Source: Hymenobacter cheonanensis (GTDB lineage: Bacteria; Bacteroidota; Bacteroidia; Cytophagales; Hymenobacteraceae). Taken from it: a stretch of DNA of 64,000 nt. The notes under the pieces were generated by a model. It saw only the letters and a program-made list of their open reading frames with translations, had not been told where the DNA came from and ran no database searches. Of the stretch, positions 1-64,000 are shown piece by piece (within the stretch, counting starts at the first letter, position 1; each line of letters starts with the position of its first letter). The stretch is taken from NCBI RefSeq assembly GCF_030581075.1, contig NZ_JAUQSW010000003.1, forward strand, positions 248,001 to 312,000, in the 5' to 3' direction. The translations under genes were made by a program, and so were the position numbers.

Positions 1-491
1 CTGTTGAGGTCAATTTTGCGGTCTTTGTTAACCGAGTTGGCGAAGATGCGGCTCAGCGGCACGCCGGGCGCCGTTTCCTTATAGGCCTGGTAAAACAGCG
101 TGGTGAAGGCCGTGCCCGAGTTGGTTTTCTGGCGCTCTTGGGCCAGCTCGATAGCCTTGTTGAAGGCCGGGTCCTTCGAGTTGCCCGACATGGCCCGCAC
201 AATCTCCACCGGCGATACTTCCAGCGTCACGTGCATGCCGCCCTTCAGGTCGAGGCCGAGGCCTAGCTGGCTTTCGCGCACATCGCGGTACGTAAGCGAG
301 CCCAGCACGGGCGCCCGCCACACCGAGTCGAGGTAGTGCTGGCGCTGCAGCTCATTCACCTGGCCATTGTGGGTGGCGTAGGCCACCGCCTTGTCCTGCA
401 CCCCGTTCGAGACATACGTCAGGAACAAGTGGTAGCCACAGATAATGGCCACCACCACAGTGAGGGTAATAATAAATCCTTTGTAACGCAT
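1..491 (-). CDS. secDF: Protein translocase subunit SecDF, N-terminal part (gene runs off the window)
   Basis: This is the start of a SecD/SecDF protein, which uses the proton gradient to help Sec-exported proteins leave the translocon. The ATG is at 491. The first 25 residues form a transmembrane helix (MRYKGFIITLTVVVAIICGY), and at about residues 76-90 the SecD signature LGLDLKGGMHVTLEVS is present. The Bacteroidetes form is normally a single SecD-SecF fusion of about 1000 residues. Only about 163 residues lie in this window, so the fusion is inferred from the family and not seen. It is last in a minus-strand series after rdgB, udk and two small genes, 118 bp beyond the nearest one. Confidence 0.9.
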   Translation of the reverse strand, partial: MRYKGFIITLTVVVAIICGYHLFLTYVSNGVQDKAVAYATHNGQVNELQRQHYLDSVWRAPVLGSLTYRDVRESQLGLGLDLKGGMHVTLEVSPVEIVRAMSGNSKDPAFNKAIELAQERQKTNSGTAFTTLFYQAYKETAPGVPLSRIFANSVNKDRKIDLN

Positions 492-609
492 TGCGTAGTA
501 GTATGAGTTATGAAGTAAAAGTTAAGAGTTACTGAGGTGAGCTATAAGTTAATGTGCAGCGAGGGCCGAACCCAACTCACCGCTTCTAACTCCTCGCTCT
601 TAGCTACCA

Positions 610-990
610 CTAGGGTGCCTGCGGCGACAATGCCGCGCCCAGCAGCCGCTGGCGGCACAGCTGCGCCACGAAGGCGCTCGACCCATTTGCTTGTGCCGCT
701 ACCAGGGCGCGGCGCACCAGGTGCGGCGCCCAAGCGGCGCGCCACGTAGCCGGTAGCCACCCTAGCGCAAAGGCCGGGGCCACGTAGCTACCCAGCGGCG
801 AGGCCGCTTCCAGCAATACTTTTTGCTTGATAACGGTGGCGCGCGGGGTTGCGCTCACCTGCGGGCGGGCCGGGCTAGCCGGGCGCAACAAGCTCACTGT
901 CCGGCCATTCAGGCCCAGCAATAGCAGTACCGGCAGGGCCACCAAGGCCACGCGTAGTAACTGTTTGAACTGGGAAAGGGAATAGCGCAT
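610..990 (-). CDS. Small putative membrane protein of unknown function
   Basis: A 126-residue protein that I do not recognise. It has a basic N-terminus followed by one hydrophobic segment at about residues 12-30 (LLRVALVALPVLLLLGLNG), then an Ala/Arg-rich part with no catalytic motif that I can see. I chose the ATG at 990. The frame stays open to 1059 only through alternative starts, which would overlap the preceding gene. It lies between the DUF4268 gene and secDF on the same strand and could be cotranscribed with them. A single-span inner-membrane protein is the most that can be said. Confidence 0.55.
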   Translation of the reverse strand: MRYSLSQFKQLLRVALVALPVLLLLGLNGRTVSLLRPASPARPQVSATPRATVIKQKVLLEAASPLGSYVAPAFALGWLPATWRAAWAPHLVRRALVAAQANGSSAFVAQLCRQRLLGAALSPQAP

Positions 991-1052
991 ACCTCGGGCA
1001 GAGCTACAAATATAACCCAGACTAACAGTTAGCCCCAAGCAAGGCCTAGCTG

Positions 1053-1520
1053 CTACCACTCGCGCAGCTCATCAAACGCGTACTGCGCGCCGCTCCAAAA
1101 CTCATCCAAGGCAATGAGGCGTGGCTTGAAAAAGGAAATAAGCGCCGGCCAGTCGTCGCGGTTGAAGAGGTTGGCGGGGGCTAGCTCCTTATAAATGCGG
1201 CTCAGTGGCTGGCCGTGCTCGTTCAGGGCATCGGCTTCCCAGGTCCACTCTTCGCTCAGAGTTTCGTGCAGCAGCGTTTTGAGGGTCAGAAACTGCTCGA
1301 AAAACAGCTCGCGCACGCCCGCATCGGGCTGCGTAAGCTCGATGGCGATGCTGGCGCGGCGGTTATCAGCGTGCAATTTGAATTGGACGCCCTTCACGCC
1401 CGTTTTGTAATTGACCCAGCTCACGGGCCAGCCGTCAAACGAGCGCACCGGGGCCATGTACTGGCCAAAGGCAGTCCAGAACGCCTGGCGCAGCTGCGAG
1501 GCTTCGGCTTTGCTATACAT
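1053..1520 (-). CDS. DUF4268 domain-containing protein
   Basis: A 155-residue protein matching the small DUF4268 family common in Bacteroidetes. The family pattern is visible: an N-terminal helix MYSKAEASQLRQAFWTAFGQYM, then VSWVNYKTGVKGVQFKLHADN, then an acidic/aromatic C-terminal half with EEWTWE and a final Trp. DUF4268 domains are also found at the end of some nuclease-like proteins, but this stand-alone version has no known reaction. It starts at an ATG 30 bp after udk, so it probably shares the udk transcript. No signal peptide or membrane segment is present, so it should be cytosolic. Confidence 0.8.
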   Translation of the reverse strand: MYSKAEASQLRQAFWTAFGQYMAPVRSFDGWPVSWVNYKTGVKGVQFKLHADNRRASIAIELTQPDAGVRELFFEQFLTLKTLLHETLSEEWTWEADALNEHGQPLSRIYKELAPANLFNRDDWPALISFFKPRLIALDEFWSGAQYAFDELREW

Positions 1521-1550
1521 AAGCAGTTATGCTAAGCGAGGCGGCTCTGG

Positions 1551-2177
1551 CTAGGCGCTCTCCGCCACCTTGCTACGCAAATAACCGATGAGTACGGCTA
1601 GCCCGTTTTCAAAATGCCGGTTGTTCGGAATGATGATATCCGCGTCAGCCTTAAAGGGTTGAATATATTTTTCGTAGGTTGGCGCCACGTGGTTGGTATA
1701 GCGGTAGAGGACATCCTGCAGGTCGTAGCCGCGCTCGTCGCGGTCGCGCACTATGCGGCGGTGCAGCTTCACGTGCTCCTGGGCATCGATATACACCTTG
1801 AGGTCGAGCAGCTTAGCAATTTCCTCGAAGTAGAACACGAAAATGCCCTCCACCACCACAATGGGCGCGGGCCGAAACACCAGCTCGGCGGGCACCACGT
1901 TGGGGTTATTGAAGGTGTATTCGGTGCGGCGCACCTCCTGGCCGCTGCGCAGCAGGCGCACATCGGCAGCGTAGGCGGCTGAGTCGATACTGGAGGGCAG
2001 GTCGAAATTTTCGACGCCCTGCTCATCGCGAAACTGCTGGTCGCGGGGGTGGTAGTAGTTGTCCTGCGAAATCAAACAGATGTCGCGTTCGGGAAAAGCG
2101 GCCAGCAAGCGGCGCAAAAACGTGGTTTTGCCCGATGCGCTGCCGCCCGTGATACCAACGAGGTAGGGATGCTGCAT
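1551..2177 (-). CDS. udk: Uridine kinase
   Basis: Phosphorylates uridine (and usually cytidine) to the monophosphate in pyrimidine salvage. The P-loop GGSASGKTT lies at about residues 10-18, followed by the family motif ISQDNYYHPRDQQ, the substrate-region pattern ENFDLPSSID, the VVVEGIFVFY strand, and the lid RRIVRDRDERG. The length of 208 residues is normal. I start at the ATG at 2177. The frame also opens at a TTG four codons upstream, which is less likely. It is 78 bp after rdgB and 30 bp before the DUF4268 gene on the same strand, so an operon is plausible. Confidence 0.95.
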   Translation of the reverse strand: MQHPYLVGITGGSASGKTTFLRRLLAAFPERDICLISQDNYYHPRDQQFRDEQGVENFDLPSSIDSAAYAADVRLLRSGQEVRRTEYTFNNPNVVPAELVFRPAPIVVVEGIFVFYFEEIAKLLDLKVYIDAQEHVKLHRRIVRDRDERGYDLQDVLYRYTNHVAPTYEKYIQPFKADADIIIPNNRHFENGLAVLIGYLRSKVAESA

Positions 2178-2255
2178 AACGGGGGGCAAAGGTAGGCGCT
2201 GGGCCTAATGAAGGATTGGGAGGGCACACTGAGCAGGTGCCCTGGCCGCCCTTTC

Positions 2256-2852
2256 TCAGCCTTCCACGCCCAGTTCAGCCACCAAAAACGCCACTAGCCC
2301 CGCCACGGCCCGCGCCCGGTGGCTAAGCATATTTTTTTCGATGAGCGTCATCTCGGCAAACGTGCGGCCGTCGCCCTCGCTGGGCACAAACACCGGGTCG
2401 TAGCCAAAGCCGCCGCGGCCAATGGGCGCGGCCGCAATGACGCCCTGCACCTCGCCGCTGAACTCGTGCGCCTCCTGGGCGCTGCGCACCAGCGAGATAA
2501 CCGTGCGAAAGCGCGCCTGGCGGTGGGGCTGGGTGGCTAGCTCGTGCAGCAGCTTGGCCACGTTGTCGGCGGCCTCGCGCTGGGGGCCGGCGTAGCGGGC
2601 CGAGTACACGCCGGGCTCGCCACCCAAGGCGTCTACTTCCAGCCCGGTGTCGTCGGCAAAGCAGGCCACGCCGTAGTGGTCCCACACATATTGCGCTTTT
2701 TGGCGGGCGTTGCCCTCCAGCGTGGGCTGGGTTTCGGGCAGTTCTTCGTGGCAGCCAATGTCGGCTAGGCTCAGCAGCTGCACCGCGGCCGGCAGCAGGG
2801 GCCTGATTTCATCGAGCTTGTGGGCATTGTTGGAGGCGAAGCACAGGCGCAT
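2256..2852 (-). CDS. rdgB: Non-canonical purine NTP pyrophosphatase (XTP/dITP diphosphatase, RdgB/HAM1)
   Basis: Hydrolyses dITP, XTP and ITP to monophosphates, removing deaminated purines from the nucleotide pool. The family signature is complete: LCFASNNAHKLDEI at the N-terminus, ETQPTLEGNARQKA, the metal/substrate block CFADDTGLEVDALGGEPGVYSARYAG, and GFGYDPVFVP with the downstream FAEMTLIEKNMLSHRARA. At 198 residues it is full length. It is the first gene of the minus-strand series that runs to secDF and is divergent from the L31 gene, with 234 bp between the two starts. Confidence 0.95.
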   Translation of the reverse strand: MRLCFASNNAHKLDEIRPLLPAAVQLLSLADIGCHEELPETQPTLEGNARQKAQYVWDHYGVACFADDTGLEVDALGGEPGVYSARYAGPQREAADNVAKLLHELATQPHRQARFRTVISLVRSAQEAHEFSGEVQGVIAAAPIGRGGFGYDPVFVPSEGDGRTFAEMTLIEKNMLSHRARAVAGLVAFLVAELGVEG

Positions 2853-3002
2853 GGCAGTGGGGGAGGAAGTGGCAAGGCGCTAGCCCTGAATTTTTGGCGA
2901 AATAACGGCGAGCGCGCTTTTCGCCTGGACTAAGCCGCTCCCAAGCTACTGCCTGCCAAGCGTAAACAGCCAGGTAGCGAGCCGATATCTTGGTGCAGCG
3001 GG

Positions 3003-3033
3003 TTGACTTTGTCGTAGCTAATGCGTACTTTTG
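3003..3033 (+). promoter_or_regulatory. Bacteroidetes-type promoter for the L31 gene
   Basis: TTGAC at 3003-3007 and TACTTTTG at 3026-3033, with 20 bases between TTG and TAC, fit the Bacteroidetes primary-sigma pattern TTG-N19/20-TAnnTTTG. Transcription would start near 3040, about 45 bp before the L31 ATG. Called from motif and spacing only. Confidence 0.55.
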
Positions 3034-3086
3034 CAGTCCCTTCCGCAAAACCGGCAGGGTTTAACAGGTAAATAGGCCCTCCCGAT

Positions 3087-3356
3087 ATGAAAAAGGACAC
3101 GCACCCCGAGTACCGCCAGGTAGTTTTCCAAGACACCTCGTCGGACTTCAAATTTATTACCCGCTCCACGATGACCTCGGCCGAGACGATTCAGTGGGAA
3201 GACGGCAACACCTACCCGGTGATTAAAATCGAAGTAAGCTCTGCTTCGCACCCCTTCTACACGGGTAAAAACATGTTCATCGACACCGCCGGCCGCGTGG
3301 AGAAATTCCGCAGCCGCTACGCCAACAAGGTGCAGAGCAGCGCGGGCAAAGAATAG
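3087..3356 (+). CDS. rpmE: 50S ribosomal protein L31, type B
   Basis: An 89-residue type B L31. It has the family start [10 protein letters not shown], the [17 protein letters not shown] segment and the C-terminal [24 protein letters not shown]. The zinc-binding cysteines of the type A protein are absent, which defines type B (the zinc-independent form). The gene has its own promoter upstream and a strong intrinsic terminator 27 bp after its stop, so it looks monocistronic. Confidence 0.97.
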
Positions 3357-3383
3357 CTTCTGGCGGCTTGCCGCTAGCTTGTG

Positions 3384-3420
3384 AAAGCTCCTTCCGATTA
3401 CCTCGGAAGGAGCTTTTTTT
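3384..3420 (+). terminator. Intrinsic terminator after the L31 gene
   Basis: A perfect 14-bp stem, AAAGCTCCTTCCGA at 3384-3397 paired with 3403-3416, has a five-base loop and continues into a run of seven Ts. Textbook rho-independent form. The TTTG at its end may double as part of the promoter for the next gene. Confidence 0.9.
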
Positions 3421-3444
3421 GTGCGGCCACCCGGCTGGCTACCG

Positions 3445-3452
3445 TAATTTTG
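3445..3452 (+). promoter_or_regulatory. Possible -7 box for the GlmU-like/holB/hemC run
   Basis: TAATTTTG fits TAnnTTTG and lies 57 bp before the ATG at 3509. The nearest TTTG upstream (3418-3421) is 23 bases away, slightly longer than the usual spacing, so this is a weaker call than the L31 promoter. Confidence 0.35.
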
Positions 3453-3508
3453 TTTTCCCGCTACCCGCCGGCTAATTACCAGCCAGCCGTAGCCAACTGT
3501 TTCCTGCC

Positions 3509-4720
3509 ATGCACCTTCTGCTGTTCGACGACCCGGCCATTCGGCCGCACCTGCTGCCGCTCACCTTCACGCGGCCGGTGGCGGCGCTGCGCTGCGGCAT
3601 CCTCACTATTGCCGAGAAGTGGGAGCGCCGGCTAGCCCCTGCGTCGGTGGGCTACCTCACGCAGCCTTATTTGCAGGCCAAGTTTCCGGCCGGTAACGTG
3701 GCTGGTGCGGCCCTGGTCGTGAACGGCGCCGTGTGCCCCGACGACCTGCTGGCCCGCCAGGTGCTGGCCCTGCGGCCCGGCCAGGGCCTCTACTGCGGCG
3801 AAACGCTGGTAGCCGCCCACCTCGCCGACGCCTCCAAGGTAGCCGAGCTGATTCAGGACGGCCTGGAAGTGCGCCAGTCGCCCGAGGATGTGTCGGTAAT
3901 TGAGCGGCCCTGGCACCTGTTTCTGCGCAATGGCGCGGAGATTCGCCAGGATTTTGCGCTGCTCACGGCCGGGCGCACCTCGCAGCCGGTAGGCGATGCG
4001 CATACCATTGTGTACGGCGCCGAAAATATCTTTATTGAAGAAGGGGTAAAAATCCGCGCCGCCATTCTCAATGCCGAAGACGGCCCCATTTACCTGGGCA
4101 AAAACTCGCAGGTGCACGAGGGCGCCATCATCAAAGGGCCGCTAGCCCTGTGCGAGGGCAGCCACGTGAACGCCGGCGCCAAGCTGCGCGGCGACAACAC
4201 CATTGGTCCGTTTTCGAAAGTAGGCGGCGAGGTGGGCAATAGCATTTTGCTGGGCTACAGCAACAAAGGCCACGACGGCTACCTCGGCAACTCGGTTATC
4301 GGCGAGTGGTGCAACCTGGGCGCCGACACCAACACCAGCAACCTCAAGAACAACTACGCCCCGGTAAAAGTGTGGAGCCACGCCGCCAAGCGCTTTGTGG
4401 ATACCGGCCAGACTTTCTGCGGCCTGCTCATGGGCGACCACGCCAAGGCGGGCATCAACACCATGTTCAACACCGGCACGGTGGTGGGCGTGGGGGCTAA
4501 TATCTTCGGCGCGGGCTTCCCGCGCACCTTCATCCCGAGCTTCAGCTGGGGCGGCGCCGCGGGCTTTGAGACCTTCAAACTCAACAAGTTTGCTGAGGTG
4601 GCCGAGCGCGTGATGAGCCGGCGCGGGCTAGCCTATGATGCGGTGGAGCAAGGCGTTATTGCGGAGGTTTTCAAGCAGACGGAGGAAGATAGGGTTTGGG
4701 AGAAGACCAAAGTAGTATGA
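3509..4720 (+). CDS. GlmU-like sugar nucleotidyltransferase / acetyltransferase
   Basis: A 403-residue protein of the Bacteroidetes alternative-GlmU family, thought to make UDP-GlcNAc for peptidoglycan and envelope glycans by combined N-acetyltransferase and uridylyltransferase activity. The N-terminus (LLLFDDPAIRPHLLPLTFTRPVAALRCGILTI) is the diverged nucleotidyltransferase domain. Residues from about 170 on form a left-handed beta-helix of hexapeptide repeats (IEEGVKI, IYLGKNSQVHEGAIIKGP, NAGAKLRGDNTIGPFSKVGGEV), followed by GDHAKAGINTMFNTGTVVG. The classic GlmU motif LAAGxGTRM is not present, as expected for this branch. Its TGA overlaps the holB ATG in an ATGA junction, so translation is probably coupled. 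Confidence 0.85.
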   Translation: MHLLLFDDPAIRPHLLPLTFTRPVAALRCGILTIAEKWERRLAPASVGYLTQPYLQAKFPAGNVAGAALVVNGAVCPDDLLARQVLALRPGQGLYCGETLVAAHLADASKVAELIQDGLEVRQSPEDVSVIERPWHLFLRNGAEIRQDFALLTAGRTSQPVGDAHTIVYGAENIFIEEGVKIRAAILNAEDGPIYLGKNSQVHEGAIIKGPLALCEGSHVNAGAKLRGDNTIGPFSKVGGEVGNSILLGYSNKGHDGYLGNSVIGEWCNLGADTNTSNLKNNYAPVKVWSHAAKRFVDTGQTFCGLLMGDHAKAGINTMFNTGTVVGVGANIFGAGFPRTFIPSFSWGGAAGFETFKLNKFAEVAERVMSRRGLAYDAVEQGVIAEVFKQTEEDRVWEKTKVV

Positions 4721-5850
4721 CCTTCGCCGATATCCCCAACCAAGCTGCCCTCAAAGAAGTACTGCGCCAGTCGGTGCAGCGCGGGCACGTAGCGCACGCC
4801 CAGCTGTTTCGCGGGGCCGAAGGCTCGGCGGCGCTGCCGCTAGCCCTGGCCTACGCCCAATACCTCAACTGCGAGGGCCGCGCCGACGACGCACCCGATA
4901 GCTGCGGCCACTGCCCCGCCTGCCTGAAAATCAGTAAGCTGGCGCACCCCGACCTCAACTTTATCCTGCCCACTACCACCACCAAGGCGGTGCCCAAGGA
5001 TGCCACCAGCGGCCGGTTTATGGCCGAGTGGCGCACCTTCCTGGCCGAAAGCCCCTACCAGGGCTTCAACGACTGGATGCAGCACATTGGGGCCGAAAAC
5101 AAGCAGGGCAGCATCTCGAAGGAAGAAGCCGGGCAGTTGCTCAAGCTCGTCAGCCTCAAGGCGTTCGAGGCGCGGTTTAAGCTCGTTATCATCTGGCTAC
5201 CCGAGCTGATGCACCCGGCTGCGGCCAACGCCGTGCTCAAGCTGCTGGAGGAGCCGCCGCCCACCACGGTGTTTTTGCTCGTGAGCAATGAGCCCGAGCG
5301 GCTGCTGCCCACCATCTTGAGCCGGGTGCAGCCGGTGGCCGTGCGGCCGTTTTCGGAAGATGACATTGCCACCTACCTGCGCACGCACTACCACGTGCCC
5401 GAAGTGAAAGCCCGCCAGGTGGCGCAGCTGGCCGAGGGCAACCTGGGCGCCGCCATCGCCAGCCGCGAGCAGAGCGCCGACCACGACTACGCCGAGTTTT
5501 TCATCAAGTGGATGCGTAAGTGCTTTACCTTGAAAATGAGTGATGTGTTGGCCCTAGCCGATGAGTTTCAGAAGATGGGCCGCGAAAACCAGAAGGAGCA
5601 GCTCAGCTTTTCGCTAGGCCTGCTGCGCAAGGTGCTGCTCTTCGGCATCGACCCGCAGATGGTGCCGCACCTGCCCAGCGGCGAGCAGCAGTTTGTGCAG
5701 GGTTTCAGCAAGTTCGTAACCGCCCGCAACGCCGACCAGCTTACCGAGGAGCTGAACACGGCCCACTACCACATCGAGCGCAACGCCAACCCGCGCATGG
5801 TTTTCGTCGATACCTCGCTGCGCATGGGCCAGCAGCTGCGCCAAGCCTAG
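4717..5850 (+). CDS. holB: DNA polymerase III subunit delta'
   Basis: Clamp-loader subunit of 377 residues. The Zn-binding region CEGRADDAPDSCGHCPAC is near residues 48-65. It is followed by HPDLNFI, the ISKEEAGQLLKLVSLKAFEARFKLVIIW strand corresponding to Walker B, and ANAVLKLLEEPPPTTVFLLVSNEPERLLPTILSRVQ, which contains the SRxQ sensor. The P-loop position reads GAEGSAALPLA, so the Walker lysine is missing. That is compatible with delta' not hydrolysing ATP. I start at the ATG at 4717 because it overlaps the upstream stop (ATGA). The frame opens seven codons earlier only with a non-ATG start. Confidence 0.92.
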   Translation: MTFADIPNQAALKEVLRQSVQRGHVAHAQLFRGAEGSAALPLALAYAQYLNCEGRADDAPDSCGHCPACLKISKLAHPDLNFILPTTTTKAVPKDATSGRFMAEWRTFLAESPYQGFNDWMQHIGAENKQGSISKEEAGQLLKLVSLKAFEARFKLVIIWLPELMHPAAANAVLKLLEEPPPTTVFLLVSNEPERLLPTILSRVQPVAVRPFSEDDIATYLRTHYHVPEVKARQVAQLAEGNLGAAIASREQSADHDYAEFFIKWMRKCFTLKMSDVLALADEFQKMGRENQKEQLSFSLGLLRKVLLFGIDPQMVPHLPSGEQQFVQGFSKFVTARNADQLTEELNTAHYHIERNANPRMVFVDTSLRMGQQLRQA

Positions 5851-5880
5851 TAGCACGAAGCAGAAGCTTCGCGCTGCTTC

Positions 5881-5888
5881 TACCTTTG
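5881..5888 (+). promoter_or_regulatory. TAnnTTTG box immediately before the DUF2279 gene
   Basis: TACCTTTG ends four bases before the ATG at 5893. If used as a -7 element, transcription would begin at or just after the start codon, giving a nearly leaderless mRNA. No clear TTTG element is visible 19-21 bases upstream, so this may be chance. Confidence 0.3.
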
Positions 5889-5892
5889 CCCG

Positions 5893-6834
5893 ATGCGCCA
5901 CTGCCTGTATTCGTTTTTGCTAGCCCTCAGCCTGGCGGCCAGCCAGCCGGCAGCGGCGCAGGTGGGCATATCGGCCCCCGACCCGGCCCAGAACACCGGC
6001 ATCAACCAGGGCCGGTTTATTGGCGTGGTGGTGGGCACGGCGGCCGTTTACGCGCTGACTTCCTACTTCTTAGGAAAAACGTGGTACACCAAGCGCGTGC
6101 CGTTTCACACCTTCAACGACAACGGCGAGTGGCTGCAAATGGACAAGGTGGGCCACGCCACCACGGCCTACGCCATCAGCCGGGGCGAGTACGAGCTGTT
6201 TCGCTGGAGCGGGGTTAACGAGCGCGCCTCGGTGCTCACAGGCGGGCTCATTGCGCTGCTTTACCAGACCACCATCGAGCTGTTCGATGGCCGCTCCGAA
6301 GGCTGGGGCTTCTCGAAGGGCGACATGGCAGCCAACTTCACCGGCATTGGCTTGTTTGTGGGGCAGCAGTACGGGTTTGGGGAGCAGAAAATGGGCCTGC
6401 GCTACGGCTGGCGCCAGAGCATATACCCACAGTATCGCCCCAATCTGTTGGGCAAAACCGTTGGCAACCAAATGTTGAAGGATTACAATGGGCAGCAGTA
6501 CTGGCTGTCGCTCAACCTGGCCTCGGTGCTGCCGGTGGGGCCGTCGTTTCCGCGCTGGCTCAACCTCGACTTGGGCTACAGCGGCAGCGGCATGACCGGC
6601 GGCCACGCCAACCCGCCCTACTTCGACGCCGAAGGCAAAGAGGTGAAATTCACCCGCTACCGCCAGTTTTACCTCTCGCCCGATATCACGCTAGCCCGCC
6701 TGCCGGGCCTCAACGGCACTACCGCGCAGCCGCTGGTGAGCGCCGGGCAATTCTTTAAAATTCCGGCACCCTCCCTCGAATTCAATCGTTTGAATGGCGT
6801 GCGCTTTCACCCGCTGCTGTTGCCGAAAGATTAA
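5893..6834 (+). CDS. DUF2279 family secreted or outer-envelope protein
   Basis: A 313-residue protein with a signal peptide (MRHCLYSFLLALSLAASQPAAAQ). The DUF2279 core runs from about residue 40 to 160: hydrophobic segments with WYTKRVPFHTFNDNGEWLQMDKVGHATTAYAIS, then GRSEGWGFSKGDMAANFTGIG. The DK-x-GH motif is the family hallmark (the related YfiM lipoproteins share it). The C-terminal half is rich in aromatic and polar beta-strand patterns, as in outer-membrane-associated proteins. Function is unknown. It lies between holB (42 bp) and hemC (21 bp) on the same strand. Confidence 0.8.
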   Translation: MRHCLYSFLLALSLAASQPAAAQVGISAPDPAQNTGINQGRFIGVVVGTAAVYALTSYFLGKTWYTKRVPFHTFNDNGEWLQMDKVGHATTAYAISRGEYELFRWSGVNERASVLTGGLIALLYQTTIELFDGRSEGWGFSKGDMAANFTGIGLFVGQQYGFGEQKMGLRYGWRQSIYPQYRPNLLGKTVGNQMLKDYNGQQYWLSLNLASVLPVGPSFPRWLNLDLGYSGSGMTGGHANPPYFDAEGKEVKFTRYRQFYLSPDITLARLPGLNGTTAQPLVSAGQFFKIPAPSLEFNRLNGVRFHPLLLPKD

Positions 6835-6855
6835 GCGCCGAGCTTCTACTTACTT

Positions 6856-7797
6856 ATGTCTGAACCTGTTATCCGCCTCGCCACCCGTGCCTCACGCCTT
6901 GCGCTGTGGCAAACCGAGCACGTAGCCAGCCTGCTCAACCAGGCCGGGCTAGCCACCGAAATCGTGCCCATGCAAACCGTGGGCGACCAGGTGCTCGACC
7001 GCTCGCTGGCCAAAATCGGGGCCAAGGGTGTGTTTACCGAAGAGCTGGAAGAAAGCCTGCGCCGGGGTGAAACACACCTGGCCATTCATTCGGCCAAGGA
7101 TGTGCAAAGTACCATTCCGCCCGACCTGGAGTTGCTGGCTTTTCTGGAGCGCGAGCGGGTTAATGATGTAGTTATCAGCTTTCAGGAAGATTTTGACATC
7201 AGTCGGTCCGGAATTTTGCTGGGTACCAGCAGTACCCGGCGCAAGGCCTTGCTGCGGCGCTTTTACCCCCTGGCCAACACGGCCGAGGCGCGTGGCAACC
7301 TCCAAACCCGCGTGCGCAAGCTCGAAGAAGGCCAGTACGATGCCCTGGTGCTGGCCTACGCGGGCGTGCACCGCATGGGCTACGACCACCTCATCCGGCA
7401 CCAACTGCCCGCCGACCGCTTTGTGCCGCCCGTAGGCCAGGGCAGCATCGCGGTCGAAAGCTCGCGCTTCCTGGATAAAGCGTTGAAAGAGAAGATAAGA
7501 TACGCCCTCGACCACGCCGATACGCACCGCTGCCTGCTGGCCGAGCGCGCTTTTTTGCGCACCATGGAGGGCGGCTGCAGCATCCCGTCGTTCGCGCTGG
7601 CTAGCCTCACCCCGGCCGGCGACATCCACCTGCACGGCGGCCTCATCAGCCTCAGCGGCGAAGAATACGTGGACTTCACCCAGACGGCCCCGGCCGCGCA
7701 GGCCGAAGGCCTGGGCATGGCCGTGGCCGAGCACGTGCTGGGGCACGGGGGCGCCGCCATTCTGGCCAGTATCCGCGAGCACCGCGGCGACCAATAG
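6856..7797 (+). CDS. hemC: Hydroxymethylbilane synthase (porphobilinogen deaminase)
   Basis: Joins four porphobilinogen units into hydroxymethylbilane, the third shared step of tetrapyrrole synthesis. Diagnostic motifs are IRLATRASRLALWQ at the N-terminus, VGDQVLDRSLAKIGAKGVFTEELEE, HSAKDVQ, GTSSTRRKALL, ARGNLQTRVRKLEEGQYDALVLAYAGVHRMG, and MEGGCSIP with Cys241 for the dipyrromethane cofactor. At 313 residues it is full length. No other haem-pathway gene is in the window. It sits inside the run of plus-strand genes from 3509 to 9433. Confidence 0.97.
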   Translation: MSEPVIRLATRASRLALWQTEHVASLLNQAGLATEIVPMQTVGDQVLDRSLAKIGAKGVFTEELEESLRRGETHLAIHSAKDVQSTIPPDLELLAFLERERVNDVVISFQEDFDISRSGILLGTSSTRRKALLRRFYPLANTAEARGNLQTRVRKLEEGQYDALVLAYAGVHRMGYDHLIRHQLPADRFVPPVGQGSIAVESSRFLDKALKEKIRYALDHADTHRCLLAERAFLRTMEGGCSIPSFALASLTPAGDIHLHGGLISLSGEEYVDFTQTAPAAQAEGLGMAVAEHVLGHGGAAILASIREHRGDQ

Positions 7798-7867
7798 GGA
7801 CTTACCTGGGCTAGCCGCGCTATTTTTAGGGTTGTTTGAGTTGTCATACTTGCTTTGCCAGAAGACT

Positions 7868-8512
7868 ATGAGCTGGAATATTTGCCTGAGCCGGGTGGTG
7901 GCTGTGGTGCTAGGCCTCATGCTAAGCCTCACGGCCTTCGCGGCCAAAATGCCCCGCAGCAGCAAGAAGGATGAGGTAGTGACTATTAGTACCAGCTTAG
8001 GCGAGATAAAGCTTATCTTATTCACCGACACGCCTTTGCACCGGGCTAATTTTCTGAAAAAGGCGGCGAGCGGCTTCTACAACGGTACCACTTTTCACCG
8101 GGTCATCCCCAACTTTATGGTGCAGGGTGGCGACCCCAACTCCAAGGACAGTGACCCCGCCAACGATGGCCAGGGCCCGCCCAACGAGCCGACCATTCCG
8201 GCCGAGCTGGTCGCCGGCCACCGCCACGACTACGGGGCCGTGGCCGCCGCCCGCCAGGCCGACTTCATGAACCCGCAGCGGGCTAGCAGCGCCAGCCAGT
8301 TTTACCTGGTAGGCAACCACCAGGGCGCGCACTTTCTGGATGGCCAGTACACAGTATTTGGGCAGGTTATTCAGGGCCAGGAGGTTATTGATAAAATAGC
8401 CGCGCTGCCCCGCGATGGCCGCGACCGCCCCACCACGGACCTGCGGATGACGATGCGCGTAGAGAAAGTCAAGAAAAAGAAAATCAGCCAGTTGTATGGC
8501 TACAATTACTAA
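7868..8512 (+). CDS. Exported cyclophilin-type peptidyl-prolyl isomerase
   Basis: A 214-residue cyclophilin with a signal peptide, probably acting as a proline isomerase in the periplasm. I start at the ATG at 7868 because it gives a clean leader (MSWNICLSRVVAVVLGLMLS to AFAAK). The frame opens 12 codons earlier with a weaker start. Family motifs are ISTSLGEIKLILFTDTPLHRANF, GFYNGTTFHRVIPNFMVQGGDP (the FHR-I-FM-QGGDP core), SSASQFYLV and FLDGQYTVFGQVIQGQEVIDKIA. The tail KVKKKKISQLYGYNY is strongly basic. The SDR gene begins 6 bp after the stop, so the two are probably cotranscribed. Confidence 0.93.
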   Translation: MSWNICLSRVVAVVLGLMLSLTAFAAKMPRSSKKDEVVTISTSLGEIKLILFTDTPLHRANFLKKAASGFYNGTTFHRVIPNFMVQGGDPNSKDSDPANDGQGPPNEPTIPAELVAGHRHDYGAVAAARQADFMNPQRASSASQFYLVGNHQGAHFLDGQYTVFGQVIQGQEVIDKIAALPRDGRDRPTTDLRMTMRVEKVKKKKISQLYGYNY

Positions 8513-8518
8513 GGCGCT

Positions 8519-9433
8519 ATGAAAATTCTCCTCACTGGTTCGAATGGCCTGCTGGGGCAGAAGCTCGTGGCGCTCCTGCACCAGGCCCCCGGCGTGGAGC
8601 TGGTGGCTACGGCGCGCGGTGCCAATCGGCTAGCCACCAGCTACCCAACTCTGCACTTCGTGCCGCTCGATGTAACCGATTTAGCGCAGGTGCAGCAGGT
8701 ACTGGCCCGGCAGCGGCCCACCCACGTTATCCACACGGCGGCCATGACGCAAGTAGATGACTGTGAGCTGAATCAGGCCGATTGCTGGACCCAGAACGTA
8801 ACGGCCGTGGCCCACCTGGCGGCCACCTGCGCGCAGCTCGATGTGCACCTCACGCACCTCAGCACCGATTTTATCTTCAACGGCACCGAAGCTTTGCTGA
8901 GTGAAGAAGCCCTGCCCGACCCCATCAGCCACTACGGGGCTAGCAAGCTGGCCGCCGAGCAGGTGGTGCAAAGCACGGTGGGCCTGCGTTGGGCCATCGC
9001 CCGCACGGTGCTGGTGTACGGCACCACCCTGGCCGGCGGCCGCAGCAACCTCGTGCTGTGGGTGTATAATTCGCTGCGTAACCAGCAAGCCATCAAGGTA
9101 GTGAGTGACCAGTGGCGCACGCCTACCCTCGCCGAAGACCTGGCGCAAGGCTGCTGGCTGCTGGCCCGGCAGTCGGCGCAGGGTATCTTTCACCTCAGCG
9201 GGCGCGAGCTGCTTACGCCTTACCAAATGGCCCAGCAGGTAGCTGCCGCTTTTCAGCTCGATGCTACTTTGGTGAAGCAGGTTGATAGCCAAACGTTTAC
9301 GCAGGCCGCCCGCCGTCCGCCCCGCACGGGTTTTCGTATTGCCAAGGCCGAGCGCGAGCTAGGCTACCGGCCACATTCCTTTACCGAAGGCCTGGCTCTG
9401 GTGCAGCGTCAGCTAGCCCAGGTAAGGCAGTAA
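8519..9433 (+). CDS. SDR-family reductase resembling dTDP-4-dehydrorhamnose reductase
   Basis: A 304-residue extended SDR of the RmlD type. It has the NAD(P) motif GSNGLLGQ at residues 7-14, the HTAAMTQVDDCE segment typical of RmlD, the active-site strand LSTDFIFNGTE, and the catalytic YGASK around residue 141. RmlD reduces dTDP-4-dehydrorhamnose, but the other rhamnose genes (rmlA, B, C) are not nearby, so the substrate is uncertain. It is the last gene of the plus-strand run and ends 11 bp before a perfect terminator. Confidence 0.82.
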   Translation: MKILLTGSNGLLGQKLVALLHQAPGVELVATARGANRLATSYPTLHFVPLDVTDLAQVQQVLARQRPTHVIHTAAMTQVDDCELNQADCWTQNVTAVAHLAATCAQLDVHLTHLSTDFIFNGTEALLSEEALPDPISHYGASKLAAEQVVQSTVGLRWAIARTVLVYGTTLAGGRSNLVLWVYNSLRNQQAIKVVSDQWRTPTLAEDLAQGCWLLARQSAQGIFHLSGRELLTPYQMAQQVAAAFQLDATLVKQVDSQTFTQAARRPPRTGFRIAKAERELGYRPHSFTEGLALVQRQLAQVRQ

Positions 9434-9444
9434 TGCCATTATGC

Positions 9445-9477
9445 AAAAAGCCCGCTGGCAGGGCCAGCGGGCTTTTT
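9445..9477 (+). terminator. Intrinsic terminator closing the 3509-9433 gene run
   Basis: A perfect 15-bp stem (AAAAAGCCCGCTGGC at 9445-9459 with 9463-9477) and a three-base loop end in seven Ts. The A-tract on the other side lets it also work on the minus strand. Confidence 0.92.
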
Positions 9478-10159
9478 TTGCTATAAGCCTTCCGCTTCTA
9501 AAATACTTGGTCACCTATAAATGGACACTAATAAAGGAAATAAGAGCCGCTGGGGTAAACAGCTTTTGTAGAGTGTAGTAGGAGTTATCGATATGAATTT
9601 CTGGTACTTGTATGGGCTTGGGAGTGCAGACAAGGCGCATTCAGGCCTGTTCGGGCCATTCGCCAATGAGTAAGCCACCGATTAGAAGGGCAGTGTGCTG
9701 GCGCAAGGCCATCTCGCCTAATGCACGCGGCACGATGCGGCCATCCAAGGTGGTGAAGTCACGCTCAGCCGACGAGGCCGCATACTCAGCTGGCAAAGGG
9801 CTGGGGTATGCAAGCGGCTGCCGGGCTATGAAAGAGCTTTTCATAATAGCTAGGAAAAACAGTAGCAGATAAAAAGGATATGGCGTAGTGGGGTGAACGT
9901 AGATTCTGTTACAAGATTACGGGGCGACTTGAGCCTGCAAAAGGACAAATGACCTGTTTTTGTGACATTGAAGTTTTTGCGTTTTTGTAGGAAAAAAGAC
10001 TAATTGATACTTTGAAAAAGCATATTTTTGAAAGAAATAAAATTATTTTTAAAGTCAGAATTTTGATAATGAGCATTATAGGAGGTACGTCATTTTTTGT
10101 GAAAAATTCAATGCATCTAAATTTGTGACAATTGCGGCCTGAAATGTGCGCTTTAAGAC
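9478..10159. other. Gene-poor stretch with an AT-rich island
   Basis: About 680 bp between the SDR terminator and the 3' end of the peptide-importer operon. The first 400 bp have ordinary composition and contain only the doubtful 67-codon ORF listed separately. From about 9880 to 10150 the sequence is far richer in A and T than anything else nearby. It holds two TGTGACA-containing motifs (9961 and 10125) and a 55-codon minus-strand frame (9909-10076) encoding a hydrophobic, Ile/Leu/Lys-rich peptide, which may be chance in such composition. I see no RNA gene. Confidence 0.5.
9641..9844 (-). CDS. Doubtful small ORF, possibly a gene remnant
   Basis: A 67-residue frame with an ATG start. I do not recognise it. 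The C-terminal part (LGEMALRQHTALLIGGLLIGEWPEQA) has a short hydrophobic patch and the codons look fairly normal for this genome. There is no promoter, neighbour or family pattern to support it, and an overlapping plus-strand frame of similar size exists. It may be a decayed fragment of a larger gene or a chance frame. Confidence 0.25.
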   Translation of the reverse strand: MKSSFIARQPLAYPSPLPAEYAASSAERDFTTLDGRIVPRALGEMALRQHTALLIGGLLIGEWPEQA

Positions 10160-11170
10160 TTAAAAATCCGGGCTTTTAGCCACAGATTTTGCCAGTTTCT
10201 GCAGCGCGAGCAGGGTGCAAAGCAGCGCCAGCCCGGGGGCGGCAGCTACCCACCAGGCTGCCGGGTCTTGGCGCACCGTTGCCAGAAGGCTACCCCAGCT
10301 CACAACCTCAGGCCCCTGGCCAATGCCGATAAAGGCCAGGGCGCTTTCGAGGCTAATCAGCCCGGCCAGGCTTAGGGGGGTATAAGCCAGCAGCGGGCGG
10401 CAGGCATGGGGCAGGGCGTGGCGCCACCAGATGCGGCTCATGGGCAGCCCGCTGGCCCGCGCTGCCTCTATAAAAGGCTGAACGCGCACTTGCAGCATCT
10501 GGCCGCGCACGAGGCGCGCCGTGCCGGGCCAGGCCAGCACCGCCAGCAGGGCCAGCAGCTGCAGCTGCGTAAGCGGCGGCCCCGCTGCCAGGGCCACCAG
10601 CAAAACGAGCCGGGGCACGGCCCCGAGCAAGGTGGTTGCCCCTAGCACCAGCGCATCCAGCGGGAGTGCAAAGGCGTAGTTGCGCAAGGCAGGCGCCAGG
10701 GGCGGCCACGTAGCCGCTATTGCGAGCAAAGCAGTAGCTATCAATAGGATAGATGCTATGGCGTGCCCCGGCAGCGCCAGCGCCCACCAGGCAATGCCCA
10801 GGGCCCCGGTGGCGGCAGCCAGCGGCAGGCGCAGGCGCTGATTGCCCCAGTAGCCGGCCGCCCCACCCGCCACTGCGCCAGCGGCCGTAGCCAGCAGCAC
10901 CGCCGGCAGGCTGAGGAGCAATAGCCGCTGGGCCCCGGCCACCAGGCCCGCCAGCACATCGCGCCCCAAGGGGTCGGTGCCGAGGTAATGGGCTGGGCCG
11001 ATAGGCGACCAGCTAGGCGGGGCCGATACCTGCAAGAGGTCGGGAGTGGCGGCGGAGTAGGGCAGGGGAAGCCAAGGCGCCACCACTCCCACCGCGCTCA
11101 CCAGCAGCAGCCAGGCCAAGGCTAGCCCCCCCAGCGGCTGCCTGCCAAAAAAAGGCCGAAAGTATCTCAT
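10160..11170 (-). CDS. Peptide ABC transporter permease, OppC/DppC type
   Basis: A 336-residue inner-membrane permease. After the first membrane span it has the OppC-type N-terminal signature HYLGTDPLGRDVLAGLVAGAQ at about residues 60-82. It also has several further spans and the EAA-loop region FIEAARASGLPMSRIWWRHALPHACRPLL (about residues 240-270), where the ATPase would dock, then SLAGLISLESALAFIGIG. The ATG overlaps the stop of the partner permease (ATGA). No ATPase (OppD/OppF) gene follows, so the energising subunits must be encoded elsewhere. The central region contains more Ala/Leu-rich spans than usual. Confidence 0.88.
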   Translation of the reverse strand: MRYFRPFFGRQPLGGLALAWLLLVSAVGVVAPWLPLPYSAATPDLLQVSAPPSWSPIGPAHYLGTDPLGRDVLAGLVAGAQRLLLLSLPAVLLATAAGAVAGGAAGYWGNQRLRLPLAAATGALGIAWWALALPGHAIASILLIATALLAIAATWPPLAPALRNYAFALPLDALVLGATTLLGAVPRLVLLVALAAGPPLTQLQLLALLAVLAWPGTARLVRGQMLQVRVQPFIEAARASGLPMSRIWWRHALPHACRPLLAYTPLSLAGLISLESALAFIGIGQGPEVVSWGSLLATVRQDPAAWWVAAAPGLALLCTLLALQKLAKSVAKSPDF

Positions 11171-12228
11171 GCAGAGGGCCGGAGGCGCGGGTCCGCCAAA
11201 AAGTAGAGGATATCGGTCAGCACCAGCCCTAGCAGGCGGGCCGCCGCACTCAGTAGCACGGCGGCTACTACCACCGGGTAATCGTGGGCAGCGGCTGCCT
11301 CGGCGAGCAGGCGCCCGCTGCCCGGCAGGCCAAATAATACCTCGACCACCACCGTGCCCGCCACCAGGGTGGGCAGCAGGTCGGCAAGGGTAGTAAGCAG
11401 GGGCAGCAGGGCATTGGGCAGCGCGTGGCGGCGCAGTACCTGCGCCGCCGTAAGCCCCTTGGCGCGGGCCGTAGTGGCATAGCCGGCCCGCACTTCATGG
11501 CGCAGCATGGCCACCAGCGGCAGCGTTAGCTCGGGCAGCACGGCTAGCACCAGGCTCAGCAGGGGCAGCACCGAGCGGGCTAGCCAGTAGCCGGCCAGGG
11601 TGGGGCCGCTGGCATTTGCAGGAGGCTGGCCACTGCCCGGCAGAATGTTTAAAAAATCGGGGTTGGCAAATAGCAGCAGCAGGCTGAGGGCCAGCAGAAA
11701 GAGCGGCATCACCTGCCAGCCCGCCAGCAGGCCGAGCAGGAGCCGCCGCAGCCTGCCCCCCGGGGCCTGGGCCAGGTATAGCCCCAGGCCCAGCGCCAGC
11801 CCAACAGCCACTACCGCCGCACTGCCCGCCAGCGGCAGGCTAAATGCCACGGCCTGCCACAGCATAGCGCCCACGGCCTGCCCATCGCGGTAAGAGTACC
11901 CCAGATTGCCATGCAGCAGGGCCATCACCCAGCGGTGGTACTGGTTAGCTGCGCCGTGCCATTGCCACCGCACCGGCGGGCCCGCCTCGCGCGTGACATA
12001 AAAAACGGGCATATCAAGCCCCAGCCGGTGGCGCACAACCTGCTGGGCGGCCTGCCGGGTGGCGGCCGAGCGCGCGCCCGCCGCTGGGCGGCTCAGGTCG
12101 GAAGAGTCGCCCAGGGCTAGCTGCTCGGGGCCGCCCCCCAGAAGCCGGCTACTGATAAAAACCAGCGAGGCAATCAGCCAGGCGGCTGCCACTGCCCGCC
12201 CCAGCCGGGCCAGGAGCCAGCGCATCAT
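11167..12228 (-). CDS. Peptide ABC transporter permease, OppB/DppB type
   Basis: A 353-residue permease partner of the OppC-type protein. The first span is MMRWLLARLGRAVAAAWLIASLVFISSRLLGG. The periplasmic loop contains the OppB-typical RHRLGLDMPVFYV, and ALLHGNLGYSYRDGQAV leads into the core domain. The EAA loop is RAGYATTARAKGLTAAQVLRRHALPNALLPLLT, followed by the GTVVVEVLFGLPGSGRLL signature of the family. I start at the ATG at 12228, 2 bp after the stop of the substrate-binding protein gene. The frame is open further upstream inside that gene, but this is not a credible start. Confidence 0.9.
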   Translation of the reverse strand: MMRWLLARLGRAVAAAWLIASLVFISSRLLGGGPEQLALGDSSDLSRPAAGARSAATRQAAQQVVRHRLGLDMPVFYVTREAGPPVRWQWHGAANQYHRWVMALLHGNLGYSYRDGQAVGAMLWQAVAFSLPLAGSAAVVAVGLALGLGLYLAQAPGGRLRRLLLGLLAGWQVMPLFLLALSLLLLFANPDFLNILPGSGQPPANASGPTLAGYWLARSVLPLLSLVLAVLPELTLPLVAMLRHEVRAGYATTARAKGLTAAQVLRRHALPNALLPLLTTLADLLPTLVAGTVVVEVLFGLPGSGRLLAEAAAAHDYPVVVAAVLLSAAARLLGLVLTDILYFLADPRLRPSA

Positions 12229-12230
12229 GG

Positions 12231-13970
12231 CTAGGGCCGGCCCGCCGGCGCGGGGGGCGTAGTGGGCCACGAAAGCGCCATGGCCGCGTAGCCCGGCTTG
12301 ATGCCCGAAGCCACTACGTGCTGCAGCCGGCGACTGGCCGCCAGGCGATAGGGCAGAAAAAACAGGGGCATTATCGGCATTTCGTCGCGCAGCATCACCT
12401 GAAAGCGGCGGAGCAGCCGCCGCTTCCGGCCCAGGTTGCCTTCGGTCGAGATGGCCGTGAGCAGCCGGTCGGTATCGGCACGGCCAAAGCGCGGGAAATT
12501 ACCCGTGCCGATGGCATCGGTATGCAGAATGGGCGCGAAGTTGACGCCAAACGGCGTGCCTTTTACCAGGCGGATATACAAGTCAAAATCGCCCGATTCG
12601 AGGCAGGTAGTCACCACTGAGTTTTCCGATGGCAGCAGCGTTATGGCAATGCCTAGCTGCGCGGCGGCCGCGCGCAGCTGCAGCCCCACAGTGGCAAAAG
12701 TGGTTTCTTCGGCCCGGTAGCGCACGGTTAGAGCCAGCGGCGCGCCGCCGGGCTGCCGCCACTGGCCGTCGGCGCCGCGCTGCCAGCCCGCCTGGCGCAG
12801 CAAAGCCCCGGCCTGGGCAGGGGCGTAGGTCGGCAGCGGCAGGCTGTCGTTGTAAAAGGGGCTGCCGGGGGCTAGCAGGCCCACCGTGCGGCTGCCCTGG
12901 CCAAGCTGCGTTGCGGCCATAAGCCCGGCGGGGTCGAGTAAGCGGCTCAGCGCCTGGCGGGTGCGCTTGTCGCGCAGGGCCGGCCGCTGTGTGTTAAACC
13001 CCACCGACAGGATATCATACGACGGGGTGGTGTAGAACACAAAATCCTGCTGGGCGGTAGCGGAAGCTTGCAGCTGCCGAAAAATACGGGCCGGCACCTG
13101 CGGATAAATATCCAGCTCGTGCCGCCGCAACGCCAGGGCCGCCGCCGCGTCATCCGGCAAAATAGAATATACCAGCTCGCGGGGGTGCGCCTGCAGCACA
13201 AACGGCGTGGGCTGCACCTTATCGCCCCACCACTGTTTTTTGCGCTGAAAGCGCAGCTGGCGATTGGTTTCCCAGGCCGCCAAGCGGTAGGCGCCGCAGC
13301 CCGGAATATTGTTGGGGTGGCGGGCCGCATTGGCCTGCTGGTAGCGCCGCACCAGTGCGGCTACCGCGGGCGCGGGCGGGCGGCCGGCCGGCCAGTCTTG
13401 CAGCGTGGCCAGCGAAAAGCTTCGTAGCGTATGGCCGGGGTCGAGGCTAGCCTCGGGCAGCACCGAAAAATCACCCGAAGTGGTAAGAATTTCCTGCCCC
13501 TGGCTGCGGCACAGCAGCGAAAAGCGCCGCGGATTGGCCGGGTCGATGCGCACCTGGCGAATAAAGCCAAACTGCGCCCGGCTGTTTTCGTTGGGCAGCC
13601 CCGGGCACTGCATCAGCTTGAGGGTGAAATCAACGTCGGTGGCCAGTACGGGCTGGCCGGAATCCCAGGCAGCTACTGCGCGCAGCTCATAATCGAGCAG
13701 GGCCAGCGAATCGCCGAGCCAGTGCGCGCGCGGCAAAGCCTGGGCTAGCGCAGGGGCGTAGGCATTGCGCTGATAATCAATCTGTAGAAGCGCTAAATGA
13801 AGTAAATTATTGGCATCAACGGCATTTTGGTTAGGAAGGGCTAGCGGGTCGAGCGTCTCGGGGTCACGGGCCCAGCGCGTGCGAACCGAAGCAAAACCTT
13901 CAGGAGCAGGAGTCGTCGAACAAGCGCTAGTTAATAGCGCAAGCAGGCTACCAAGCCAAAAATATCTCAT
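12231..13970 (-). CDS. Peptide ABC transporter substrate-binding lipoprotein (family 5)
   Basis: A 579-residue SBP_bac_5-type protein that would capture peptides in the periplasm for the two permeases downstream. The lipobox is LLTSACS (Cys17), giving a membrane-anchored lipoprotein. The N-terminus VRTRWARDPETLDPLALPNQNAVDANNLLHLAL matches the start of the family, and the middle region FVFYTTPSYDILSVGFNTQRPALRDKRTRQALSRLLDP is the conserved hinge/ligand segment. It is followed with almost no gap by oppB- and oppC-type genes. A short hairpin precedes its ATG, and the repeat-peptide gene ends 89 bp upstream on the same strand. Confidence 0.9.
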   Translation of the reverse strand: MRYFWLGSLLALLTSACSTTPAPEGFASVRTRWARDPETLDPLALPNQNAVDANNLLHLALLQIDYQRNAYAPALAQALPRAHWLGDSLALLDYELRAVAAWDSGQPVLATDVDFTLKLMQCPGLPNENSRAQFGFIRQVRIDPANPRRFSLLCRSQGQEILTTSGDFSVLPEASLDPGHTLRSFSLATLQDWPAGRPPAPAVAALVRRYQQANAARHPNNIPGCGAYRLAAWETNRQLRFQRKKQWWGDKVQPTPFVLQAHPRELVYSILPDDAAAALALRRHELDIYPQVPARIFRQLQASATAQQDFVFYTTPSYDILSVGFNTQRPALRDKRTRQALSRLLDPAGLMAATQLGQGSRTVGLLAPGSPFYNDSLPLPTYAPAQAGALLRQAGWQRGADGQWRQPGGAPLALTVRYRAEETTFATVGLQLRAAAAQLGIAITLLPSENSVVTTCLESGDFDLYIRLVKGTPFGVNFAPILHTDAIGTGNFPRFGRADTDRLLTAISTEGNLGRKRRLLRRFQVMLRDEMPIMPLFFLPYRLAASRRLQHVVASGIKPGYAAMALSWPTTPPAPAGRP

Positions 13971-13975
13971 CTACT

Positions 13976-13997
13976 GACGACAGCAAAAAATGTCGTC
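13976..13997 (-). promoter_or_regulatory. Hairpin just upstream of the substrate-binding protein start codon
   Basis: GACGACA (13976-13982) pairs with TGTCGTC (13991-13997) around an eight-base loop. The hairpin ends 5 bp before the ATG of the binding-protein gene. A second small hairpin (CCAGC/GCTGG, 14015-14034) lies between it and the repeat-peptide stop. Either could lower translation of the transporter genes relative to the peptide gene, but that is inference. Confidence 0.35.
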
Positions 13998-14059
13998 GGC
14001 AAGTTAGGCAAGCACCAGCTATTGTTATTGCTGGCAGTCGGGCTTAGCCGAGGCCTACG

Positions 14060-14452
14060 CTAGGCAATAATAGCCACGTCGCCGCCACCCCAGCCCGAGC
14101 CACCTACGGCTGCCACGTCACCACCGCCCCAGCCTGAACCACCTACAGCCGCCACATCACCACCGCCCCAGCCCGAGCCACCTACAGCCGCTACGTCGCC
14201 GCCGCCCCAGCCCGAGCCGCCCACAGCCGCTACGTCGCCGCCACCCCAGCCCGAGCCACCTACGGCTGCCACGTCGCCGCCACCCCAGCCCGAGCCGCCT
14301 ACGGCTGCCACGTCGCCGCCACCCCAGCCCGAGCCGCCTACGGCCGCCACGTCACCACCACCCCAGCCCGAGCCGCCTACGGCTGCAGTAGAAGAAGAGT
14401 GGGTAGCGAAGCTGAAAACCTGAAAGAGGGCGATAGTGAGAACCTGAAACAT
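14060..14452 (-). CDS. Exported peptide with eight identical 13-residue Gly/Trp repeats
   Basis: A 130-residue protein that I do not recognise. Residues 1-22 (MFQVLTIALFQVFSFATHSSST) look like a short export or leader segment. Residues 23-126 are eight perfect copies of a 13-residue unit containing AVGGSGWGGGDVA, and the end is AIIA. The copies differ in DNA, and every difference I see is at a third codon position, so the peptide sequence is kept while the DNA drifts. I start at the ATG at 14452; a TTG lies 12 codons upstream. It is on the same strand as, and 89 bp before, the peptide-importer genes. It could be a multicopy peptide precursor, a surface adhesin, or a low-complexity protein. 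Confidence 0.6.
   Translation of the reverse strand: MFQVLTIALFQVFSFATHSSSTAAVGGSGWGGGDVAAVGGSGWGGGDVAAVGGSGWGGGDVAAVGGSGWGGGDVAAVGGSGWGGGDVAAVGGSGWGGGDVAAVGGSGWGGGDVAAVGGSGWGGGDVAIIA
14073..14384. repeat. Eight tandem 39-bp repeats
   Basis: Eight contiguous 39-bp units that differ from one another by a few substitutions and no indels. In the minus-strand reading frame all substitutions are synonymous. The opposite strand also stays open through the block (14064-14423, ATSPPPQPEPPTA units) but contains no start codon, so the minus strand is the likely coding strand. Confidence 0.95.
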
Positions 14453-14816
14453 GACGGGGTTGATTGTTAGAGTGAATTGTTGATACAAATCTCCTCTAGG
14501 TGCTCAGCCCTCAAAAGGAAAGAGGCAGCCTGCCTGTGACAAGGACTAATCCAAGTGCGAAATGGATTAATTAAGGATGGGTGAAGAAAAGAAAGCGCTA
14601 CTGGTTGCTTGCTAGTCGATACTCCTAAGGGAGTAGTGCGAAAAAAAAAGCGAAATGTGACATCGTACCGTATAAATTGCACGCACTACTCCAAGATGCA
14701 AAGGTTGGGCAAGCTAACAGTTGATACAAGGATAATGAGCCAGTTTTTGTACGAGCATTTTGAAGTAGGTATGTTGGTAAAAAAATGGCTTTAAACGCTC
14801 CTGAGGCACTTTTTTG
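14453..14816. promoter_or_regulatory. Divergent intergenic region between repeat peptide and helical-repeat protein
   Basis: 364 bp between two divergent starts, which should hold both promoters. It contains TGTGACA motifs at 14535 and 14656 (a third, TGTGACATTG, is at 14846 just inside the downstream gene), an AGGCAGCCTGCCT near-palindrome, and a TAATCC/GGATTA inverted pair near 14555-14577. A run of nine or ten As begins at about 14640. I see no unambiguous TAnnTTTG box. The boundaries are simply the two start codons. Confidence 0.4.
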
Positions 14817-16325
14817 ATGAAAGAAATTGCAAATTTGGCGCGAATTGTGACATTGCGCCGGATGCGCCAGCGTTCGCTGCTTGACCTTGATGCCACGCGC
14901 CTGGGTAAGGAGGAGCGCCTGATGCAAGAGATAGCCATAAACCCTGAAGTGACTGCTTTACAGCTTACTAAATCACTTTACGGTACAAACTCGACCAGCA
15001 ACCAAGCCGCGATGCGCCAGCTGCGCGCCCGGGTGCAGGACAAGCTGCTGAATCACTTATTTTTTCTAGACCATTCGGACCCGCGCCTGCTGGTGTCGCG
15101 TCGCTATGAGATTGAATGCCTGAACTTACTGCATAAAGCGACCATTTTATACCTGGAAGGCGAATACTCGCTGAGCGAGCGCCTGTTGCGGCGCTGCATA
15201 CGGGCTGCTGAACAGGGAGATTTTACCACTTATGAGGAGCAGGCCTCCCAAAAGCTGCGGGCTATTTATGCCGAGCAGCGCCAGCAGAGCAAGTTTGATA
15301 AGCTAGGGGAGGAGTTGGTAAGGCTGCGCCAGGTAATTGAGTATGAGCGCGAAGCAGAAAAAATATTTTTCGACGTGCAGCTAGGGGCAGAAGACGCAGT
15401 AGCCAAACGCCACGAAATAGTAACCAAGCTACCTGCTTACCTAAAGCGGCTCGAAGAATTACACCAGGCGGCGGGCACCTTCGGGACATTTATTGCGCTG
15501 TACCGGGTGCGTTTGATTGAAGCGGGGCTAGCCGGGCACTACCAGGAAATAATTCTGCAAACGCAGCGGGCCTCGGCCCAGCTGGCGGCGGGCACCATCA
15601 ATGCCCGGCGGTTCGACCAGCGTTTCAATCACTTCATGAATGTGTACGCGCATTTGCGCGGCCGCCGCCCGGTAGAGGGCCTGAAGCTGGCCGAGGCGTT
15701 TGCCGAAACCATTCACCCCACGTCCAGCAACTGGTTTTATTTCTACGAGCACTACCTGCTGCTGGCCCTGCACGCGGGCGAATACGAGCAGGCCATGCGC
15801 CTACTGCACATGGCCCACAAAAACCCTTCGTATGGCAAGCTGCGCCCGGCTGCCCTTGAGCGCTGGGAGCTATTGGAGGCCTATACCGAGCTGGTGCTGC
15901 CTAGCGAGCAGGTGCTGCCGCGCCGGCGCAATCAACTGGCCGTGTTTGCGGCACTCACGGTGCCCGAATACAGCCGCGACAAGCGGGGCCATAACGTAGC
16001 TATTCTGATATTTCAGTTGGTGCACTACCTGCAAGAGCGGCTGCTGGAGCCCGTGCTGGTGCGGCTGGAACGCCTGCGCAAGTACCAGCAGCGCCACCTG
16101 CGCGACGCGGCCACGCTGCGCAGCCGCACGTTTTTGCGACTGCTGCTGCTGCTGCCCGAGGCCGACTTCGACCCCGCCAAGCTAGCCCAGCGTGGCCAGC
16201 CGCTGCTACGCACGCTGCAGCAGGCTACCCTAACGCGGGATGCCGACGCGGAAGTGGAGATTATACCCTACGAAAACCTTTGGCTGCTGATAATGAGAAT
16301 ATTATCGCAAGGCACGCCTCAGTAA
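14817..16325 (+). CDS. Helical-repeat (TPR-like) cytosolic protein of unknown function
   Basis: A 502-residue protein with no signal peptide or membrane segment. The first 100 residues hold a compact region (LARIVTLRRMRQRSLLDLDATRLGKEERL, then LQLTKSLYGTNSTSNQAAMRQLRARVQDKLL) that could be a winged-helix-like DNA-binding or docking domain. Residues 105-490 are almost entirely amphipathic helices in pairs, with ALHAGEYEQAMRLLHMAHKNPSYGK closest to a tetratricopeptide pattern. I cannot name the family. It starts at the ATG at 14817 (the frame opens one codon earlier at a TTG). It is divergent from the repeat-peptide gene, an arrangement often seen for a regulator and its target. Confidence 0.75.
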   Translation: MKEIANLARIVTLRRMRQRSLLDLDATRLGKEERLMQEIAINPEVTALQLTKSLYGTNSTSNQAAMRQLRARVQDKLLNHLFFLDHSDPRLLVSRRYEIECLNLLHKATILYLEGEYSLSERLLRRCIRAAEQGDFTTYEEQASQKLRAIYAEQRQQSKFDKLGEELVRLRQVIEYEREAEKIFFDVQLGAEDAVAKRHEIVTKLPAYLKRLEELHQAAGTFGTFIALYRVRLIEAGLAGHYQEIILQTQRASAQLAAGTINARRFDQRFNHFMNVYAHLRGRRPVEGLKLAEAFAETIHPTSSNWFYFYEHYLLLALHAGEYEQAMRLLHMAHKNPSYGKLRPAALERWELLEAYTELVLPSEQVLPRRRNQLAVFAALTVPEYSRDKRGHNVAILIFQLVHYLQERLLEPVLVRLERLRKYQQRHLRDAATLRSRTFLRLLLLLPEADFDPAKLAQRGQPLLRTLQQATLTRDADAEVEIIPYENLWLLIMRILSQGTPQ

Positions 16326-16334
16326 ATAGCTGGC

Positions 16335-16958
16335 CTAGGGCTCTACTACTACCTCCTGGCTGACGCAGTTGCTGGCGGCGCACGAGCCGGGGCCGTAGCC
16401 GCGCAGGCTCATGCGCACGGCAAAGCGGCCGGCCTTGCGAAACGTGTGCTCGGCGCGGCGCCCCTGCTGGGTGTAGCCATCGCGAAAGTCCCACACCACT
16501 ACTACCGACTGGCAGTCGGGCAGGACCGAATCGAGCGCATCGAAAGTCACGGGCTGGCCCACGCGGGCTTTCAGGGTGGGCCCCACGCTGAAATTGAGCA
16601 CTGGCTTGCGCGTAAGGTCTACGTCGAAGGTGCGCTCGGCGCGGCGCACTTCGCCGGTGGCGGGCACGGCCACGTCGAGCGTTACCTTGTAGTGGTCGCG
16701 CGTTTTGTAGCAGTGCGTGATGGTGAGGCCCGTGAGAGTGGTGCCATCGCCCATATTCCAGCGGTATTCGAGGTTGCCGGCGCCGGGGTCTACCGAGCGG
16801 CTGGCATCAAAATCGACGCACAGCTCGGCGGGCTGCACCGGGCCGCAGTCTACCACGCTAGGGTCGGCCGCCGGGTACTGGGCGTGGGCCACGATGGGCA
16901 GGGCGAGGGCCGCGGCCAGGCCCAGGGCCGCCCGTAAAAAAGTAGAAAGTATGCGCAC
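16335..16958 (-). CDS. Secreted PKD-domain protein
   Basis: A 207-residue secreted protein. A signal peptide (ILSTFLRAALGLAAALALPIVAHAQ) is followed by two immunoglobulin-like PKD domains. The first spans about residues 35-120 and includes VDFDASRSVDPGAGNLEYRWNMGDG. The second spans about 130-205 and includes VTFDALDSVLPDCQSVVVVWDFRDG and AEHTFRKAGRFAVRMSL; the WxxxDG/WDFxDG motifs are diagnostic. Four Cys residues may form disulphides. No ATG is available: the frame begins with TTG at 16961 or, more likely, GTG at 16958. There is no T9SS sorting domain, so it may stay periplasmic or be released. Confidence 0.75.
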   Translation of the reverse strand: MRILSTFLRAALGLAAALALPIVAHAQYPAADPSVVDCGPVQPAELCVDFDASRSVDPGAGNLEYRWNMGDGTTLTGLTITHCYKTRDHYKVTLDVAVPATGEVRRAERTFDVDLTRKPVLNFSVGPTLKARVGQPVTFDALDSVLPDCQSVVVVWDFRDGYTQQGRRAEHTFRKAGRFAVRMSLRGYGPGSCAASNCVSQEVVVEP

Positions 16959-17007
16959 CAAAAAGTGAGTTAGCGTAGAAAAAGGAGAAGCACCCAGCTC
17001 GCAGGCG

Positions 17008-17766
17008 CTACAGCTTGTTGAGGCGCTGAAGCAGGCCGCGCATGTACGTTTGGCCGATGGGGATATACTTCTCCTTTAGCAGCAAGGAGTTGTCTTCCAG
17101 CGCTTGCACGTAGTCGATGTTAATGATGAACGAGCGGTGCACCCGCACGAAGCGCTGCGGCGGGAATTTCTCCTCAATGGCCCGCATGGTGCTGTACACG
17201 ATGAGCTTGCTGCGGCTCGTAACGAGGTGCACGTAGTCGCCGAGGGCCTCAACGTAAAACACGTCGGCAAAATCGACGCGCACCAGCTTGTTGTCTACCT
17301 TCACGAAGGTGAACTCGGCACTGCTTGCGGGCACTAGGCCGTCGAATTCGGATGGGGCCGTGCGCTGGGTCGTAATGGTTTCCAGCACCTTTTGGGCGGC
17401 CTGCAAAAAGCGTGGGTACGATAACGGCTTGAGCAGATAGTCGGCCACGGCAAACTCGAAAGCCTGCACGGCATACGACCGGCTGCTGGTGATGAGCACT
17501 ACCTGCGGCGGGTTGGGCAGGCTGCGCAGTAGGTCGAGGCCCGACATAATGGGCATTTCTACATCCAGAAACAACACATCGAACTCCTGAGTGCGCAGCA
17601 TTTCGGCGGCCTCAATGGCGCTGCCGCACGCCGCGGCTGCGGCCAGAAAGGGGGTATTACCGATGCAGGTGCGTACGATTTGTACTGACATGGGGTCGTC
17701 GTCGACCACAAGGCAGCGTAGCGGCGTAGTGATAGTAGGGCTGAGTTCAGGAGTAGAATAAGGCAT
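17008..17766 (-). CDS. LytTR-family response regulator
   Basis: A 252-residue response regulator. The receiver domain (residues about 17-135) has the acidic pocket VDDDP at 21-25, phospho-acceptor Asp68 in VLFLDVEMPIMSG, the Thr/Ser switch VVLITSS, and the conserved Lys in YLLKPL. The LytTR DNA-binding domain (about 155-252) has the typical FVKVDNKLVRVDFADVFYVEALGDYVHL and FVRVHRSFIINIDYVQ. It lies next to the giant hybrid sensor, but that protein carries its own receiver and Hpt domains, so the pairing is only suggested by position. A LytS-type kinase could equally be elsewhere. Confidence 0.93.
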   Translation of the reverse strand: MPYSTPELSPTITTPLRCLVVDDDPMSVQIVRTCIGNTPFLAAAAACGSAIEAAEMLRTQEFDVLFLDVEMPIMSGLDLLRSLPNPPQVVLITSSRSYAVQAFEFAVADYLLKPLSYPRFLQAAQKVLETITTQRTAPSEFDGLVPASSAEFTFVKVDNKLVRVDFADVFYVEALGDYVHLVTSRSKLIVYSTMRAIEEKFPPQRFVRVHRSFIINIDYVQALEDNSLLLKEKYIPIGQTYMRGLLQRLNKL

Positions 17767-17893
17767 AGCGTAACGTTAAAATACAAGTAAGTAGTCCAGG
17801 CAAATGTAGGGCTTAGGCAGACAATAAAGCATGGGTATTTTCTGAAATGACGGCTAAATAATGTGAGCGATAGGTTGGCGCTAGCCGGATGCC

Positions 17894-20800
17894 TCAGGCC
17901 CGCTCCTGCAACTGCGGGTAAAGCTGGCTAAGCTGCTGCTGCACAGTCTGCAACAAGGGTTCGCAGTAGGGGCAGCCGGGCAGGCGCGCGCTACGCTCCA
18001 GCTCGTCGAGCTGGGCGTGCAGGCCGGGCACGCCAAAGTAGGCCACCTGCCCCTTTAGCTTGTGGGCCGTGGCAGCCACCGTGGGCGGGTCGTGGGGGTA
18101 GGCGGCGGCCAGCACCTGCTCCAGGGCCGGGGCTTCGGTGAGGAAGGTGTTAACAATCTGGCTGATGAAGCCGGCATTGCCGCCGGCCAGCTCTTCCAGC
18201 TGCTGCCAGCTGGGGTGCAGCCCCGGGGGCTTGCTGGGGGGCGGCGGGGCGGCCGGGGCGGGCGCGGGGCGGCCGGGCGCCGCCTCGGCCGCCAGCCGGC
18301 CCGTGAAGTGGGCTAGCCGGGCATAGAGCGCGGCCGGCTCGAAGGGCTTGGCCAGAATGTCGTTCATGCCGGCGGCCAGGGCCAGGCTGCGGTCTTCGGG
18401 CAGCACCGAGGCCGTGAGGCCGATAATGGGCAGCTGGGCCAGGTCGGGGTGGTGCTGGCGCAGGGCGCGGGTGGCGGCGTAGCCATCCAGCTCGGGCATC
18501 TGCACATCCATAAGCACGGCGTCGAAGGGCGCGGGGGCAGCTAGCACCTGCTCCACGGCCAGGCGGCCGTTGTCGGCAATGGTGACGTGCACATTCCACT
18601 TTTCCAGGGTTTTACGCACTACCAGTTGGTTGAGGCTATTGTCTTCGGCCACGAGCACGCGCAGGGCTGGCTCGAAGGGCGGCAGCGGGCCGGCCAGGGC
18701 GCCGGGGCTGGCCTGGCTGGCCTCGGCCACGGGGTAAGTAAGCTCGAAGGCAAACGTGGAGCCCACGCCTTCTGCGCTGCGCACGCCCAGTTGGCCGCCG
18801 TGCAGCTGCACCAGGTTGCGGGCAATGCTCAGGCCCAGGCCCGTGCCGCCAAACTCGCGGGTGGTGCTGGCATTGGCCTGCGAAAAATCTTCGAAAATGG
18901 CCGCCAGCTTGTTGTTCGGAATGCCGATGCCCGTGTCCTGCACCTCGAAGCGCAGCGCCACGTGGCCGGGCGCAGCGGCCGGGCCCGGGGCTAGCCCCAG
19001 GCGCACCGATACGCCGCCCTGGCGGGTGAATTTGAGGGCGTTGCTGACGAGGTTGACGAGTACCTGCTGCAGGCGCACGGGGTCGCCCAGCACGGCCTCG
19101 GGCACGCCCTCGGCCACGTCTACGCGCAGGCTTAGGCCCTTGCTATCGGCGGCGTAGCGAAACAGCGTGCTGAGCCCGCGCACGGCCTCGGGCAGCCGGA
19201 AGGCCACCTGCTCAAGCGTCAGCTTGCCCGCCTCCATCTTCGACGAGTCGAGGATGTCGTTGAGAATAACCAGCAAATTTTGCGAAGAGGAGCCGATGGC
19301 CGTGAGGTACTCGTGCTGCTCGGTAGTAGTAGGCGTGTGCTGCAGCAGATTGGTAAGACCAATAACGGCATTCATGGGCGTACGGATTTCGTGGCTCATG
19401 TTGGCCAGAAACTGGGCCTTGGCCCGGCGCGAGGCTTCGGCCGCATCGCGGGCCACCAGCAGCTCGGCGTTGATGTGCTCAATGGCGTGGTTTTTCTGGC
19501 GCAGCTCGCTCGTGCGCTCGCGCACCGTGTGCTCGAGCTGCAGCTTCTGGCGGCGCAGCACGCGCTCGCGGGCGCTCACTACTACCACTACCAGCGCCAC
19601 CACCGCCCCCAGGGCCAGGGCCAGGGCCAGCGGCGTGCGCCACCACGGCGTGGCAATGCCAAAGGTGCACCGGGCCGCCGGCCCCCAGGCGGCGCCCGGC
19701 GCGGTGCGGCGCACCTGCGCCTCCAGCACATACTGGCCGGGGCCGAGGCCCACCAGCTGCGCCTCGCCCAGCGCGCTGGGGTGGCTCCACTCGTCGGCCA
19801 GGCCCCGCAGGCGGTAGCGGTACTGCAGGCCCCCCGCGCCCCCCGGCGCCAGGCTAATGCCCTGGAAGGTAAAGCGGATGCGGTGCGGCCCGGCCGGCAG
19901 CTCGCCCAGCGCGCCCAGCCGGCTTTCGCCATCCACCTCTACCCCGCCGATGGCTAGGGGCGGCGCGGGGGCATGGCCGGGCCGCAGGCGGGCCAGGGTG
20001 GCCAGGTCGAGGCGCAGCTGGCCGGTGCGGGTGCCTACCCAGGCCACGCCCGCGGCCAAGGCCGTAGTAGGCAGGTTGCCCTGGGCCAGCAGGTCGTCGG
20101 GGGCCGTGAGGGGCATGGCTACGTGGCGGTTATCGAGCAGGCTCAGGCCCTGGGGGTGCACCAGCAGCAGGGTGCCGGCCAGCGGCGCGGGCAGGGGCAG
20201 CAGGGCCGTGAGGAAGTCGTTGGGCAGGGTGCCGCTGGCTTTGCCGAGATGCTGCCAGCGGCCGCTGGCCGGCCGGCAGTACAGGCCCTGGCCCTCGGTG
20301 CCCACCCAGATAGTGCCGGCCGCATCTTCGGCCAGGGCGCTGGCGTCGAGGCCAACGGCATTCAGCTTGAGGTAGCTGAAATGCTGCCGCGCCGGCTCCC
20401 AGATGGCTAGCCCCGTGTTGTGGCCGCCCACCCACACGCGGCCAGTATGGTCGGCCAGCAACGCTGTGATGCTGTTGTGCAGCAGACCATTGGCAGTGGT
20501 GAAGTGCTGCACGGCGGGCTGGGGGCTAGCCGGCGACTTATCGGGCAGCAGGTACACGCCATCGGCCGCCGTGCCCACCCACAGGCCCGCGCCCGGCGCG
20601 TAGGCCAGCGCCGTCACGGCCGAGCCCAGGCTTTGGGTAAGGCCCGGAATTGACTGGAATGGCTGGCCTGGTGCAGGCACGGCGTGTACACCGGCCATCG
20701 CAGTGCCGACCCAAAAACCGCCACCCTGGCCTACGGGGCGGGCTAGTAGAGCGGTCGCCGATTCGCCTGGTGGGGGTGGCTGGCGCCAATTGCCGACCAT

Positions 20801-21508
20801 AACCGCCGGGCCCGCATTCCGAAACTGGTAGTAGGGCGAGCCAGTAAAAGTGGCCCACGCTGCCCTTTGCCAGCTCGCTAAAGCAAGGGGCACGCCAGCC
20901 GGGCCCGCGAGCTTGGGCCACAGGCTCAGAAAGCGGTCGGCGTGCAGCCAGAGGCCCTGGCCGGCGGTGCCAAGCCAGGCGTTGCCCTCGCGGTCTTCGA
21001 GCAGGCAGGTGGGCACCACCTCGGGGGGCAGCGCCAGGTGGTAGCGGCGCTGGTAGGCGCCGAGGCGGGCGGTATCGGGCGCAACGGCCCCCAAACGGCC
21101 AGGCGGCGGGCCGCCGGGCAGGCTAGCGGAAGCTGGACGAAAGCCTTGGTTAGCAGCCAGCTGCACCGAGCGGCTGCCCTGGGCGTGGGTGGCCCACAGG
21201 GCCCCGCTGGCGGGGTCTTGCCAGAGGCCGGTTACGAAGTTGTCGGCTAGCCCGTCGCGGGTGGTCAGGGTCACGAAGCGGCTGCCGTCGTAGCGCACCA
21301 GGCCCTCGGCGGTGCCCAGCCAGAGGTAGCCCTGGCGGTCTTGCAGCAGGCAGTAGATAAAGGGCTGGGCTAGCCCCTCGGCCGGCCCAAACTGCCGCAC
21401 AAAGGCCTGCGGCCCCGGGGCGGCGTGCCCCGGCCGTAGCCCCAGCAGCAGGGCCACTACTAAAAGCCCGCCCCAGCGGCGCAGCCCAGAAATAATACAA
21501 GAAAACAC
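17894..21508 (-). CDS. Hybrid two-component sensor kinase with beta-propeller sensor, receiver and Hpt domains
   Basis: A 1204-residue one-protein phosphorelay. After an N-terminal leader, residues about 35-530 carry two-component-regulator propeller repeats (GYLWLGTAEGLVRYDG, GTIWVGTEGQGLY). A Y_Y_Y domain follows (YRYRLRGLADEWSH), then a transmembrane helix near 630 (TPLALALALGAVVALVVVVVS) and a coiled coil. HisKA has His706 in FLANMSHEIRTPMNAVIG. The ATPase has NLVSNALKFT, DTGIGIP and GGTGLGLSI. The receiver has Asp1001 in VLMDVQMPELDG, and the Hpt domain has His1149 in AATAHKLKGQVAYFG. Similar proteins sense polysaccharides, but no polysaccharide-utilisation genes are adjacent. The start is a GTG; no in-frame ATG is near. 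Confidence 0.93.
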   Translation of the reverse strand: MFSCIISGLRRWGGLLVVALLLGLRPGHAAPGPQAFVRQFGPAEGLAQPFIYCLLQDRQGYLWLGTAEGLVRYDGSRFVTLTTRDGLADNFVTGLWQDPASGALWATHAQGSRSVQLAANQGFRPASASLPGGPPPGRLGAVAPDTARLGAYQRRYHLALPPEVVPTCLLEDREGNAWLGTAGQGLWLHADRFLSLWPKLAGPAGVPLALASWQRAAWATFTGSPYYQFRNAGPAVMVGNWRQPPPPGESATALLARPVGQGGGFWVGTAMAGVHAVPAPGQPFQSIPGLTQSLGSAVTALAYAPGAGLWVGTAADGVYLLPDKSPASPQPAVQHFTTANGLLHNSITALLADHTGRVWVGGHNTGLAIWEPARQHFSYLKLNAVGLDASALAEDAAGTIWVGTEGQGLYCRPASGRWQHLGKASGTLPNDFLTALLPLPAPLAGTLLLVHPQGLSLLDNRHVAMPLTAPDDLLAQGNLPTTALAAGVAWVGTRTGQLRLDLATLARLRPGHAPAPPLAIGGVEVDGESRLGALGELPAGPHRIRFTFQGISLAPGGAGGLQYRYRLRGLADEWSHPSALGEAQLVGLGPGQYVLEAQVRRTAPGAAWGPAARCTFGIATPWWRTPLALALALGAVVALVVVVVSARERVLRRQKLQLEHTVRERTSELRQKNHAIEHINAELLVARDAAEASRRAKAQFLANMSHEIRTPMNAVIGLTNLLQHTPTTTEQHEYLTAIGSSSQNLLVILNDILDSSKMEAGKLTLEQVAFRLPEAVRGLSTLFRYAADSKGLSLRVDVAEGVPEAVLGDPVRLQQVLVNLVSNALKFTRQGGVSVRLGLAPGPAAAPGHVALRFEVQDTGIGIPNNKLAAIFEDFSQANASTTREFGGTGLGLSIARNLVQLHGGQLGVRSAEGVGSTFAFELTYPVAEASQASPGALAGPLPPFEPALRVLVAEDNSLNQLVVRKTLEKWNVHVTIADNGRLAVEQVLAAPAPFDAVLMDVQMPELDGYAATRALRQHHPDLAQLPIIGLTASVLPEDRSLALAAGMNDILAKPFEPAALYARLAHFTGRLAAEAAPGRPAPAPAAPPPPSKPPGLHPSWQQLEELAGGNAGFISQIVNTFLTEAPALEQVLAAAYPHDPPTVAATAHKLKGQVAYFGVPGLHAQLDELERSARLPGCPYCEPLLQTVQQQLSQLYPQLQERA

Positions 21509-21672
21509 AGCGATAAAACTAGCGCACCAAAGCCAAAAATGCCCTAGAACGCAAGTTAGCTAGTGGTCCCGGTCGAGGCTAAGTAAATTTGGCCAGCCAG
21601 GGCCTGGACCTCGGTAAAGCCCGTCATATTGCCGGTAAACTACTGGCCCGGCCTGGCGAGCCACGTAAAAGA

Positions 21673-21693
21673 GCCGGGCAACCAGTGCCCGGC
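21673..21693 (-). terminator. Terminator after the T9SS subtilase-like gene
   Basis: GCCGGGCA (21673-21680) pairs with TGCCCGGC (21686-21693) around a five-base loop. Read on the minus strand it is followed by TCTTTTACG. It lies about 32 bp after the stop of the protease gene. Confidence 0.65.
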
Positions 21694-21724
21694 CCTTCCA
21701 CGCCTTGTGCTCAGCTGGCGCCGG

Positions 21725-24700
21725 CTACTCAAACACGATACGCCGTGCGGCGGGCGTGCCACCGGCCGGGGCATACAGCAGGTTGTAGAGGCCCGGGGCC
21801 AAGCCCGGCGGCACGGTGCGCTCGAGGGTAGTGCCGGTTTGCTGCACCTGCTCGTGCCACACTACCCGGCCCAGGTTATCGACCAGGCGCAGGCTCACGG
21901 CGCCCGTGAAGGCGGGCAGCCGCACGCGCAGGCTGCTGCCGGCCGGGGTAGGGTTGGGCCAGGCTTCGAGGCCCACGGCGGCCGCGGCGGTGGTGAGGGC
22001 CAGCAGGTTGCCGCCCACCTGCACATTGTCGATATACAGCGAGTTGCCAAAATTATTATACCCCACAAAGCGCAGCACTACGCTGCGCCCGGCGTAGGGC
22101 GTCAGGTCGATGCGCTCCTGGCGCCAGTCGGCGGCCGAGGTGGGGATGAATAAATAGTCGCGGGTATTGGCGGTGGGCAGCGTGGCCTGGCCTTTGGCGT
22201 AGGGGCGGCCTAGCACGGCCCCGGTGCAGGCATCGGCCACCTGCACAATGAGCGAATCGGCCGATATCTTGGCCGTGTTGCTGTCGGTAAAAGTGGCGTA
22301 GGCCACGTCGAAGAGCAGCGTGGGCAGGCCGACGCCCGTCAGGTTGAGGGCCGGGGTGTACACGGCATCGCGCTCGCCCACGTTGGCATCGAAGGCAAAC
22401 GGCGCCCGTAGCACGTGGCTGCGCACGCCCTGACGGTTGATGGTGGTATCGCGCACGGCCCAGGCGTATTGCCCATCGGGATTCACCAGGGTCCAGCCCG
22501 TGGGCAGGGCTAGCGAGGCGTCGAAATTCTCGGCAAACGGAATGGTTCGGCCCGCCGTCACCTCCACGGGCAGCGAGTAGGTAGTGCTGCCGTAGGCATT
22601 GCTGACTACCAGCGTGGCGGTGTAGGTGCCGGCCGTGGCATACGTGACAGCCCCTGGGCTAGCCACCGTGGCGCTGCCCGGCGAGCCCCCCGGAAAGCTC
22701 CAGGCGTAGGCTGCGGGGCAATAGCTGGCCGTGCTGCTAAACGTGACTACGCCGCCTGGGCACACGCTGGCGCGGCTGGCGGTGGGCACCGCCACCGGCG
22801 CACGGCCGTAGATAAACACCACGCCCGTGTCGGTGCGGGCGGCCGTGCCGTTGGCATTGCTCACGCTCAGCGTCACGCCGTAGTGGCCGGGCGCATTGTA
22901 CACCACCGTGGGGTTGCGCAAGGTAGAGGTGGCCGGCGTGCCGCCGGGAAAAGTCCAGTTCCAGGCCGTAGGCCGCAGGGCCGAAGTATCGCTAAAGGCC
23001 ACCGTGAGGCCCGGGCAGCCCACCGTGGGCACGGCCGTGTACAGCGGAATGGGCGCCGCCACGGTGCTCGTCACGGCAATGTCATCAAAAAGCCGTCCGC
23101 GCTGGCTAGCCACCGCCGCCGAGGCAATGGCCCCGCTGTACTGCTGAAAGCGAATCCGCACATCGTTGCTCAGCGTGAGGCCGTTGGCAGTGGCAAACTG
23201 GCTCAGGTTGACGGTTTTGGTCTGGTACGTGGTGGTGGCGTTGGTGCCCGTCAGGTCCACGAGGCGGTACCAGGTGGTGCCGCCGTCGGCGCTCAGGGCC
23301 ACGCCGTCGGTGTTGCTGCGGGTGCTGAACTGCGTGGGCATGGTCTCGTCGGTTTCGCCGGCCAGCTTACGCTCCCGAAAGGTGAGCTGCAGGCTGGCCC
23401 CGGCGGTGCCGCTCAGGTACCACGTCACCTCATTGAGGCTACGGCTGGCCGACGAGCCGGTAAAAGGCGCATCCAGCACCAGATGGTAAAGGCCCGAGGC
23501 CGGCCCTAGCGTGGTGCGCACCTCCACCCGGCCCGCGCCGGTGCTGTTCACCAGCCAGCTAGGGGGTAGCGCGCCTTTCTCAAGGTCCTGCACGGCGGGG
23601 GGCGCCTGTGCCACCACCGGCCCGTAAATGGCCGTGTAGGCATCGAGCAGCCCCGGCCCGGTGTAGGCATCAGTAGCCGAGGCACCGATGAGGCGCGCCG
23701 AGCCCACCAGGCGGCTATACACCTGGGTCGGCGTGAGGCCCGGGGCTGTTTCGCGCAGCAGCGCCGCTGCCGCCGCCGCGTGCGGAGCCGCCGCCGAAGT
23801 GCCGTAGAAGTTAGGAAAGCCGTTGCTTTCGGTATCGGAGCCGCTGTATTCGGCCCCGAAAAAACTGGTGTCGGTGCCGTCGATAGACGCAATGTCGGGC
23901 TTCTGGCGGTACTCCACGGCGGCTAGCGGCGTGCCCGTGGGCCCAAACAGAAAGGGCATGGCGCCGCCCTTGGAGGTGAAATATTCGGCCGTGCGCTGGT
24001 TGGTGTAGGGCACGGCGGCCACGGCCTGGGCGCTGGCCGCCGCCGGGTGGCCCACAATGGTGGGGCTGCTCGTTTTCCACTCGGTGGCGCCGTAGCTGCC
24101 GTTGTCCACGTATTTTAGGCGGGCCGGGTTGGCGGTGTTGGCCCGGCGCACAACAACGAAATCGAACGCCGTGGTGCTGCTGCTGGATACATCATTGACG
24201 TAATCCAGAATTTCGAGCGGCGTCTGCGACAGCAGGTTATTATCGTCGGAGCGGGCCACCGTATCGGCCGCCACGCCGTTGCGCACGGCAATCAGGTACA
24301 TGTCGAGGTCCGTTTTCACGCCGCTAGCCGTGTAGTAGGGGTCCGACCATTCGAGGGTCGGAAAAAACTCCTGGCCGTTGGTGAGCGTGATGCGTTGCGT
24401 CACGTCGGTAGTCGCGCCCGAAACGTCGAAGTTGAGCCGGGCTGCCGCCTTGCTGCCGATGGTGGCCTGCACAAATTGCGGCGCGTTGTTTTCGTAGCTC
24501 TGGTCGGCCTCGTTGCCAGCCGCCGAGAAGTAGGCCACGCCCCGCTGCGCCACTACCTGGTTGATAGCCTGTGCAATAACGCCATCCTGGTAAAACGGCT
24601 CGCCGAAATAGGCAATGTCATCCACCAGTATCTGGCAGTTGCCCCTGGCCGGGTCGGCCAGCGCCAGCACCTGCTGGGCAAAGTTGCCTTCCCCAAAATA

Positions 24701-25519
24701 CACGCTGCTGAACGCCAGCCCCACGCCCGGCGCCAGGTCGTAGATGAGTTGGCTCATGGCCCGGCCCTCGTCGCTGCCGCCCTGCTCATCGGTCAGGTCT
24801 TGCAGCACCTGCACGCCGGCCGGCAGGTCGCCCGCCGCCACGTCGGCCGCCGCCCCATCCTTTGAGTTAAAGGAGTCGCTCATCACCCCAATGCGCACGC
24901 CCTTGCCCGATACCAGGCCGGGGCGCGTGGCGCGGGCGCGGGCCGCTTCCAGGGCATCGTCGGCCTGGCTCGTTACGCGGCCACCGTGCGTCTGGGGCTT
25001 CAGGGTGGGCAGCACGCCTAGCAGGCCGCGGCCCACCAGCCCCTCAATGCCCTGGCTGCCGGGCGCCAGCTGGCTCAGCGGCAGCAGGCCTTCCACAAAG
25101 TGCAACTCGGGGTAGGCGGCCACCACCTGAAAGCCCCGGCTAGCGAGGCCCGGCAGCAGGGCGTTCACATCCTGCGCCGTAATGCGCACCAGCACCGCCG
25201 AGGTTTCCTTGTTGAATTTTAGGCGCGGAAAATTGGCTCGCAGCGCCGCCGGTGCATCGGGGGTAGTACGCGCCGCCGCGCCCGCCTGCTGGCGGTAGAG
25301 GCGCTGCAACTCGCCGCCCAGGCGCGAGCCGTGGTCGGTGGGCTGGGCCGTGATGAGAGGCGCCTGGGTGTGATTGCCCACCCGGGTGGCCGCCAGGCGG
25401 CGAGCTGTAGGAGCTGGTGCGCCACCCGTTTGGGCCCAGGCAGCTTGGCCTAGGGTAGCCCAGGCTACAAGCCCAGTCGCGGCCAGCCGCCGGTAGGTAG
25501 TAGAAATAGAAAAACTCAT
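21725..25519 (-). CDS. T9SS-secreted subtilase-like protease with PKD domains and an apparent Asp-Glu-Ser triad
   Basis: A 1264-residue secreted protein. A signal peptide (to AWAQ) and pro-region precede the peptidase domain at about residues 205-620. Asp215 lies in GVMSDSF and Ser575 in FYGTSAAAPHAAA, as in S8 subtilases. Where S8 enzymes have GHGT-H the sequence reads GGSDEGRAM, so the usual His is replaced and Glu251 is the likely acid/base. This gives a Ser-Glu-Asp set like that of sedolisins. PKD-like domains (WNWTFPGGTPATSTLRNPTVVYNAPGHYGVTLSV and a second copy) and a lectin-like domain follow. The end (WPNPTPAGSSLRVRLP onward) is a T9SS type A sorting domain. Translation starts at the ATG at 25519. 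Confidence 0.88.
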   Translation of the reverse strand: MSFSISTTYRRLAATGLVAWATLGQAAWAQTGGAPAPTARRLAATRVGNHTQAPLITAQPTDHGSRLGGELQRLYRQQAGAAARTTPDAPAALRANFPRLKFNKETSAVLVRITAQDVNALLPGLASRGFQVVAAYPELHFVEGLLPLSQLAPGSQGIEGLVGRGLLGVLPTLKPQTHGGRVTSQADDALEAARARATRPGLVSGKGVRIGVMSDSFNSKDGAAADVAAGDLPAGVQVLQDLTDEQGGSDEGRAMSQLIYDLAPGVGLAFSSVYFGEGNFAQQVLALADPARGNCQILVDDIAYFGEPFYQDGVIAQAINQVVAQRGVAYFSAAGNEADQSYENNAPQFVQATIGSKAAARLNFDVSGATTDVTQRITLTNGQEFFPTLEWSDPYYTASGVKTDLDMYLIAVRNGVAADTVARSDDNNLLSQTPLEILDYVNDVSSSSTTAFDFVVVRRANTANPARLKYVDNGSYGATEWKTSSPTIVGHPAAASAQAVAAVPYTNQRTAEYFTSKGGAMPFLFGPTGTPLAAVEYRQKPDIASIDGTDTSFFGAEYSGSDTESNGFPNFYGTSAAAPHAAAAAALLRETAPGLTPTQVYSRLVGSARLIGASATDAYTGPGLLDAYTAIYGPVVAQAPPAVQDLEKGALPPSWLVNSTGAGRVEVRTTLGPASGLYHLVLDAPFTGSSASRSLNEVTWYLSGTAGASLQLTFRERKLAGETDETMPTQFSTRSNTDGVALSADGGTTWYRLVDLTGTNATTTYQTKTVNLSQFATANGLTLSNDVRIRFQQYSGAIASAAVASQRGRLFDDIAVTSTVAAPIPLYTAVPTVGCPGLTVAFSDTSALRPTAWNWTFPGGTPATSTLRNPTVVYNAPGHYGVTLSVSNANGTAARTDTGVVFIYGRAPVAVPTASRASVCPGGVVTFSSTASYCPAAYAWSFPGGSPGSATVASPGAVTYATAGTYTATLVVSNAYGSTTYSLPVEVTAGRTIPFAENFDASLALPTGWTLVNPDGQYAWAVRDTTINRQGVRSHVLRAPFAFDANVGERDAVYTPALNLTGVGLPTLLFDVAYATFTDSNTAKISADSLIVQVADACTGAVLGRPYAKGQATLPTANTRDYLFIPTSAADWRQERIDLTPYAGRSVVLRFVGYNNFGNSLYIDNVQVGGNLLALTTAAAAVGLEAWPNPTPAGSSLRVRLPAFTGAVSLRLVDNLGRVVWHEQVQQTGTTLERTVPPGLAPGLYNLLYAPAGGTPAARRIVFE

Positions 25520-25816
25520 GCAAAAAACACGAAAAAGCTAGTGGATAGCCAATTAAAGCAGTAGTACTGCCAACGCGGGGTCCGGCTAAATTAATTCACC
25601 CGATTGCGGCGCTGGGGCCTGTTGCGGGCACTTGCTGGCTTAGTATGGGCCTAACGTCGCCCAGTTCGGTAGTTGAGCCGACCATTGCCGCCGCAAGTGC
25701 CGAGTGAACTGCTGATTAAACTTTTTGCCCGGTTGCCGAATTATAGCAGGCGGCACCCGCTAGGCCGTAATTTTGTACGAGCGGCACGGGTGCCGCGCAC
25801 TTTTATTTATTCAATC

Positions 25817-26239
25817 ATGGCTGTTTACCCCGAATATATGGTAGCCCCCATCCGCCAGGACCTGGTGGAGGCGGGCTTCGAGCAACTGATGTCGCCGCAG
25901 GAAGTAGACGCGGCTCTCGCCGATACCGAAGGCACCGTGCTGGTGGCCGTAAACTCGGTGTGCGGCTGTGCCGCCGCCAAGGCTCGCCCGGCTCTCAAGC
26001 TGGCCCTGGCCAGCGCCGACAAAAAGCCCGGTAAGCTCGTAACCGTTTTTGCCGGCATGGAAACCGACGCCGTCGCCAAAATGCGCGAGCACCTGCTGCC
26101 CTACCCGCCTTCCTCGCCCTGCATCGGCCTCTTCAAGGATGGCGAGCTTGTGCACATGATTGAGCGCTACCACATCGAGGGCTCAGACCTCATGCGCATT
26201 GTGAACAACCTGCAAGGTGCGTTCGAAGAGTACTGCTAA
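25817..26239 (+). CDS. BrxA/BrxB-family bacilliredoxin
   Basis: A 140-residue thioredoxin-fold protein of the bacilliredoxin (former YphP/YqiW) family. In Firmicutes these reduce bacillithiol-protein mixed disulphides; many Bacteroidetes also make bacillithiol. The active site is VNSVCGCAAAKARP, the family's CGC motif near residue 53. YPEYMVAPIRQDLVEAGF at the N-terminus, MREHLLPYPPSSPCIGLFKDGELVHMIERYHIEG and the terminal Cys are conserved. I start at the ATG at 25817 because the family begins MAxYPEYM; the frame is open 48 codons further with no homology. Its TAA abuts the 81-bp inverted repeat, which contains its likely terminator. Confidence 0.93.
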   Translation: MAVYPEYMVAPIRQDLVEAGFEQLMSPQEVDAALADTEGTVLVAVNSVCGCAAAKARPALKLALASADKKPGKLVTVFAGMETDAVAKMREHLLPYPPSSPCIGLFKDGELVHMIERYHIEGSDLMRIVNNLQGAFEEYC

Positions 26240-26319
26240 TCACGGATTACGCGGATTTTAGCGGATTTCACGGATTTTGTGGACGGCTCCTGACGGTGGT
26301 TGGGAGCCGTTTATTTTTG
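26239..26319 (+). repeat. Left arm of a perfect 81-bp inverted repeat (includes a terminator)
   Basis: Perfect reverse complement of 26740-26820. Its first half is a chain of short CGGATT motifs. Its second half is a hairpin (ACGGCTCC 26283-26290 with GGAGCCGT 26303-26310) followed by TTATTTTT, a credible terminator for the bacilliredoxin gene. The arm begins on the last base of that gene's stop codon. Confidence 0.97.
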
Positions 26320-26348
26320 CCGGCTACGCTTTGTGTTATTTTAGCGCT

Positions 26349-26735
26349 ATGTTGTTAGATACAAGATTCAACAAGCTAACCGAGCGGGTAATTGGTTGTG
26401 CGATGCGCGTGCACACTGAGTTGGGCAGCGGCTTTCCCGAGCTTATTTATCAGCGGGCGCTGGCAGTAGAGCTAAAGGAAGCTGAAATTAATTTTCAAGG
26501 CGAAATTCATCTACCTGTATTCTATAAGGAAGTGCCCATTGGCGCCCGGCGCGCCGATTTTCTGCTAGAAGAGCAATTGCTAATTGAGCTTAAGGCTATC
26601 AGTGAGCTTGTGCCGTTAAACTATGCCCAAGTCATAAATTATCTCAAAGCCTACCGATTGGAGGTCGCGCTCCTTATCAATTTCGGTGGGGCTAGCCTGC
26701 AATTCAAGCGCTTTGTGCAAAATGTTTCCCGCTAG
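26349..26735 (+). CDS. GxxExxY protein (PD-(D/E)XK nuclease-like)
   Basis: A 128-residue protein of the GxxExxY family. The naming motif is in GSGFPELIYQRAL, preceded by NKLTERVIGCAMRVHTELG. A PD-(D/E)XK-like core follows: ADFLLEEQLLIELKAI has the Asp, Glu and Lys in the expected order, and LNYAQVINYLKAYRLEVALLINFGG completes the family pattern. The biological role is unknown. The ATG at 26349 is used; the open frame extends 24 codons upstream into the repeat without similarity. The gene is AT-richer than its neighbours and is enclosed by perfect 81-bp inverted repeats, so it looks like an inserted cassette. Confidence 0.9.
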   Translation: MLLDTRFNKLTERVIGCAMRVHTELGSGFPELIYQRALAVELKEAEINFQGEIHLPVFYKEVPIGARRADFLLEEQLLIELKAISELVPLNYAQVINYLKAYRLEVALLINFGGASLQFKRFVQNVSR

Positions 26736-26739
26736 CCGC

Positions 26740-26820
26740 CAAAAATAAACGGCTCCCAACCACCGTCAGGAGCCGTCCACAAAATCCGTGAAATCCGCTA
26801 AAATCCGCGTAATCCGTGAT
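26740..26820 (-). repeat. Right arm of the 81-bp inverted repeat (includes the recQ terminator)
   Basis: Perfect reverse complement of 26239-26319, with six further matching bases after one mismatch on the inner side. Read on the minus strand it supplies a hairpin plus T-run directly downstream of recQ. Its outer end lies one base from the recQ stop codon. Confidence 0.97.
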
Positions 26821-26821
26821 T

Positions 26822-29032
26822 TTAGTTGGCCACCTCACTCAAGAACTTGATGCGCATGAGCCGCACCTCCTCCTCGGTGTAGTCGTCGGGGCCTAGCTCA
26901 TTCATGGCCACCGCAATGTTGTCGGTTTGGGCCGTCATGAAGTAGTCGTAAATCTCGTCCTGCTTGTCCTCATCCACCGCATCCTGAATGTAGTAATCCA
27001 GGTTCAGGCGAGTACCCGAGTAGCAGATGTGCTCGATTTCCTCCACCAGGTCGGTCATCGAGATGCCCTGGCTGCGGGCAATGCCCGCCAGATCCATCTT
27101 CTTGTCAATCTGCTGGATGATGTAAATCTTGAGCTTCGAGCGGTTCACCGTCGACTTGATAACGACGTCGGCGGCCGTCTCGATGTCGTTGTCTTCCACG
27201 TACTTCTTGATGGCCGCCACGAAGGGCGCCCCAAACTTCTGGGCCTTGCCCTGGCCCACGCCCGCAATGTGCGTCAGCTCGTGCAGGCTCTGCGGGTAGA
27301 TGGTGGCCATCTCCTTCAGGCTAGGGTCCTGAAAGAGCACATAGGGCGGCAGGTTCTTCTGCTTGGCCACCTGCTTGCGCAGCTCTTTAAGCTGCACAAA
27401 CAGCGCCTCGTCGTGGCCGGCGGCCTGCTGCACTTTCTCGCCGTCTTCCTCTTCCTGCTTCTCAGCCTCGAAATCGTGGTCTTTGGTGAGCGTGAAGGCG
27501 TGCGGATTTTCAATGAAGTCGATGCCCTTCTGCGTGATGTGAATCAGGCCAATCGAGTCGATGTCCTTCTCCAGTAAGCCATTAAGCAGGCACTGGCGCA
27601 GCACCGACAGCCACAGCTGCATGTCACCGCTCAGCTCCTTGCCCTGGCCATACACCGGCAAGCCGGTGTGGCCGTAGCTCTCGATGTGCGGGTTGGAGAG
27701 GCCTAGCAGTACCTGGGCCACGTGGTCGAGGCCGAAGCGCGCCTCGGTCTGCACCACCGCGCGCAGGGCTAGCCCCACGTGCTCGCGGCCCTCAAATTTC
27801 TCCTTGGGATGGCGGCAGTTGTCGCAAAAGCCGCAGTCCTTGTCCAGGTGCTCGCCGAAGTAGTGCAGCAGCTGGCGGCGGCGGCACACGGCGCTCTCCG
27901 AGTAGTTCGTCATTTCCAGCAGCAGCTGCCGGGCGTTGTCGCGCTCGGTCACGGGCTTGTCTTTGCTGAATTTTTCGAGCTTCAGAATATCGTCGTAGCT
28001 GTAGAACATCAGGCAGTTGCCTTCCAGGCCGTCGCGGCCGCCGCGGCCGGTTTCCTGGTAGTAGCCCTCAATGCTCTTGGGCGCGTCGTAGTGAATGACG
28101 AAGCGCACGTCGGGCTTGTCGATGCCCATGCCGAAGGCTATGGTGGCCACAATCACGTCGCAGTCCTCGTTCAGAAACGCATCCTGGTTGCTCATGCGGG
28201 TGTGCGGGTCGAGGCCGGCGTGGTAGGGCAGGGCGCGCACGTCGTTCACGCGCAGCAGCTCGGCCACTTCCTCCACCTTCTTGCGGCTCAGGCAGTAAAT
28301 GATGCCGGCCTTGCCCTTGTGCGACTGCACGTACTGGATGAGCTGCTTCTTGGTGTTGCGCTTGGCCCGCACCTCGTAGTAGAGGTTGGTGCGGTTGAAC
28401 GAGGTCTTGAACACGCTCGCATCGTCCATGTGCAGGTTTTTCTGGATGTCGAGCTGCACCTTGGGCGTGGCCGTGGCCGTGAGGGCAATGAGCGGAATCT
28501 TACCCCCCAGGTTGTCGATAATACCGCGAATCTTGCGGTACTCGGGCCGAAAGTCGTGGCCCCACTCCGAGATGCAGTGGGCCTCATCGATGGCTACAAA
28601 CGAAATGCTGGCCTTTTGCAGAAAGGCGATGGTATCGTCCTTAGTCAGGCTTTCGGGCGCCACGTATAGCAGCCGCACCTCGCCCGAAATCACGTCTTTC
28701 TTGACGCGGTTCATCTCCGTCTTGGTCAGCGTCGAATTGTAAACCTGCGCGTTCACGCCGAAAGCGGCCAGCTGGTCTACCTGGTTCTTCATCAGGGCAA
28801 TGAGCGGCGAAATGACGATGGCCGTGCCCGGCAGCACCAGGGCCGGCAGCTGGTAGCACAGGCTTTTGCCCGCGCCCGTGGGCATAATCACAAACGTGTT
28901 GTTGCCCGCCAGTATGTTCTGAATAACAGCCTCCTGGGTGCCCCTGAACTGCCCAAAGCCGAAGACTTCCTTAAGCTTGGTTTTGAGTTCGGCATTCGCA
29001 ACAACTGGTTCTTCAACGGCGGTCAGTGACAT
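26822..29032 (-). CDS. recQ: ATP-dependent DNA helicase RecQ
   Basis: A 736-residue RecQ helicase for recombination and stalled-fork repair. Motif 0 and motif I are FGFGQFRGTQEAVIQNIL and MPTGAGKSLCYQLPAL. The DEAH box is AIDEAHCISEWGHDFRPEY, and motif VI is YYQETGRGGRDGLEGNC. The zinc-binding region is CRRRQLLHYFGE...CGFCDNCRHP. The RQC and HRDC parts follow (LRKQVAKQKNLPPYVLFQDPSLKEMA at about 555-580). The C-terminal extension beyond HRDC is normal for Bacteroidetes RecQ. It starts at an ATG at 29032. Confidence 0.97.
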   Translation of the reverse strand: MSLTAVEEPVVANAELKTKLKEVFGFGQFRGTQEAVIQNILAGNNTFVIMPTGAGKSLCYQLPALVLPGTAIVISPLIALMKNQVDQLAAFGVNAQVYNSTLTKTEMNRVKKDVISGEVRLLYVAPESLTKDDTIAFLQKASISFVAIDEAHCISEWGHDFRPEYRKIRGIIDNLGGKIPLIALTATATPKVQLDIQKNLHMDDASVFKTSFNRTNLYYEVRAKRNTKKQLIQYVQSHKGKAGIIYCLSRKKVEEVAELLRVNDVRALPYHAGLDPHTRMSNQDAFLNEDCDVIVATIAFGMGIDKPDVRFVIHYDAPKSIEGYYQETGRGGRDGLEGNCLMFYSYDDILKLEKFSKDKPVTERDNARQLLLEMTNYSESAVCRRRQLLHYFGEHLDKDCGFCDNCRHPKEKFEGREHVGLALRAVVQTEARFGLDHVAQVLLGLSNPHIESYGHTGLPVYGQGKELSGDMQLWLSVLRQCLLNGLLEKDIDSIGLIHITQKGIDFIENPHAFTLTKDHDFEAEKQEEEDGEKVQQAAGHDEALFVQLKELRKQVAKQKNLPPYVLFQDPSLKEMATIYPQSLHELTHIAGVGQGKAQKFGAPFVAAIKKYVEDNDIETAADVVIKSTVNRSKLKIYIIQQIDKKMDLAGIARSQGISMTDLVEEIEHICYSGTRLNLDYYIQDAVDEDKQDEIYDYFMTAQTDNIAVAMNELGPDDYTEEEVRLMRIKFLSEVAN

Positions 29033-29232
29033 GGACTAGCAAGTAAGGCGAAGCGGATAGCGTGTGGTTCTTAGCGAAGATAAGCAGGAAGGGAACTTTT
29101 TTGCGAAAAACTTCGCGGCATGCGTAACATTTTGGAAAAGCTCCGGGCCAGGAGTAGGCCGGGCTGCGGCGTGTCTTTTGGGCCGCTGGCGGGCTAGCGG
29201 TTGCCCTACATTTCTGCGGCGTATTTTTGGCC

Positions 29233-30237
29233 GTGCAACCAACTTCTGCTTTTCCTCCCAGTAGCGCGGTCGATGTGCTGGCCGTGGCCCGGCAAGTGCT
29301 GCTTACCGAAGCCGATGCCCTGCGCGACGTGGCCCAGGCCGTGGGCGCTACCCCCGATTTTGCCCGCTGCGTGGCCGCCCTGCTAGCCCTGCGCGGCCGC
29401 GTGGTGGTAACGGGCGTGGGCAAGAGCGCCCACATTGCCGGTAAAATGGTAGCCACGCTCAACGGCACCGGCACGCCTGCGCTGTTTATGCACGCCGCCG
29501 ACGCCATTCACGGCGACCTGGGCATGATTCAGGCCGAAGACTTTGTAATTGCCATCAGCAAAAGCGGCGACACGGCCGAAGTAAAAGTTTTGGTGCCGTT
29601 GCTGCGCCGCAAGGGCGTGCCGCTGGCCGCCTTGGTCAGCAACGCCGACTCGTACCTGGCCCGGCAGGCCGACTACGTGCTGCACGCCCCCGTGCGCCGC
29701 GAGGCCTGCCCCCACGACCTGGCGCCCACCACCAGCACCACCGCCGCCCTGGCCCTGTCTGATGCCCTGGCCGTGTGCCTGCTCGAAAGCCGCCAATTTT
29801 CGGTCCAGGATTTTGCCCGCCTGCACCCCGGCGGCACGCTCGGCAAAAAGCTGTACCTCACCGTGGGCGACCTCAGCCGCCAAAACCAGCGCCCGCAGGT
29901 GGGCCTGGCCGCGCCGCTGCGCGAGGTGCTGCTCGAAATATCGGGCAAGCGCCTGGGCGCCACCGCCGTGCTCGACGAGGCCGGGGGGCTAGCCGGCATC
30001 ATCACCGACGGCGACCTGCGCCGCATGCTGGGCCGCGGCCACCTCAGCGAACTCGATGCCCTCACGGCGCGCGATATTCTCACGCCCCAGCCGGCTACCA
30101 TCGACATTGGCGAGTTTGCGGCCGAGGCGCTGGCCCGGATGCAGGCCCGCAACATTACGCAGCTGGTGGTGCTGGAGGCGGGGCAGTTTGCCGGCTTCAT
30201 TCACCTGCACGACCTGCTGCGCGAAGGGCTGGTGTGA
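29233..30237 (+). CDS. kdsD: KpsF/GutQ-family arabinose-5-phosphate isomerase
   Basis: Interconverts ribulose 5-phosphate and arabinose 5-phosphate, the first step to Kdo for lipopolysaccharide. It has an N-terminal SIS domain (VVVTGVGKSAHIAGKMVATLNGTGTPALFMHAADAIHGDLGMI, SKSGDTAEV, TTSTTAALALSDALAV) and then two CBS domains (from about residue 205: EISGKRLGATAVLDEAGGLAGIITDGDLRRML, and LARMQARNITQLVVLEAGQFAGFIHLHDLLREG). No ATG is available. TTG at 29227 lies inside a TATTTTTG promoter-like box (29222-29229), so I favour the GTG at 29233. It is followed 124 bp later by manC, so the two may form a glycan-precursor pair. Confidence 0.9.
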   Translation: MQPTSAFPPSSAVDVLAVARQVLLTEADALRDVAQAVGATPDFARCVAALLALRGRVVVTGVGKSAHIAGKMVATLNGTGTPALFMHAADAIHGDLGMIQAEDFVIAISKSGDTAEVKVLVPLLRRKGVPLAALVSNADSYLARQADYVLHAPVRREACPHDLAPTTSTTAALALSDALAVCLLESRQFSVQDFARLHPGGTLGKKLYLTVGDLSRQNQRPQVGLAAPLREVLLEISGKRLGATAVLDEAGGLAGIITDGDLRRMLGRGHLSELDALTARDILTPQPATIDIGEFAAEALARMQARNITQLVVLEAGQFAGFIHLHDLLREGLV

Positions 30238-30361
30238 GGGGCTAGCCTGCCGCAGGCAACTGCGAAAAGGGTATAGCTCACCAGCGAAGCCGAGCTAAAG
30301 CCTGAAAGGCTACGCAGGTCAGCGCCTATCTTCGCCCCGACTCACTTTGCCCGCACTTTCT

Positions 30362-31450
30362 ATGGAACATACCTATCTCGTTGTGATGGCGGGCGGCATT
30401 GGCAGCCGCTTCTGGCCCTTCAGCCGCACGCAGCACCCCAAGCAGTTTCACGATGTGCTGGGCGTGGGCCGGTCGATGCTGCAACTCACCGTCGACCGCT
30501 TCCGGGGGGTGTGCCTGCCCGAAAACGTATTCGTGGTAACCAACCGCGACTACATCGAGCTGGTGCATGAGCACCTGCCCGAGCTGCCGCTGAGCCATAT
30601 TCTGGGCGAGCCCATCGGGCGCAACACGGCGCCCTGCATTGCCTACGCCAGCTACCGCATTGCGCAGCAAGACCCCGAGGCCACGCTTATCGTAACGCCG
30701 GCCGACCACGCCGTGCTGCGCGAGGAGGAGTTTCGCCGCCTCATCCGCGAGGCCGTGGCCTCGGCCCGGCAGCACGATGTGCTCATCACGCTCGGCATTC
30801 AGCCCTCGCGCCCCGATACCGGCTACGGCTACATTCAGTACATGGATGAGCCCGCCCACCGCCTGCCCGATTCGGCGCTCTACAAGGTGAAAACCTTTAC
30901 CGAAAAGCCGAATAGCGACCTGGCCCGCATGTTTATCGAAAGCGGCGACTTTCTCTGGAACGCCGGCTTGTTTGTGTGGCGGGCCAGCGCCATAATCGAG
31001 GCTTTTCATCAGTGCCTGAGTGATATAGCCGAAGTTTTCGAGGAGGGCAAGCACCTGCTGGGCACCGAGCAGGAGGAAGCCTTCATCAACGAGGCCTACT
31101 CGCGCTGCCGCAACATCAGCATTGATTTCGGGGTGATGGAAAAGGCCGACAACGTGTACGTGCTGCCCGCCGACATCGGCTGGAGCGACCTCGGCACCTG
31201 GGACTCGCTGCACCAGGTGAGCCCGCACGATGCCCAGGGCAACGTAGTCGACGGCGAGGTGCTGCTCTACGACACCCGCGAATGCCTCATTAAAACGCCT
31301 CACGAGCGCCTGGTGGTGGTGCAGGGCCTCGACGGCTACATTGTGGCCGAGCACGACAACGTGCTGCTCATCTGCCAGCGCAGCGAAGAGCAGCGCGTGA
31401 AGGAGTTTGTAGCCGACGTAAAAGCCCGCAAGGGGACGGGGTATAATTAA
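30362..31450 (+). CDS. manC: Mannose-1-phosphate guanylyltransferase
   Basis: Makes GDP-mannose from mannose 1-phosphate and GTP for surface polysaccharides and glycans. It has the nucleotidyltransferase signature VVMAGGIGSRFWPFSRTQHPKQF at residues 8-30, EPIGRNTAPCIAYASYRIA, TPADHAVL, FTEKPNSDLARMFIESGDFLWNAGLFVWRA, and DFGVMEKADNVYVLPADIGWSDLGTW. At 362 residues it is the short form, without the C-terminal isomerase domain of bifunctional enzymes. It starts at the ATG at 30362; a non-ATG start five codons upstream is unlikely. A very strong bidirectional terminator follows. Confidence 0.95.
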   Translation: MEHTYLVVMAGGIGSRFWPFSRTQHPKQFHDVLGVGRSMLQLTVDRFRGVCLPENVFVVTNRDYIELVHEHLPELPLSHILGEPIGRNTAPCIAYASYRIAQQDPEATLIVTPADHAVLREEEFRRLIREAVASARQHDVLITLGIQPSRPDTGYGYIQYMDEPAHRLPDSALYKVKTFTEKPNSDLARMFIESGDFLWNAGLFVWRASAIIEAFHQCLSDIAEVFEEGKHLLGTEQEEAFINEAYSRCRNISIDFGVMEKADNVYVLPADIGWSDLGTWDSLHQVSPHDAQGNVVDGEVLLYDTRECLIKTPHERLVVVQGLDGYIVAEHDNVLLICQRSEEQRVKEFVADVKARKGTGYN

Positions 31451-31462
31451 ACGTAACCCAGG

Positions 31463-31512
31463 TATAAACGCAAAGAGGCCGGCTGTGAATAGCCGGCCTC
31501 TTTGCGTTTATA
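31463..31512 (+). terminator. Bidirectional terminator between manC and the coiled-coil gene
   Basis: A 22-bp perfect stem (31463-31484 with 31491-31512) with loop GTGAAT contains GAGGCCGGCT and its complement. The flanking A/T runs on both sides suit convergent transcripts from manC (+) and the coiled-coil gene (-). Confidence 0.85.
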
Positions 31513-31527
31513 TCGTTTATAGCTGTA

Positions 31528-31953
31528 CTACTGAAGCTTAGCTAGTATCAAGTCAAGCTTACCGTCCATTGCTTGTTGCATCTGCTTGATGCCAACCATG
31601 TCCGATTTTAACTCGGCCACGTCGGTCTTTAGGCCAACCACATCCGATTTTAACTCGGCTACATCGGTTTTCAGGCCAGCCACGTCAGTTTTCAGGCCGG
31701 CTACGTCGGTTCTCAGGCCAGCTACGTCGGTTCTCAGGCCAGCTACGTCCAGCTTCAGCTCGGCTATGTCAGCCTTGATGACAATGTGTTCGCGCAGCAG
31801 AAAAGCGATGTTATCGCTTTGTTGAACGGCGATGGTAGTCAGCTGGCCAACAGCGTTGGTCAGTTGCTTAAGCTGGGCCGTATGGCGGTCCAGAATCGTC
31901 ATTGCTTCCGAAAGCAAGGGCTCAAGTTGGTCGAGGCGCTGGTCAGCAGTCAT
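31528..31953 (-). CDS. Heptad-repeat coiled-coil protein
   Basis: A 141-residue protein dominated by coiled coil. The N-terminal half (MTADQRLDQLEPLLSEAM through QQSDNIAFLLREHIVIKAD) is helical. Residues about 70-125 are heptads of the type AGLKTDV, AGLRTDV, AELKSDV repeated at least eight times, encoded by near-identical 21-bp DNA repeats. No enzyme motif is visible and no membrane segment is present. Proteins of this kind are common in Hymenobacter and vary in heptad number. The role is unknown, perhaps a scaffold. I start at the ATG at 31953; the frame also opens at a GTG seven codons earlier. Confidence 0.75.
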   Translation of the reverse strand: MTADQRLDQLEPLLSEAMTILDRHTAQLKQLTNAVGQLTTIAVQQSDNIAFLLREHIVIKADIAELKLDVAGLRTDVAGLRTDVAGLKTDVAGLKTDVAELKSDVVGLKTDVAELKSDMVGIKQMQQAMDGKLDLILAKLQ

Positions 31954-32039
31954 GCGGTATTTGGTGGGAGTCACGGCTAAAGTGTACGCGAAGATACTGA
32001 CAATGAAAGTGGGTTAAAACGCTGGTAACCAGTAAATAA

Positions 32040-33071
32040 TTAGCTGCGGCCCTTGGCCACCTCAAACAGCATGATGCCGGCGGCCACGCCCACGTTGAGG
32101 CTCTGAATCTGGCCGCTCATGGGGATGCGCAGGCGCTGGTCGCAGAGGCGCAGCAGGTCGGGCGAAATGCCGTCTTCCTCCGAGCCCATCACTACCGCGA
32201 TGGGGCCGCTGAGGCTAGCCGGCGCAGTGTGGCCGAGGTCGGCGTCGGCCTTTTCGGTGCAGGCAATGACGGTGAGGCCGCTTTCCTTGAGGAAGATGAT
32301 GGTCTGGCGCAGGTCGGGCTCGCGGCACACGGGCAAAATATTGAGCGCGCCGGCCGAGGTTTTCACCGCGTCGCCGTTGATTTGGGCCGCGCCGTGGCTA
32401 GGCACTACCAGGGCCTGCACGCCCAGGCACTCGGCCGTGCGGGCAATGGCGCCGAAGTTGCGCACATCAGTTACGCGGTCGAGCACGAGCACGAAGGGTA
32501 CTTTGCCCTCCTCAAACAAGCCGGCCAGCAGCGTATCGAGCGGGGCAAAGTCGATGGGCGACACGAAGGCCACGGCGCCCTGGTGGTTTTTGCGGGTCAG
32601 GTTTTCGAGCTTCTCGATAGGCACGTAGGATACAGGTACGTTGGCCTGGCGGGCCAGGTCCGAGATGTCCTGGGTCATCGAGTTTTTGGTGCCGCGCAGC
32701 AGAAAAATCTTGTCCAGCGTGCGGCCCGCGTTCAGCGCTTCCAAAATAGGGCGCAGGCCAAACAGCATGTCGATGCTGCGGTCGGCGGCCGGGCGGGTGT
32801 TGTGCTCCTTATAAGCAGGAGCACTGCCCCGGCCCCCGCCTGCGGCGGGCCGGCCGGGCGTTACCTGGCGGCCGCGCTCGTCGTAAAAAGGGCGCTGCGG
32901 GCGCGGGCGGCTAGCCCCGTCGTTGCCGGCGGGGCGGCGCTCGTCGCGGCCGGGGCCACCGGCGGGGCGGCTGGCGCGGCGCTCGTTGCTATCGGTGCCC
33001 TCGCGGAAGCGGCGGGGCACGTAGTCGTCACTGAACCCGTCGTTTAGCGGGCGGTCGTCGTTGTTCTCCAT
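32040..33071 (-). CDS. rlmB: 23S rRNA (guanosine-2'-O)-methyltransferase RlmB-like, TrmH family
   Basis: A 343-residue SpoU/TrmH-type methyltransferase, expected to 2'-O-methylate G2251 of 23S rRNA. The substrate-binding domain begins at MLFGLRPILEALNAGRTLDKIFLL (about residue 101). The knotted SAM domain has VLVLDRVTDVRNFGAIARTAECLG, GALNILPVCREPDLRQTI, VMGSEEDGISPDLLRLCDQRLRIPMSGQIQSLNVGVAAGIMLFEV (motifs 1-3). The first 100 residues are an unusual Arg/Gly/Asp/Pro-rich disordered tail. Its ATG lies 28 bp inside the end of the GWxTD gene, so the two are translationally linked. Confidence 0.92.
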   Translation of the reverse strand: MENNDDRPLNDGFSDDYVPRRFREGTDSNERRASRPAGGPGRDERRPAGNDGASRPRPQRPFYDERGRQVTPGRPAAGGGRGSAPAYKEHNTRPAADRSIDMLFGLRPILEALNAGRTLDKIFLLRGTKNSMTQDISDLARQANVPVSYVPIEKLENLTRKNHQGAVAFVSPIDFAPLDTLLAGLFEEGKVPFVLVLDRVTDVRNFGAIARTAECLGVQALVVPSHGAAQINGDAVKTSAGALNILPVCREPDLRQTIIFLKESGLTVIACTEKADADLGHTAPASLSGPIAVVMGSEEDGISPDLLRLCDQRLRIPMSGQIQSLNVGVAAGIMLFEVAKGRS

Positions 33072-34345
33072 CTTTCTACGGCGGCATACCAGAGCAGTTC
33101 GTACTCGGGGCGGCGCACCAGTTCGTAGTTATCAGGTGCTAAGGTACTAGGGCGGGGCCGGAAGGTGAAGGCCACGGCCTCGCCCTGGCGGCCGGCTTGG
33201 TCGTAGTGCCAGCGCTCTTCGCCATCGGGCAGGCGGCGCACGCTCTGGGGCGGGCCCAGCACCACGTAGAGCAGGCCGCGGTCGGTGAGCCAGCCGGCTT
33301 TGTGGCCGGTAAATACTTCATTGGCAGTGCTTACGCGCTGGTAGTAGCGGCGTATCATCTCGCGGCCGCGCCCTTGGTCGCCGCCCGCCGCATCGAGCCA
33401 GAAGCGGTCGATGGCCCGCTTGGGCTCGGGGGCCTTCAGCAATGCCTGGCGCTCGGCATTAGTGGTGAGGTAGCGCAGCGGCTCAATTATTTCGGCCGGC
33501 GTGCTTTGGCCCGGAAAGCTGGCCGGCACCACCAGCAGCGGCAGTGTGCGCACCGGCTCGCCGCCCACGCCACCTACTTTCAGGGCATACAACCCTTGCT
33601 CGCGCAAGCGAATCAAATTGCCGCTAGTTACCGGCGCGGCCGACGAGTCGAGCACCCCTAGCGTGCGCGGCGCCGCGGGCTGGCTGCGCGGGTCGGTGAA
33701 GGGCGGCAGGGCCGGCGTGCCCGTGGGGTAGCGCCGCCAGCGCACCGGCTGCGCCAGCCCATACGTGGCCACGGCCACGCCCTCGCCCGCATTCAAATAG
33801 GGCCGGGCCAGCACCATGCCCGCCGAGTCGAGCAGCACGAAGGGCCTGGCCAGCACCTCGGGCGTAAGGCGCAGCCAGGCGGTAGTGCTAGGGTCCTGGT
33901 CGGTGGTAGGGGGCTGGGTGGGGAGGCTGGGCTTGCCGAGGCTGACTTGCAGCACCGCGCCGGGGGCTAGCCGGCTGGCCGCTACGGCCGCCGTAAGCAC
34001 CTGCACCGGCGCGGCGGGGTCGGAGCCCGGGTAGGGCCTGGCCGCGCGCACCACCTGCCACTGCGCTTCTTTGGCCTCGAAAGCAGCCCAGCCCGTGAGG
34101 CGTAGCCGCATAGGTGCGGAACCTGGCGCCGGCGCCGGTTGGTTGATAAAAATGCGGAGGCTGTCGCCTTCGCGGCGCGTGGCGGGCAGCAGCCGGTCGG
34201 GCACCGGGCGGTAGAGGCCGGCAAAATCGGGCGTGGGCAGCAGGGTGGGGCTAGCCGCCAGGCTGCTTACCCCCGCCAGCCCCAGCGCCAGCCAAAACTT
34301 AGCTCCCGGCGCGCCGTAAATTGCCTTTCTTTTTGAGTAACTCAT
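33044..34345 (-). CDS. GWxTD domain-containing exported protein
   Basis: A 433-residue protein with the GWxTD domain near the C-terminus (AGWLTDRGLLYVVLGPPQSVRRLPDGEERWHYD), a family of unknown function found in Bacteroidetes and Acidobacteria. The N-terminus has a basic stretch and a hydrophobic segment (FWLALGLAGVSSLAAS), so export is likely. The middle is beta-rich with a jelly-roll-like Ig pattern and contains AEIIEPLRYLTTNAERQALLKAPEPKRAIDRFW before the GWxTD core. I take the ATG at 34345; this codon shares bases with the divergent ATG of the DUF4834 gene at 34344. The gene end overlaps rlmB. Confidence 0.85.
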   Translation of the reverse strand: MSYSKRKAIYGAPGAKFWLALGLAGVSSLAASPTLLPTPDFAGLYRPVPDRLLPATRREGDSLRIFINQPAPAPGSAPMRLRLTGWAAFEAKEAQWQVVRAARPYPGSDPAAPVQVLTAAVAASRLAPGAVLQVSLGKPSLPTQPPTTDQDPSTTAWLRLTPEVLARPFVLLDSAGMVLARPYLNAGEGVAVATYGLAQPVRWRRYPTGTPALPPFTDPRSQPAAPRTLGVLDSSAAPVTSGNLIRLREQGLYALKVGGVGGEPVRTLPLLVVPASFPGQSTPAEIIEPLRYLTTNAERQALLKAPEPKRAIDRFWLDAAGGDQGRGREMIRRYYQRVSTANEVFTGHKAGWLTDRGLLYVVLGPPQSVRRLPDGEERWHYDQAGRQGEAVAFTFRPRPSTLAPDNYELVRRPEYELLWYAAVERWRTTTTAR

Positions 34346-34643
34346 GGGCTTCACGCTTTCGCTGCTGCTGTTTTTTGTGCTTGTACGGTTTGTGCTGCCC
34401 CGGGTGCTGCGGGTGGTGCTAGGAGGCTTTGTGCGGCAGCAGGTGCACAAGGCGCAGCAGGGTGGTTTTTACCCGCCACCGGGTGCACAGGCAGGTTATC
34501 AGCGGCCCCAAAACCCGCCCGAGCCCGCCGCCCAGCCCGGCCAGGTGCGCGTGGAGTACGTGCCGCCCACTGCTTCCCCGTCCGGCGACCGCCGGCATGA
34601 ATTTAGGGGCGGCGAGTATGTGGACTATGAAGAAGTGAAATAG
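34344..34643 (+). CDS. DUF4834 family small membrane protein
   Basis: A 99-residue protein with one N-terminal transmembrane helix (MGFTLSLLLFFVLVRFVLPRVLRVVLGG), a Gly/Pro/Gln-rich cytosolic linker, and the conserved tail VRVEYVPP...GGEYVDYEEVK that defines DUF4834. The function is unknown. Its ATG (34344-34346) overlaps the divergent ATG of the GWxTD gene in one CATG, so either one start is misassigned or both transcripts begin inside the neighbour's coding region. An exceptionally long terminator follows the stop. Confidence 0.85.
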   Translation: MGFTLSLLLFFVLVRFVLPRVLRVVLGGFVRQQVHKAQQGGFYPPPGAQAGYQRPQNPPEPAAQPGQVRVEYVPPTASPSGDRRHEFRGGEYVDYEEVK

Positions 34644-34652
34644 CTTTAAAAC

Positions 34653-34720
34653 CAAGCTGGCCAAGACAACAAAAAAAGCTCCGGTGATGCGGAGCTTTTT
34701 TTGTTGTCTTGGCCAGCTTG
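34653..34720 (+). terminator. Bidirectional terminator with a 31-bp perfect stem
   Basis: 34653-34683 is a perfect reverse complement of 34690-34720, with loop GTGATG. The inner part (AAAAAAAGCTCCG and complement) is a standard terminator. The outer 18 bp, CAAGCTGGCCAAGACAAC, extend the stem far beyond what termination needs. It separates DUF4834 (+) from the convergent gene at 34728-35222 (-). Confidence 0.9.
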
Positions 34721-34727
34721 TCAAAGG

Positions 34728-35222
34728 CTAATGAGCAACTGGCACAACTATAAACTGCGGGTTAAGCTCGCGGCGGCGCTCAGAGAACGTCATGCCGTTG
34801 GCCAGCACAAAGGCATCGGCCGCCTGCTGGTCGAGGGTGCCGTCTTTGATTAGCTGCGCTTTGTAAATTTTGCGGGCAATATCCAGGGCGCGCAAAAGCA
34901 TGATGGACGGATATGCCGTTTCGGTAGTGGCGCGGGAGGCCGTAAAAATGTACTGCACATACAAGGTGCGGCCATCGGGGTGGGAGGCGCTGATGGTAGC
35001 CGGGTCCACAAACTCCAGGGGCTTTATGATGAAGAGGCGCTCGTTTTGCAGCGATTTCACGTAGTACATGCACCCGGCATTGAGGGCCCCGCAGCCATCG
35101 CGCTCGATGCGGGCGTAGGGCTGGCCATCAACGGTAATAAGCTCGCCCTCAACCTTGATTTTTTGGGCAACGGACGTAGTGGCCAGCGCACTAAAGGCCA
35201 GCAGAAAGAGTAAATTTTTCAC
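34728..35222 (-). CDS. Small secreted protein of unknown function
   Basis: A 164-residue protein with a clear signal peptide (MKNLLFLLAFSALATTSVAQ). The mature part starts KIKVEGELITVDGQPYARIERDGCGALNAGCMYYV, with two Cys residues likely to form a disulphide. A mixed alpha/beta region and a C-terminal FSERRRELNPQFIVVPV follow. I do not recognise the family. The start is a GTG, since no in-frame ATG precedes the signal peptide. It stands alone between two terminators or gene boundaries. Confidence 0.7.
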   Translation of the reverse strand: MKNLLFLLAFSALATTSVAQKIKVEGELITVDGQPYARIERDGCGALNAGCMYYVKSLQNERLFIIKPLEFVDPATISASHPDGRTLYVQYIFTASRATTETAYPSIMLLRALDIARKIYKAQLIKDGTLDQQAADAFVLANGMTFSERRRELNPQFIVVPVAH

Positions 35223-35306
35223 GCAGAAAAAAAGAGGAGTTAGAGTAGCCGGCAGGTAGCACCAGCTATATAGGTAGAAGCTGCTAAAATAAGGCCTGCT
35301 ACGGCA

Positions 35307-37970
35307 TTAAAACCCTAGCCCCACCCGCAGGCCCGTGCCCACGCGCTGCCCGCTTTGCAGGCCGGTGTAGAAATCGACCCGCAACAGCTTGAAAATGTGC
35401 TCGACGCCCGCGCCCAGCTCTACATAATGCCCGATTTGGGCGGTGTGCAGGTAGTTGAGCGACACGACTTCCTGCCATTTCAGCGCCCGCAGCAGCGGCA
35501 GCTTATTAAAAATAAAGCCGTTGAAGTGGTGGTTGAAGTGGCCCTCGAAGAAGCCAGAGCGGGTGCTGTACTGGTAATAATCGAGCAGCTGGAAGTCGGC
35601 GAAGTCGGCGGCCAGCAGCGTGCGGTTGCCCGAAAAATGGCGGTAGTCGGCAAACGTCAGCCCCTCCTGCTTGCCCACGAAGCCGCCCACGGTAGCCTGC
35701 AGCGTGGAAGTGCCCAGCAGCCCAAACTGCCGGGTGTGGCGCACCGAGCCCTGCAGCAGCAGGTAGCGCACATCGGCCCCCAGCAGGTGCGGCACGGCTA
35801 GCCGGGCCTGCACCCCAAACGTCGGCCACTTCGAACCGAGATTAAACTTCATATCGGGCCGCGTGATGTAGCGCTGGCCGGGCTTGTAGCTCAGGCTGAG
35901 GCCTAGCACGGCGGCGTTGCTGCGGCCGAAGGCCGTGGCGTCGGTGGGCGCCTCCTCGGCCACGGGCTGGTTGGGGGTGAAGGCGCGGCCCGGCACATCG
36001 TGCCAGAGGTAGCTGGCCGTGTTTTCCAGCTCTACGCGGCGGAAGTAGCTGGCCGCGCCGCGCACCGTGAGGCCGTTCACCGGCTCCCAGAAGTAGCTGA
36101 GTTCGGCGCCCTCGCGGCGGTAAAGCTTGGCGTAGTTATGGTTGGCCAGCAGCGAGTAAGCTGAGTTGATGAAGGGTGTAAGCTGCGAGTTGCGGTCAAA
36201 ATTCTCGATGGTGCGGCCCGCCACTAGCCCAATCTGGCGCAGCTTCTGCGGGTCGAGCTGCCAGTTCAGCGCCAGGCTGGGCTGCAGCTGCTGGTTCGAA
36301 AAGCCGTAGCGCAGCGTGGGCGCGATGCTCAGGAAACGGCGGTCGTCGGTGCGCTGGGTGTAGGTAGCCTGGGCATTCAGCACGTAGCCCTCTACCGTGT
36401 TGTATTGCAGCTCGTTGAAGATGGGCGCTACCGTAAAGCTGCGCTTAGCGAAGGTATTGCTGTAGGTATAGCCCGTGAGCAGCAGCTTGCTCGCGCTCAG
36501 CTGGTTGCGCTTGCGGTCGAGCGAATCCTGGTAGGGGCGCGACTTGCGCACGACCTCGCTGCTGTCCTTCTTGTGATAGTCCAGTTTCTCCTCCTCCGTG
36601 AGGGGCACCGGGCGCAGTTGGCTCCAGTAAGTGGTGTCGCGCTCGTTTACGCCTTTTTCGACCAGCTGCACTTCGCCTTTTTTCATCCGGGCTAGCGGGT
36701 CGTTGCGCAAGGAGTCGCGCCGGGCCTGCTGCACCTGGCGGCGCACCTGCTTGTTGAGGCCGGCCAGGTTGGGCTTTTCGCGCTTTATTTGGCGCGTCAG
36801 TTCCTTGGTAGTAACCGGGGCGATGACGGGCGGCGCGGCGGGCGCGGCGCCCGCCACCGGCGCGCTAGGCTGGGTTGCGGGCGGGGCCGGGTAAGTAGGC
36901 ACCACCCGGTTGTAATTGGAAAAAACGGCCGTAACGAAGCCCGTGCCCTTAAACCCAAAGGCCGAAAAGCTCACGGCCAGCTTCTGCGATTGAATAACCC
37001 AGGCGTGGGGCGCGCCCGGCGCGGGCGCAAACAACTGCTCGATGTGCAGGTCATCAACGTAGTCGAGCTGGGCATCTTTAGTAAGGCGCAAATCCACGGA
37101 GTGCAGCCGCCACGAGCCATCTACCACGTAGATGAAGCCCGAAAAAACCGGGTCGGAGCGGCGGCGCGGCGTGACGCGGATTTTGTGCACCAGCTCGCCG
37201 TTTTGCTGGCTGCTGCCCACCAGCTCGTATTGGTAAAATGAAAAAGCGTTGCCGGCAATCGGCGACACGAAGCCGCGCTCCGAAAAGCCCGATTTTACGA
37301 GGTTGTTGTAGAAGCTGAGGCCGCGCCCGGCGCTGGCCCGGTTGAAGCTGATGCCGTGCGAGTCGCCGCTCACGCGCGAGGACAGCATGCGCTCCTTCAC
37401 CACATCGGGCTGGGTGAAAGCGATTTCCGACAGGCTTTCGGAAAGGTAAAAAATGCCCGGCTTGATGTCGGGCCCAACTTTGACGAGGCCAAAAATCTTG
37501 CTCGGCGTTTCGCTTAGGCGGCCCAGGCTTTTGATGTAGATGCGGGCCCGGAAGGCGGCCACCTCGCGCTGGTGGTAGGCGCGCCACTGCTGCGCGTGCT
37601 GAATGATGGCGTAGGCGGGGTCGCGGTCGGTGCCGCGCACCGTGACTTCGGCCAGGCTGAACGACTCGGGCGCCAGGGCCACGTTGAGCACGAGGGTCGA
37701 GTCGGCGCCCGGCACGCGCACTACTTCGGTGCGGGGGCGGTAGCCTACGTATTGGAACACAAGCTGGTAGGTGCCCGCGTCGAGCCGCAGCTGGTACTGG
37801 CCCTGCTCGTTGGAGCCGGTGCTGACGGCCGCGCCGCGCACCGCCACGTTGGCAAAGGGCAGCCCCACCCCATCGGGCCCACTCACTTTGCCCTTGATGA
37901 GGCCGGCGTGGGCGGCCAGCGGCAGCACGGCCAGCCACAGGGCTAGCCGGAGTAAACGGGATAACGGCAT
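35307..37970 (-). CDS. DUF5686 family outer-membrane protein with carboxypeptidase-like regulatory domain
   Basis: An 887-residue envelope protein. A signal peptide (MPLSRLLRLALWLAVLPLAAHA) is followed by a CarboxypepD_reg-like Ig domain (LIKGKVSGPDGVGLPFANVAVRGAAVSTGSNEQGQYQLRLDAGTYQLVFQYVGY). The DUF5686 region comes next (YIKSLGRLSETPSKIF, GDSHGISFNRASAGRGLSFYNN), and a C-terminal half of alternating beta strands ends in FYTGLQSGQRVGTGLRVGLGF. An outer-membrane barrel is likely; the related TonB-type plug domain is absent. I chose the ATG at 37970 because it directly precedes the signal peptide. The frame stays open to 38576 only through sequence that belongs to the ferritin-like gene. Confidence 0.85.
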   Translation of the reverse strand: MPLSRLLRLALWLAVLPLAAHAGLIKGKVSGPDGVGLPFANVAVRGAAVSTGSNEQGQYQLRLDAGTYQLVFQYVGYRPRTEVVRVPGADSTLVLNVALAPESFSLAEVTVRGTDRDPAYAIIQHAQQWRAYHQREVAAFRARIYIKSLGRLSETPSKIFGLVKVGPDIKPGIFYLSESLSEIAFTQPDVVKERMLSSRVSGDSHGISFNRASAGRGLSFYNNLVKSGFSERGFVSPIAGNAFSFYQYELVGSSQQNGELVHKIRVTPRRRSDPVFSGFIYVVDGSWRLHSVDLRLTKDAQLDYVDDLHIEQLFAPAPGAPHAWVIQSQKLAVSFSAFGFKGTGFVTAVFSNYNRVVPTYPAPPATQPSAPVAGAAPAAPPVIAPVTTKELTRQIKREKPNLAGLNKQVRRQVQQARRDSLRNDPLARMKKGEVQLVEKGVNERDTTYWSQLRPVPLTEEEKLDYHKKDSSEVVRKSRPYQDSLDRKRNQLSASKLLLTGYTYSNTFAKRSFTVAPIFNELQYNTVEGYVLNAQATYTQRTDDRRFLSIAPTLRYGFSNQQLQPSLALNWQLDPQKLRQIGLVAGRTIENFDRNSQLTPFINSAYSLLANHNYAKLYRREGAELSYFWEPVNGLTVRGAASYFRRVELENTASYLWHDVPGRAFTPNQPVAEEAPTDATAFGRSNAAVLGLSLSYKPGQRYITRPDMKFNLGSKWPTFGVQARLAVPHLLGADVRYLLLQGSVRHTRQFGLLGTSTLQATVGGFVGKQEGLTFADYRHFSGNRTLLAADFADFQLLDYYQYSTRSGFFEGHFNHHFNGFIFNKLPLLRALKWQEVVSLNYLHTAQIGHYVELGAGVEHIFKLLRVDFYTGLQSGQRVGTGLRVGLGF

Positions 37971-38044
37971 CAAGATTCGAGAAAAGCAGCGGCGGCGCAG
38001 CAGGCAGCAGCAAGTTAGGGGCCGCCCGCGGATATGCGCCCAAA

Positions 38045-38073
38045 AAAAGAGCAGCCGGCCCGGCTGCTCTTTT
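38045..38073 (-). terminator. Terminator after the ferritin-like gene pair
   Basis: AAAAGAGCAGCCGG (38045-38058) and CCGGCTGCTCTTTT (38060-38073) form a near-continuous palindrome with A and T tracts at its ends. It lies 31 bp after the stop of the ferritin-like gene on the minus strand. Confidence 0.8.
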
Positions 38074-38103
38074 AGGGGATGCGAACAGGGGCGAAAAGGT
38101 TGG

Positions 38104-39042
38104 CTAGCCGAAAAATGTGCTGCCCGGTGCCAGAAACTTCTTCGCAATGCCCGACACGGTACCCACATCCAGGCCCTCGTCAAACGCCTCAAAAAAAGCA
38201 TTGGCCGGAAAGGTGCTGGTATTGGGCAGGTCGCTGAGCACGATGCCGCGCTGCACCACGGTGTTTTCGGCCAGAAAGGTGATATCCGTCGGGGCATTGG
38301 TGTTGTTGCCCGCCCCGTAGACGGGGTCGGTGAAGCCGGGCACCGGGCCCCCGTTTTCGAGCCCCGAAACCCAGCTTTTAGGCGCATTGGAAAAGGGGTT
38401 GATGGGCACGCCCTGCGAAGGCGCGGTGCTGGCGGCACCCGCCCGCCGCATCTCGCGTATGTGCGAGGCGTGGCGCGCCTCCACGGCGTGAATGCCGAGC
38501 GCGGCCGTGAGCACGGCCTTATTGCTGATGAGCAGCTGCGCGGCGCCTTTGTAAGCCCGCACGCCCGTGTCTTCAAACGCCTGGGCTAGCGCCAGGTACT
38601 GGCCCGCTACGGTGGGGCTAAAGATGCCGCCGGCCGTGAAGTCGAACGTAGCGGCGCCGGGGTCGGCCACGGCAGTGCTGCCGAGCGAGGTGATAACGCT
38701 ACGCAGAAACGCGACGTGGTTGGCCTCGTCGGTGGCAATAAGGGCTAGCGCGGCGGCATTAACCGCGCTGAGGCCGGTAACGGCCGTGCGCCGCTGGTAG
38801 AAATACATTTCCAGGTACTCCAGCTTCAGGGCGAAGTTGAGCACGTCGGCCACGGTGGCGCCCACCGGCGTTTGGGCGTAGGCCTTGTTAAAGATGGCGC
38901 CCACGGCCAGGGGCAGCGCGGCGGCGGTGAGCTGCCGGCCCAGGCCGCCCAGGTTTTTGAACACGGCGCGGCGCGAGTCGAGGCGGCCATATACCTCAGG
39001 GTCAACCTGCTCAATATCAGCAAGAATTTGCAGAAAATTCAT
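38104..39042 (-). CDS. Ferritin-like domain-containing protein
   Basis: A 312-residue protein with a Ferritin_2-type four-helix domain at about residues 65-215. The pattern of carboxylate and His residues is visible: LEYLEMYFYQRR, ATDEANHVAFLRSVI, AQAFEDTGVRAYKGA, and HAVEARHASHIREMRR. The N-terminus (SRRAVFKNLGGLGRQLTAAALPLAVGAIFNKAYA) resembles a Tat-type leader without the complete twin-Arg consensus. The long C-terminal tail is Gly/Pro/Asn-rich. It follows a second ferritin-like gene by 39 bp, clearly in one operon. The metal and substrate are unknown. Confidence 0.85.
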   Translation of the reverse strand: MNFLQILADIEQVDPEVYGRLDSRRAVFKNLGGLGRQLTAAALPLAVGAIFNKAYAQTPVGATVADVLNFALKLEYLEMYFYQRRTAVTGLSAVNAAALALIATDEANHVAFLRSVITSLGSTAVADPGAATFDFTAGGIFSPTVAGQYLALAQAFEDTGVRAYKGAAQLLISNKAVLTAALGIHAVEARHASHIREMRRAGAASTAPSQGVPINPFSNAPKSWVSGLENGGPVPGFTDPVYGAGNNTNAPTDITFLAENTVVQRGIVLSDLPNTSTFPANAFFEAFDEGLDVGTVSGIAKKFLAPGSTFFG

Positions 39043-39081
39043 GGTCGTAAGACGGAAAAAACAGAAGGAGAAACGCCCGGC

Positions 39082-40350
39082 TTATTTAATGCCCGACACG
39101 TCGAGCCTGGAGCCGATGGCCAGGTAAGCATTGGCCACGGCCACGACCTCGGCCGGGGCCAGGGCGCGTTCGAGGCTGGAGCCGGCGGGGCCGTTGTTGG
39201 TGGCCACACTGCTGGTGCCGGCCGTGGAGATGGTCACCACGTCGTTGCCCACGAAGGTGCCTTCGCTTACAAAATCGCGGATGAGGGCGGCGTGGCGGGC
39301 CTCGACCGAGACAATTTTGCCGGCCAGGTAGAGGTAGGCGGGCGTCACAATGTATTGTGCCACACCATTGTAGGCCGCCACGCCCAGGTCCTCAAATGCC
39401 TTGGCCGTGTTGAGCACCGAGGTGCGGTCGCTGAAATTAATGCTCGTAAAATCGACCGTCAGGTCCTTGAGCGGCGTGACGCCGGCCGCCGTGAGGGCCG
39501 CCTTCAAAAACTCGCGGTGGATAACCTCGTGGTAGTAGAGGTCGTCGAAGGCCAGCCGCTCGGCGCCGTTGGTGGCCAGGCCGGTGTAGTAGGTGCCGGT
39601 GCGCACCTGGGTGTAGAAAGCCGCCTCCAGCTGCTCCAGGGCGTAGGCGTAGTTGAGCACGCCCGCGTCGCCGGTGCCCACGCTCACGGTGCTGGGCAAT
39701 ACCGTGAAGGCCGTGTTGTTGGTGCCCATGCCGCCGGGGCCGGTAACGACCACGGTAGCTAGCCCCGCCGCGGCGGCCGTGGGCACCGTAAAGGTGAGGG
39801 TGGTAGCGCTCGTAACAGTGGGCGTGGCCGCCAGGCCATTCACCGTGAGGCTGGTAGCCCCGGTAAAGTTGGTGCCCGTGGCCGTAACCAAGGTGCCCGG
39901 CAGCGCGCTGGCCGGGCTGAAGCTGGTAATGGTGGGTGCCGTGGCGGGCGTGGCCGTTACCGTAAACTGCGTGCTGCTGGTGGCCGTGCCGGTGGGCGAG
40001 GTTACGCTGATGGCCCCCGTTTGGGCCCCGGCCGGCACGCTAAAAGTGATGGTAGCCGCATCGACTACCGTGAAGCCAGTAACGGTAGTGGTGCCTAGCC
40101 GCAGCGCCGTGGTGCCCAGAAAGCCGGTACCCTTGAGCGTGACTACCGTGCCCGCCATGCCGCTGGCGGGGCTGAAACTGGCCAGGCTGGTAACGGCGGT
40201 CGGGCTAGGGTCGGGCTGGTTGCCTTTGCAACTGGCCAGCCACAGGCTGCCGAGCACCGCGCTGGCGCCGCTGTAGCGCAAAAAAGAACGCCGGGTGGGC
40301 GCACCGGCGGCCGCCGGCCGCACCCGAATAGCGGGTAAAGACAAGGTCAT
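39082..40350 (-). CDS. Ferritin-like protein with two IPT/TIG domains and Tat-like lipoprotein leader
   Basis: A 422-residue protein. The leader TRRSFLRYSGASAVLGSLWLASC combines a twin-Arg motif with a possible lipobox (LASC), so export as a folded lipoprotein is plausible. Two IPT/TIG immunoglobulin-like repeats follow (SFSPASGMAGTVVTLKGTGF and SFSPASALPGTLVTATGTNF, about residues 57-215). The C-terminal ferritin-like helices have ALEQLEAAFYTQV, YYHEVIHREFLKA, AKAFEDLGVAAYNGV and VSVEARHAALIRDF. Tat export would suit a metal-loaded protein. It is the first gene of the pair with 38104-39042. Confidence 0.85.
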   Translation of the reverse strand: MTLSLPAIRVRPAAAGAPTRRSFLRYSGASAVLGSLWLASCKGNQPDPSPTAVTSLASFSPASGMAGTVVTLKGTGFLGTTALRLGTTTVTGFTVVDAATITFSVPAGAQTGAISVTSPTGTATSSTQFTVTATPATAPTITSFSPASALPGTLVTATGTNFTGATSLTVNGLAATPTVTSATTLTFTVPTAAAAGLATVVVTGPGGMGTNNTAFTVLPSTVSVGTGDAGVLNYAYALEQLEAAFYTQVRTGTYYTGLATNGAERLAFDDLYYHEVIHREFLKAALTAAGVTPLKDLTVDFTSINFSDRTSVLNTAKAFEDLGVAAYNGVAQYIVTPAYLYLAGKIVSVEARHAALIRDFVSEGTFVGNDVVTISTAGTSSVATNNGPAGSSLERALAPAEVVAVANAYLAIGSRLDVSGIK

Positions 40351-40449
40351 AAAGCGAAGTGAAATGGAAAAAGCTACCTACTGAAGCCTTCCCAAATGTA
40401 CTGCCCTGGCCCCACGGCTATAGCAGCGCCTGGCTAAAAAAATACCGCT

Positions 40450-41307
40450 TTATTCAGGCTTTTTCTCCGGCCGGCTGGTGTACCAGGCATTGAGCAGCAC
40501 CCCTAGCAAAATGAGCGCAATGCCGGGGTACACGGTGAGCTTTACCTTATCGCCAAACACGAAATAGCCCAGCGCGGTAGCGTAGATAAGCCCCAGGTAA
40601 TCGAGGGCCGCCACAAAATTGGCCTGCTTTTCTTGGAAGGCCTGCGTGACGCACCACAGCGCCACGTGCGTGAGCCCGCCGGCCAGCGCCAGCCAGGCCC
40701 ACTCGGTGCCGTGCGGCAGCTCAAAGCCAACCAGCATCCAGACCGAGGCAATGGCCAGCGGCACCAGGTTGAAGTAAAACACGGGCACCAGCGGCGCAAT
40801 CTTATCGCCCACGCGGCGCAAAAACACGCTGCTCAGGCCCGAGGCCACCGCCGCGCCCACGCCCAGCAGCACCCCGGCCGAGAGCAGCCCCGCCGTGCCC
40901 TTGGCCAGCAGCACGCCCGCCACGGCTAGCCCATAAAAAAGCCACTGCCAGGGCTTTAGCGGCTCGCCCACCAGCCAGATGGCCGCCACCGCCGTTATCA
41001 CCGGCGCCAGGTAGCCGAGCGTAACGGCCCCGCCGAGGGGCAGCACCTTCAGGGCCAGGAAGCCGCCGATGATGGAGCCCGCCCCGAAGATGCCCCTGGC
41101 CCACAGGTTGCCCCGGGCCTCGGGCGGCCCCCACACCGGCACGCCCGTGCGCCGCAGCTGCCACACCGTGAGCGCCAGCGAGATAAAGCAGCGGGCAAAA
41201 ATGATTTCGGCGGTGGGCAGGCCGGCGAGCTTCTTCACGGCCACGTTGACGAGGGCTAGCAGCGCGGTGGAGGCCAGCATGTAGAGAATTCCGGGCGAGA
41301 GGCGCAT
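40450..41307 (-). CDS. DMT superfamily (EamA) transporter
   Basis: A 285-residue inner-membrane protein with about ten hydrophobic segments in two EamA repeats. Repeat one includes LYMLASTALLALVNVAVKKLAGLPTAEIIFARCFISL and GGFLALKVLPLGGAVTLGYLAPVITAVAAIWLVGEPL. Repeat two includes GVGAAVASGLSSVFLRRVGDKIAPLVPVFYFNLVPLAI and the final FVFGDKVKLTVYPGIALILLGVLL. Members export small metabolites; the substrate cannot be told from the sequence. The ATG at 41307 is used. The much longer open frame upstream is antisense to recX and is not coding. Confidence 0.88.
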   Translation of the reverse strand: MRLSPGILYMLASTALLALVNVAVKKLAGLPTAEIIFARCFISLALTVWQLRRTGVPVWGPPEARGNLWARGIFGAGSIIGGFLALKVLPLGGAVTLGYLAPVITAVAAIWLVGEPLKPWQWLFYGLAVAGVLLAKGTAGLLSAGVLLGVGAAVASGLSSVFLRRVGDKIAPLVPVFYFNLVPLAIASVWMLVGFELPHGTEWAWLALAGGLTHVALWCVTQAFQEKQANFVAALDYLGLIYATALGYFVFGDKVKLTVYPGIALILLGVLLNAWYTSRPEKKPE

Positions 41308-41445
41308 AGGGGCGAAGGCAGGGCGGCCCCCGGGTGGCGGCACGTTTGGCCACTGCCGGTGGTTGAGAACAGCGGGCGGCCCGCCTCTACAACGGGCCAG
41401 CCCCCGCTTCGTTCCCGTACTTTGCGGCTGCCGCCTTCCTGCCCT

Positions 41446-41937
41446 ATGTTTAAGAACCCCGACAAAGCCCCCAAAAGCTACACGCCCGGCGAGGCCCTGC
41501 CCAAAATAGCCGCCTACTGCGCCTACCAGGAGCGCACCCAGCGCGAGGTCGAAGAGAAGCTCAAAAGCTACGGCCTCGACGAGGACGAGGCCGGCGAAAT
41601 CATCATTCGCCTGAGCCGCGAAAAGCTGCTCGACGAGGAGCGCTACGCCCAGGCCTACGCTAGGGGCAAGCACCGCACCAACGGCTGGGGGCGCCGCCGC
41701 ATCAAGCTCGAAATGAAGGCCAAGGGCCTGAGCGAGTACTGCATAAAAAGCGGCCTCAAGGAGCTGGACGGCGACGAGTACTACGACAAGCTGAAGCAGC
41801 TGCTGGGCCAGCGCGACGCCCGCGAAAAGGAAACCCACCCCATGAAGCGCAAAATGAAGCTCATGGCCTACCTTACCCACAAGGGCTACGAGTCGGACCT
41901 GATACAGGCGGCGCTGGGCGAGCTGGCCGAGGAGTAG
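41446..41937 (+). CDS. recX: Regulatory protein RecX
   Basis: A 163-residue modulator of RecA filaments. Three RecX helical repeats are visible: LPKIAAYCAYQERTQREVEEKLKSYGLDEDEAGEIIIRLSREKLLDEERYAQAYARGKHRTNGWGRRRIKLEMKAKGLSEYCIKSGL, then the third in KRKMKLMAYLTHKGYESDLIQAALGEL. The ATG at 41446 is used; the frame is open about 29 codons further upstream without similarity. It is divergent from the DMT transporter and convergent with the gene at 42245, separated from it by the 21-bp repeat array. recA is not in the window. Confidence 0.92.
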   Translation: MFKNPDKAPKSYTPGEALPKIAAYCAYQERTQREVEEKLKSYGLDEDEAGEIIIRLSREKLLDEERYAQAYARGKHRTNGWGRRRIKLEMKAKGLSEYCIKSGLKELDGDEYYDKLKQLLGQRDAREKETHPMKRKMKLMAYLTHKGYESDLIQAALGELAEE

Positions 41938-42016
41938 TGGGCTACCGCCAACCATTTGCCTAGACCCTGGCGGCGCGGGTGAGCTAGCTCCCTGCGGTCT
42001 GCACGGCGTGCTGTTA

Positions 42017-42226
42017 GGTCGTGGCAACGGCCGTGCTGGTCGCTACAACGACCAACATGGCCGTTGCAATGACCTTTCCAGTCGTGGCAACGACCAACAC
42101 GGCCGTTGCAATGACCTTTCCAGTCGCCACAACGACCAATATGGCCGTTGCCACGACCCAATCAGTCGTGGCAACCACCCAAACGGCCGTTGCCGCGACT
42201 GATTGGGTCGTGACAACGGCCGTTTG
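42017..42226. repeat. Array of ten 21-bp units, each with a 16-bp palindromic core
   Basis: Ten contiguous 21-bp units (starts at 42017, 42038, 42059 and so on to 42206), with an eleventh degenerate unit running into the stop codon of the next gene. The consensus core GGTCGTTGCAACGACC is its own reverse complement, and each core is followed by a five-base variable spacer. There are no long unique spacers, so this is not CRISPR. Short open frames through it (for example 42008-42202, heptads such as RGNDQHG) follow from the 21-bp period. The array fills the space between recX and the convergent gene. Confidence 0.95.
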
Positions 42227-42244
42227 GGTCGTAGCGCGCCCTGG

Positions 42245-42724
42245 CTAGGCCTTGGCGGCGGCTTTGGCCGCCTTGCGGGCGCCGGGGTGGGTGTAGTAGT
42301 CGTGCAGCTCGGTGCGCAGCGGGCCCAGGTCCACGGTTTCGCCGTTGTCCTTTTCCACGTCTTCGTGGATGTTGCCGATGTCGAAAAGCATATCCGAGCC
42401 CAGCACGTTGAGGGCATTGGCCAGCTTCTGGTCGGCCTTGGCCAGGGTGGCGCGCAGGGCGGCCAGCTGGCGGTAGTAGGCCAGCTTGGTAGTAAGGCGC
42501 TGGGGGTCGAAGGTGCGGCGCATGACGTCGGGGGCGGCGGCGGCCACCTCGGCGGCCTTGTCGGCCAGGCCCAGGCGCTCGGGGCTGATGGTGGCGGTGG
42601 TCAGCACGTCGGGCCCCAGGTTGGGCACGAAGGCCAGGGCCTTGTCGAGCTGCGCGGCGGCATCGTGGGCGGTTTGCAAATCGGCCGGGCCGATGGGGGC
42701 GGGGTAGTTGTTGCCTTTGGGCAT
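42245..42724 (-). CDS. Hypothetical helical protein
   Basis: A 159-residue protein I cannot name. It begins MPKGNNYPAPIGPADLQTAHDAAAQLDKAL and is predicted mostly helical throughout, with no signal peptide, membrane segment or Cys. The segment TTKLAYYRQLAALRATLAKADQKLANALNVLGSDMLFDIGNIHEDVEKDN looks like a long helix pair, and the tail is Ala/Lys-rich (GARKAAKAAAKA). A four-helix structural protein is possible. Its stop codon lies in the last, degenerate unit of the 21-bp array. Confidence 0.7.
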   Translation of the reverse strand: MPKGNNYPAPIGPADLQTAHDAAAQLDKALAFVPNLGPDVLTTATISPERLGLADKAAEVAAAAPDVMRRTFDPQRLTTKLAYYRQLAALRATLAKADQKLANALNVLGSDMLFDIGNIHEDVEKDNGETVDLGPLRTELHDYYTHPGARKAAKAAAKA

Positions 42725-42867
42725 GGGGTAAGAAAAAAAGAAAGCCGGAACCGACCGTTGGCCCCGGCTAGCAAACTTAGCGCACCCGGCTAGCTTGTTT
42801 AGTATACAAATAAAAAATAGTTGCCATGCTAGTGTATTCAGGCGAAGCAGCGCGGGCAGGGAGCCGC

Positions 42868-45800
42868 CTAGTGGGCCACTTGCAGGCGCTGGCGGCTTAC
42901 TACGGTGCCCTGCTGCACCACGTGCAGCACGTAGAAGCCGGCCGGCAGCTTGCCCACCCGCAGGCGCACAGCGCGGGCGCCGTGGCCGGCCTGCTCGAGG
43001 CGCAGCTGGCCGTAGCTGTCGTAGAGGCGCACGGCCTCGATGCCGGGGCCCGCCGGCTCAGGAGCGGCGCCAGAGGTGGCGCGGGCGCTGGAAGCCGGCG
43101 CGGCAGTGTCGTCCTGCTGCACGGTTACCTCGTCGGCGCCGGGGTTGGGGTACACGGCAAAGTTGCTGCACGGCTCGAAGGTGAAGTCGTTGCGGCTGGT
43201 AGTGGCGCCGCAGCCGTTGCTGGCCGTGATGGTGATGGCACCGCCCCGGCCGCCGCCCTTCACGTTGAACGTGCCATCGGCCCGCAGCTGGCTGCGCAGG
43301 CTGATGCTGCCCGAGGCACTAAGCTGGTAGGTAAGCGTGGGGTCGTAGTTGTAAATCTGAAAAGTGGCGAACTGGTAGGTGCAGCCGTCGAAGGTGTCGA
43401 GGGAGCCGATGCCGGGCGTTTCGGGAGCGCCGAGCTTCACCTGCCGGGTGATGGTGAGTGGGCAGGCCCCGCCGATTTGCAGGGTGATAGTGACGTAGTC
43501 GCTGCTGGTGCTGCTGTTGCCGGTGGTGAAAGTGCTGCCGGTGCCCGTAGCCACGGTAACGGCGCTAGCCGGCGAGGCCGTCCAGGTATAGGCAAGGCCA
43601 GGGCCGTAGAGGGTTGGGGCCGTGTAGGTGCCGCTGCCGCACAGCGTGCCGGGGCCGGTGAGCTGCAGGTCGGCCGGAGAAAGGCATTCCGCGGCACACG
43701 CTACGCCATTGGGCATGCTTGGATTGGTGCGCTGCATTTCGTTGAATAGCCACTCGCTATTACGAGCCGTGTAGCGCAGGTGGGTGAGGCTGAAGTCGCT
43801 ACCGCTCCGCTCCTGGGCAATGAAGCTGCTAATGCCGGGGTTGCCCACGCGTTGGGTAGGGTTATCGGTCAGGCCATTGATGTACTTGGCGTAGGCGGTG
43901 GCCGGCGTGGTGGTGGGCAGGTCGAGGGCGCTGAAAGTGGGCACAAAACACACGTCGCCGTCGTACAGCGTCACGTTCAGGAAAAAGCTGGTTATAGCAC
44001 CCAAGTCTGCACAAGTACCCGACTCTCTTTTATAGTTAGTATTGCCACCTGGCAGGGTTTCGTAAGGCAGTGTATTGGCGGGGGAAGTGGCCGACTCGCG
44101 GAGCAAATAAAACTTGATGGGAAAGCAGTAGCCGAAATAGCGACTGCCAATGCACAGGTCGTACTGTATCCAGATGCGGGCATGGCTGACTTCGGCCTGC
44201 TGCCCATAAGCCGGGAGGCCATAGGCAGCCATATCGGCTTGGAGCGAAAAGTTGTCGAAAAACACAAAGCCGACAATGGGTGGTAAAAAATGGTTGCGGC
44301 TGGTGGACGACAGCAGCACCCCCAGCGGGGTGTTTTGAGGCTAGCCGCACTGCGAGCCGTCGCTGGTGGCCACAATGGTGTAGGCCGCGCCGGGCACGTT
44401 GTCTATCATTTGGCGGTAGGGGCTGTTCGGGCCGTTGAGGAAGGTGTTGGCCTGAATGCCGCTGCCGCCCCGGCCATTGAAGGCGTTGAGGAAAGAAAGC
44501 TGCTGGGTAGCGGGCTGGTTGAGTACTTCTACGACCGCGCCCAGCTCGTCTTTGAAATCGCGCACCTTGAGGTTGAACAGGAACGGCACGTCGAAGGAGC
44601 GCGTGAGCGACTGCACGCCAATCGGGTTGTAGGCCCCGCGCTGGGGGCTGTCGTGCAGGGCCAGCAGGCGGGTTTCGGGGTCGTTGAGGTTGCGGCTGCC
44701 GCTGGGGCTCGGAGGCAGCTTGGTCATTTCGGCCAGGCCGTAGCGGGCAATGAGGCCGCCCATGCTCATGGCCAGCACCACATTGGGCTGCCGCACGCCG
44801 TTGAGCGGCTGCTTGCGGTCGTTCACCCAGCGCACCACGTCCTCAAACAGTGCCGCATTGCGCCGGATGTCGTCGGTGTTGTAGTCTAAATCGCTGTAGA
44901 CGAGGTCGTAGCCAGCTTGCTCTAAGTGGTCGTTAAAGTCAAAAGGAGTAGTGAACGGCGATTGAATACGGTCGAGAAAAGAGGATACTGTATTATTAGC
45001 ATTATTACAATGCTCCAACTTGCCCTCTGCCACGCTAGCCAGATTATACTGCTCCACCACGATGAGTGGTTTGACTAACGAGGTATGGCCGGTGCCGTAG
45101 CGCACCGATACGTGCGCGCTGGCGTGGGCACTGGTAATGGGTACGATATATTCGAGGTCATTGGCAGGGGCGTAGCGGCTGGCGGCTGCCACGCTCTGCA
45201 CCGTGAAATCGAACCAGCTTTCGCGGGTTTCCTGATAAAAAAATACCTTGTAGGTAAGCCGCACCTTCACTTGCTTGGTGCCAGCCGAGGTGTAGGTCGT
45301 GCGCAGGGGCTGGCCCCAGGTAGCGGCCTGGTAGCCGCGCCCATCGCCAAAATCGAGGGCGATGCTGGTGGGCACGGCCCCGTTGCCGCTGAGGTAGAGA
45401 TTGCGGCGAAATACGAAGGCCACGCTGCCGGTGGGCGCGTCGCGGCGGGCGGGGGCGGCGGCAAAGAGCACGTTGGTGCGGTAGGGGCTCTGGCTGCGGC
45501 CGGGCACGTCGACCACCTGCCCGTTTTGTACGGCGAGCAGGTTGTTTTGCAGGGCATCGGGGCGGATGCTGGCGTAGGGCATGTACTGCACCACGAGCGG
45601 GATGGCCCCGCCCCCGGTGGCCGAGGCAGCGCTAAGGCGGGCGTTGAGGGCGGGCACGTCGGGCAGGGTGTCGGTACCGCTCACGCGGGCTGAGGCCAGG
45701 GTGGTGCGCAGGTAGCGCAGCGTGGCCATATCGGTGCGGTTGGTATCGGTGAGGGTGGCGCCGGTGAAGAAGCGCAGGGGCAGCAGGCGCACGCCGTATT

Positions 45801-45957
45801 TGAGCAGGCGGCCAGTGGGCACTTGCGTTTTAGTGAAGTGGGCAAAAGTGGCGTGGTACTTCTGGCGCCGCAAGTGGAGATGCTGGCTCGTCAGACACTG
45901 GAATTGGCTTAGTGACCAGGTATTTACCGGCAAAACTGCCCTTTGCGCTAGCGGCAA
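42868..45957 (-). pseudogene. T9SS-secreted lipase-like protein, interrupted by one in-frame TAG and lacking a 5' end
   Basis: Two open stretches (45957-44341 and 44319-42868) are in the same frame and separated by a single TAG at 44341-44343; the seven codons between TAG and the next GTG are also open. The first part is alpha/beta-hydrolase-like (VVLAMSMGGLIARYGLAEMTK is the nucleophile elbow). The second continues the protein, then has a PKD/Ig-like part (YTWTASPASAVTVATGTG) and a T9SS sorting domain (FAVYPNPGADEVTVQQ to the end). No signal peptide or ATG precedes LLPLRFFTGATL; the first in-frame ATG is at 45729. I infer a decaying gene. Readthrough of the TAG or two separate proteins are less likely. 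Confidence 0.75.
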
Positions 45958-46126
45958 AGCCTAGGCCAGGCGAGCCGCCAGGGACTTTAGAAAAAGCCGG
46001 TAAGGCATTTCTCAGCCCGAATAATGCGCGACACTGTGGCTAGCCGGAGCAGTTCTGCCTGAGCGCCCGGCAACCTGCGGCTGTCAAATACGTTAGCACT
46101 AATAACACTAGCAAAATTGACCCGTT

Positions 46127-46489
46127 ATGAAAATTGCAGTTGAAAAAGGCGAAGCCAAAGGCTTCCTGCCCGATGGCCGCCACACCGTTACCATCACCAG
46201 CATTGAGGAAGGCACCAGCGAGCACCAGAACGTGCCGTTTTTTGCCGCGCACATGGAAAGCGAAGACGGCTACGTGACCCAGCGCTTCTACAACTCGCCG
46301 GCCGGCCACCCCATCATTTTGTCGCTGTACGCGGCTGTGGGCATCAAGCCCCAGGAAGGCAAAGACCTCGACACTAAGCAGCTGATTGGCAAGCACCTGT
46401 CGGTAGAAGTGAGTGACCACAGCTACACCGACCCGGCTAGCGGCAACGAGCGCAGCATCCGGCAGGCCACGGGCTTCCGGGCCGCGTAA
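46127..46489 (+). CDS. Hypothetical protein, DUF669-like in pattern
   Basis: A 120-residue cytosolic protein: MKIAVEKGEAKGFLPDGRHTVTITSIEEGTSEHQNVPFFAAHMESEDGYVTQRFYNS, then IGKHLSVEVSDHSYTDPASGNERSIRQATGF. The shape (a short beta-barrel-like protein with G-x-ALPDG-type start and a C-terminal V-V-E-x-Y-x-D motif) resembles small phage-type proteins of the DUF669 kind, which are linked to single-strand DNA metabolism, but no phage gene is nearby and I give this similarity low weight. It ends 44 bp before a long palindromic repeat. Confidence 0.7.
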   Translation: MKIAVEKGEAKGFLPDGRHTVTITSIEEGTSEHQNVPFFAAHMESEDGYVTQRFYNSPAGHPIILSLYAAVGIKPQEGKDLDTKQLIGKHLSVEVSDHSYTDPASGNERSIRQATGFRAA

Positions 46490-46533
46490 TTAGGGGCTTT
46501 TGGTTTGACTATAGCTAAGGCCAAGGCAAAAAC

Positions 46534-46645
46534 AAAAACGTCCGTCATGCTGAGCTTGCCGAAGCATCTTGGTCGCACCGCTAGGGTTATTAATCCAACG
46601 TTGCAACCAAGATGCTTCGGCAAGCTCAGCATGACGGACGTTTTT
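46534..46645. repeat. Dispersed palindromic repeat with 40-bp perfect arms
   Basis: 46534-46573 is a perfect reverse complement of 46606-46645, with a 32-base loop. The arms contain GTCATGCTGAGCTTGCCGAA and its complement. A related copy with different inner sequence is at 49569-49691 and a diverged one lies inside murF (55186-55275). It separates a plus-strand gene from the convergent DUF4230 gene and could terminate both. Confidence 0.95.
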
Positions 46646-46669
46646 TGCAGTAAAACCAGAGAGTTGAGA

Positions 46670-47305
46670 CTATAGCTTGCGCGCCGGGCCGGGCGCTACC
46701 AGCCGCTGGCCCACCACCACGCGCCGCCCGGTGAGCGTGTGCAGCATGGGCACCAGTATTTGCTGGGCGTTGCGCTGGGTTTCGGCCAGAATGCCGCTTT
46801 GCAGCGCCGACTTGCGCACCTGGGCCTCGGCGTAGCGGTAGGCCTCGTCCACTAGGCTGGCGTCCTGAAAAAAGCCGTTTTCGGTGCTGAATACGCGGCT
46901 TTCTTTGTGGTTAACCTGGAAAGCGCACAGCTCGGGGTCAGGCAGGATAACGTGCACCACCGAATCGCCCTCAAAGGTCACGTCCTGAGGACGGATTTTG
47001 CGCAAATCGAGGCAGCCCACGGCCTCGCCGCCCACGATGAGCGCGGCCTTGGCATCGGGCAAAAACGGGTATTTGGCGGTGCGCTTGTACTCCACCACGT
47101 CTTTGAAGCGGTAGCGCACCAGTTCGAGCTTGCCCAGCGCCTCCACCTGCGTGAGCACCGTATTGTGCGTCACCGTCACCTGCGGCTCGCGCGGGGCCAG
47201 CGGGTTGAGGCTGGCCAGCGTAGTGCCGATTTTGCGCCACAAAAACAAGCCCAGCGCCACCAGGATAAGCAACGGAATAAGGCGCCGAAGGAGACGAGGA
47301 AGCAT
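46670..47305 (-). CDS. DUF4230 domain-containing membrane-anchored protein
   Basis: A 211-residue protein with one N-terminal transmembrane helix (RLIPLLILVALGLFLWRKI) and a DUF4230 domain. Family features are VLTQVEALGKLELVRYRFKDVVEYKR at about residues 50-75, ALIVGGEAVGCLDLRKI, VHVILPDPELCAFQVNHKESRVF, and a C-terminal helix ending LVPMLHTLTGRRVVVG. The function is unknown. The bulk of the protein should sit in the periplasm. It starts at the ATG at 47305, divergent from the membrane protein at 47409. Confidence 0.85.
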   Translation of the reverse strand: MLPRLLRRLIPLLILVALGLFLWRKIGTTLASLNPLAPREPQVTVTHNTVLTQVEALGKLELVRYRFKDVVEYKRTAKYPFLPDAKAALIVGGEAVGCLDLRKIRPQDVTFEGDSVVHVILPDPELCAFQVNHKESRVFSTENGFFQDASLVDEAYRYAEAQVRKSALQSGILAETQRNAQQILVPMLHTLTGRRVVVGQRLVAPGPARKL

Positions 47306-47408
47306 AAGCAGCGGCAGAGGGCTAGCCAGCGCCGGCCCGTAGTGGAGGGTACTCAGTAATACCCCAAACCTCAGGCCAGGGTTGGCGGCAGCGTAGCTTT
47401 AGGACCTG

Positions 47409-48659
47409 ATGCGCTTGCTTCCACCTTCTGTTTTGGGCCTGGCCCGCCGTGCCTGGCGCGGGCACCGCTGGCTGCTGCTAGGCCTGTGGCTGCTGGTGCA
47501 GGCCGCTTACTTGGTACGCTACCACGGCCCGCACTACGCCAACGACAGCGCCCGCTACCTCGGCTACGCGGCCAACCTGGCCGAGCACGGCTACTATAAA
47601 ATTGAGCCCGGCACCGCGCCCACTACCATCGCCAACAACGGCGTGGCCAACTTTCAGTACGAGCACAACCAGCGCTACATCCTCTACCCGTGGTACCAGA
47701 GCGTGTGGCTGCGGCTGCACGCCGGGTGGTGGGGCATTGTGCTGGGCCAAATTGCGTTGTCGGGGCTAGCGGCGCTGGCGCTGTATGGCGCCGTGCGGCG
47801 GCTGGCGGGCGGGCGGCGCGCGGCGGCCGCACTAGCCACGGGCCTGTTTGTGCTGTGGCCCGATGTGCAGCAGTTCAATTGCTACCTGCTCACCGAGTCG
47901 CTGTTTATCAGCCTGTCGGTGCTCTCGTTTTGGGCGTTTGGGCGCACCCGCGCCGGGGGCTGGCGCGCCTGGGTAGCGTTGGGTGGGCTGCTCGTGCTCA
48001 CGGCTTTGGTGCGGCCCAATGGCTTTGTGGTGGCGGCGGCAGTGGGGCTGGCAGGGCTAGCCACGCTTTTTGTAAAAAAGCGCCGGGTATTCTGGCTGGC
48101 CGTGGGGGCCGCGGGGCTAGCCTCACCGCTGGCAGTGTGGTGGCTCAACCATCAGCTGGTCAGCTTCTTTATTGTCGAAACCTACCTGCGGGGCGAGCTG
48201 ATGTTTGCCACGCCCGTGTGGGCCGTGCACCCCAGCGCGCCGCTGGTGCTGCCGCCCGCCGGCTGGGGCCAGATGTCGCGGGTGCTGTATTTCGCGGCCC
48301 ACAATCCAGGTTTTCTGGCCCGGCTGATGCTGGGCAAGCTATTCGTGTTTTTCAGCAGTATTAAGCCCTACTACTCGCTGGGCCACAAGCTGCTGAGCGT
48401 ATTGGGGCTGTGGCCGCTCTACTACCTGGCGGTGCGCGGCGCCCGCCGGGCGGCGGTGTGGCTGCCGGCGCGGGCATTTCTGGTGGGCGTGCCGCTGCTG
48501 CAAGCCGCCGTGGTTATGCTCACCGTCGATGACTACGACGTGCGGTTTCTGGCGCCGGTGCTGCCCTTTGTGTTCGCGCTGGTAGGGCTGGCGGTAGGTG
48601 AATGGGTAGATAAGCCAGGGCTAGCCCGAGTAGACCAGACGAGCAGTTCGCACATTTAG
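47409..48659 (+). CDS. Polytopic membrane protein resembling GT39-type glycosyltransferases
   Basis: A 416-residue protein with about ten transmembrane helices. The first periplasmic loop after helix one has YLVRYHGPHYANDSARYLGYAANLAEHGYY, which matches the acidic motif region (DxxxY) of GT-C/ArnT-like enzymes. LFVLWPDVQQFNCYLLTESLFISLSVLSFW is a further family-like segment. GT-C enzymes use polyprenyl-phosphate sugars to decorate lipids or proteins. The donor and target cannot be inferred here. It is 8 bp from the convergent PLP gene. Confidence 0.7.
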   Translation: MRLLPPSVLGLARRAWRGHRWLLLGLWLLVQAAYLVRYHGPHYANDSARYLGYAANLAEHGYYKIEPGTAPTTIANNGVANFQYEHNQRYILYPWYQSVWLRLHAGWWGIVLGQIALSGLAALALYGAVRRLAGGRRAAAALATGLFVLWPDVQQFNCYLLTESLFISLSVLSFWAFGRTRAGGWRAWVALGGLLVLTALVRPNGFVVAAAVGLAGLATLFVKKRRVFWLAVGAAGLASPLAVWWLNHQLVSFFIVETYLRGELMFATPVWAVHPSAPLVLPPAGWGQMSRVLYFAAHNPGFLARLMLGKLFVFFSSIKPYYSLGHKLLSVLGLWPLYYLAVRGARRAAVWLPARAFLVGVPLLQAAVVMLTVDDYDVRFLAPVLPFVFALVGLAVGEWVDKPGLARVDQTSSSHI

Positions 48660-48667
48660 TCAAGTAC

Positions 48668-49573
48668 TTATCGTAAAAATCCCGCCCAGGCTTGCAGGCC
48701 GCCGGTGTGCACGGCTACCACGGTGCTGCCCGGCGCAAAGTGGCCCTGCGCAATCAAATCGAGCACGCCAACCAGCAGCTTGCCGGTGTAAATCGGGTCG
48801 AGCAATACCCCGTAATCAGCCTCAAATTCCTGGATGAAGGTGCGCAGCCCGGCCGGCAGCTTGGCGTAGCCACCGAAGTGGTAGCCGATGTGCAGCTCGT
48901 AGCCGGCCCCGGGCGCGCCGGCCGTCGCCAGCAGCGTGTTCACTTCATCGCGCAGGAAATCAGCTCCTTTCAGTGCCGCCACGCCCACTACGCGGGCCGG
49001 ATAGCTGGCCTCAGCCACGCCCAGCGCCAGGCCGGCCAGCGTGCCGCCCGTGCCGGCCGCCACGGCCACGGCGTCGAACGCGGTGTGCTGGCGCAGCTCG
49101 CTGATAAGCTCGGCTACGCCGCGCAGGGCTAGCGTGTTGGTGCCGCCCTCGGGCAGCAGGTAGGCAGGGCCGAAGCGTTGCTGCATTTCGACTAGAAACC
49201 CTGGTTCGGCCCGGCGGCGGTAAGTGGCGCGGTCGAGGTAGTGCAGGGCCATGCCGTCGGCTGCGCACCGGGCCAGGGTGGGGTTGAGGGGCCGGTACTC
49301 CTCGCCGCGCACCAGGCCCACGGTTTCGAAGCTGTGGAGCCGGCCAGCGGCGGCCACGGCCGCCAGGTGGTTGGAGTACGCCCCGCCGAAAGTGAGCAGG
49401 CGCGCCTGGCCTTCGGCGCGGGCTTGCAATAGATTGTATTTCAGCTTGCGCGCCTTGTTGCCGGGCAAGTCGGGGTTCCGCAGGTCATCGCGCCACAGCA
49501 GCAGGCGCACGCCGTGGCTAGCGGCAATGGGGTGCGGTATGGGCTGAAGAAAGTCTGGAAAAACGTCTGTCAT
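48668..49573 (-). CDS. PLP-dependent ACC deaminase / D-cysteine desulfhydrase family protein
   Basis: A 301-residue fold-type II PLP enzyme. The Schiff-base lysine is in LPGNKARKLKYNL near residue 40. LLTFGGAYSNHLAAVAAAGRL is the cofactor/substrate loop, and VAAGTGGTLAGLALG the phosphate-binding loop. Such enzymes deaminate 1-aminocyclopropane-1-carboxylate or desulfhydrate D-cysteine; the sequence alone does not decide between them. The ATG and the next few codons (MTDVF) lie in the edge of a 47-bp-arm palindromic repeat. No other start is obvious before FPDFLQPIPHP, so the repeat seems to have supplied the start. Confidence 0.85.
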   Translation of the reverse strand: MTDVFPDFLQPIPHPIAASHGVRLLLWRDDLRNPDLPGNKARKLKYNLLQARAEGQARLLTFGGAYSNHLAAVAAAGRLHSFETVGLVRGEEYRPLNPTLARCAADGMALHYLDRATYRRRAEPGFLVEMQQRFGPAYLLPEGGTNTLALRGVAELISELRQHTAFDAVAVAAGTGGTLAGLALGVAEASYPARVVGVAALKGADFLRDEVNTLLATAGAPGAGYELHIGYHFGGYAKLPAGLRTFIQEFEADYGVLLDPIYTGKLLVGVLDLIAQGHFAPGSTVVAVHTGGLQAWAGFLR

Positions 49574-49691
49574 TGCGAGCGCAACGCAGTGGAGCGCGGC
49601 AATCTTTCCTTGTCGGCTGCTTTTTTATAGGTTACGCACCCTAGCGACAAGGAAAGATTGCCGCGCTCCACTGCGTTGCGCTCGCAATGAC
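49569..49691. repeat. Dispersed palindromic repeat with 47-bp perfect arms
   Basis: 49569-49615 is a perfect reverse complement of 49645-49691, with a 29-base loop; the pairing extends outward with G-T pairs. The outer part (GTCATTGCGAGC) resembles the outer part of the repeat at 46534. The left arm contains the start codon of the PLP-enzyme gene, and the right arm ends 23 bp before the stop of the YfhO gene. Confidence 0.95.
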
Positions 49692-49713
49692 GGGCGGTAA
49701 AAGTCAGCCGTAG

Positions 49714-52284
49714 CTACGCGGCCTCGTCGGCGCGGCGCTGGCGGAAGCCGAACACGCCGGCCGCAGCCACGGCCAGCAGCACGCCAATGCTCGACAGCAG
49801 CGACACCGTGTTGCCGATTTTATATTCCTTGGGCTCAAACACAAACTTGATTTCGTGCGACCCGGCGGGCACCTGCATGGCGCGCAGCACAAAGTCGGCG
49901 CGGAAGTGCGGCACCGGCTTGCCATCGAGGAAAGCCTGCCAGCCGTCGGCGTAGTAAATCTCGGAGAAAACCACCGTGCCCGGCTGCGCGGCCGAGTAGC
50001 GGTAAGTGAGGGCGTCGGGCGCGTAGCTGGTGAGGGCAATGGTGGCCGATGAGTCGGCATACACGGCCGGCTTGGCCTCAGGAAACTTTTTGGTGTCTAC
50101 TACGGCTACCTGCTTGGTATTGAGCGTGCTCAGGGCGGCCATTTCGGCATCGGGGCTGTCTACGGCCTTCAGCTCGCGCACAAACCAGGCGTTGCCCAGC
50201 GCGCCGGGGTTGCGCTGCACCTGCTCGGTTTCGCCCTGCTTTTGGGGCGGCACCAGCACGTAGCGCGTGTTCAGCATGTTGAGCACGCCGGTATTGTTCT
50301 GCGAAATCTGGCGCTCGATGAGGTCCTGATAGCGGCGCAGCTTGGCGCCGTGGTAGCCGCCGATGCTCTTGTGGAAATACGAGGTGCGCGCCTCGTTAAA
50401 CGGGTTGCCGAGGTTGAGCACGCGGTAGCTCAGGTCTTTGTCCTGCAAAATCTGCTGGTCGGCGGGCGTGGGCTGAAAGCTCTCGGCGATGGTTTCAGTC
50501 TGGAAGTTCTTCTCGCCCAGGTAGCGCTTGTCTACCGTCCAGAGGTCGAGCAGCACTAGGGCGGCCACGGCCAGAGCGGCCACGCGGGCGTCGATTTTCC
50601 CCTTCAGAAAGAAGTACAGCGCCGCCAGCGTGAGGCCCACGAAGAGCAGCCCGCGCCAGATATCGTTGTGCAGCAGGTCGGCGCGGTCGGCGCGCAGGGC
50701 GCTCATGAGCTGCGGCGTGAAGCCGCTTTGCGTGAGGTTCGCATCCTGCGGCGAGGCGTAGTCGAAGCTCAGGCTAGCCACCCAGGTCAGCAGCAGAAAG
50801 CCCGCCGTGATGGCCCCGGCGTAGAGCAGCTGTTTGGTACGAGTCACATTATCGGCCGAGTCTACGGCCACGGCCGGGGCGCCAGCCGCCGCGCGAGCGG
50901 CCTTCGCTAGGGCCGGGTGCAGCGGCTCGCTAGCCACCGGCGCGGCGCCCGTGGGCACCACGGCCGCGCGGGGCCGCAAGATGCGCGAGAGCGCCAGCGC
51001 TGCCAGCAGCGGCATGGCCAGCTGGGCAATAACCAGGCCCATGCTCACGGCGCGGAAGCTGCGGTAGCCGGGCAGGTAGTCGAAAATCAGGTTGTTAAGC
51101 GTCTCGAAGTTCTTGCCCCAGGCCAGGATAAACGACAGCAGCGTGCCGGCCAGCAGCCAGTAGCGCGTGCGCTTGTCCACCACAAACAGGCCTAGCACAA
51201 ACAGGAAGCAGACCGTGACGCCCACGTACACCGGGCCGGCCACGTAGCTCTGGTCGCCCCAGTAGGTAGGCATGCTGGCCAGGTATTCTTCGGGCAGGCC
51301 GGCGGCCGCGATGTGCGAATCTTTGGGCAGCAGCATGGCGCTGCTGCCGCCGTAGAAGTTAGGCACCAACAGGGTCATGGTTTCGCCGATGCCGTAGCTG
51401 TAGGCGAAGGCGTAGTCGCGGTCCTGCTGCCGGGCGTTGGGAGCGGCCTGGCCGGGCTGGGCCGGCAGCGCTTTTAGCTCGGAAGGTGCGCGGTTGCTGT
51501 ATTTGCTGTACTCGTAGGTGGTGTAGAGGCGGCCGAAGCTCACGCCCACGGCCAGCAGTGCGCCCACCCCTAGCAGAACCACGCGGCTGAAAAAATCGGG
51601 TAGGCGCCCGGCCCGAATGGCCGCTACCAGCTCAATAATACCATAAATAACCACCAGCAAGCCCAGGTAATAGGTAATCTGCGGGTGGTTGGCGCGCACG
51701 TTCATGGTGAGGCCCAGCGTGAAGAGCGCGGCGCCCAGCCACTTGTTCTGGCGCATGGCCAGCAGCAGGCCGCCCAGCACCAGCGGCGCGTAGGCCAGGG
51801 CCCACGACTTGGTATTGTGCCCGGCCGCCAGGATGGCGAGGTTGTAGCTCGAAAAGCCCAGCGCCACCGCGCCGGCCACCGCCACCAGCGGGCGCACGCC
51901 CAGGGCCACCAGCAGCACGTAGCCGCAGAGCAAGGCCACAAACAGGTTGCTGACCACGCCCGGCAAGCCTAGCGCGATAAACTTCTGCACGTACACGAAC
52001 AAGTCGCCGGGGAAGTGCACCGAGATGAGGTAAGTCGGCATCCCCGAGAACATGGAGTTGGTCCACAACGGCTCGTGGCCGTGCTCGGCGGCCCACTGCT
52101 GCGTTTCGCGGGCGCCGCCCTGAAACTGGGTGATGTCGTGCTGCGCCAGCGTCTGGTGCTCAAACACGATGGGCGCGAAGTAGGCCACGGCCAGCACCAC
52201 AAAAAACAACACGGCCAGCACGTGCGGCCAGGCCCGCTGCCACAAGGGCGCGGGGGTAGGAGAATAGGAAGTGGAAACGGCCAT
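49714..52284 (-). CDS. YfhO family membrane protein
   Basis: An 856-residue protein with about a dozen transmembrane helices, then a large soluble C-terminal part and a final helix (IGNTVSLLSSIGVLLAVAAAGVFGF). The YfhO pattern includes FAPIVFEHQTLAQHDITQFQGGARETQQWAAEHGHEPLWTNSMFSGMPTYL near the N-terminus, and ANHPQITYYLGLLV. In Firmicutes YfhO-type proteins glycosylate lipoteichoic acid; in Bacteroidetes a GT-C-like transfer reaction on envelope molecules is assumed but not shown. I use the ATG at 52284 (MAVSTSYSP); the open frame reaches 30 codons further without an ATG in a plausible place. Confidence 0.85.
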   Translation of the reverse strand: MAVSTSYSPTPAPLWQRAWPHVLAVLFFVVLAVAYFAPIVFEHQTLAQHDITQFQGGARETQQWAAEHGHEPLWTNSMFSGMPTYLISVHFPGDLFVYVQKFIALGLPGVVSNLFVALLCGYVLLVALGVRPLVAVAGAVALGFSSYNLAILAAGHNTKSWALAYAPLVLGGLLLAMRQNKWLGAALFTLGLTMNVRANHPQITYYLGLLVVIYGIIELVAAIRAGRLPDFFSRVVLLGVGALLAVGVSFGRLYTTYEYSKYSNRAPSELKALPAQPGQAAPNARQQDRDYAFAYSYGIGETMTLLVPNFYGGSSAMLLPKDSHIAAAGLPEEYLASMPTYWGDQSYVAGPVYVGVTVCFLFVLGLFVVDKRTRYWLLAGTLLSFILAWGKNFETLNNLIFDYLPGYRSFRAVSMGLVIAQLAMPLLAALALSRILRPRAAVVPTGAAPVASEPLHPALAKAARAAAGAPAVAVDSADNVTRTKQLLYAGAITAGFLLLTWVASLSFDYASPQDANLTQSGFTPQLMSALRADRADLLHNDIWRGLLFVGLTLAALYFFLKGKIDARVAALAVAALVLLDLWTVDKRYLGEKNFQTETIAESFQPTPADQQILQDKDLSYRVLNLGNPFNEARTSYFHKSIGGYHGAKLRRYQDLIERQISQNNTGVLNMLNTRYVLVPPQKQGETEQVQRNPGALGNAWFVRELKAVDSPDAEMAALSTLNTKQVAVVDTKKFPEAKPAVYADSSATIALTSYAPDALTYRYSAAQPGTVVFSEIYYADGWQAFLDGKPVPHFRADFVLRAMQVPAGSHEIKFVFEPKEYKIGNTVSLLSSIGVLLAVAAAGVFGFRQRRADEAA

Positions 52285-52648
52285 CGGGCGCTTAACTACG
52301 AGTAGGCAAATGAAGCCCGAAGGTAGCGCCGGGGCGCGGAAGGGGGTGGGGTAGTAACGAACTGGAGAATACAAGAACTAAAAAATTTCTCATATTTTCA
52401 GGTTACACAAATTACTGATAATTGGGTTTTATTTTTGATAAAATGCTGATTATCAAAAATAAGAAAATTGGTTTCAAAGACCCTCAGATGGTCTGCTCCT
52501 TCTCTTGAGTTGCATGGTGTTCTACTTTCGTCGCAACGTATGGTACACACCCCGCCAACACGGTCGCCTACAAACGGCGAACCCCCGGCTGGTGACACAA
52601 CCGAGGGTTCAAGAAGCGGGTGCAGGAACACCCAGACTTCTTACTCAA
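52285..52648. promoter_or_regulatory. Non-coding leader region with inverted repeat and hairpin
   Basis: AT-rich around 52380-52470. It contains ATTTTTGATAA (52431-52441) inverted at 52450-52460 around eight bases, overlapped by TATTTTTG (52430-52437), which fits a -7 box on the plus strand. An operator over a promoter is one reading. Further on, an imperfect hairpin (52580-52609, AACCCCCGGCTG with AACCGAGGGTT) could be an attenuator. I see no convincing gene before the small ORF at 52649. Confidence 0.4.
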
Positions 52649-52768
52649 ATGAAGGGAAAACCTGCGTTACAACTGCTGCGAAAATGGTGGAAGCCAGTTT
52701 TGCACGAGTTCGTGAAAGGTGTAGCTAAAGGCCTTGGCCTCTACTTCATCGCTCACTTGATACACTAG
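52649..52768 (+). CDS. Possible 39-residue cationic amphipathic peptide
   Basis: A short frame encoding MKGKPALQLLRKWWKP, then VLHEFVKGVAKGLGLYFIAH and a short end. It has seven Lys/Arg against one acidic residue, two adjacent Trp, and a helical amphipathic C-terminal half, as in membrane-active toxins or bacteriocin-like peptides. The frame is open further upstream (ATG at 52514, 84 residues). A hairpin terminator begins four bases after the stop, and an AT-rich promoter-like region lies 200 bp upstream, which argue for a real transcript. I do not recognise a family. Confidence 0.4.
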   Translation: MKGKPALQLLRKWWKPVLHEFVKGVAKGLGLYFIAHLIH

Positions 52769-52772
52769 TTGG

Positions 52773-52807
52773 GATAAGGGGCCGGGCCGGGCACTTGGCC
52801 CCTTATC
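52773..52807 (+). terminator. Terminator after the small peptide ORF
   Basis: GATAAGGGGCC (52773-52783) pairs with GGCCCCTTATC (52797-52807) around a 13-base loop, followed by TTAGTTTA. The T-run is weak but the stem is perfect. Confidence 0.6.
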
Positions 52808-52919
52808 TTAGTTTAAGGCAAATGTACTAGGCAAACGTGAGAACGTATTCAGGAGTTTAAGGAAAGAACAATTGGCCCCCATCGCCGGTCTTATCGCCTC
52901 ATTCCACAAGAATCATCTC

Positions 52920-53756
52920 ATGTCTGATACTCCTAAAACCTGGCTCATTACCGGGGCCTCCACCGGCCTTGGCGAGGCGCTAGCCACCCTGCTGCTGGCC
53001 AAGGGCGAGCGCGTGGCGGCCACCTTCCGCAAGTCGGAGCAAGTAGAAGAATTTACCAGGCGCCAACCCGGCCAGAGCCTGGGCGTGCTGGTTGATGTGA
53101 CCGACGCGGCTCAGATACAAGGCGCCGTGCAGCACATCATCACTGCCTTCGGCCACCTCGATGTGGTGGTGAATAATGCCGGCTACGGCTCGCTGGGCAG
53201 CATCGAAGAAATTACGGAGAAAGAAACCCAGCGGCAGTTCGACGTGAATGTGTTTGGGCCGCTGCGCGTGATTCGGGCGGTGCTGCCGCATTTGCGGGCC
53301 CAGAAATCGGGTAATATTCTCAACATCACCTCGGTGGGCGGCCTTATTGGGCTAGCCCACGCGGGCATCTACAACGGCTCCAAGTTTGCCCTCGAAGGCC
53401 TGGGCGAGTCGCTGGGCGCGCAGCTAAAGCCGCTGGGCATCCACGTCACCAACGTGGAGCCGGGGCCGTTTCGCACGCTGTGGGCCGGCGCTTCGGCCAC
53501 CTATACCGAAACCAGAATTGCCGATTACGCCGCTACCGTGGGCGAGGGCCTGAAAGCCTCGCTAGGCCGCGACGGCAACCAGAAGGGTGACCCCGCCAAG
53601 GCCGCCGAGGCCATGTACCAGCTCGTGCGCCTGCCCAATCCGCCGGCCCACCTGCTGCTCGGCGACTTTGCCTACCAGCTTGTGCGCCAAAAACTGCAGG
53701 ATATGCTGAAAGAAATCGACGACTTTGCTTACCTCGGCGAGCCGACCGATTTCTAA
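52920..53756 (+). CDS. SDR family NAD(P)-dependent oxidoreductase
   Basis: A 278-residue classical short-chain dehydrogenase. The cofactor motif is LITGASTGLGEALA near residue 8. It also has NNAGYGSLGSIEEI (NNAG motif), the catalytic Ser in ILNITSVGGLIG, and the Tyr-x-x-x-Lys in YNGSKFALEGLGESL, followed by VEPGPFRT. This subgroup (oxidoreductase with a C-terminal VRLPNPPAHLLLGDFAY) is widespread and the substrate is unknown. It starts at the ATG at 52920; an alternative start 16 codons upstream is unlikely. A 146-bp gap separates it from murF-alr. Confidence 0.9.
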   Translation: MSDTPKTWLITGASTGLGEALATLLLAKGERVAATFRKSEQVEEFTRRQPGQSLGVLVDVTDAAQIQGAVQHIITAFGHLDVVVNNAGYGSLGSIEEITEKETQRQFDVNVFGPLRVIRAVLPHLRAQKSGNILNITSVGGLIGLAHAGIYNGSKFALEGLGESLGAQLKPLGIHVTNVEPGPFRTLWAGASATYTETRIADYAATVGEGLKASLGRDGNQKGDPAKAAEAMYQLVRLPNPPAHLLLGDFAYQLVRQKLQDMLKEIDDFAYLGEPTDF

Positions 53757-53902
53757 ATAGCTGTTTAAGGCGTCGGCTTGAACTACCAGCGGTGCCTTAG
53801 GCACTCGCTAACCCCTAGCCCTGCCAGCGCCACCCAGCGGCCGCCGACGCATCGGCGGCCGCTTTCGGTTTACAGCGTCGGCCTTCCGACCTTTGTCCGG
53901 CC

Positions 53903-56536
53903 ATGTCTATCCAGTTTCTCGACCTGCCGGCCCTGCTCGGCGGCACGCTGCTGCAAGCTCCCGCACCCGCTGCCGAAGTTGCTACGCTGCTGCTCGACAG
54001 CCGCCGCGTGGGCCTTACCCAGGGCGCCGTGTTTTTTGCCCTGCGCGGGCCCAACCACGATGGCCACCAGCACCTGGCGGCGTTGTATGCCAAGGGCGTG
54101 CGGCTGTTTGTGGTGAGCCACCCGCCGGCCAGCCTGGCGCCGTTTGCGGGCGCGGGCTTTGTGCAGGTGCCCGATACCCTGGCGGCGCTGCAAGCGCTGG
54201 CGGCGCGCCACCGGGCAGCTTTCACAGGGCCGGTGTGGGCCATCACGGGCTCAAACGGCAAAACGATAGTGAAAGAGTGGCTGGCCCAGCTGCTAGCCCC
54301 CGACGAGGACATCTGCCGCTCGCCCAAAAGCTACAACTCGCAGGTGGGCGTGCCGCTGAGCGTGTGGGAACTGGCCCCCGGCCGCCACACGCTGGGCATC
54401 TTCGAGGCCGGTATTTCGGAGCGCGGCGAGATGGCCCGGCTAGCCCACATTATCCGGCCCACGCACGGCATCTTCACCACGCTGGGCACGGCCCACGATG
54501 CCGGCTTTGCCTCGGAAGCCGAAAAGCTGGCGGAGAAGCTAGCCCTGTTCGAGCAGCCCGGCTTCGAGCTGCTGGTGTACTGCGCCGACCAACCGGCCGT
54601 GCACGCCGCCGTGCAGGCGCGCGGCCTGCCCGCCCTGGCCTGGACGCGCCACGCGGCCCCCGGCGCGGCGCTGCGCTTTCGCCTCAAGGCTACCACCAGC
54701 GGCACCACCACGGTGCGCGTGCGGCTGGCCGAAACGGCGGCCACCGCCCACTTCCCGGCCGAGCACCTGGCCCTGCGGGCCGCCTCGCGCTTCACGCTGC
54801 CCTTCGCCGATGAGCCGTCGGTCGAGAATGCGCTGCACTGCCTGGCTGTGCTGCTCTGGCGCCAACTTGACCTTGGCAAGACCCTGGCTGCGGCTGAGAT
54901 GCAGCGCCGGCTCTTGCGCCTGCACCCGGTGGCCATGCGCCTCGAAATGAAGGCCGGCCGCCACGGCTGCTACCTCCTCGACGATACCTACAACAACGAC
55001 CTGGCCGGCCTCTCGCTGGCCCTCGATGCCCTGAGCCGGCAGGCCCGGCCTGGTGGGCGTACCCTCATCCTCAGCGATGTGCTCGAATCGGGCCTGAGCG
55101 GGGCCGACCTCTACGCCCGCGTGGCCGCGCTGGTGCGGGCCCACGGCGTCACGCGGCTCATTGGGGTGGGGGAGGCGATTTCGCACGTTGGTCAGGCAGA
55201 GCTTGCCGAAGCAGCCCGCCCTAATGATGAGGATGGTACTGCTGAGCTGCACCGGCAAGCTCAGCATGGCCAACGCTTTTCCATCCAAACCTACCCTAGT
55301 ACCGAAACGCTGCTGGCCGATTTGCAGCCGCTTCGTTTTCAAAACGAAACGATATTAATCAAAGGCGCTCGGCGCTTTGGCTTCGAGCGGGTGGTGGCGG
55401 CCTTGCAGCAGCCGCAGCACGGCACGGTGCTGGAGGTGAACCTCGACGCGCTCACCCACAACCTGCACTACTACCGGCAGCGCCTCAACGCGGGCACCAA
55501 GCTCATGGTGATGGTGAAGGCTTTTGCCTACGGCAGCGGCTCGTATGAGGTGGCTAGCCTGCTCGAATTTCAAAGGGCCGACTACCTGGCCGTGGCCTAC
55601 GCCGACGAAGGCCAGCAACTGCGTGATAACGGTATCAGCCTGCCCATCATGGTGTTGAACCCCGGCCCCGATTCGTTTGGCCAGCTGCGGCGCTACCGCC
55701 TGGAGCCCGAAATCTACTCGCTCGAACGGCTGCACGACTACCTGCAAGCGGCCCGCGAAGCCAGTGCCGACGCGGCCGGGCCGCTGCCCCCGCTGCACCT
55801 CAAGCTCGATACCGGCATGCGCCGCCTGGGCTTTGCCGAAGAGGAATTGCCTGCCCTGCTGGCCCTATTGGCTAGCCACCGGGCCCAGCTGCCGGTGGCT
55901 GGCATTATGACGCACCTGGCCGCCGCCGACGACCCTAGCCACGACGACTTCACCCGGCAGCAACTCGCCACCTTCCGGCGCATGGCCGCCGCCATCGAGG
56001 CGGTGCTGGGCTACCCGGCCCTTAAGCACGTGCTCAACTCGGCCGGCATCCGGCGCTTTCCGGAGGCGCAGCTCGATATGGTGCGCCTCGGCGTGGGCCT
56101 CTACGGCGTGGAGGCCGGGGCCGAAGATGCTGCCAACCTGCTGCCCGTGAGTACCTTAAAAACTACTATTTCGCAGATAAAAACCTTGCCCGCTGGCACC
56201 ACCGTGGGCTACGGCCGCCGGGGAGCCGCCACCGCCCACGAGCGCCGCGTGGCCACCCTTGCCATTGGCTACGCCGATGGCTACGACCGGCGCTTCTCGA
56301 ACGGCCAGGGGCTGGTGCTGCTGCATGGCCGCCGCGCCCCGGTAGTAGGCTCGGTGTGCATGGATATGGTGATGGTAGATGTAACGGAAGTGCCTGAGGC
56401 CCGCCCCGGCGACGTGGCCGTAGTCTTTGGGCAGGGGCTGAGCACGAGCGAGCTGGCGCAGCGCATTGGTACTATTCCGTACGAGCTGCTTACCAATGTG
56501 AGCGAGCGCGTGAAACGAGTGTTTGTAAGTGAATAA
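53903..56536 (+). CDS. murF-alr: Bifunctional MurF - alanine racemase
   Basis: An 877-residue fusion that makes D-alanine (racemase part) and ligates D-Ala-D-Ala to UDP-MurNAc-tripeptide (MurF part) in peptidoglycan synthesis. MurF residues 1-505 have the P-loop AITGSNGKTIVKEW, KSYNSQVGVPLSVWEL, FEAGISERGEM and DDTYNNDLAGLSLALDAL. Alr starts near 506 (VLEVNLDALTHNLHYY), with the PLP lysine in MVMVKAFAYGSGSYE and the catalytic Tyr in TVGYGRRG. The fusion is normal in Bacteroidetes. Unusual is residues about 428-458 (HVGQAELAEAAR through QAQHGQR), encoded by a palindromic DNA insertion that does not look like the rest of the domain. Confidence 0.95.
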   Translation: MSIQFLDLPALLGGTLLQAPAPAAEVATLLLDSRRVGLTQGAVFFALRGPNHDGHQHLAALYAKGVRLFVVSHPPASLAPFAGAGFVQVPDTLAALQALAARHRAAFTGPVWAITGSNGKTIVKEWLAQLLAPDEDICRSPKSYNSQVGVPLSVWELAPGRHTLGIFEAGISERGEMARLAHIIRPTHGIFTTLGTAHDAGFASEAEKLAEKLALFEQPGFELLVYCADQPAVHAAVQARGLPALAWTRHAAPGAALRFRLKATTSGTTTVRVRLAETAATAHFPAEHLALRAASRFTLPFADEPSVENALHCLAVLLWRQLDLGKTLAAAEMQRRLLRLHPVAMRLEMKAGRHGCYLLDDTYNNDLAGLSLALDALSRQARPGGRTLILSDVLESGLSGADLYARVAALVRAHGVTRLIGVGEAISHVGQAELAEAARPNDEDGTAELHRQAQHGQRFSIQTYPSTETLLADLQPLRFQNETILIKGARRFGFERVVAALQQPQHGTVLEVNLDALTHNLHYYRQRLNAGTKLMVMVKAFAYGSGSYEVASLLEFQRADYLAVAYADEGQQLRDNGISLPIMVLNPGPDSFGQLRRYRLEPEIYSLERLHDYLQAAREASADAAGPLPPLHLKLDTGMRRLGFAEEELPALLALLASHRAQLPVAGIMTHLAAADDPSHDDFTRQQLATFRRMAAAIEAVLGYPALKHVLNSAGIRRFPEAQLDMVRLGVGLYGVEAGAEDAANLLPVSTLKTTISQIKTLPAGTTVGYGRRGAATAHERRVATLAIGYADGYDRRFSNGQGLVLLHGRRAPVVGSVCMDMVMVDVTEVPEARPGDVAVVFGQGLSTSELAQRIGTIPYELLTNVSERVKRVFVSE
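55186..55275. repeat. Diverged palindromic repeat inserted in frame in murF
   Basis: CGTTGGTCAGGCAGAGCTTG at 55186-55205 and the sequence after it match the reverse complement of 55241-55275 at about 27 of 35 positions. The core GAGCTTGCCG and outer bases match the intergenic repeat at 46534-46645. The segment is 90 bp, so it keeps the reading frame. Confidence 0.7.
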
Positions 56537-56685
56537 CGTGTAAATAAGTGTTCAGCTTATCCAGTTTAGATAGCCCGTATCAGGGCAAAACGAAAGACCA
56601 AAAAGTGGGGGCAGTAGCTGGCCGGTAATAACTTAGCATCTGGAATGCAGGTTAGCGCCTGAATTATAATTTTTCCAGTATTTTC

Positions 56686-58083
56686 ATGTCTGCTATTCGC
56701 CTTTTCTTTTACAGCTTTCTGGTTGTTCTGCTTTGCGCATGGGCCCTGCCCGGCCGGGCCGCCAGCCAGCCCACTGAAACCTCGCTCGAAGGCTTTTGGA
56801 AAGGGCCGCTGCAACTGCCAGGCGGCGAGCTGGAGGTTATTTTCCGCCTGGTTCGGCTCAGCAGCGGCGAGTATTTCGCCACCCTAGATGTGCCGAAGCA
56901 GCGGGTCAGCCGCCTGTCCGTAACCGTGACTACGCGCGCCGATACCGTCATTTTTGCCTCAGCGGAGGCTGACTGCCTGTTTACTGGCCGCTTGGTGCCC
57001 GATGCCGGCCACCTGCAAGGCACCTGGCAGCAGCCGGGTTTTAAGGCCGCGCTTACCCTCACGCGCACGGCCCTGCCCACGGCGGCCACGGCCGCCAAGT
57101 CGTTTCTTACCCCGCCCTACCGCGAAATTGAGGTGACCTTTCCCAATGCCGCCGCTAGCCTCCAACTGGCCGGTACGCTTACCGTGCCGGCCGGGCCGGG
57201 GCCGTTTCCGGCGGTGGTGCTGCTTAGCGATGTGGGCTCGCAGGACCGCAACGGCACCGTGAATGAGTTTGCCCCCCTGGGCCGCCTGGCCGATTTCCTT
57301 ACCCGGCGCGGCATTGCCGTGCTGCGCTTCGATGACCGCGGCACCGGCCAGTCGACGGGGCAGGCCGAAGCCCTAGTCACCGACCTGGTAACCGATGCCC
57401 AGGCCGCGCTTGCTTTTCTGCGTACCCGGCCCGAAGTTCTGCCCGGCCGCCTTGGGCTGGTGGGCCACGGCGAGGGCGGCAACGTGGCGCTGCTGGCCGC
57501 CACCCAGCCGCAGCCGCCCGCCTTTGTGGTGGGCCTGGCGCCCAATGGCCTGCCCGGCTACGACATTGCCATGCAGCAGCAGGAAGCTACCCTGCGCAGC
57601 CTGCAAACTTCGTCGGCGCAGCTGGCTATTGCCCTGCGGCGGCAGCAGATGATACTCGATGCCATTCGGCAAACGGCTACCCGCAGCCAGGCGCGCGCCA
57701 TCGTGGTCAATATTCTGAAAAAAGATAACCCCATGCTGAGCGAGGCCGCCGCCCAGGCTCGCGCCACCGAGCTTACTACCGCGCCGTACCGCTATTTTTT
57801 AACCTTTAATCCGGCCGAGCCCCTGGCCAAAGTAGCCTGCCCCGTGCTGCTGCTTTATGGTGCCGCCGACTCGGTGGTGAACCCCGACGCCAACATGCAA
57901 GGCCTGCTAAAAGGCCTGAAGGGCAACACGGCCGTGACGGCCGATAAGCTGCCAGGGGTGAACCACTTGTTTCAGCCCGACCGCGACCAGTGGCCCATTG
58001 TGGCCGGGCAGGCCCAGCCCAATTTTTCGCCCGCCGCCCAGGAGGCCATCCGCGCCTGGATAGTGACGCAAACCAGCAAATAG
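56686..58083 (+). CDS. Exported alpha/beta hydrolase lacking the nucleophilic serine
   Basis: A 465-residue protein with a signal peptide (to GRAAS), an N-terminal beta domain (LEGFWKGPLQLPGGELEVIFRLV) and a C-terminal alpha/beta-hydrolase domain. The family normally has SGSGPQDRDG for the oxyanion region and GHSEGG at the nucleophile elbow. Here these read SDVGSQDRNG and GHGEGG, with Gly262 in place of Ser. The downstream Asp (LLYGAADSVVNP) and His (LPGVNHLFQP) are kept. Either the enzyme is inactive and binds ligand only, or it uses another residue. DNA shows GGC, one transition away from AGC. Confidence 0.88.
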   Translation: MSAIRLFFYSFLVVLLCAWALPGRAASQPTETSLEGFWKGPLQLPGGELEVIFRLVRLSSGEYFATLDVPKQRVSRLSVTVTTRADTVIFASAEADCLFTGRLVPDAGHLQGTWQQPGFKAALTLTRTALPTAATAAKSFLTPPYREIEVTFPNAAASLQLAGTLTVPAGPGPFPAVVLLSDVGSQDRNGTVNEFAPLGRLADFLTRRGIAVLRFDDRGTGQSTGQAEALVTDLVTDAQAALAFLRTRPEVLPGRLGLVGHGEGGNVALLAATQPQPPAFVVGLAPNGLPGYDIAMQQQEATLRSLQTSSAQLAIALRRQQMILDAIRQTATRSQARAIVVNILKKDNPMLSEAAAQARATELTTAPYRYFLTFNPAEPLAKVACPVLLLYGAADSVVNPDANMQGLLKGLKGNTAVTADKLPGVNHLFQPDRDQWPIVAGQAQPNFSPAAQEAIRAWIVTQTSK

Positions 58084-58226
58084 CCGGGCGCCCGGGCTAG
58101 CCCTCGTTCGGCTCGAACTAGGTATAAAGCCAACCGTAAGCCAACGGATAGGCTTGGCTTGCCGTAAGCAACGAGTCTTTCACTGCCAGCTCCGGCTGGC
58201 ACTTACACGCTCAGTTGCTTTGCATC

Positions 58227-58880
58227 ATGACTAAATCTGCCTATCCGCTGCTCGCGGCTGCCCTGCTGCTTGCCAGCTGCAACGACCTTAAAAAAACGGA
58301 CGAAAAGAATACGCTCGGCGATGCCACCACCGATACGGCCGTAGTGGCCCGCACGGGCCGCACCGTGGGCGATGTGGCTACTGGTGCCGCCAATACCGTG
58401 GACAGCGCCGCCAGCAAAGTGGGCAGCGCCGTGAGCGATGCCTTTGATGTGACCAAGGCCAAGCTTGCCGATGTGAAGCTGCCCGAAGTAAGCCTGAGCG
58501 GCATCACAGTGCGCGGCAACGAGGACTACCAGGTGTATGGCCTGGAGGAAAAAGTGCTCTTCGACACCGACAAAGCCACCATTAAGCCAAGTGCCGCCGA
58601 GGCGCTCAAGCAAATCAGCGCCTCCATCACCAAGCGCTACCCGGGCAAGGACGTGCGGGTGCTGGGCTTTGCCGATGCGCGCGGCGACAAAAGCTACAAC
58701 CGTGACCTGAGCAAGCAGCGCGCCGAGGCCGTCAAGAACTACCTCGTCGCCACCGATAAGCTGCCCGCCGACCACCTCAGCACCGAGGCCTTCGGCGAAA
58801 ACGCGCCGGTAGCCAGCAACGCTACGCCCGCCGGCCGCCAGGAAAACCGCCGCGTCGAGATTGCCGTGCGCATCCGCTAA
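58227..58880 (+). CDS. OmpA-family lipoprotein
   Basis: A 217-residue lipoprotein (lipobox LLLASC, Cys19) with a Thr/Asp/Ala-rich linker and an OmpA-like peptidoglycan-binding domain from about residue 100 to the end. The motif is EKVLFDTDKATIKPSAAEALKQISASI, followed by VLGFADARGDKSYNRDLSKQRAEAVKNYLV and NRRVEIAVRI. It probably ties the outer membrane to peptidoglycan. I use the ATG at 58227; a TTG four codons earlier is not needed. Between this gene and the hydrolase there is a 6-bp hairpin (58185-58200). Confidence 0.92.
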   Translation: MTKSAYPLLAAALLLASCNDLKKTDEKNTLGDATTDTAVVARTGRTVGDVATGAANTVDSAASKVGSAVSDAFDVTKAKLADVKLPEVSLSGITVRGNEDYQVYGLEEKVLFDTDKATIKPSAAEALKQISASITKRYPGKDVRVLGFADARGDKSYNRDLSKQRAEAVKNYLVATDKLPADHLSTEAFGENAPVASNATPAGRQENRRVEIAVRIR

Positions 58881-58921
58881 TCAGCAGTGTGCTGCCTAGC
58901 CGCTGTTGTAAGTACGCTAAA

Positions 58922-58976
58922 CTAGCCCCAAAAGAGCGCCTCCGCCTACTGGTTGGAGGCGCTCTTTTGGGGCTAG
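58922..58976 (+). terminator. Bidirectional terminator after the OmpA-family gene
   Basis: A 22-bp perfect stem, CTAGCCCCAAAAGAGCGCCT and two further bases, at 58922-58943 pairs with 58955-58976 around an 11-base loop. A/T tracts are internal to the stem. Confidence 0.8.
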
Positions 58977-59029
58977 CGTCGTTATGCGCGCGGCTGGCGA
59001 TACTATCCTGAGTTAATTATTTAGCATAA

Positions 59030-59065
59030 AAGAGGCCCATCCTACTGCTGTAGAATGGGCCTCTT
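59030..59065 (-). terminator. Terminator after the PID-CTERM-like gene
   Basis: AAGAGGCCCAT (59030-59040) pairs with ATGGGCCTCTT (59055-59065) around a 14-base loop; read on the minus strand it runs into TTTTATGC. It lies 24 bp after the stop of the small gene. Confidence 0.7.
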
Positions 59066-59088
59066 GGAGTAAAGGGCTAGCGAAGGAG

Positions 59089-59286
59089 CTAGCTACGTTG
59101 GCGGCGCAGGCGCAGGCGCTTGAGGCCATAGGCCACGCCGCCGGCCAGCAGCAGCGAAGCGCCGCCATCAAGCGGCACTTCGGTGGCGGTGGGAGCTTGC
59201 GGCGTGGGGCCGCCCGTGGTGGGAGATTGCGCATAGCCGGCCGCGGCGGCCAGTAAGAGGGTGGCCAGGAGAAAAATGCGGTTCAT
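59089..59286 (-). CDS. Small protein with a PID-CTERM-like sorting tail
   Basis: A 65-residue protein: signal peptide (MNRIFLLATLLLAAAAGYAQ), a short Pro/Thr-rich linker, then PLDGGASLLLAGGVAYGLKRLRLRRQRS. The last 28 residues have the order of an exosortase/CTERM-type signal: a P(L/I)DGG motif, a hydrophobic helix and a basic end. In Bacteroidetes the PID-CTERM signal is read by a dedicated sorting enzyme, which is not in this window. Nothing is left as a mature domain beyond the linker, so its own role is unclear. The ATG at 59286 is used. Confidence 0.75.
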   Translation of the reverse strand: MNRIFLLATLLLAAAAGYAQSPTTGGPTPQAPTATEVPLDGGASLLLAGGVAYGLKRLRLRRQRS

Positions 59287-59367
59287 AGAAATCAAAAGAT
59301 TGAGTTGATGGATGCGCCATTGCTACCTGGCGGCCGGCCGGGGCCAGCCGCCAGGTAGCGGTGCTTT

Positions 59368-62300
59368 TTACTCCACGGTCAGGCGCTTGACCACGGTGCC
59401 GGCACTGGTGTTCAGGCGCAGGGCATAAACGCCGGCCGACAGCCCACGCAGGTCGAGCGAGTGGGCCACCGCGCCTTGGGCAGGCAGCGTGGTGGTGCGC
59501 ACCACCCGGCCCAGGGCATCGACCAGGGTGGCCGTTACGGCCTGGCGGCCGAGGCTGGCGGGCAGCTCCAGGAAGGCACTGGTCTTAGCCGGGTTGGGGT
59601 AGAGGGCTACCTGCTGGGCCAGGGCGGCGGGCACCGTGGCTAGCGGCTGCTGCGGCGAGAATAGCAGCTCGAAACGGCCGGTGATGAGCGCCGAGGCATT
59701 GCTCACCGTGAACTGGTAGCTGGGCGTCAGGCGCAGGTCCGTAACGGTGCCGGTTTGCAGGTCGCGCAGGTACACCGGCACGGCCGCCAGGTTCAGCAGC
59801 TGGGCCGAAGTGAGCGAGTAAGTGCCGGGCGCGGGCACGCCCACGGCCAGCGATACCACGCGCTGCGCAGTGCCCAGCGGCGAGCGGCCATCGATAGCCA
59901 GCTGGTGGCTCGCCACGCTGGTCGAGAGGTTCAGGCCGGTCGAGTTGGGCAGCTTCTCCGCGTCGTACTGCGGGTCGAGGCCTTCGGTGGCGCCTTGTTC
60001 AAAGTACACGTAGGCGTCATCGGTTAGGCTGCCGGTGGTGCTGGCTAGGGTGAGCTGCACCAGGGGGCGCGTTTCGGCGGCCGTGCGGAGGTAGGCCGGG
60101 TTGGTGTAGGCAGTCACGCGGTTGGCGTTGCGGAATACGAGAGTGCCACTAGTCTGCCCCGTGCTCACGCGGGTGAAGAACGCCTGGCCCATTGCCAGCA
60201 CCGGGTTGCCGCTACCCACGCCATTGGTATAAGCGCGGTAGTTGCCGGTATACTGCCCACTGCTCTCGAAGATGTAGATGGCCGCATCCAGGTTCGTGCG
60301 GTCGCCAGCGGCTTGCAGCGAGTAGTCGTAGGGCGAGGGGTAGGGGTTGCCCATCAGGTTCCAGCCCGCGTCCGTGGCGTTGGCCGAGCCCGCCGCGTTG
60401 CGCGTCAGGCTGCGCACCAGGTCACCATAGCCCGGCTGGCCTTTGAAGCTTACCGTCTGGCTAGCGGCCAGGTTCACCGTGTAGCCCAGGCCCGAGGTCA
60501 TGCGGTCGCTCAGCGCGGCGGGCGAGAGCCAGCCTTTGTCGAAGCTGCTGAGGTTATTTGTCACCGACGCCAACCGGGTCTGGTCGTAGGCGAAAATGTT
60601 GGGGAAGGGCGTAGTCGTGCCCGGCGTAGCCGAGGTATTGTAGGCCGTATTCGCCAGGGGCGTGAAATTGGCCGTGGCCAGGTCGCTGAACATAGTACCC
60701 TGCGAGTTCGATGTGCTCACCGTGGGCGAGGCCAGGTGGCGGTAGCCCGCGCCCGGGTTTGCGCCGGGGCTGATGTAGCGCTGCGCCGTTACGCTGGTGC
60801 CTAGGAGCGAAACGCCTACCGAAGGGCTAGCTATCATGGCCGTGCCGGTAGCGTTCGACTCCAGCAGCACCGGGTTGCCGTTGGTGTTCAGGTTGGTGCT
60901 GGTCAGCAGCAGGCGCTGCAAATTGAAACCGGCCGAGGTGCTCAGGTTCACATCATTGCCGCTGGTGGTGAGGTTCCAGAAGCGCGTGGTGCTGCTGCCC
61001 AGAATCTGGCTGCCCGCATTGCCGCCCAGCTGCACCGTGCCGCCGGTGGCGGTGAAGGTGCCATTGTTGGTCCAGGTGCCGCGCACGTCGAGCGTGCCGT
61101 CGGTCTGCGTTATCGTGGCGCCCGTGTTAAGGGTGAGCGCGCGGGCAGTGGGCGTGCCGCCGTTCAGCAGCGGGTAGCGGGGAGCCCCGGCCGGAATAAT
61201 GGCATCGAACGCGCTATTGGGCACGCCGCCAGTCCAGTTGCCAGCCGTAAACCAGTCCGTCGACACGGCGCCCGTCCACGTCGTCAGCGGGTCGGTCAGC
61301 AGGATGGCCTGCGCGTAGCTGGCCGTCACTGTGTTTGCGCTGTTGAGCAGCTGCACTTGCTGCAAGCCGCCGCAGCCATTCAGCACCTGAATATCGTCGA
61401 TGTACCAGCCTAGCAAACCATTGTAGGGGTTGCCTTCATCAGACTGAAACTGGAAGCGCACCCGGATGGACTGCCCACTGAACGAAGTCAGGTTGAGTAC
61501 CGATTGCTGGAAGGCGGCCGGGCCGCTCAGCTCCGACGATATCCCGGAGAAGCACGGCTTGCCCGCCGAGGCCGTGCCCGTGGTGAAGACCGAGTTGTAG
61601 CCGTTCTGCAGGAAGTAGCTGGCGGCATCCTGCCAGGCCCCGTTATTCACCGAGATGGCCACCATGCCGCCATCGTAAATAGACTCGGTGCTGAAAAAGT
61701 GGTAGAAAGACAGCAGCGAGAAGCCCGTTGGCGTGAACGCGGCCGACGTGAGGGTCACGTCAGACTTGGCATTGGGGTCGCCCGCGGCCCACGAGGTAGT
61801 GCCGCTGTGCGCTAGGGCCGTGGTGGGGGCCCAGGCATTGCCGCCGCCCGCCGTTACCACGGCCGGGGTGAAGCCACCCACGGTATTGGTTTCGCGGTCA
61901 TCATTCACGGGGAGCACAATGGGGCAGGCCGCGCCAGTGGCCGCCTGGGCCACAATCTGGAAGGTGCGCTGCTGCCCTTTGGTAAAGTTGAGGCCGGAGA
62001 ACGTGACGGTGTTGCCGCTAAGCGTGCCGCCCGAGCTGCTGACATATTGTAAGCCCGCGGGCAGCTGGTCGGTAATGGAAACCGAGGACGTGGGCTGGCA
62101 ATCGCAGGAGGCCGCTAGGGTAATGGTAAACTGGTTGCCCACCAGGGGCGTGGTGTGCTTGCGCAGCGTCACGCCCGGCTGGTCATAGGCCACCGTTTGG
62201 TCGGTGGCGCTGGTCGCAGCCCCTTCGCGGGCACTAAAGCCCATGCCCCGGCGCGCAAACGCACTCCAAATGCTGCAGTGGTATTGCCCGCCATACAGCA

Positions 62301-64000
62301 GCGAGTCGGCGGCCAGAATAGCGTCGCGGCTGTCGAGGAAGCCCGGCTGGCAGGGCTGCAGTTTCAGGCCCTGCATCACCAGGTTCAGGGCCACGGCGTT
62401 GCCGCCGGTGCTGGCGCTGTTGTACAGGTTGGGCTCGATGACGCCCTGCTGCTGAATAATGTTCCAAGTCATATCCCAGAGCGTGGCCGTCCAGACTTCG
62501 CCAATGGCGTGCACCTCCGGGTTGGTGGCCACGTTGGCGTAGGTGAGCGGGTTCACGCTTAGGCTGGTGCTGTACGGGTAGCGCCGGAGGCCAACCCCCG
62601 AGGGCGTCTGGCCATACACATAGGCCCCTACGGGCCGGGCTTTCGGGCCATCGGTGGTTTGGGCCGTGGTCCAGTCGGTGGTCATCATCAGGCCGAAGTA
62701 GTCGCTCCAGCCTTCGCCAGCCTGCTCCGCATTGTTGAGGCAGCTGGTGTTGGTGCCGCCGCCGGTGAGGCGGTTGCTGATGCCGTGGCCGTACTCGTGC
62801 GACATCACGCCGCTGTCGAAGTCGCCATCAAGCTGCGGGCCGGTGGGCGTGGGCTTGGGCAGCGTTACCTGCACGCCATTGGCTATCTGGCCCACTAGGG
62901 TGGCCCCATCGTCCTGCGATACCATCACCGCCGGAATGGTAACGGTGTTATCGGTGCCGCCCATCACAATGGGCGCTCCCGCTATGTTATTGATAACAAT
63001 GGCCGCAATGGCCCCGGCCAGCTGCGCATTTTTTACTTTCGGCGCGAAGCTGCACGTGCCGCGATAAAGTACCGCAATTTTGCCGGTGAGGGGGGTGCTG
63101 GCCGGGTTGCAGGCCAAGTTGTTCGCGTCGGCGTAGAGCGCCAGCTGGCCCGAAATAGGGCCAAGGGTAGCCAGCTTGTTGTTGGTGCTGAAGCCGCTCT
63201 CCACGGCTACATAATTGCCGGCTATAGCTGCCGGGGCCGTCACATTAATGGTGTAAGTCGGGGTGATGCCATTCCACAGGTACATCTGCATCCGGCCGCC
63301 CACGCCATCGGGTGGGGTAGCAAAGTTGGCATTGTTGGTGCCGCCGCCGTCCTGGGCTTCGGCCCGCACGTAGTCGCCGCCCGTGCCGCCCCGGCCCTGG
63401 TTATCGGTCTGGAAATTGCCGCTAGCCTCCGTGAACCCATACTGGTACATCACGTCGTGCATCAGGTTGTTCCAGTAAAACAGGTTGGTCGTAGCCGCCC
63501 GCCGGTTCTTACCCAAAGTAGGTACTTGCGTAAAGTCAGGCATGTCATCAAACACCAACGCGCTGCTGGTGCCCGTAGAGGCCGTGAAGCGGCCGGGGGC
63601 ATTGAGCTTAAGGCTATCGTCGTAGGCCCACACGTTGTTGCCGCGGGTGTCGGTGTAGTTGGTGGTGCCGTCAAAATGCCAGCCATAGCTAGCCACGGGG
63701 TTGCTGGCCCCGGCCCGTAGCCAGGGGTTGGTGTCCACGCGCGGCGTGGTCACATCGGGCCGCTCTCCCGGAAACGGCACCACGCGGTAGCTGGCCGACG
63801 CAATGGCCAGCGTGCTTTTGGCGCTGCTGGGCTGCCGCAGCACCTGCGGCGCGTGGGCCGGGCTGGCGCTGGCCACCGGCCGGCGCCCCGGCGTAGCGGC
63901 GGGGTACGCAGCCTTTTCAGATACCGTCCAGTTGTCCTGGCCCAGCACCCGGCCAGTGTTGGCATCCACCCGAATGTTGAGCCAGTCGGGCGTGGCCAGC
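59368..64000 (-). CDS. T9SS-secreted M36 (fungalysin) metallopeptidase, partial at the window end
   Basis: At least 1543 residues; the 5' end is beyond 64000 and the frame is still open there. It contains an M36 catalytic domain with zinc motif MSHEYGHGISNR and the Glu in NAEQAGEGWSDYFGLMM, and a PA domain between strands of the peptidase (LTGKIAVLYRGTCSFAPKVKNAQLAGAIAAIVINN). A DUF11/CARDB-like repeat (DQLPAGLQYVSSSGGTLSG), lectin-like and beta-rich regions follow. The end is a T9SS sorting domain (YPNPAKTSAFLELPASLG to KRLTVE). Such enzymes are exported through type IX secretion as extracellular proteases. The signal peptide and fungalysin propeptide should lie outside the window. Confidence 0.93.
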   Translation of the reverse strand, partial: LATPDWLNIRVDANTGRVLGQDNWTVSEKAAYPAATPGRRPVASASPAHAPQVLRQPSSAKSTLAIASASYRVVPFPGERPDVTTPRVDTNPWLRAGASNPVASYGWHFDGTTNYTDTRGNNVWAYDDSLKLNAPGRFTASTGTSSALVFDDMPDFTQVPTLGKNRRAATTNLFYWNNLMHDVMYQYGFTEASGNFQTDNQGRGGTGGDYVRAEAQDGGGTNNANFATPPDGVGGRMQMYLWNGITPTYTINVTAPAAIAGNYVAVESGFSTNNKLATLGPISGQLALYADANNLACNPASTPLTGKIAVLYRGTCSFAPKVKNAQLAGAIAAIVINNIAGAPIVMGGTDNTVTIPAVMVSQDDGATLVGQIANGVQVTLPKPTPTGPQLDGDFDSGVMSHEYGHGISNRLTGGGTNTSCLNNAEQAGEGWSDYFGLMMTTDWTTAQTTDGPKARPVGAYVYGQTPSGVGLRRYPYSTSLSVNPLTYANVATNPEVHAIGEVWTATLWDMTWNIIQQQGVIEPNLYNSASTGGNAVALNLVMQGLKLQPCQPGFLDSRDAILAADSLLYGGQYHCSIWSAFARRGMGFSAREGAATSATDQTVAYDQPGVTLRKHTTPLVGNQFTITLAASCDCQPTSSVSITDQLPAGLQYVSSSGGTLSGNTVTFSGLNFTKGQQRTFQIVAQAATGAACPIVLPVNDDRETNTVGGFTPAVVTAGGGNAWAPTTALAHSGTTSWAAGDPNAKSDVTLTSAAFTPTGFSLLSFYHFFSTESIYDGGMVAISVNNGAWQDAASYFLQNGYNSVFTTGTASAGKPCFSGISSELSGPAAFQQSVLNLTSFSGQSIRVRFQFQSDEGNPYNGLLGWYIDDIQVLNGCGGLQQVQLLNSANTVTASYAQAILLTDPLTTWTGAVSTDWFTAGNWTGGVPNSAFDAIIPAGAPRYPLLNGGTPTARALTLNTGATITQTDGTLDVRGTWTNNGTFTATGGTVQLGGNAGSQILGSSTTRFWNLTTSGNDVNLSTSAGFNLQRLLLTSTNLNTNGNPVLLESNATGTAMIASPSVGVSLLGTSVTAQRYISPGANPGAGYRHLASPTVSTSNSQGTMFSDLATANFTPLANTAYNTSATPGTTTPFPNIFAYDQTRLASVTNNLSSFDKGWLSPAALSDRMTSGLGYTVNLAASQTVSFKGQPGYGDLVRSLTRNAAGSANATDAGWNLMGNPYPSPYDYSLQAAGDRTNLDAAIYIFESSGQYTGNYRAYTNGVGSGNPVLAMGQAFFTRVSTGQTSGTLVFRNANRVTAYTNPAYLRTAAETRPLVQLTLASTTGSLTDDAYVYFEQGATEGLDPQYDAEKLPNSTGLNLSTSVASHQLAIDGRSPLGTAQRVVSLAVGVPAPGTYSLTSAQLLNLAAVPVYLRDLQTGTVTDLRLTPSYQFTVSNASALITGRFELLFSPQQPLATVPAALAQQVALYPNPAKTSAFLELPASLGRQAVTATLVDALGRVVRTTTLPAQGAVAHSLDLRGLSAGVYALRLNTSAGTVVKRLTVE

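Follow-up and report, generated by a model that had tools for sequence, protein, structure and literature searches.

A conserved gene block of Hymenobacter, in which a peptide precursor gene and an oligopeptide importer face a gene for an all-helical protein (HEL), probably forms a peptide-signalling circuit that works like the RRNPP systems of Gram-positive bacteria. In such a circuit the precursor, in which a conserved hydrophobic leader precedes a single Trp core or several, would leave the cell and be processed to a peptide some ten residues long, which the neighbouring importer, a solute-binding protein (SBP) with OppB and OppC, would take back up. Inside the cell the re-imported peptide would bind to HEL, a predicted cytoplasmic helical protein resembling Rap, NprR and AimR, with HEL, or a partner that binds the DNA, then controlling the peptide-importer operon and some unlinked genes via a conserved DNA element. 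The chances are also better than even that HEL represents the Bacteroidota's own family of cytoplasmic peptide-pheromone receptors, each paired with its Trp-core peptide and served by a dedicated re-importer, and that this family extends across the Hymenobacteraceae and beyond them into other families of the order. The original prediction of an analogous Bacteroidetes circuit is thereby supported, drawing on the co-occurrence of SBP and HEL, the paired precursors and the Rap/NprR-like predicted fold.

The window, the whole stretch of 64,000 nucleotides of Hymenobacter cheonanensis DNA that was analysed, carries the block as set out in Table 1. The arrangement first described for it, with eight identical 13-residue units behind a hydrophobic leader, 89 bp between the precursor stop and the start of the SBP on the same strand, two OppB/OppC-type permeases, a divergent 502-aa helical protein and no adjoining ATPase gene, was borne out by the coordinates and the Pfam matches. 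The 67-aa gene at 9641-9844, the DNA element and the conservation of the block go beyond that first description. Comparison of the eight units revealed third-base variation in 11 of the 13 codons and none at the 26 first and second bases, such that the copies differ only synonymously, which points to selection on the peptide; a chance repeat or coding artefact was set aside on the same grounds. An alternative precursor start, TTG at 14488, falls within the promoter-like element in front of the gene and the ATG was favoured for this reason. Elsewhere in the window tandem repeats are present at 31591-31749 (21/42-bp period) and 42020-42218 (84-bp period), perhaps coding repeats, and beyond HEL on the minus strand (17008-21508) lie a LytTR response regulator and a 1204-aa ORF resembling, by eye, a hybrid sensor kinase.

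Table 1. Features of the block and of the associated DNA element in the window.
Feature	Position	Strand	Details
67-aa small protein	9641..9844	-	No Pfam match; behind imperfect element copy
Second copy of the GTCAC-N15-TCCTTT part of the element	9940..9966	-	1 mismatch; before 67-aa gene; TTTG part imperfect
OppC-type permease	10160..11170	-	BPD_transp_1 E 1.4e-17
OppB-type permease	11167..12270	-	BPD_transp_1 E 2.5e-25
SBP, family 5 solute-binding lipoprotein	12231..13970	-	SBP_bac_5 E 3.7e-40; lipobox LTSAC read by eye
Peptide precursor gene	14060..14452	-	130 aa from ATG 14452, stop 14060; MFQVLTIALFQVFSFA as hydrophobic leader, then a short linker and eight identical units
Array of 8 x 39 bp	14072..14383	-	Unit AVGGSGWGGGDVA; predicted core about VGGSGWGGGD
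Conserved promoter/operator-like element	14486..14540	-	GTCAC-N15-TTCCTTT-N24-TTTG; in front of precursor
HEL, all-helical, predicted peptide receptor/regulator	14817..16325	+	502 aa; TTG one codon upstream gives 503 aa

The block is conserved across the genus as a unit. A HEL match was found in 112 of 120 Hymenobacter genomes and an SBP match likewise in 112, the eight genomes lacking SBP being exactly those lacking HEL (seven listed as at least 99% complete and one as 82%). In loci taken from all 112 genomes, where a few precursors run off the contig end, 113 of 118 HEL genes were faced by a precursor that is divergent from HEL and combines a hydrophobic leader with one Trp core or more. The five unpaired HELs are extra copies in genomes with a paired one, so that every one of the 112 genomes has a HEL-precursor pair and the importer is not kept without the peptide gene, the opposite of the outcome named with the original prediction as refuting it. 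Among the best 80 of 471 relatives, drawn largely from the same genomes, 78 were paired with a precursor and the two misses were extra copies. The full order, HEL followed by SBP-OppB-OppC, was present in 104 of the 115 longer loci, a count that excludes L063 and L073-L076 (beforehand) and L002-L031, in which the 1.5-kb flanks are too short; the remaining 11 either stop at a contig end, involve an extra HEL copy or are rearranged. In view of the co-occurrence and the conserved gene order, the idea that the importer is a bystander was set aside.

Elsewhere in the family a precursor was found at 27 of 38 HEL genes, including one (L070) identified by eye and counted by hand, with the 11 HELs lacking a precursor consisting of one second locus (L061) and ten members of tandem HEL groups. 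In genus g2 of the family (L175, L166, L168, L169, L174, L176, L068 and L072) tandem HEL genes (two, or four in L175) lie behind one precursor-importer operon, and the further HEL copies are without a peptide gene of their own. At L093 and L102 a single SBP gene lies between two HEL genes, with no permease in the stretch examined and only one of the two HELs having a precursor. The block reaches another family, in which L065 has the full set with the core CAIGWDDND and L063 has HEL and precursor with no adjoining SBP. At 24 more distant HEL loci (L073-L076 and L294-L313), a search for ORFs that begin with ATG, are divergent from HEL, encode 30-130 aa and start with a hydrophobic stretch found one at seven loci, of which four were kept as leads (L294, L298, L302 and L311); the ORFs at L296 and L305 were set aside as lying more than 700 bp away and that at L301 as lying 18 bp from the HEL frame. 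The HEL relatives at the four lead loci come from further families of the order; L302 has SBP-OppB-OppC on the opposite side of HEL, and L298 and L311 have divergent short ORFs ending in GEGW and EDGW; with TTWPVA also among the C-termini of the four, these are possibly further peptide codes.

The peptide itself appears to be a short core centred on Trp. In 77 precursors with at least three Trp, agreement between copies was at least 0.96 from W-5 to W+2, 0.88 at W+3 and 0.83 at W+4, falling just outside to a span of 0.44-0.67 (0.61 at W-6, 0.49 at W-7 and 0.67 at W+5). This drop marks VGGSGWGGGD as the likely mature core in the window. Around the last Trp of 141 precursors Gly occupied W-4 in 139 and W-1 in 114, with 116 different 8-residue contexts, so that the core is a fixed frame of near-invariant Gly and Trp carrying species-specific letters. 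At locus L250 (H. roseosalivarius), for instance, the predicted core is GGSSGWNDGN. The leader is hydrophobic yet does not look like a textbook Sec signal: Lys or Arg occurs within residues 2-8 in only 3 of 141 leaders, and Asn or Gln is present within positions 9-13 in 135 of 141. Leader scores leave a gap between accepted precursors (at least 6.1) and the best rejected (4.0). Precursors of the same loci served as seeds for the leader profile, so that leader likeness alone is circular; a Trp core was required as well.

The number of Trp per Hymenobacter precursor ranges from 1 to 20, with a single Trp in 25 of 113, and in the rest of the family 24 of 26 scored precursors carry a single Trp after the leader and two, both from genus g5, carry three. 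The products in these other genera are 49-78 aa long, most of them terminating close to the core, as in ...GYGGSGTWDTRD, ...GTGGTGTWDDSN and ...IGGNGWGETH. The multicopy peptide gene that first drew attention to the locus is real in the window, but the array was set aside as an essential feature because other genera mostly carry one core.

Alignment of the HEL-precursor spacers brought out a pattern of rigid spacing in front of the precursor, GT(C/T)A(C/T)-N15-(G/T)TCCTTT-N24-TTTG. A narrower pattern with T only matched 76 of 139 regions and the final pattern takes K at this position, admitting the G-for-T variant. The exact pattern had 124 matches in 86 of the 120 Hymenobacter genomes, with the reversed control pattern having none in any of the 120 and the eight block-less genomes having none where the distal rate would predict about three. 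Sorted by distance, 55 sites lie at the precursor, 14 lie less than 200 bp from the HEL start and point to the precursor, 13 exact sites are on the importer side at 3.5-9 kb from HEL and 42 lie elsewhere. As the pattern was derived from precursor promoters the 55 precursor matches are circular, the other matches not. Of four far importer-side sites that were read, three (L186, L195 and L204, not L182) have a small protein downstream. Some distal sites precede proteins with N-termini that look export-like by eye (L177, L188, L194 and L196) and others (L203 and L208) look like coding sequence. Either HEL or some other regulator may use the element as its operator. The small protein behind those three sites corresponds to the 67-aa protein of the window, and relatives of it encoded beyond OppC were found in at least 63 of the 105 loci with OppC, some of the stretches ending early, and this protein is likely a sixth member of the block. 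Its relatives share a conserved C-terminal motif, roughly T.DG....A...A...G.A.L(I/V)GG.LVG.

With respect to the ATPase, both oligo_HPY matches in the genome from which the window derives belong to a single fused OppDF gene located on a different contig, a one-gene state read in this genome only. Two oligo_HPY matches each were found in 119 of the 120 Hymenobacter genomes, including all eight without the block, the one genome lacking them being an 81% complete assembly. The simple reading is that one shared ATPase would serve several permeases.

HEL proteins are 472-520 aa long, with invariant residues that include N305, W306, E311, H319 and Y356. The suggestion that the helical protein might have a TPR-type peptide groove would fit the fold ranking of its predicted model, made without peptide, in which the Rap and NprR peptide receptors rank highest, with NprR level with LGN and AimR also among the top rows; sequence identity to these RRNPP rows is 7-11%. 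Foldseek without realignment placed no RRNPP proteins among the 50 matches listed, and chains of Rgg, ComR, PlcR and PrgX were not among the 50 matches listed in the fold ranking, which is not evidence of their absence. A profile of 50 HELs against PDB sequences found no RRNPP relative, the sole match at E <= 5 being a designed protein (E 0.019). In the absence of a detectable sequence relationship to Rap, Rgg, NprR, PlcR, PrgX or AimR, HEL is described as working like an RRNPP receptor rather than as a member of that family. The HEL of the window matches TPR_14 below cut-off, and across 50 HELs TPR_12 was matched by seven and TPR_MalT by one (E 2.4e-5). A weak match of HEL to a PHP domain, below cut-off at E 0.006, is shared by 1 of 50 members and was discounted.

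Within the signalling reading, it is possible, on the doubtful side of even, that HEL acts in the manner of Rap on another protein rather than on DNA and that the element belongs to a partner. NprR and AimR bind DNA, while Rap has no N-terminal HTH. In keeping with a Rap-like action the top four rows of the fold ranking are all Rap, and no HTH family is common to 50 HELs, a weak HTH_RNase_II match being found in one. Against it, NprR and AimR are also among the top fold rows, and residues 1-90 of HEL are more basic than the remainder in 139 of 162 proteins and contain three helices (31-41, 47-55 and 60-83) that are compatible with an HTH but no proof of one.

Other explanations would dispense with signalling. 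The layout of a leader and repeated cores resembles that of multi-core RiPP and bacteriocin precursors and the cores diversify between species, such that the product could be a secreted antimicrobial or RiPP-like peptide, with the importer and HEL providing self-protection or control of production. This is unlikely given that no peptide-modifying enzyme, protease or exporter was found among the nine window proteins scanned round the gene, that a conserved importer beside the peptide fits re-uptake better than immunity and that the folds ranked highest for the HEL model are pheromone receptors. A scavenging ligand, metallophore-like or nutritional, returned with its cargo by SBP-OppBC under the regulation of HEL would account for the best NCBIfam match of the SBP, nickel_nikA (E 5.6e-25), a further match to CntA (E 1e-10) and the His and Asp in some cores. 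The nikA match reaches 87.8 bits against a cut-off of 393, the core in the window is without His or Cys and the near-invariant features are Gly and Trp, which are not metal ligands, making this reading distinctly improbable. Gly-rich tandem repeats such as those of the array are common in surface proteins, and the gene could thus encode an intact surface or matrix protein with unrelated neighbours, a very remote prospect when the short products of other genera have a similar leader with a single core near the C-terminus and adjoin the same HEL and importer.

A signalling circuit remains the preferred reading. Two surveys (PMC9765709, PMC10075063) describe export-import peptide circuits with helical receptors from Firmicutes and from the plasmids and phages of these bacteria, and for Bacteroidota acyl-cyclolysines are named as signals in a 2026 review (PMC13419125); the latter is chemical signalling in the same phylum by a small molecule as opposed to a gene-encoded peptide. 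Among the matches listed in a search of open-licence papers there was no description of this system or of peptide quorum sensing in Hymenobacter or the Cytophagales. If true, the same circuit logic would operate genus- and family-wide in a Gram-negative phylum, the solution having arisen or spread more widely, with gene-encoded peptide quorum sensing across two membranes, peptide codes that are specific to the species and a single DNA element marking the regulon. It would then have to be explained how a short peptide gets across both membranes. Candidate peptides, receptor and operator are named above, and more than 100 natural receptor-peptide pairs would be on hand for specificity studies.

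RRNPP systems are defined, in one account, by a propeptide of 10-100 aa, Sec export (SHP and PrgQ, exported by PptAB and not Sec, being exceptions), a receptor of about 250-500 aa with peptide-binding TPRs, and adjacent genes (PMC10075063). Here precursors are at most 100 aa in 105 of the 136 complete cases (range 41-297), HELs are at most 500 aa in 36 of 162, and the two genes adjoin in the 113 Hymenobacter pairs noted above (of 118 HEL genes). As in Rap-Phr and NprR-NprX, whose receptors head the fold ranking of the HEL model with no sequence relationship detected, a small peptide gene lies beside a gene for a predicted cytoplasmic helical receptor (TPR in Bacillus); peptide uptake there is by Opp, whereas here the genes of a putative importer form part of the block. 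For AimR, NprR, PlcR and Rap, propeptides are reported in which an identical unit occurs up to six times (PMC9765709), compared with up to 20 Trp in one precursor here. The present system differs from Rap-Phr and NprR-NprX in belonging to a Gram-negative phylum, in the N-terminal region of HEL, which lacks a recognised fold, and in a leader mostly without a positively charged start. Compared with the AimR-AimP arbitrium system of Bacillus phages the block is genus-wide, has a divergent gene order and includes the importer. In the Rgg-SHP and ComR-XIP systems of Streptococcus the precursors are short and hydrophobic and the active peptide, in some cases containing Trp, lies at the C-terminus, a layout seen likewise here, whereas the cores of the present precursors are Gly-rich and hydrophilic.
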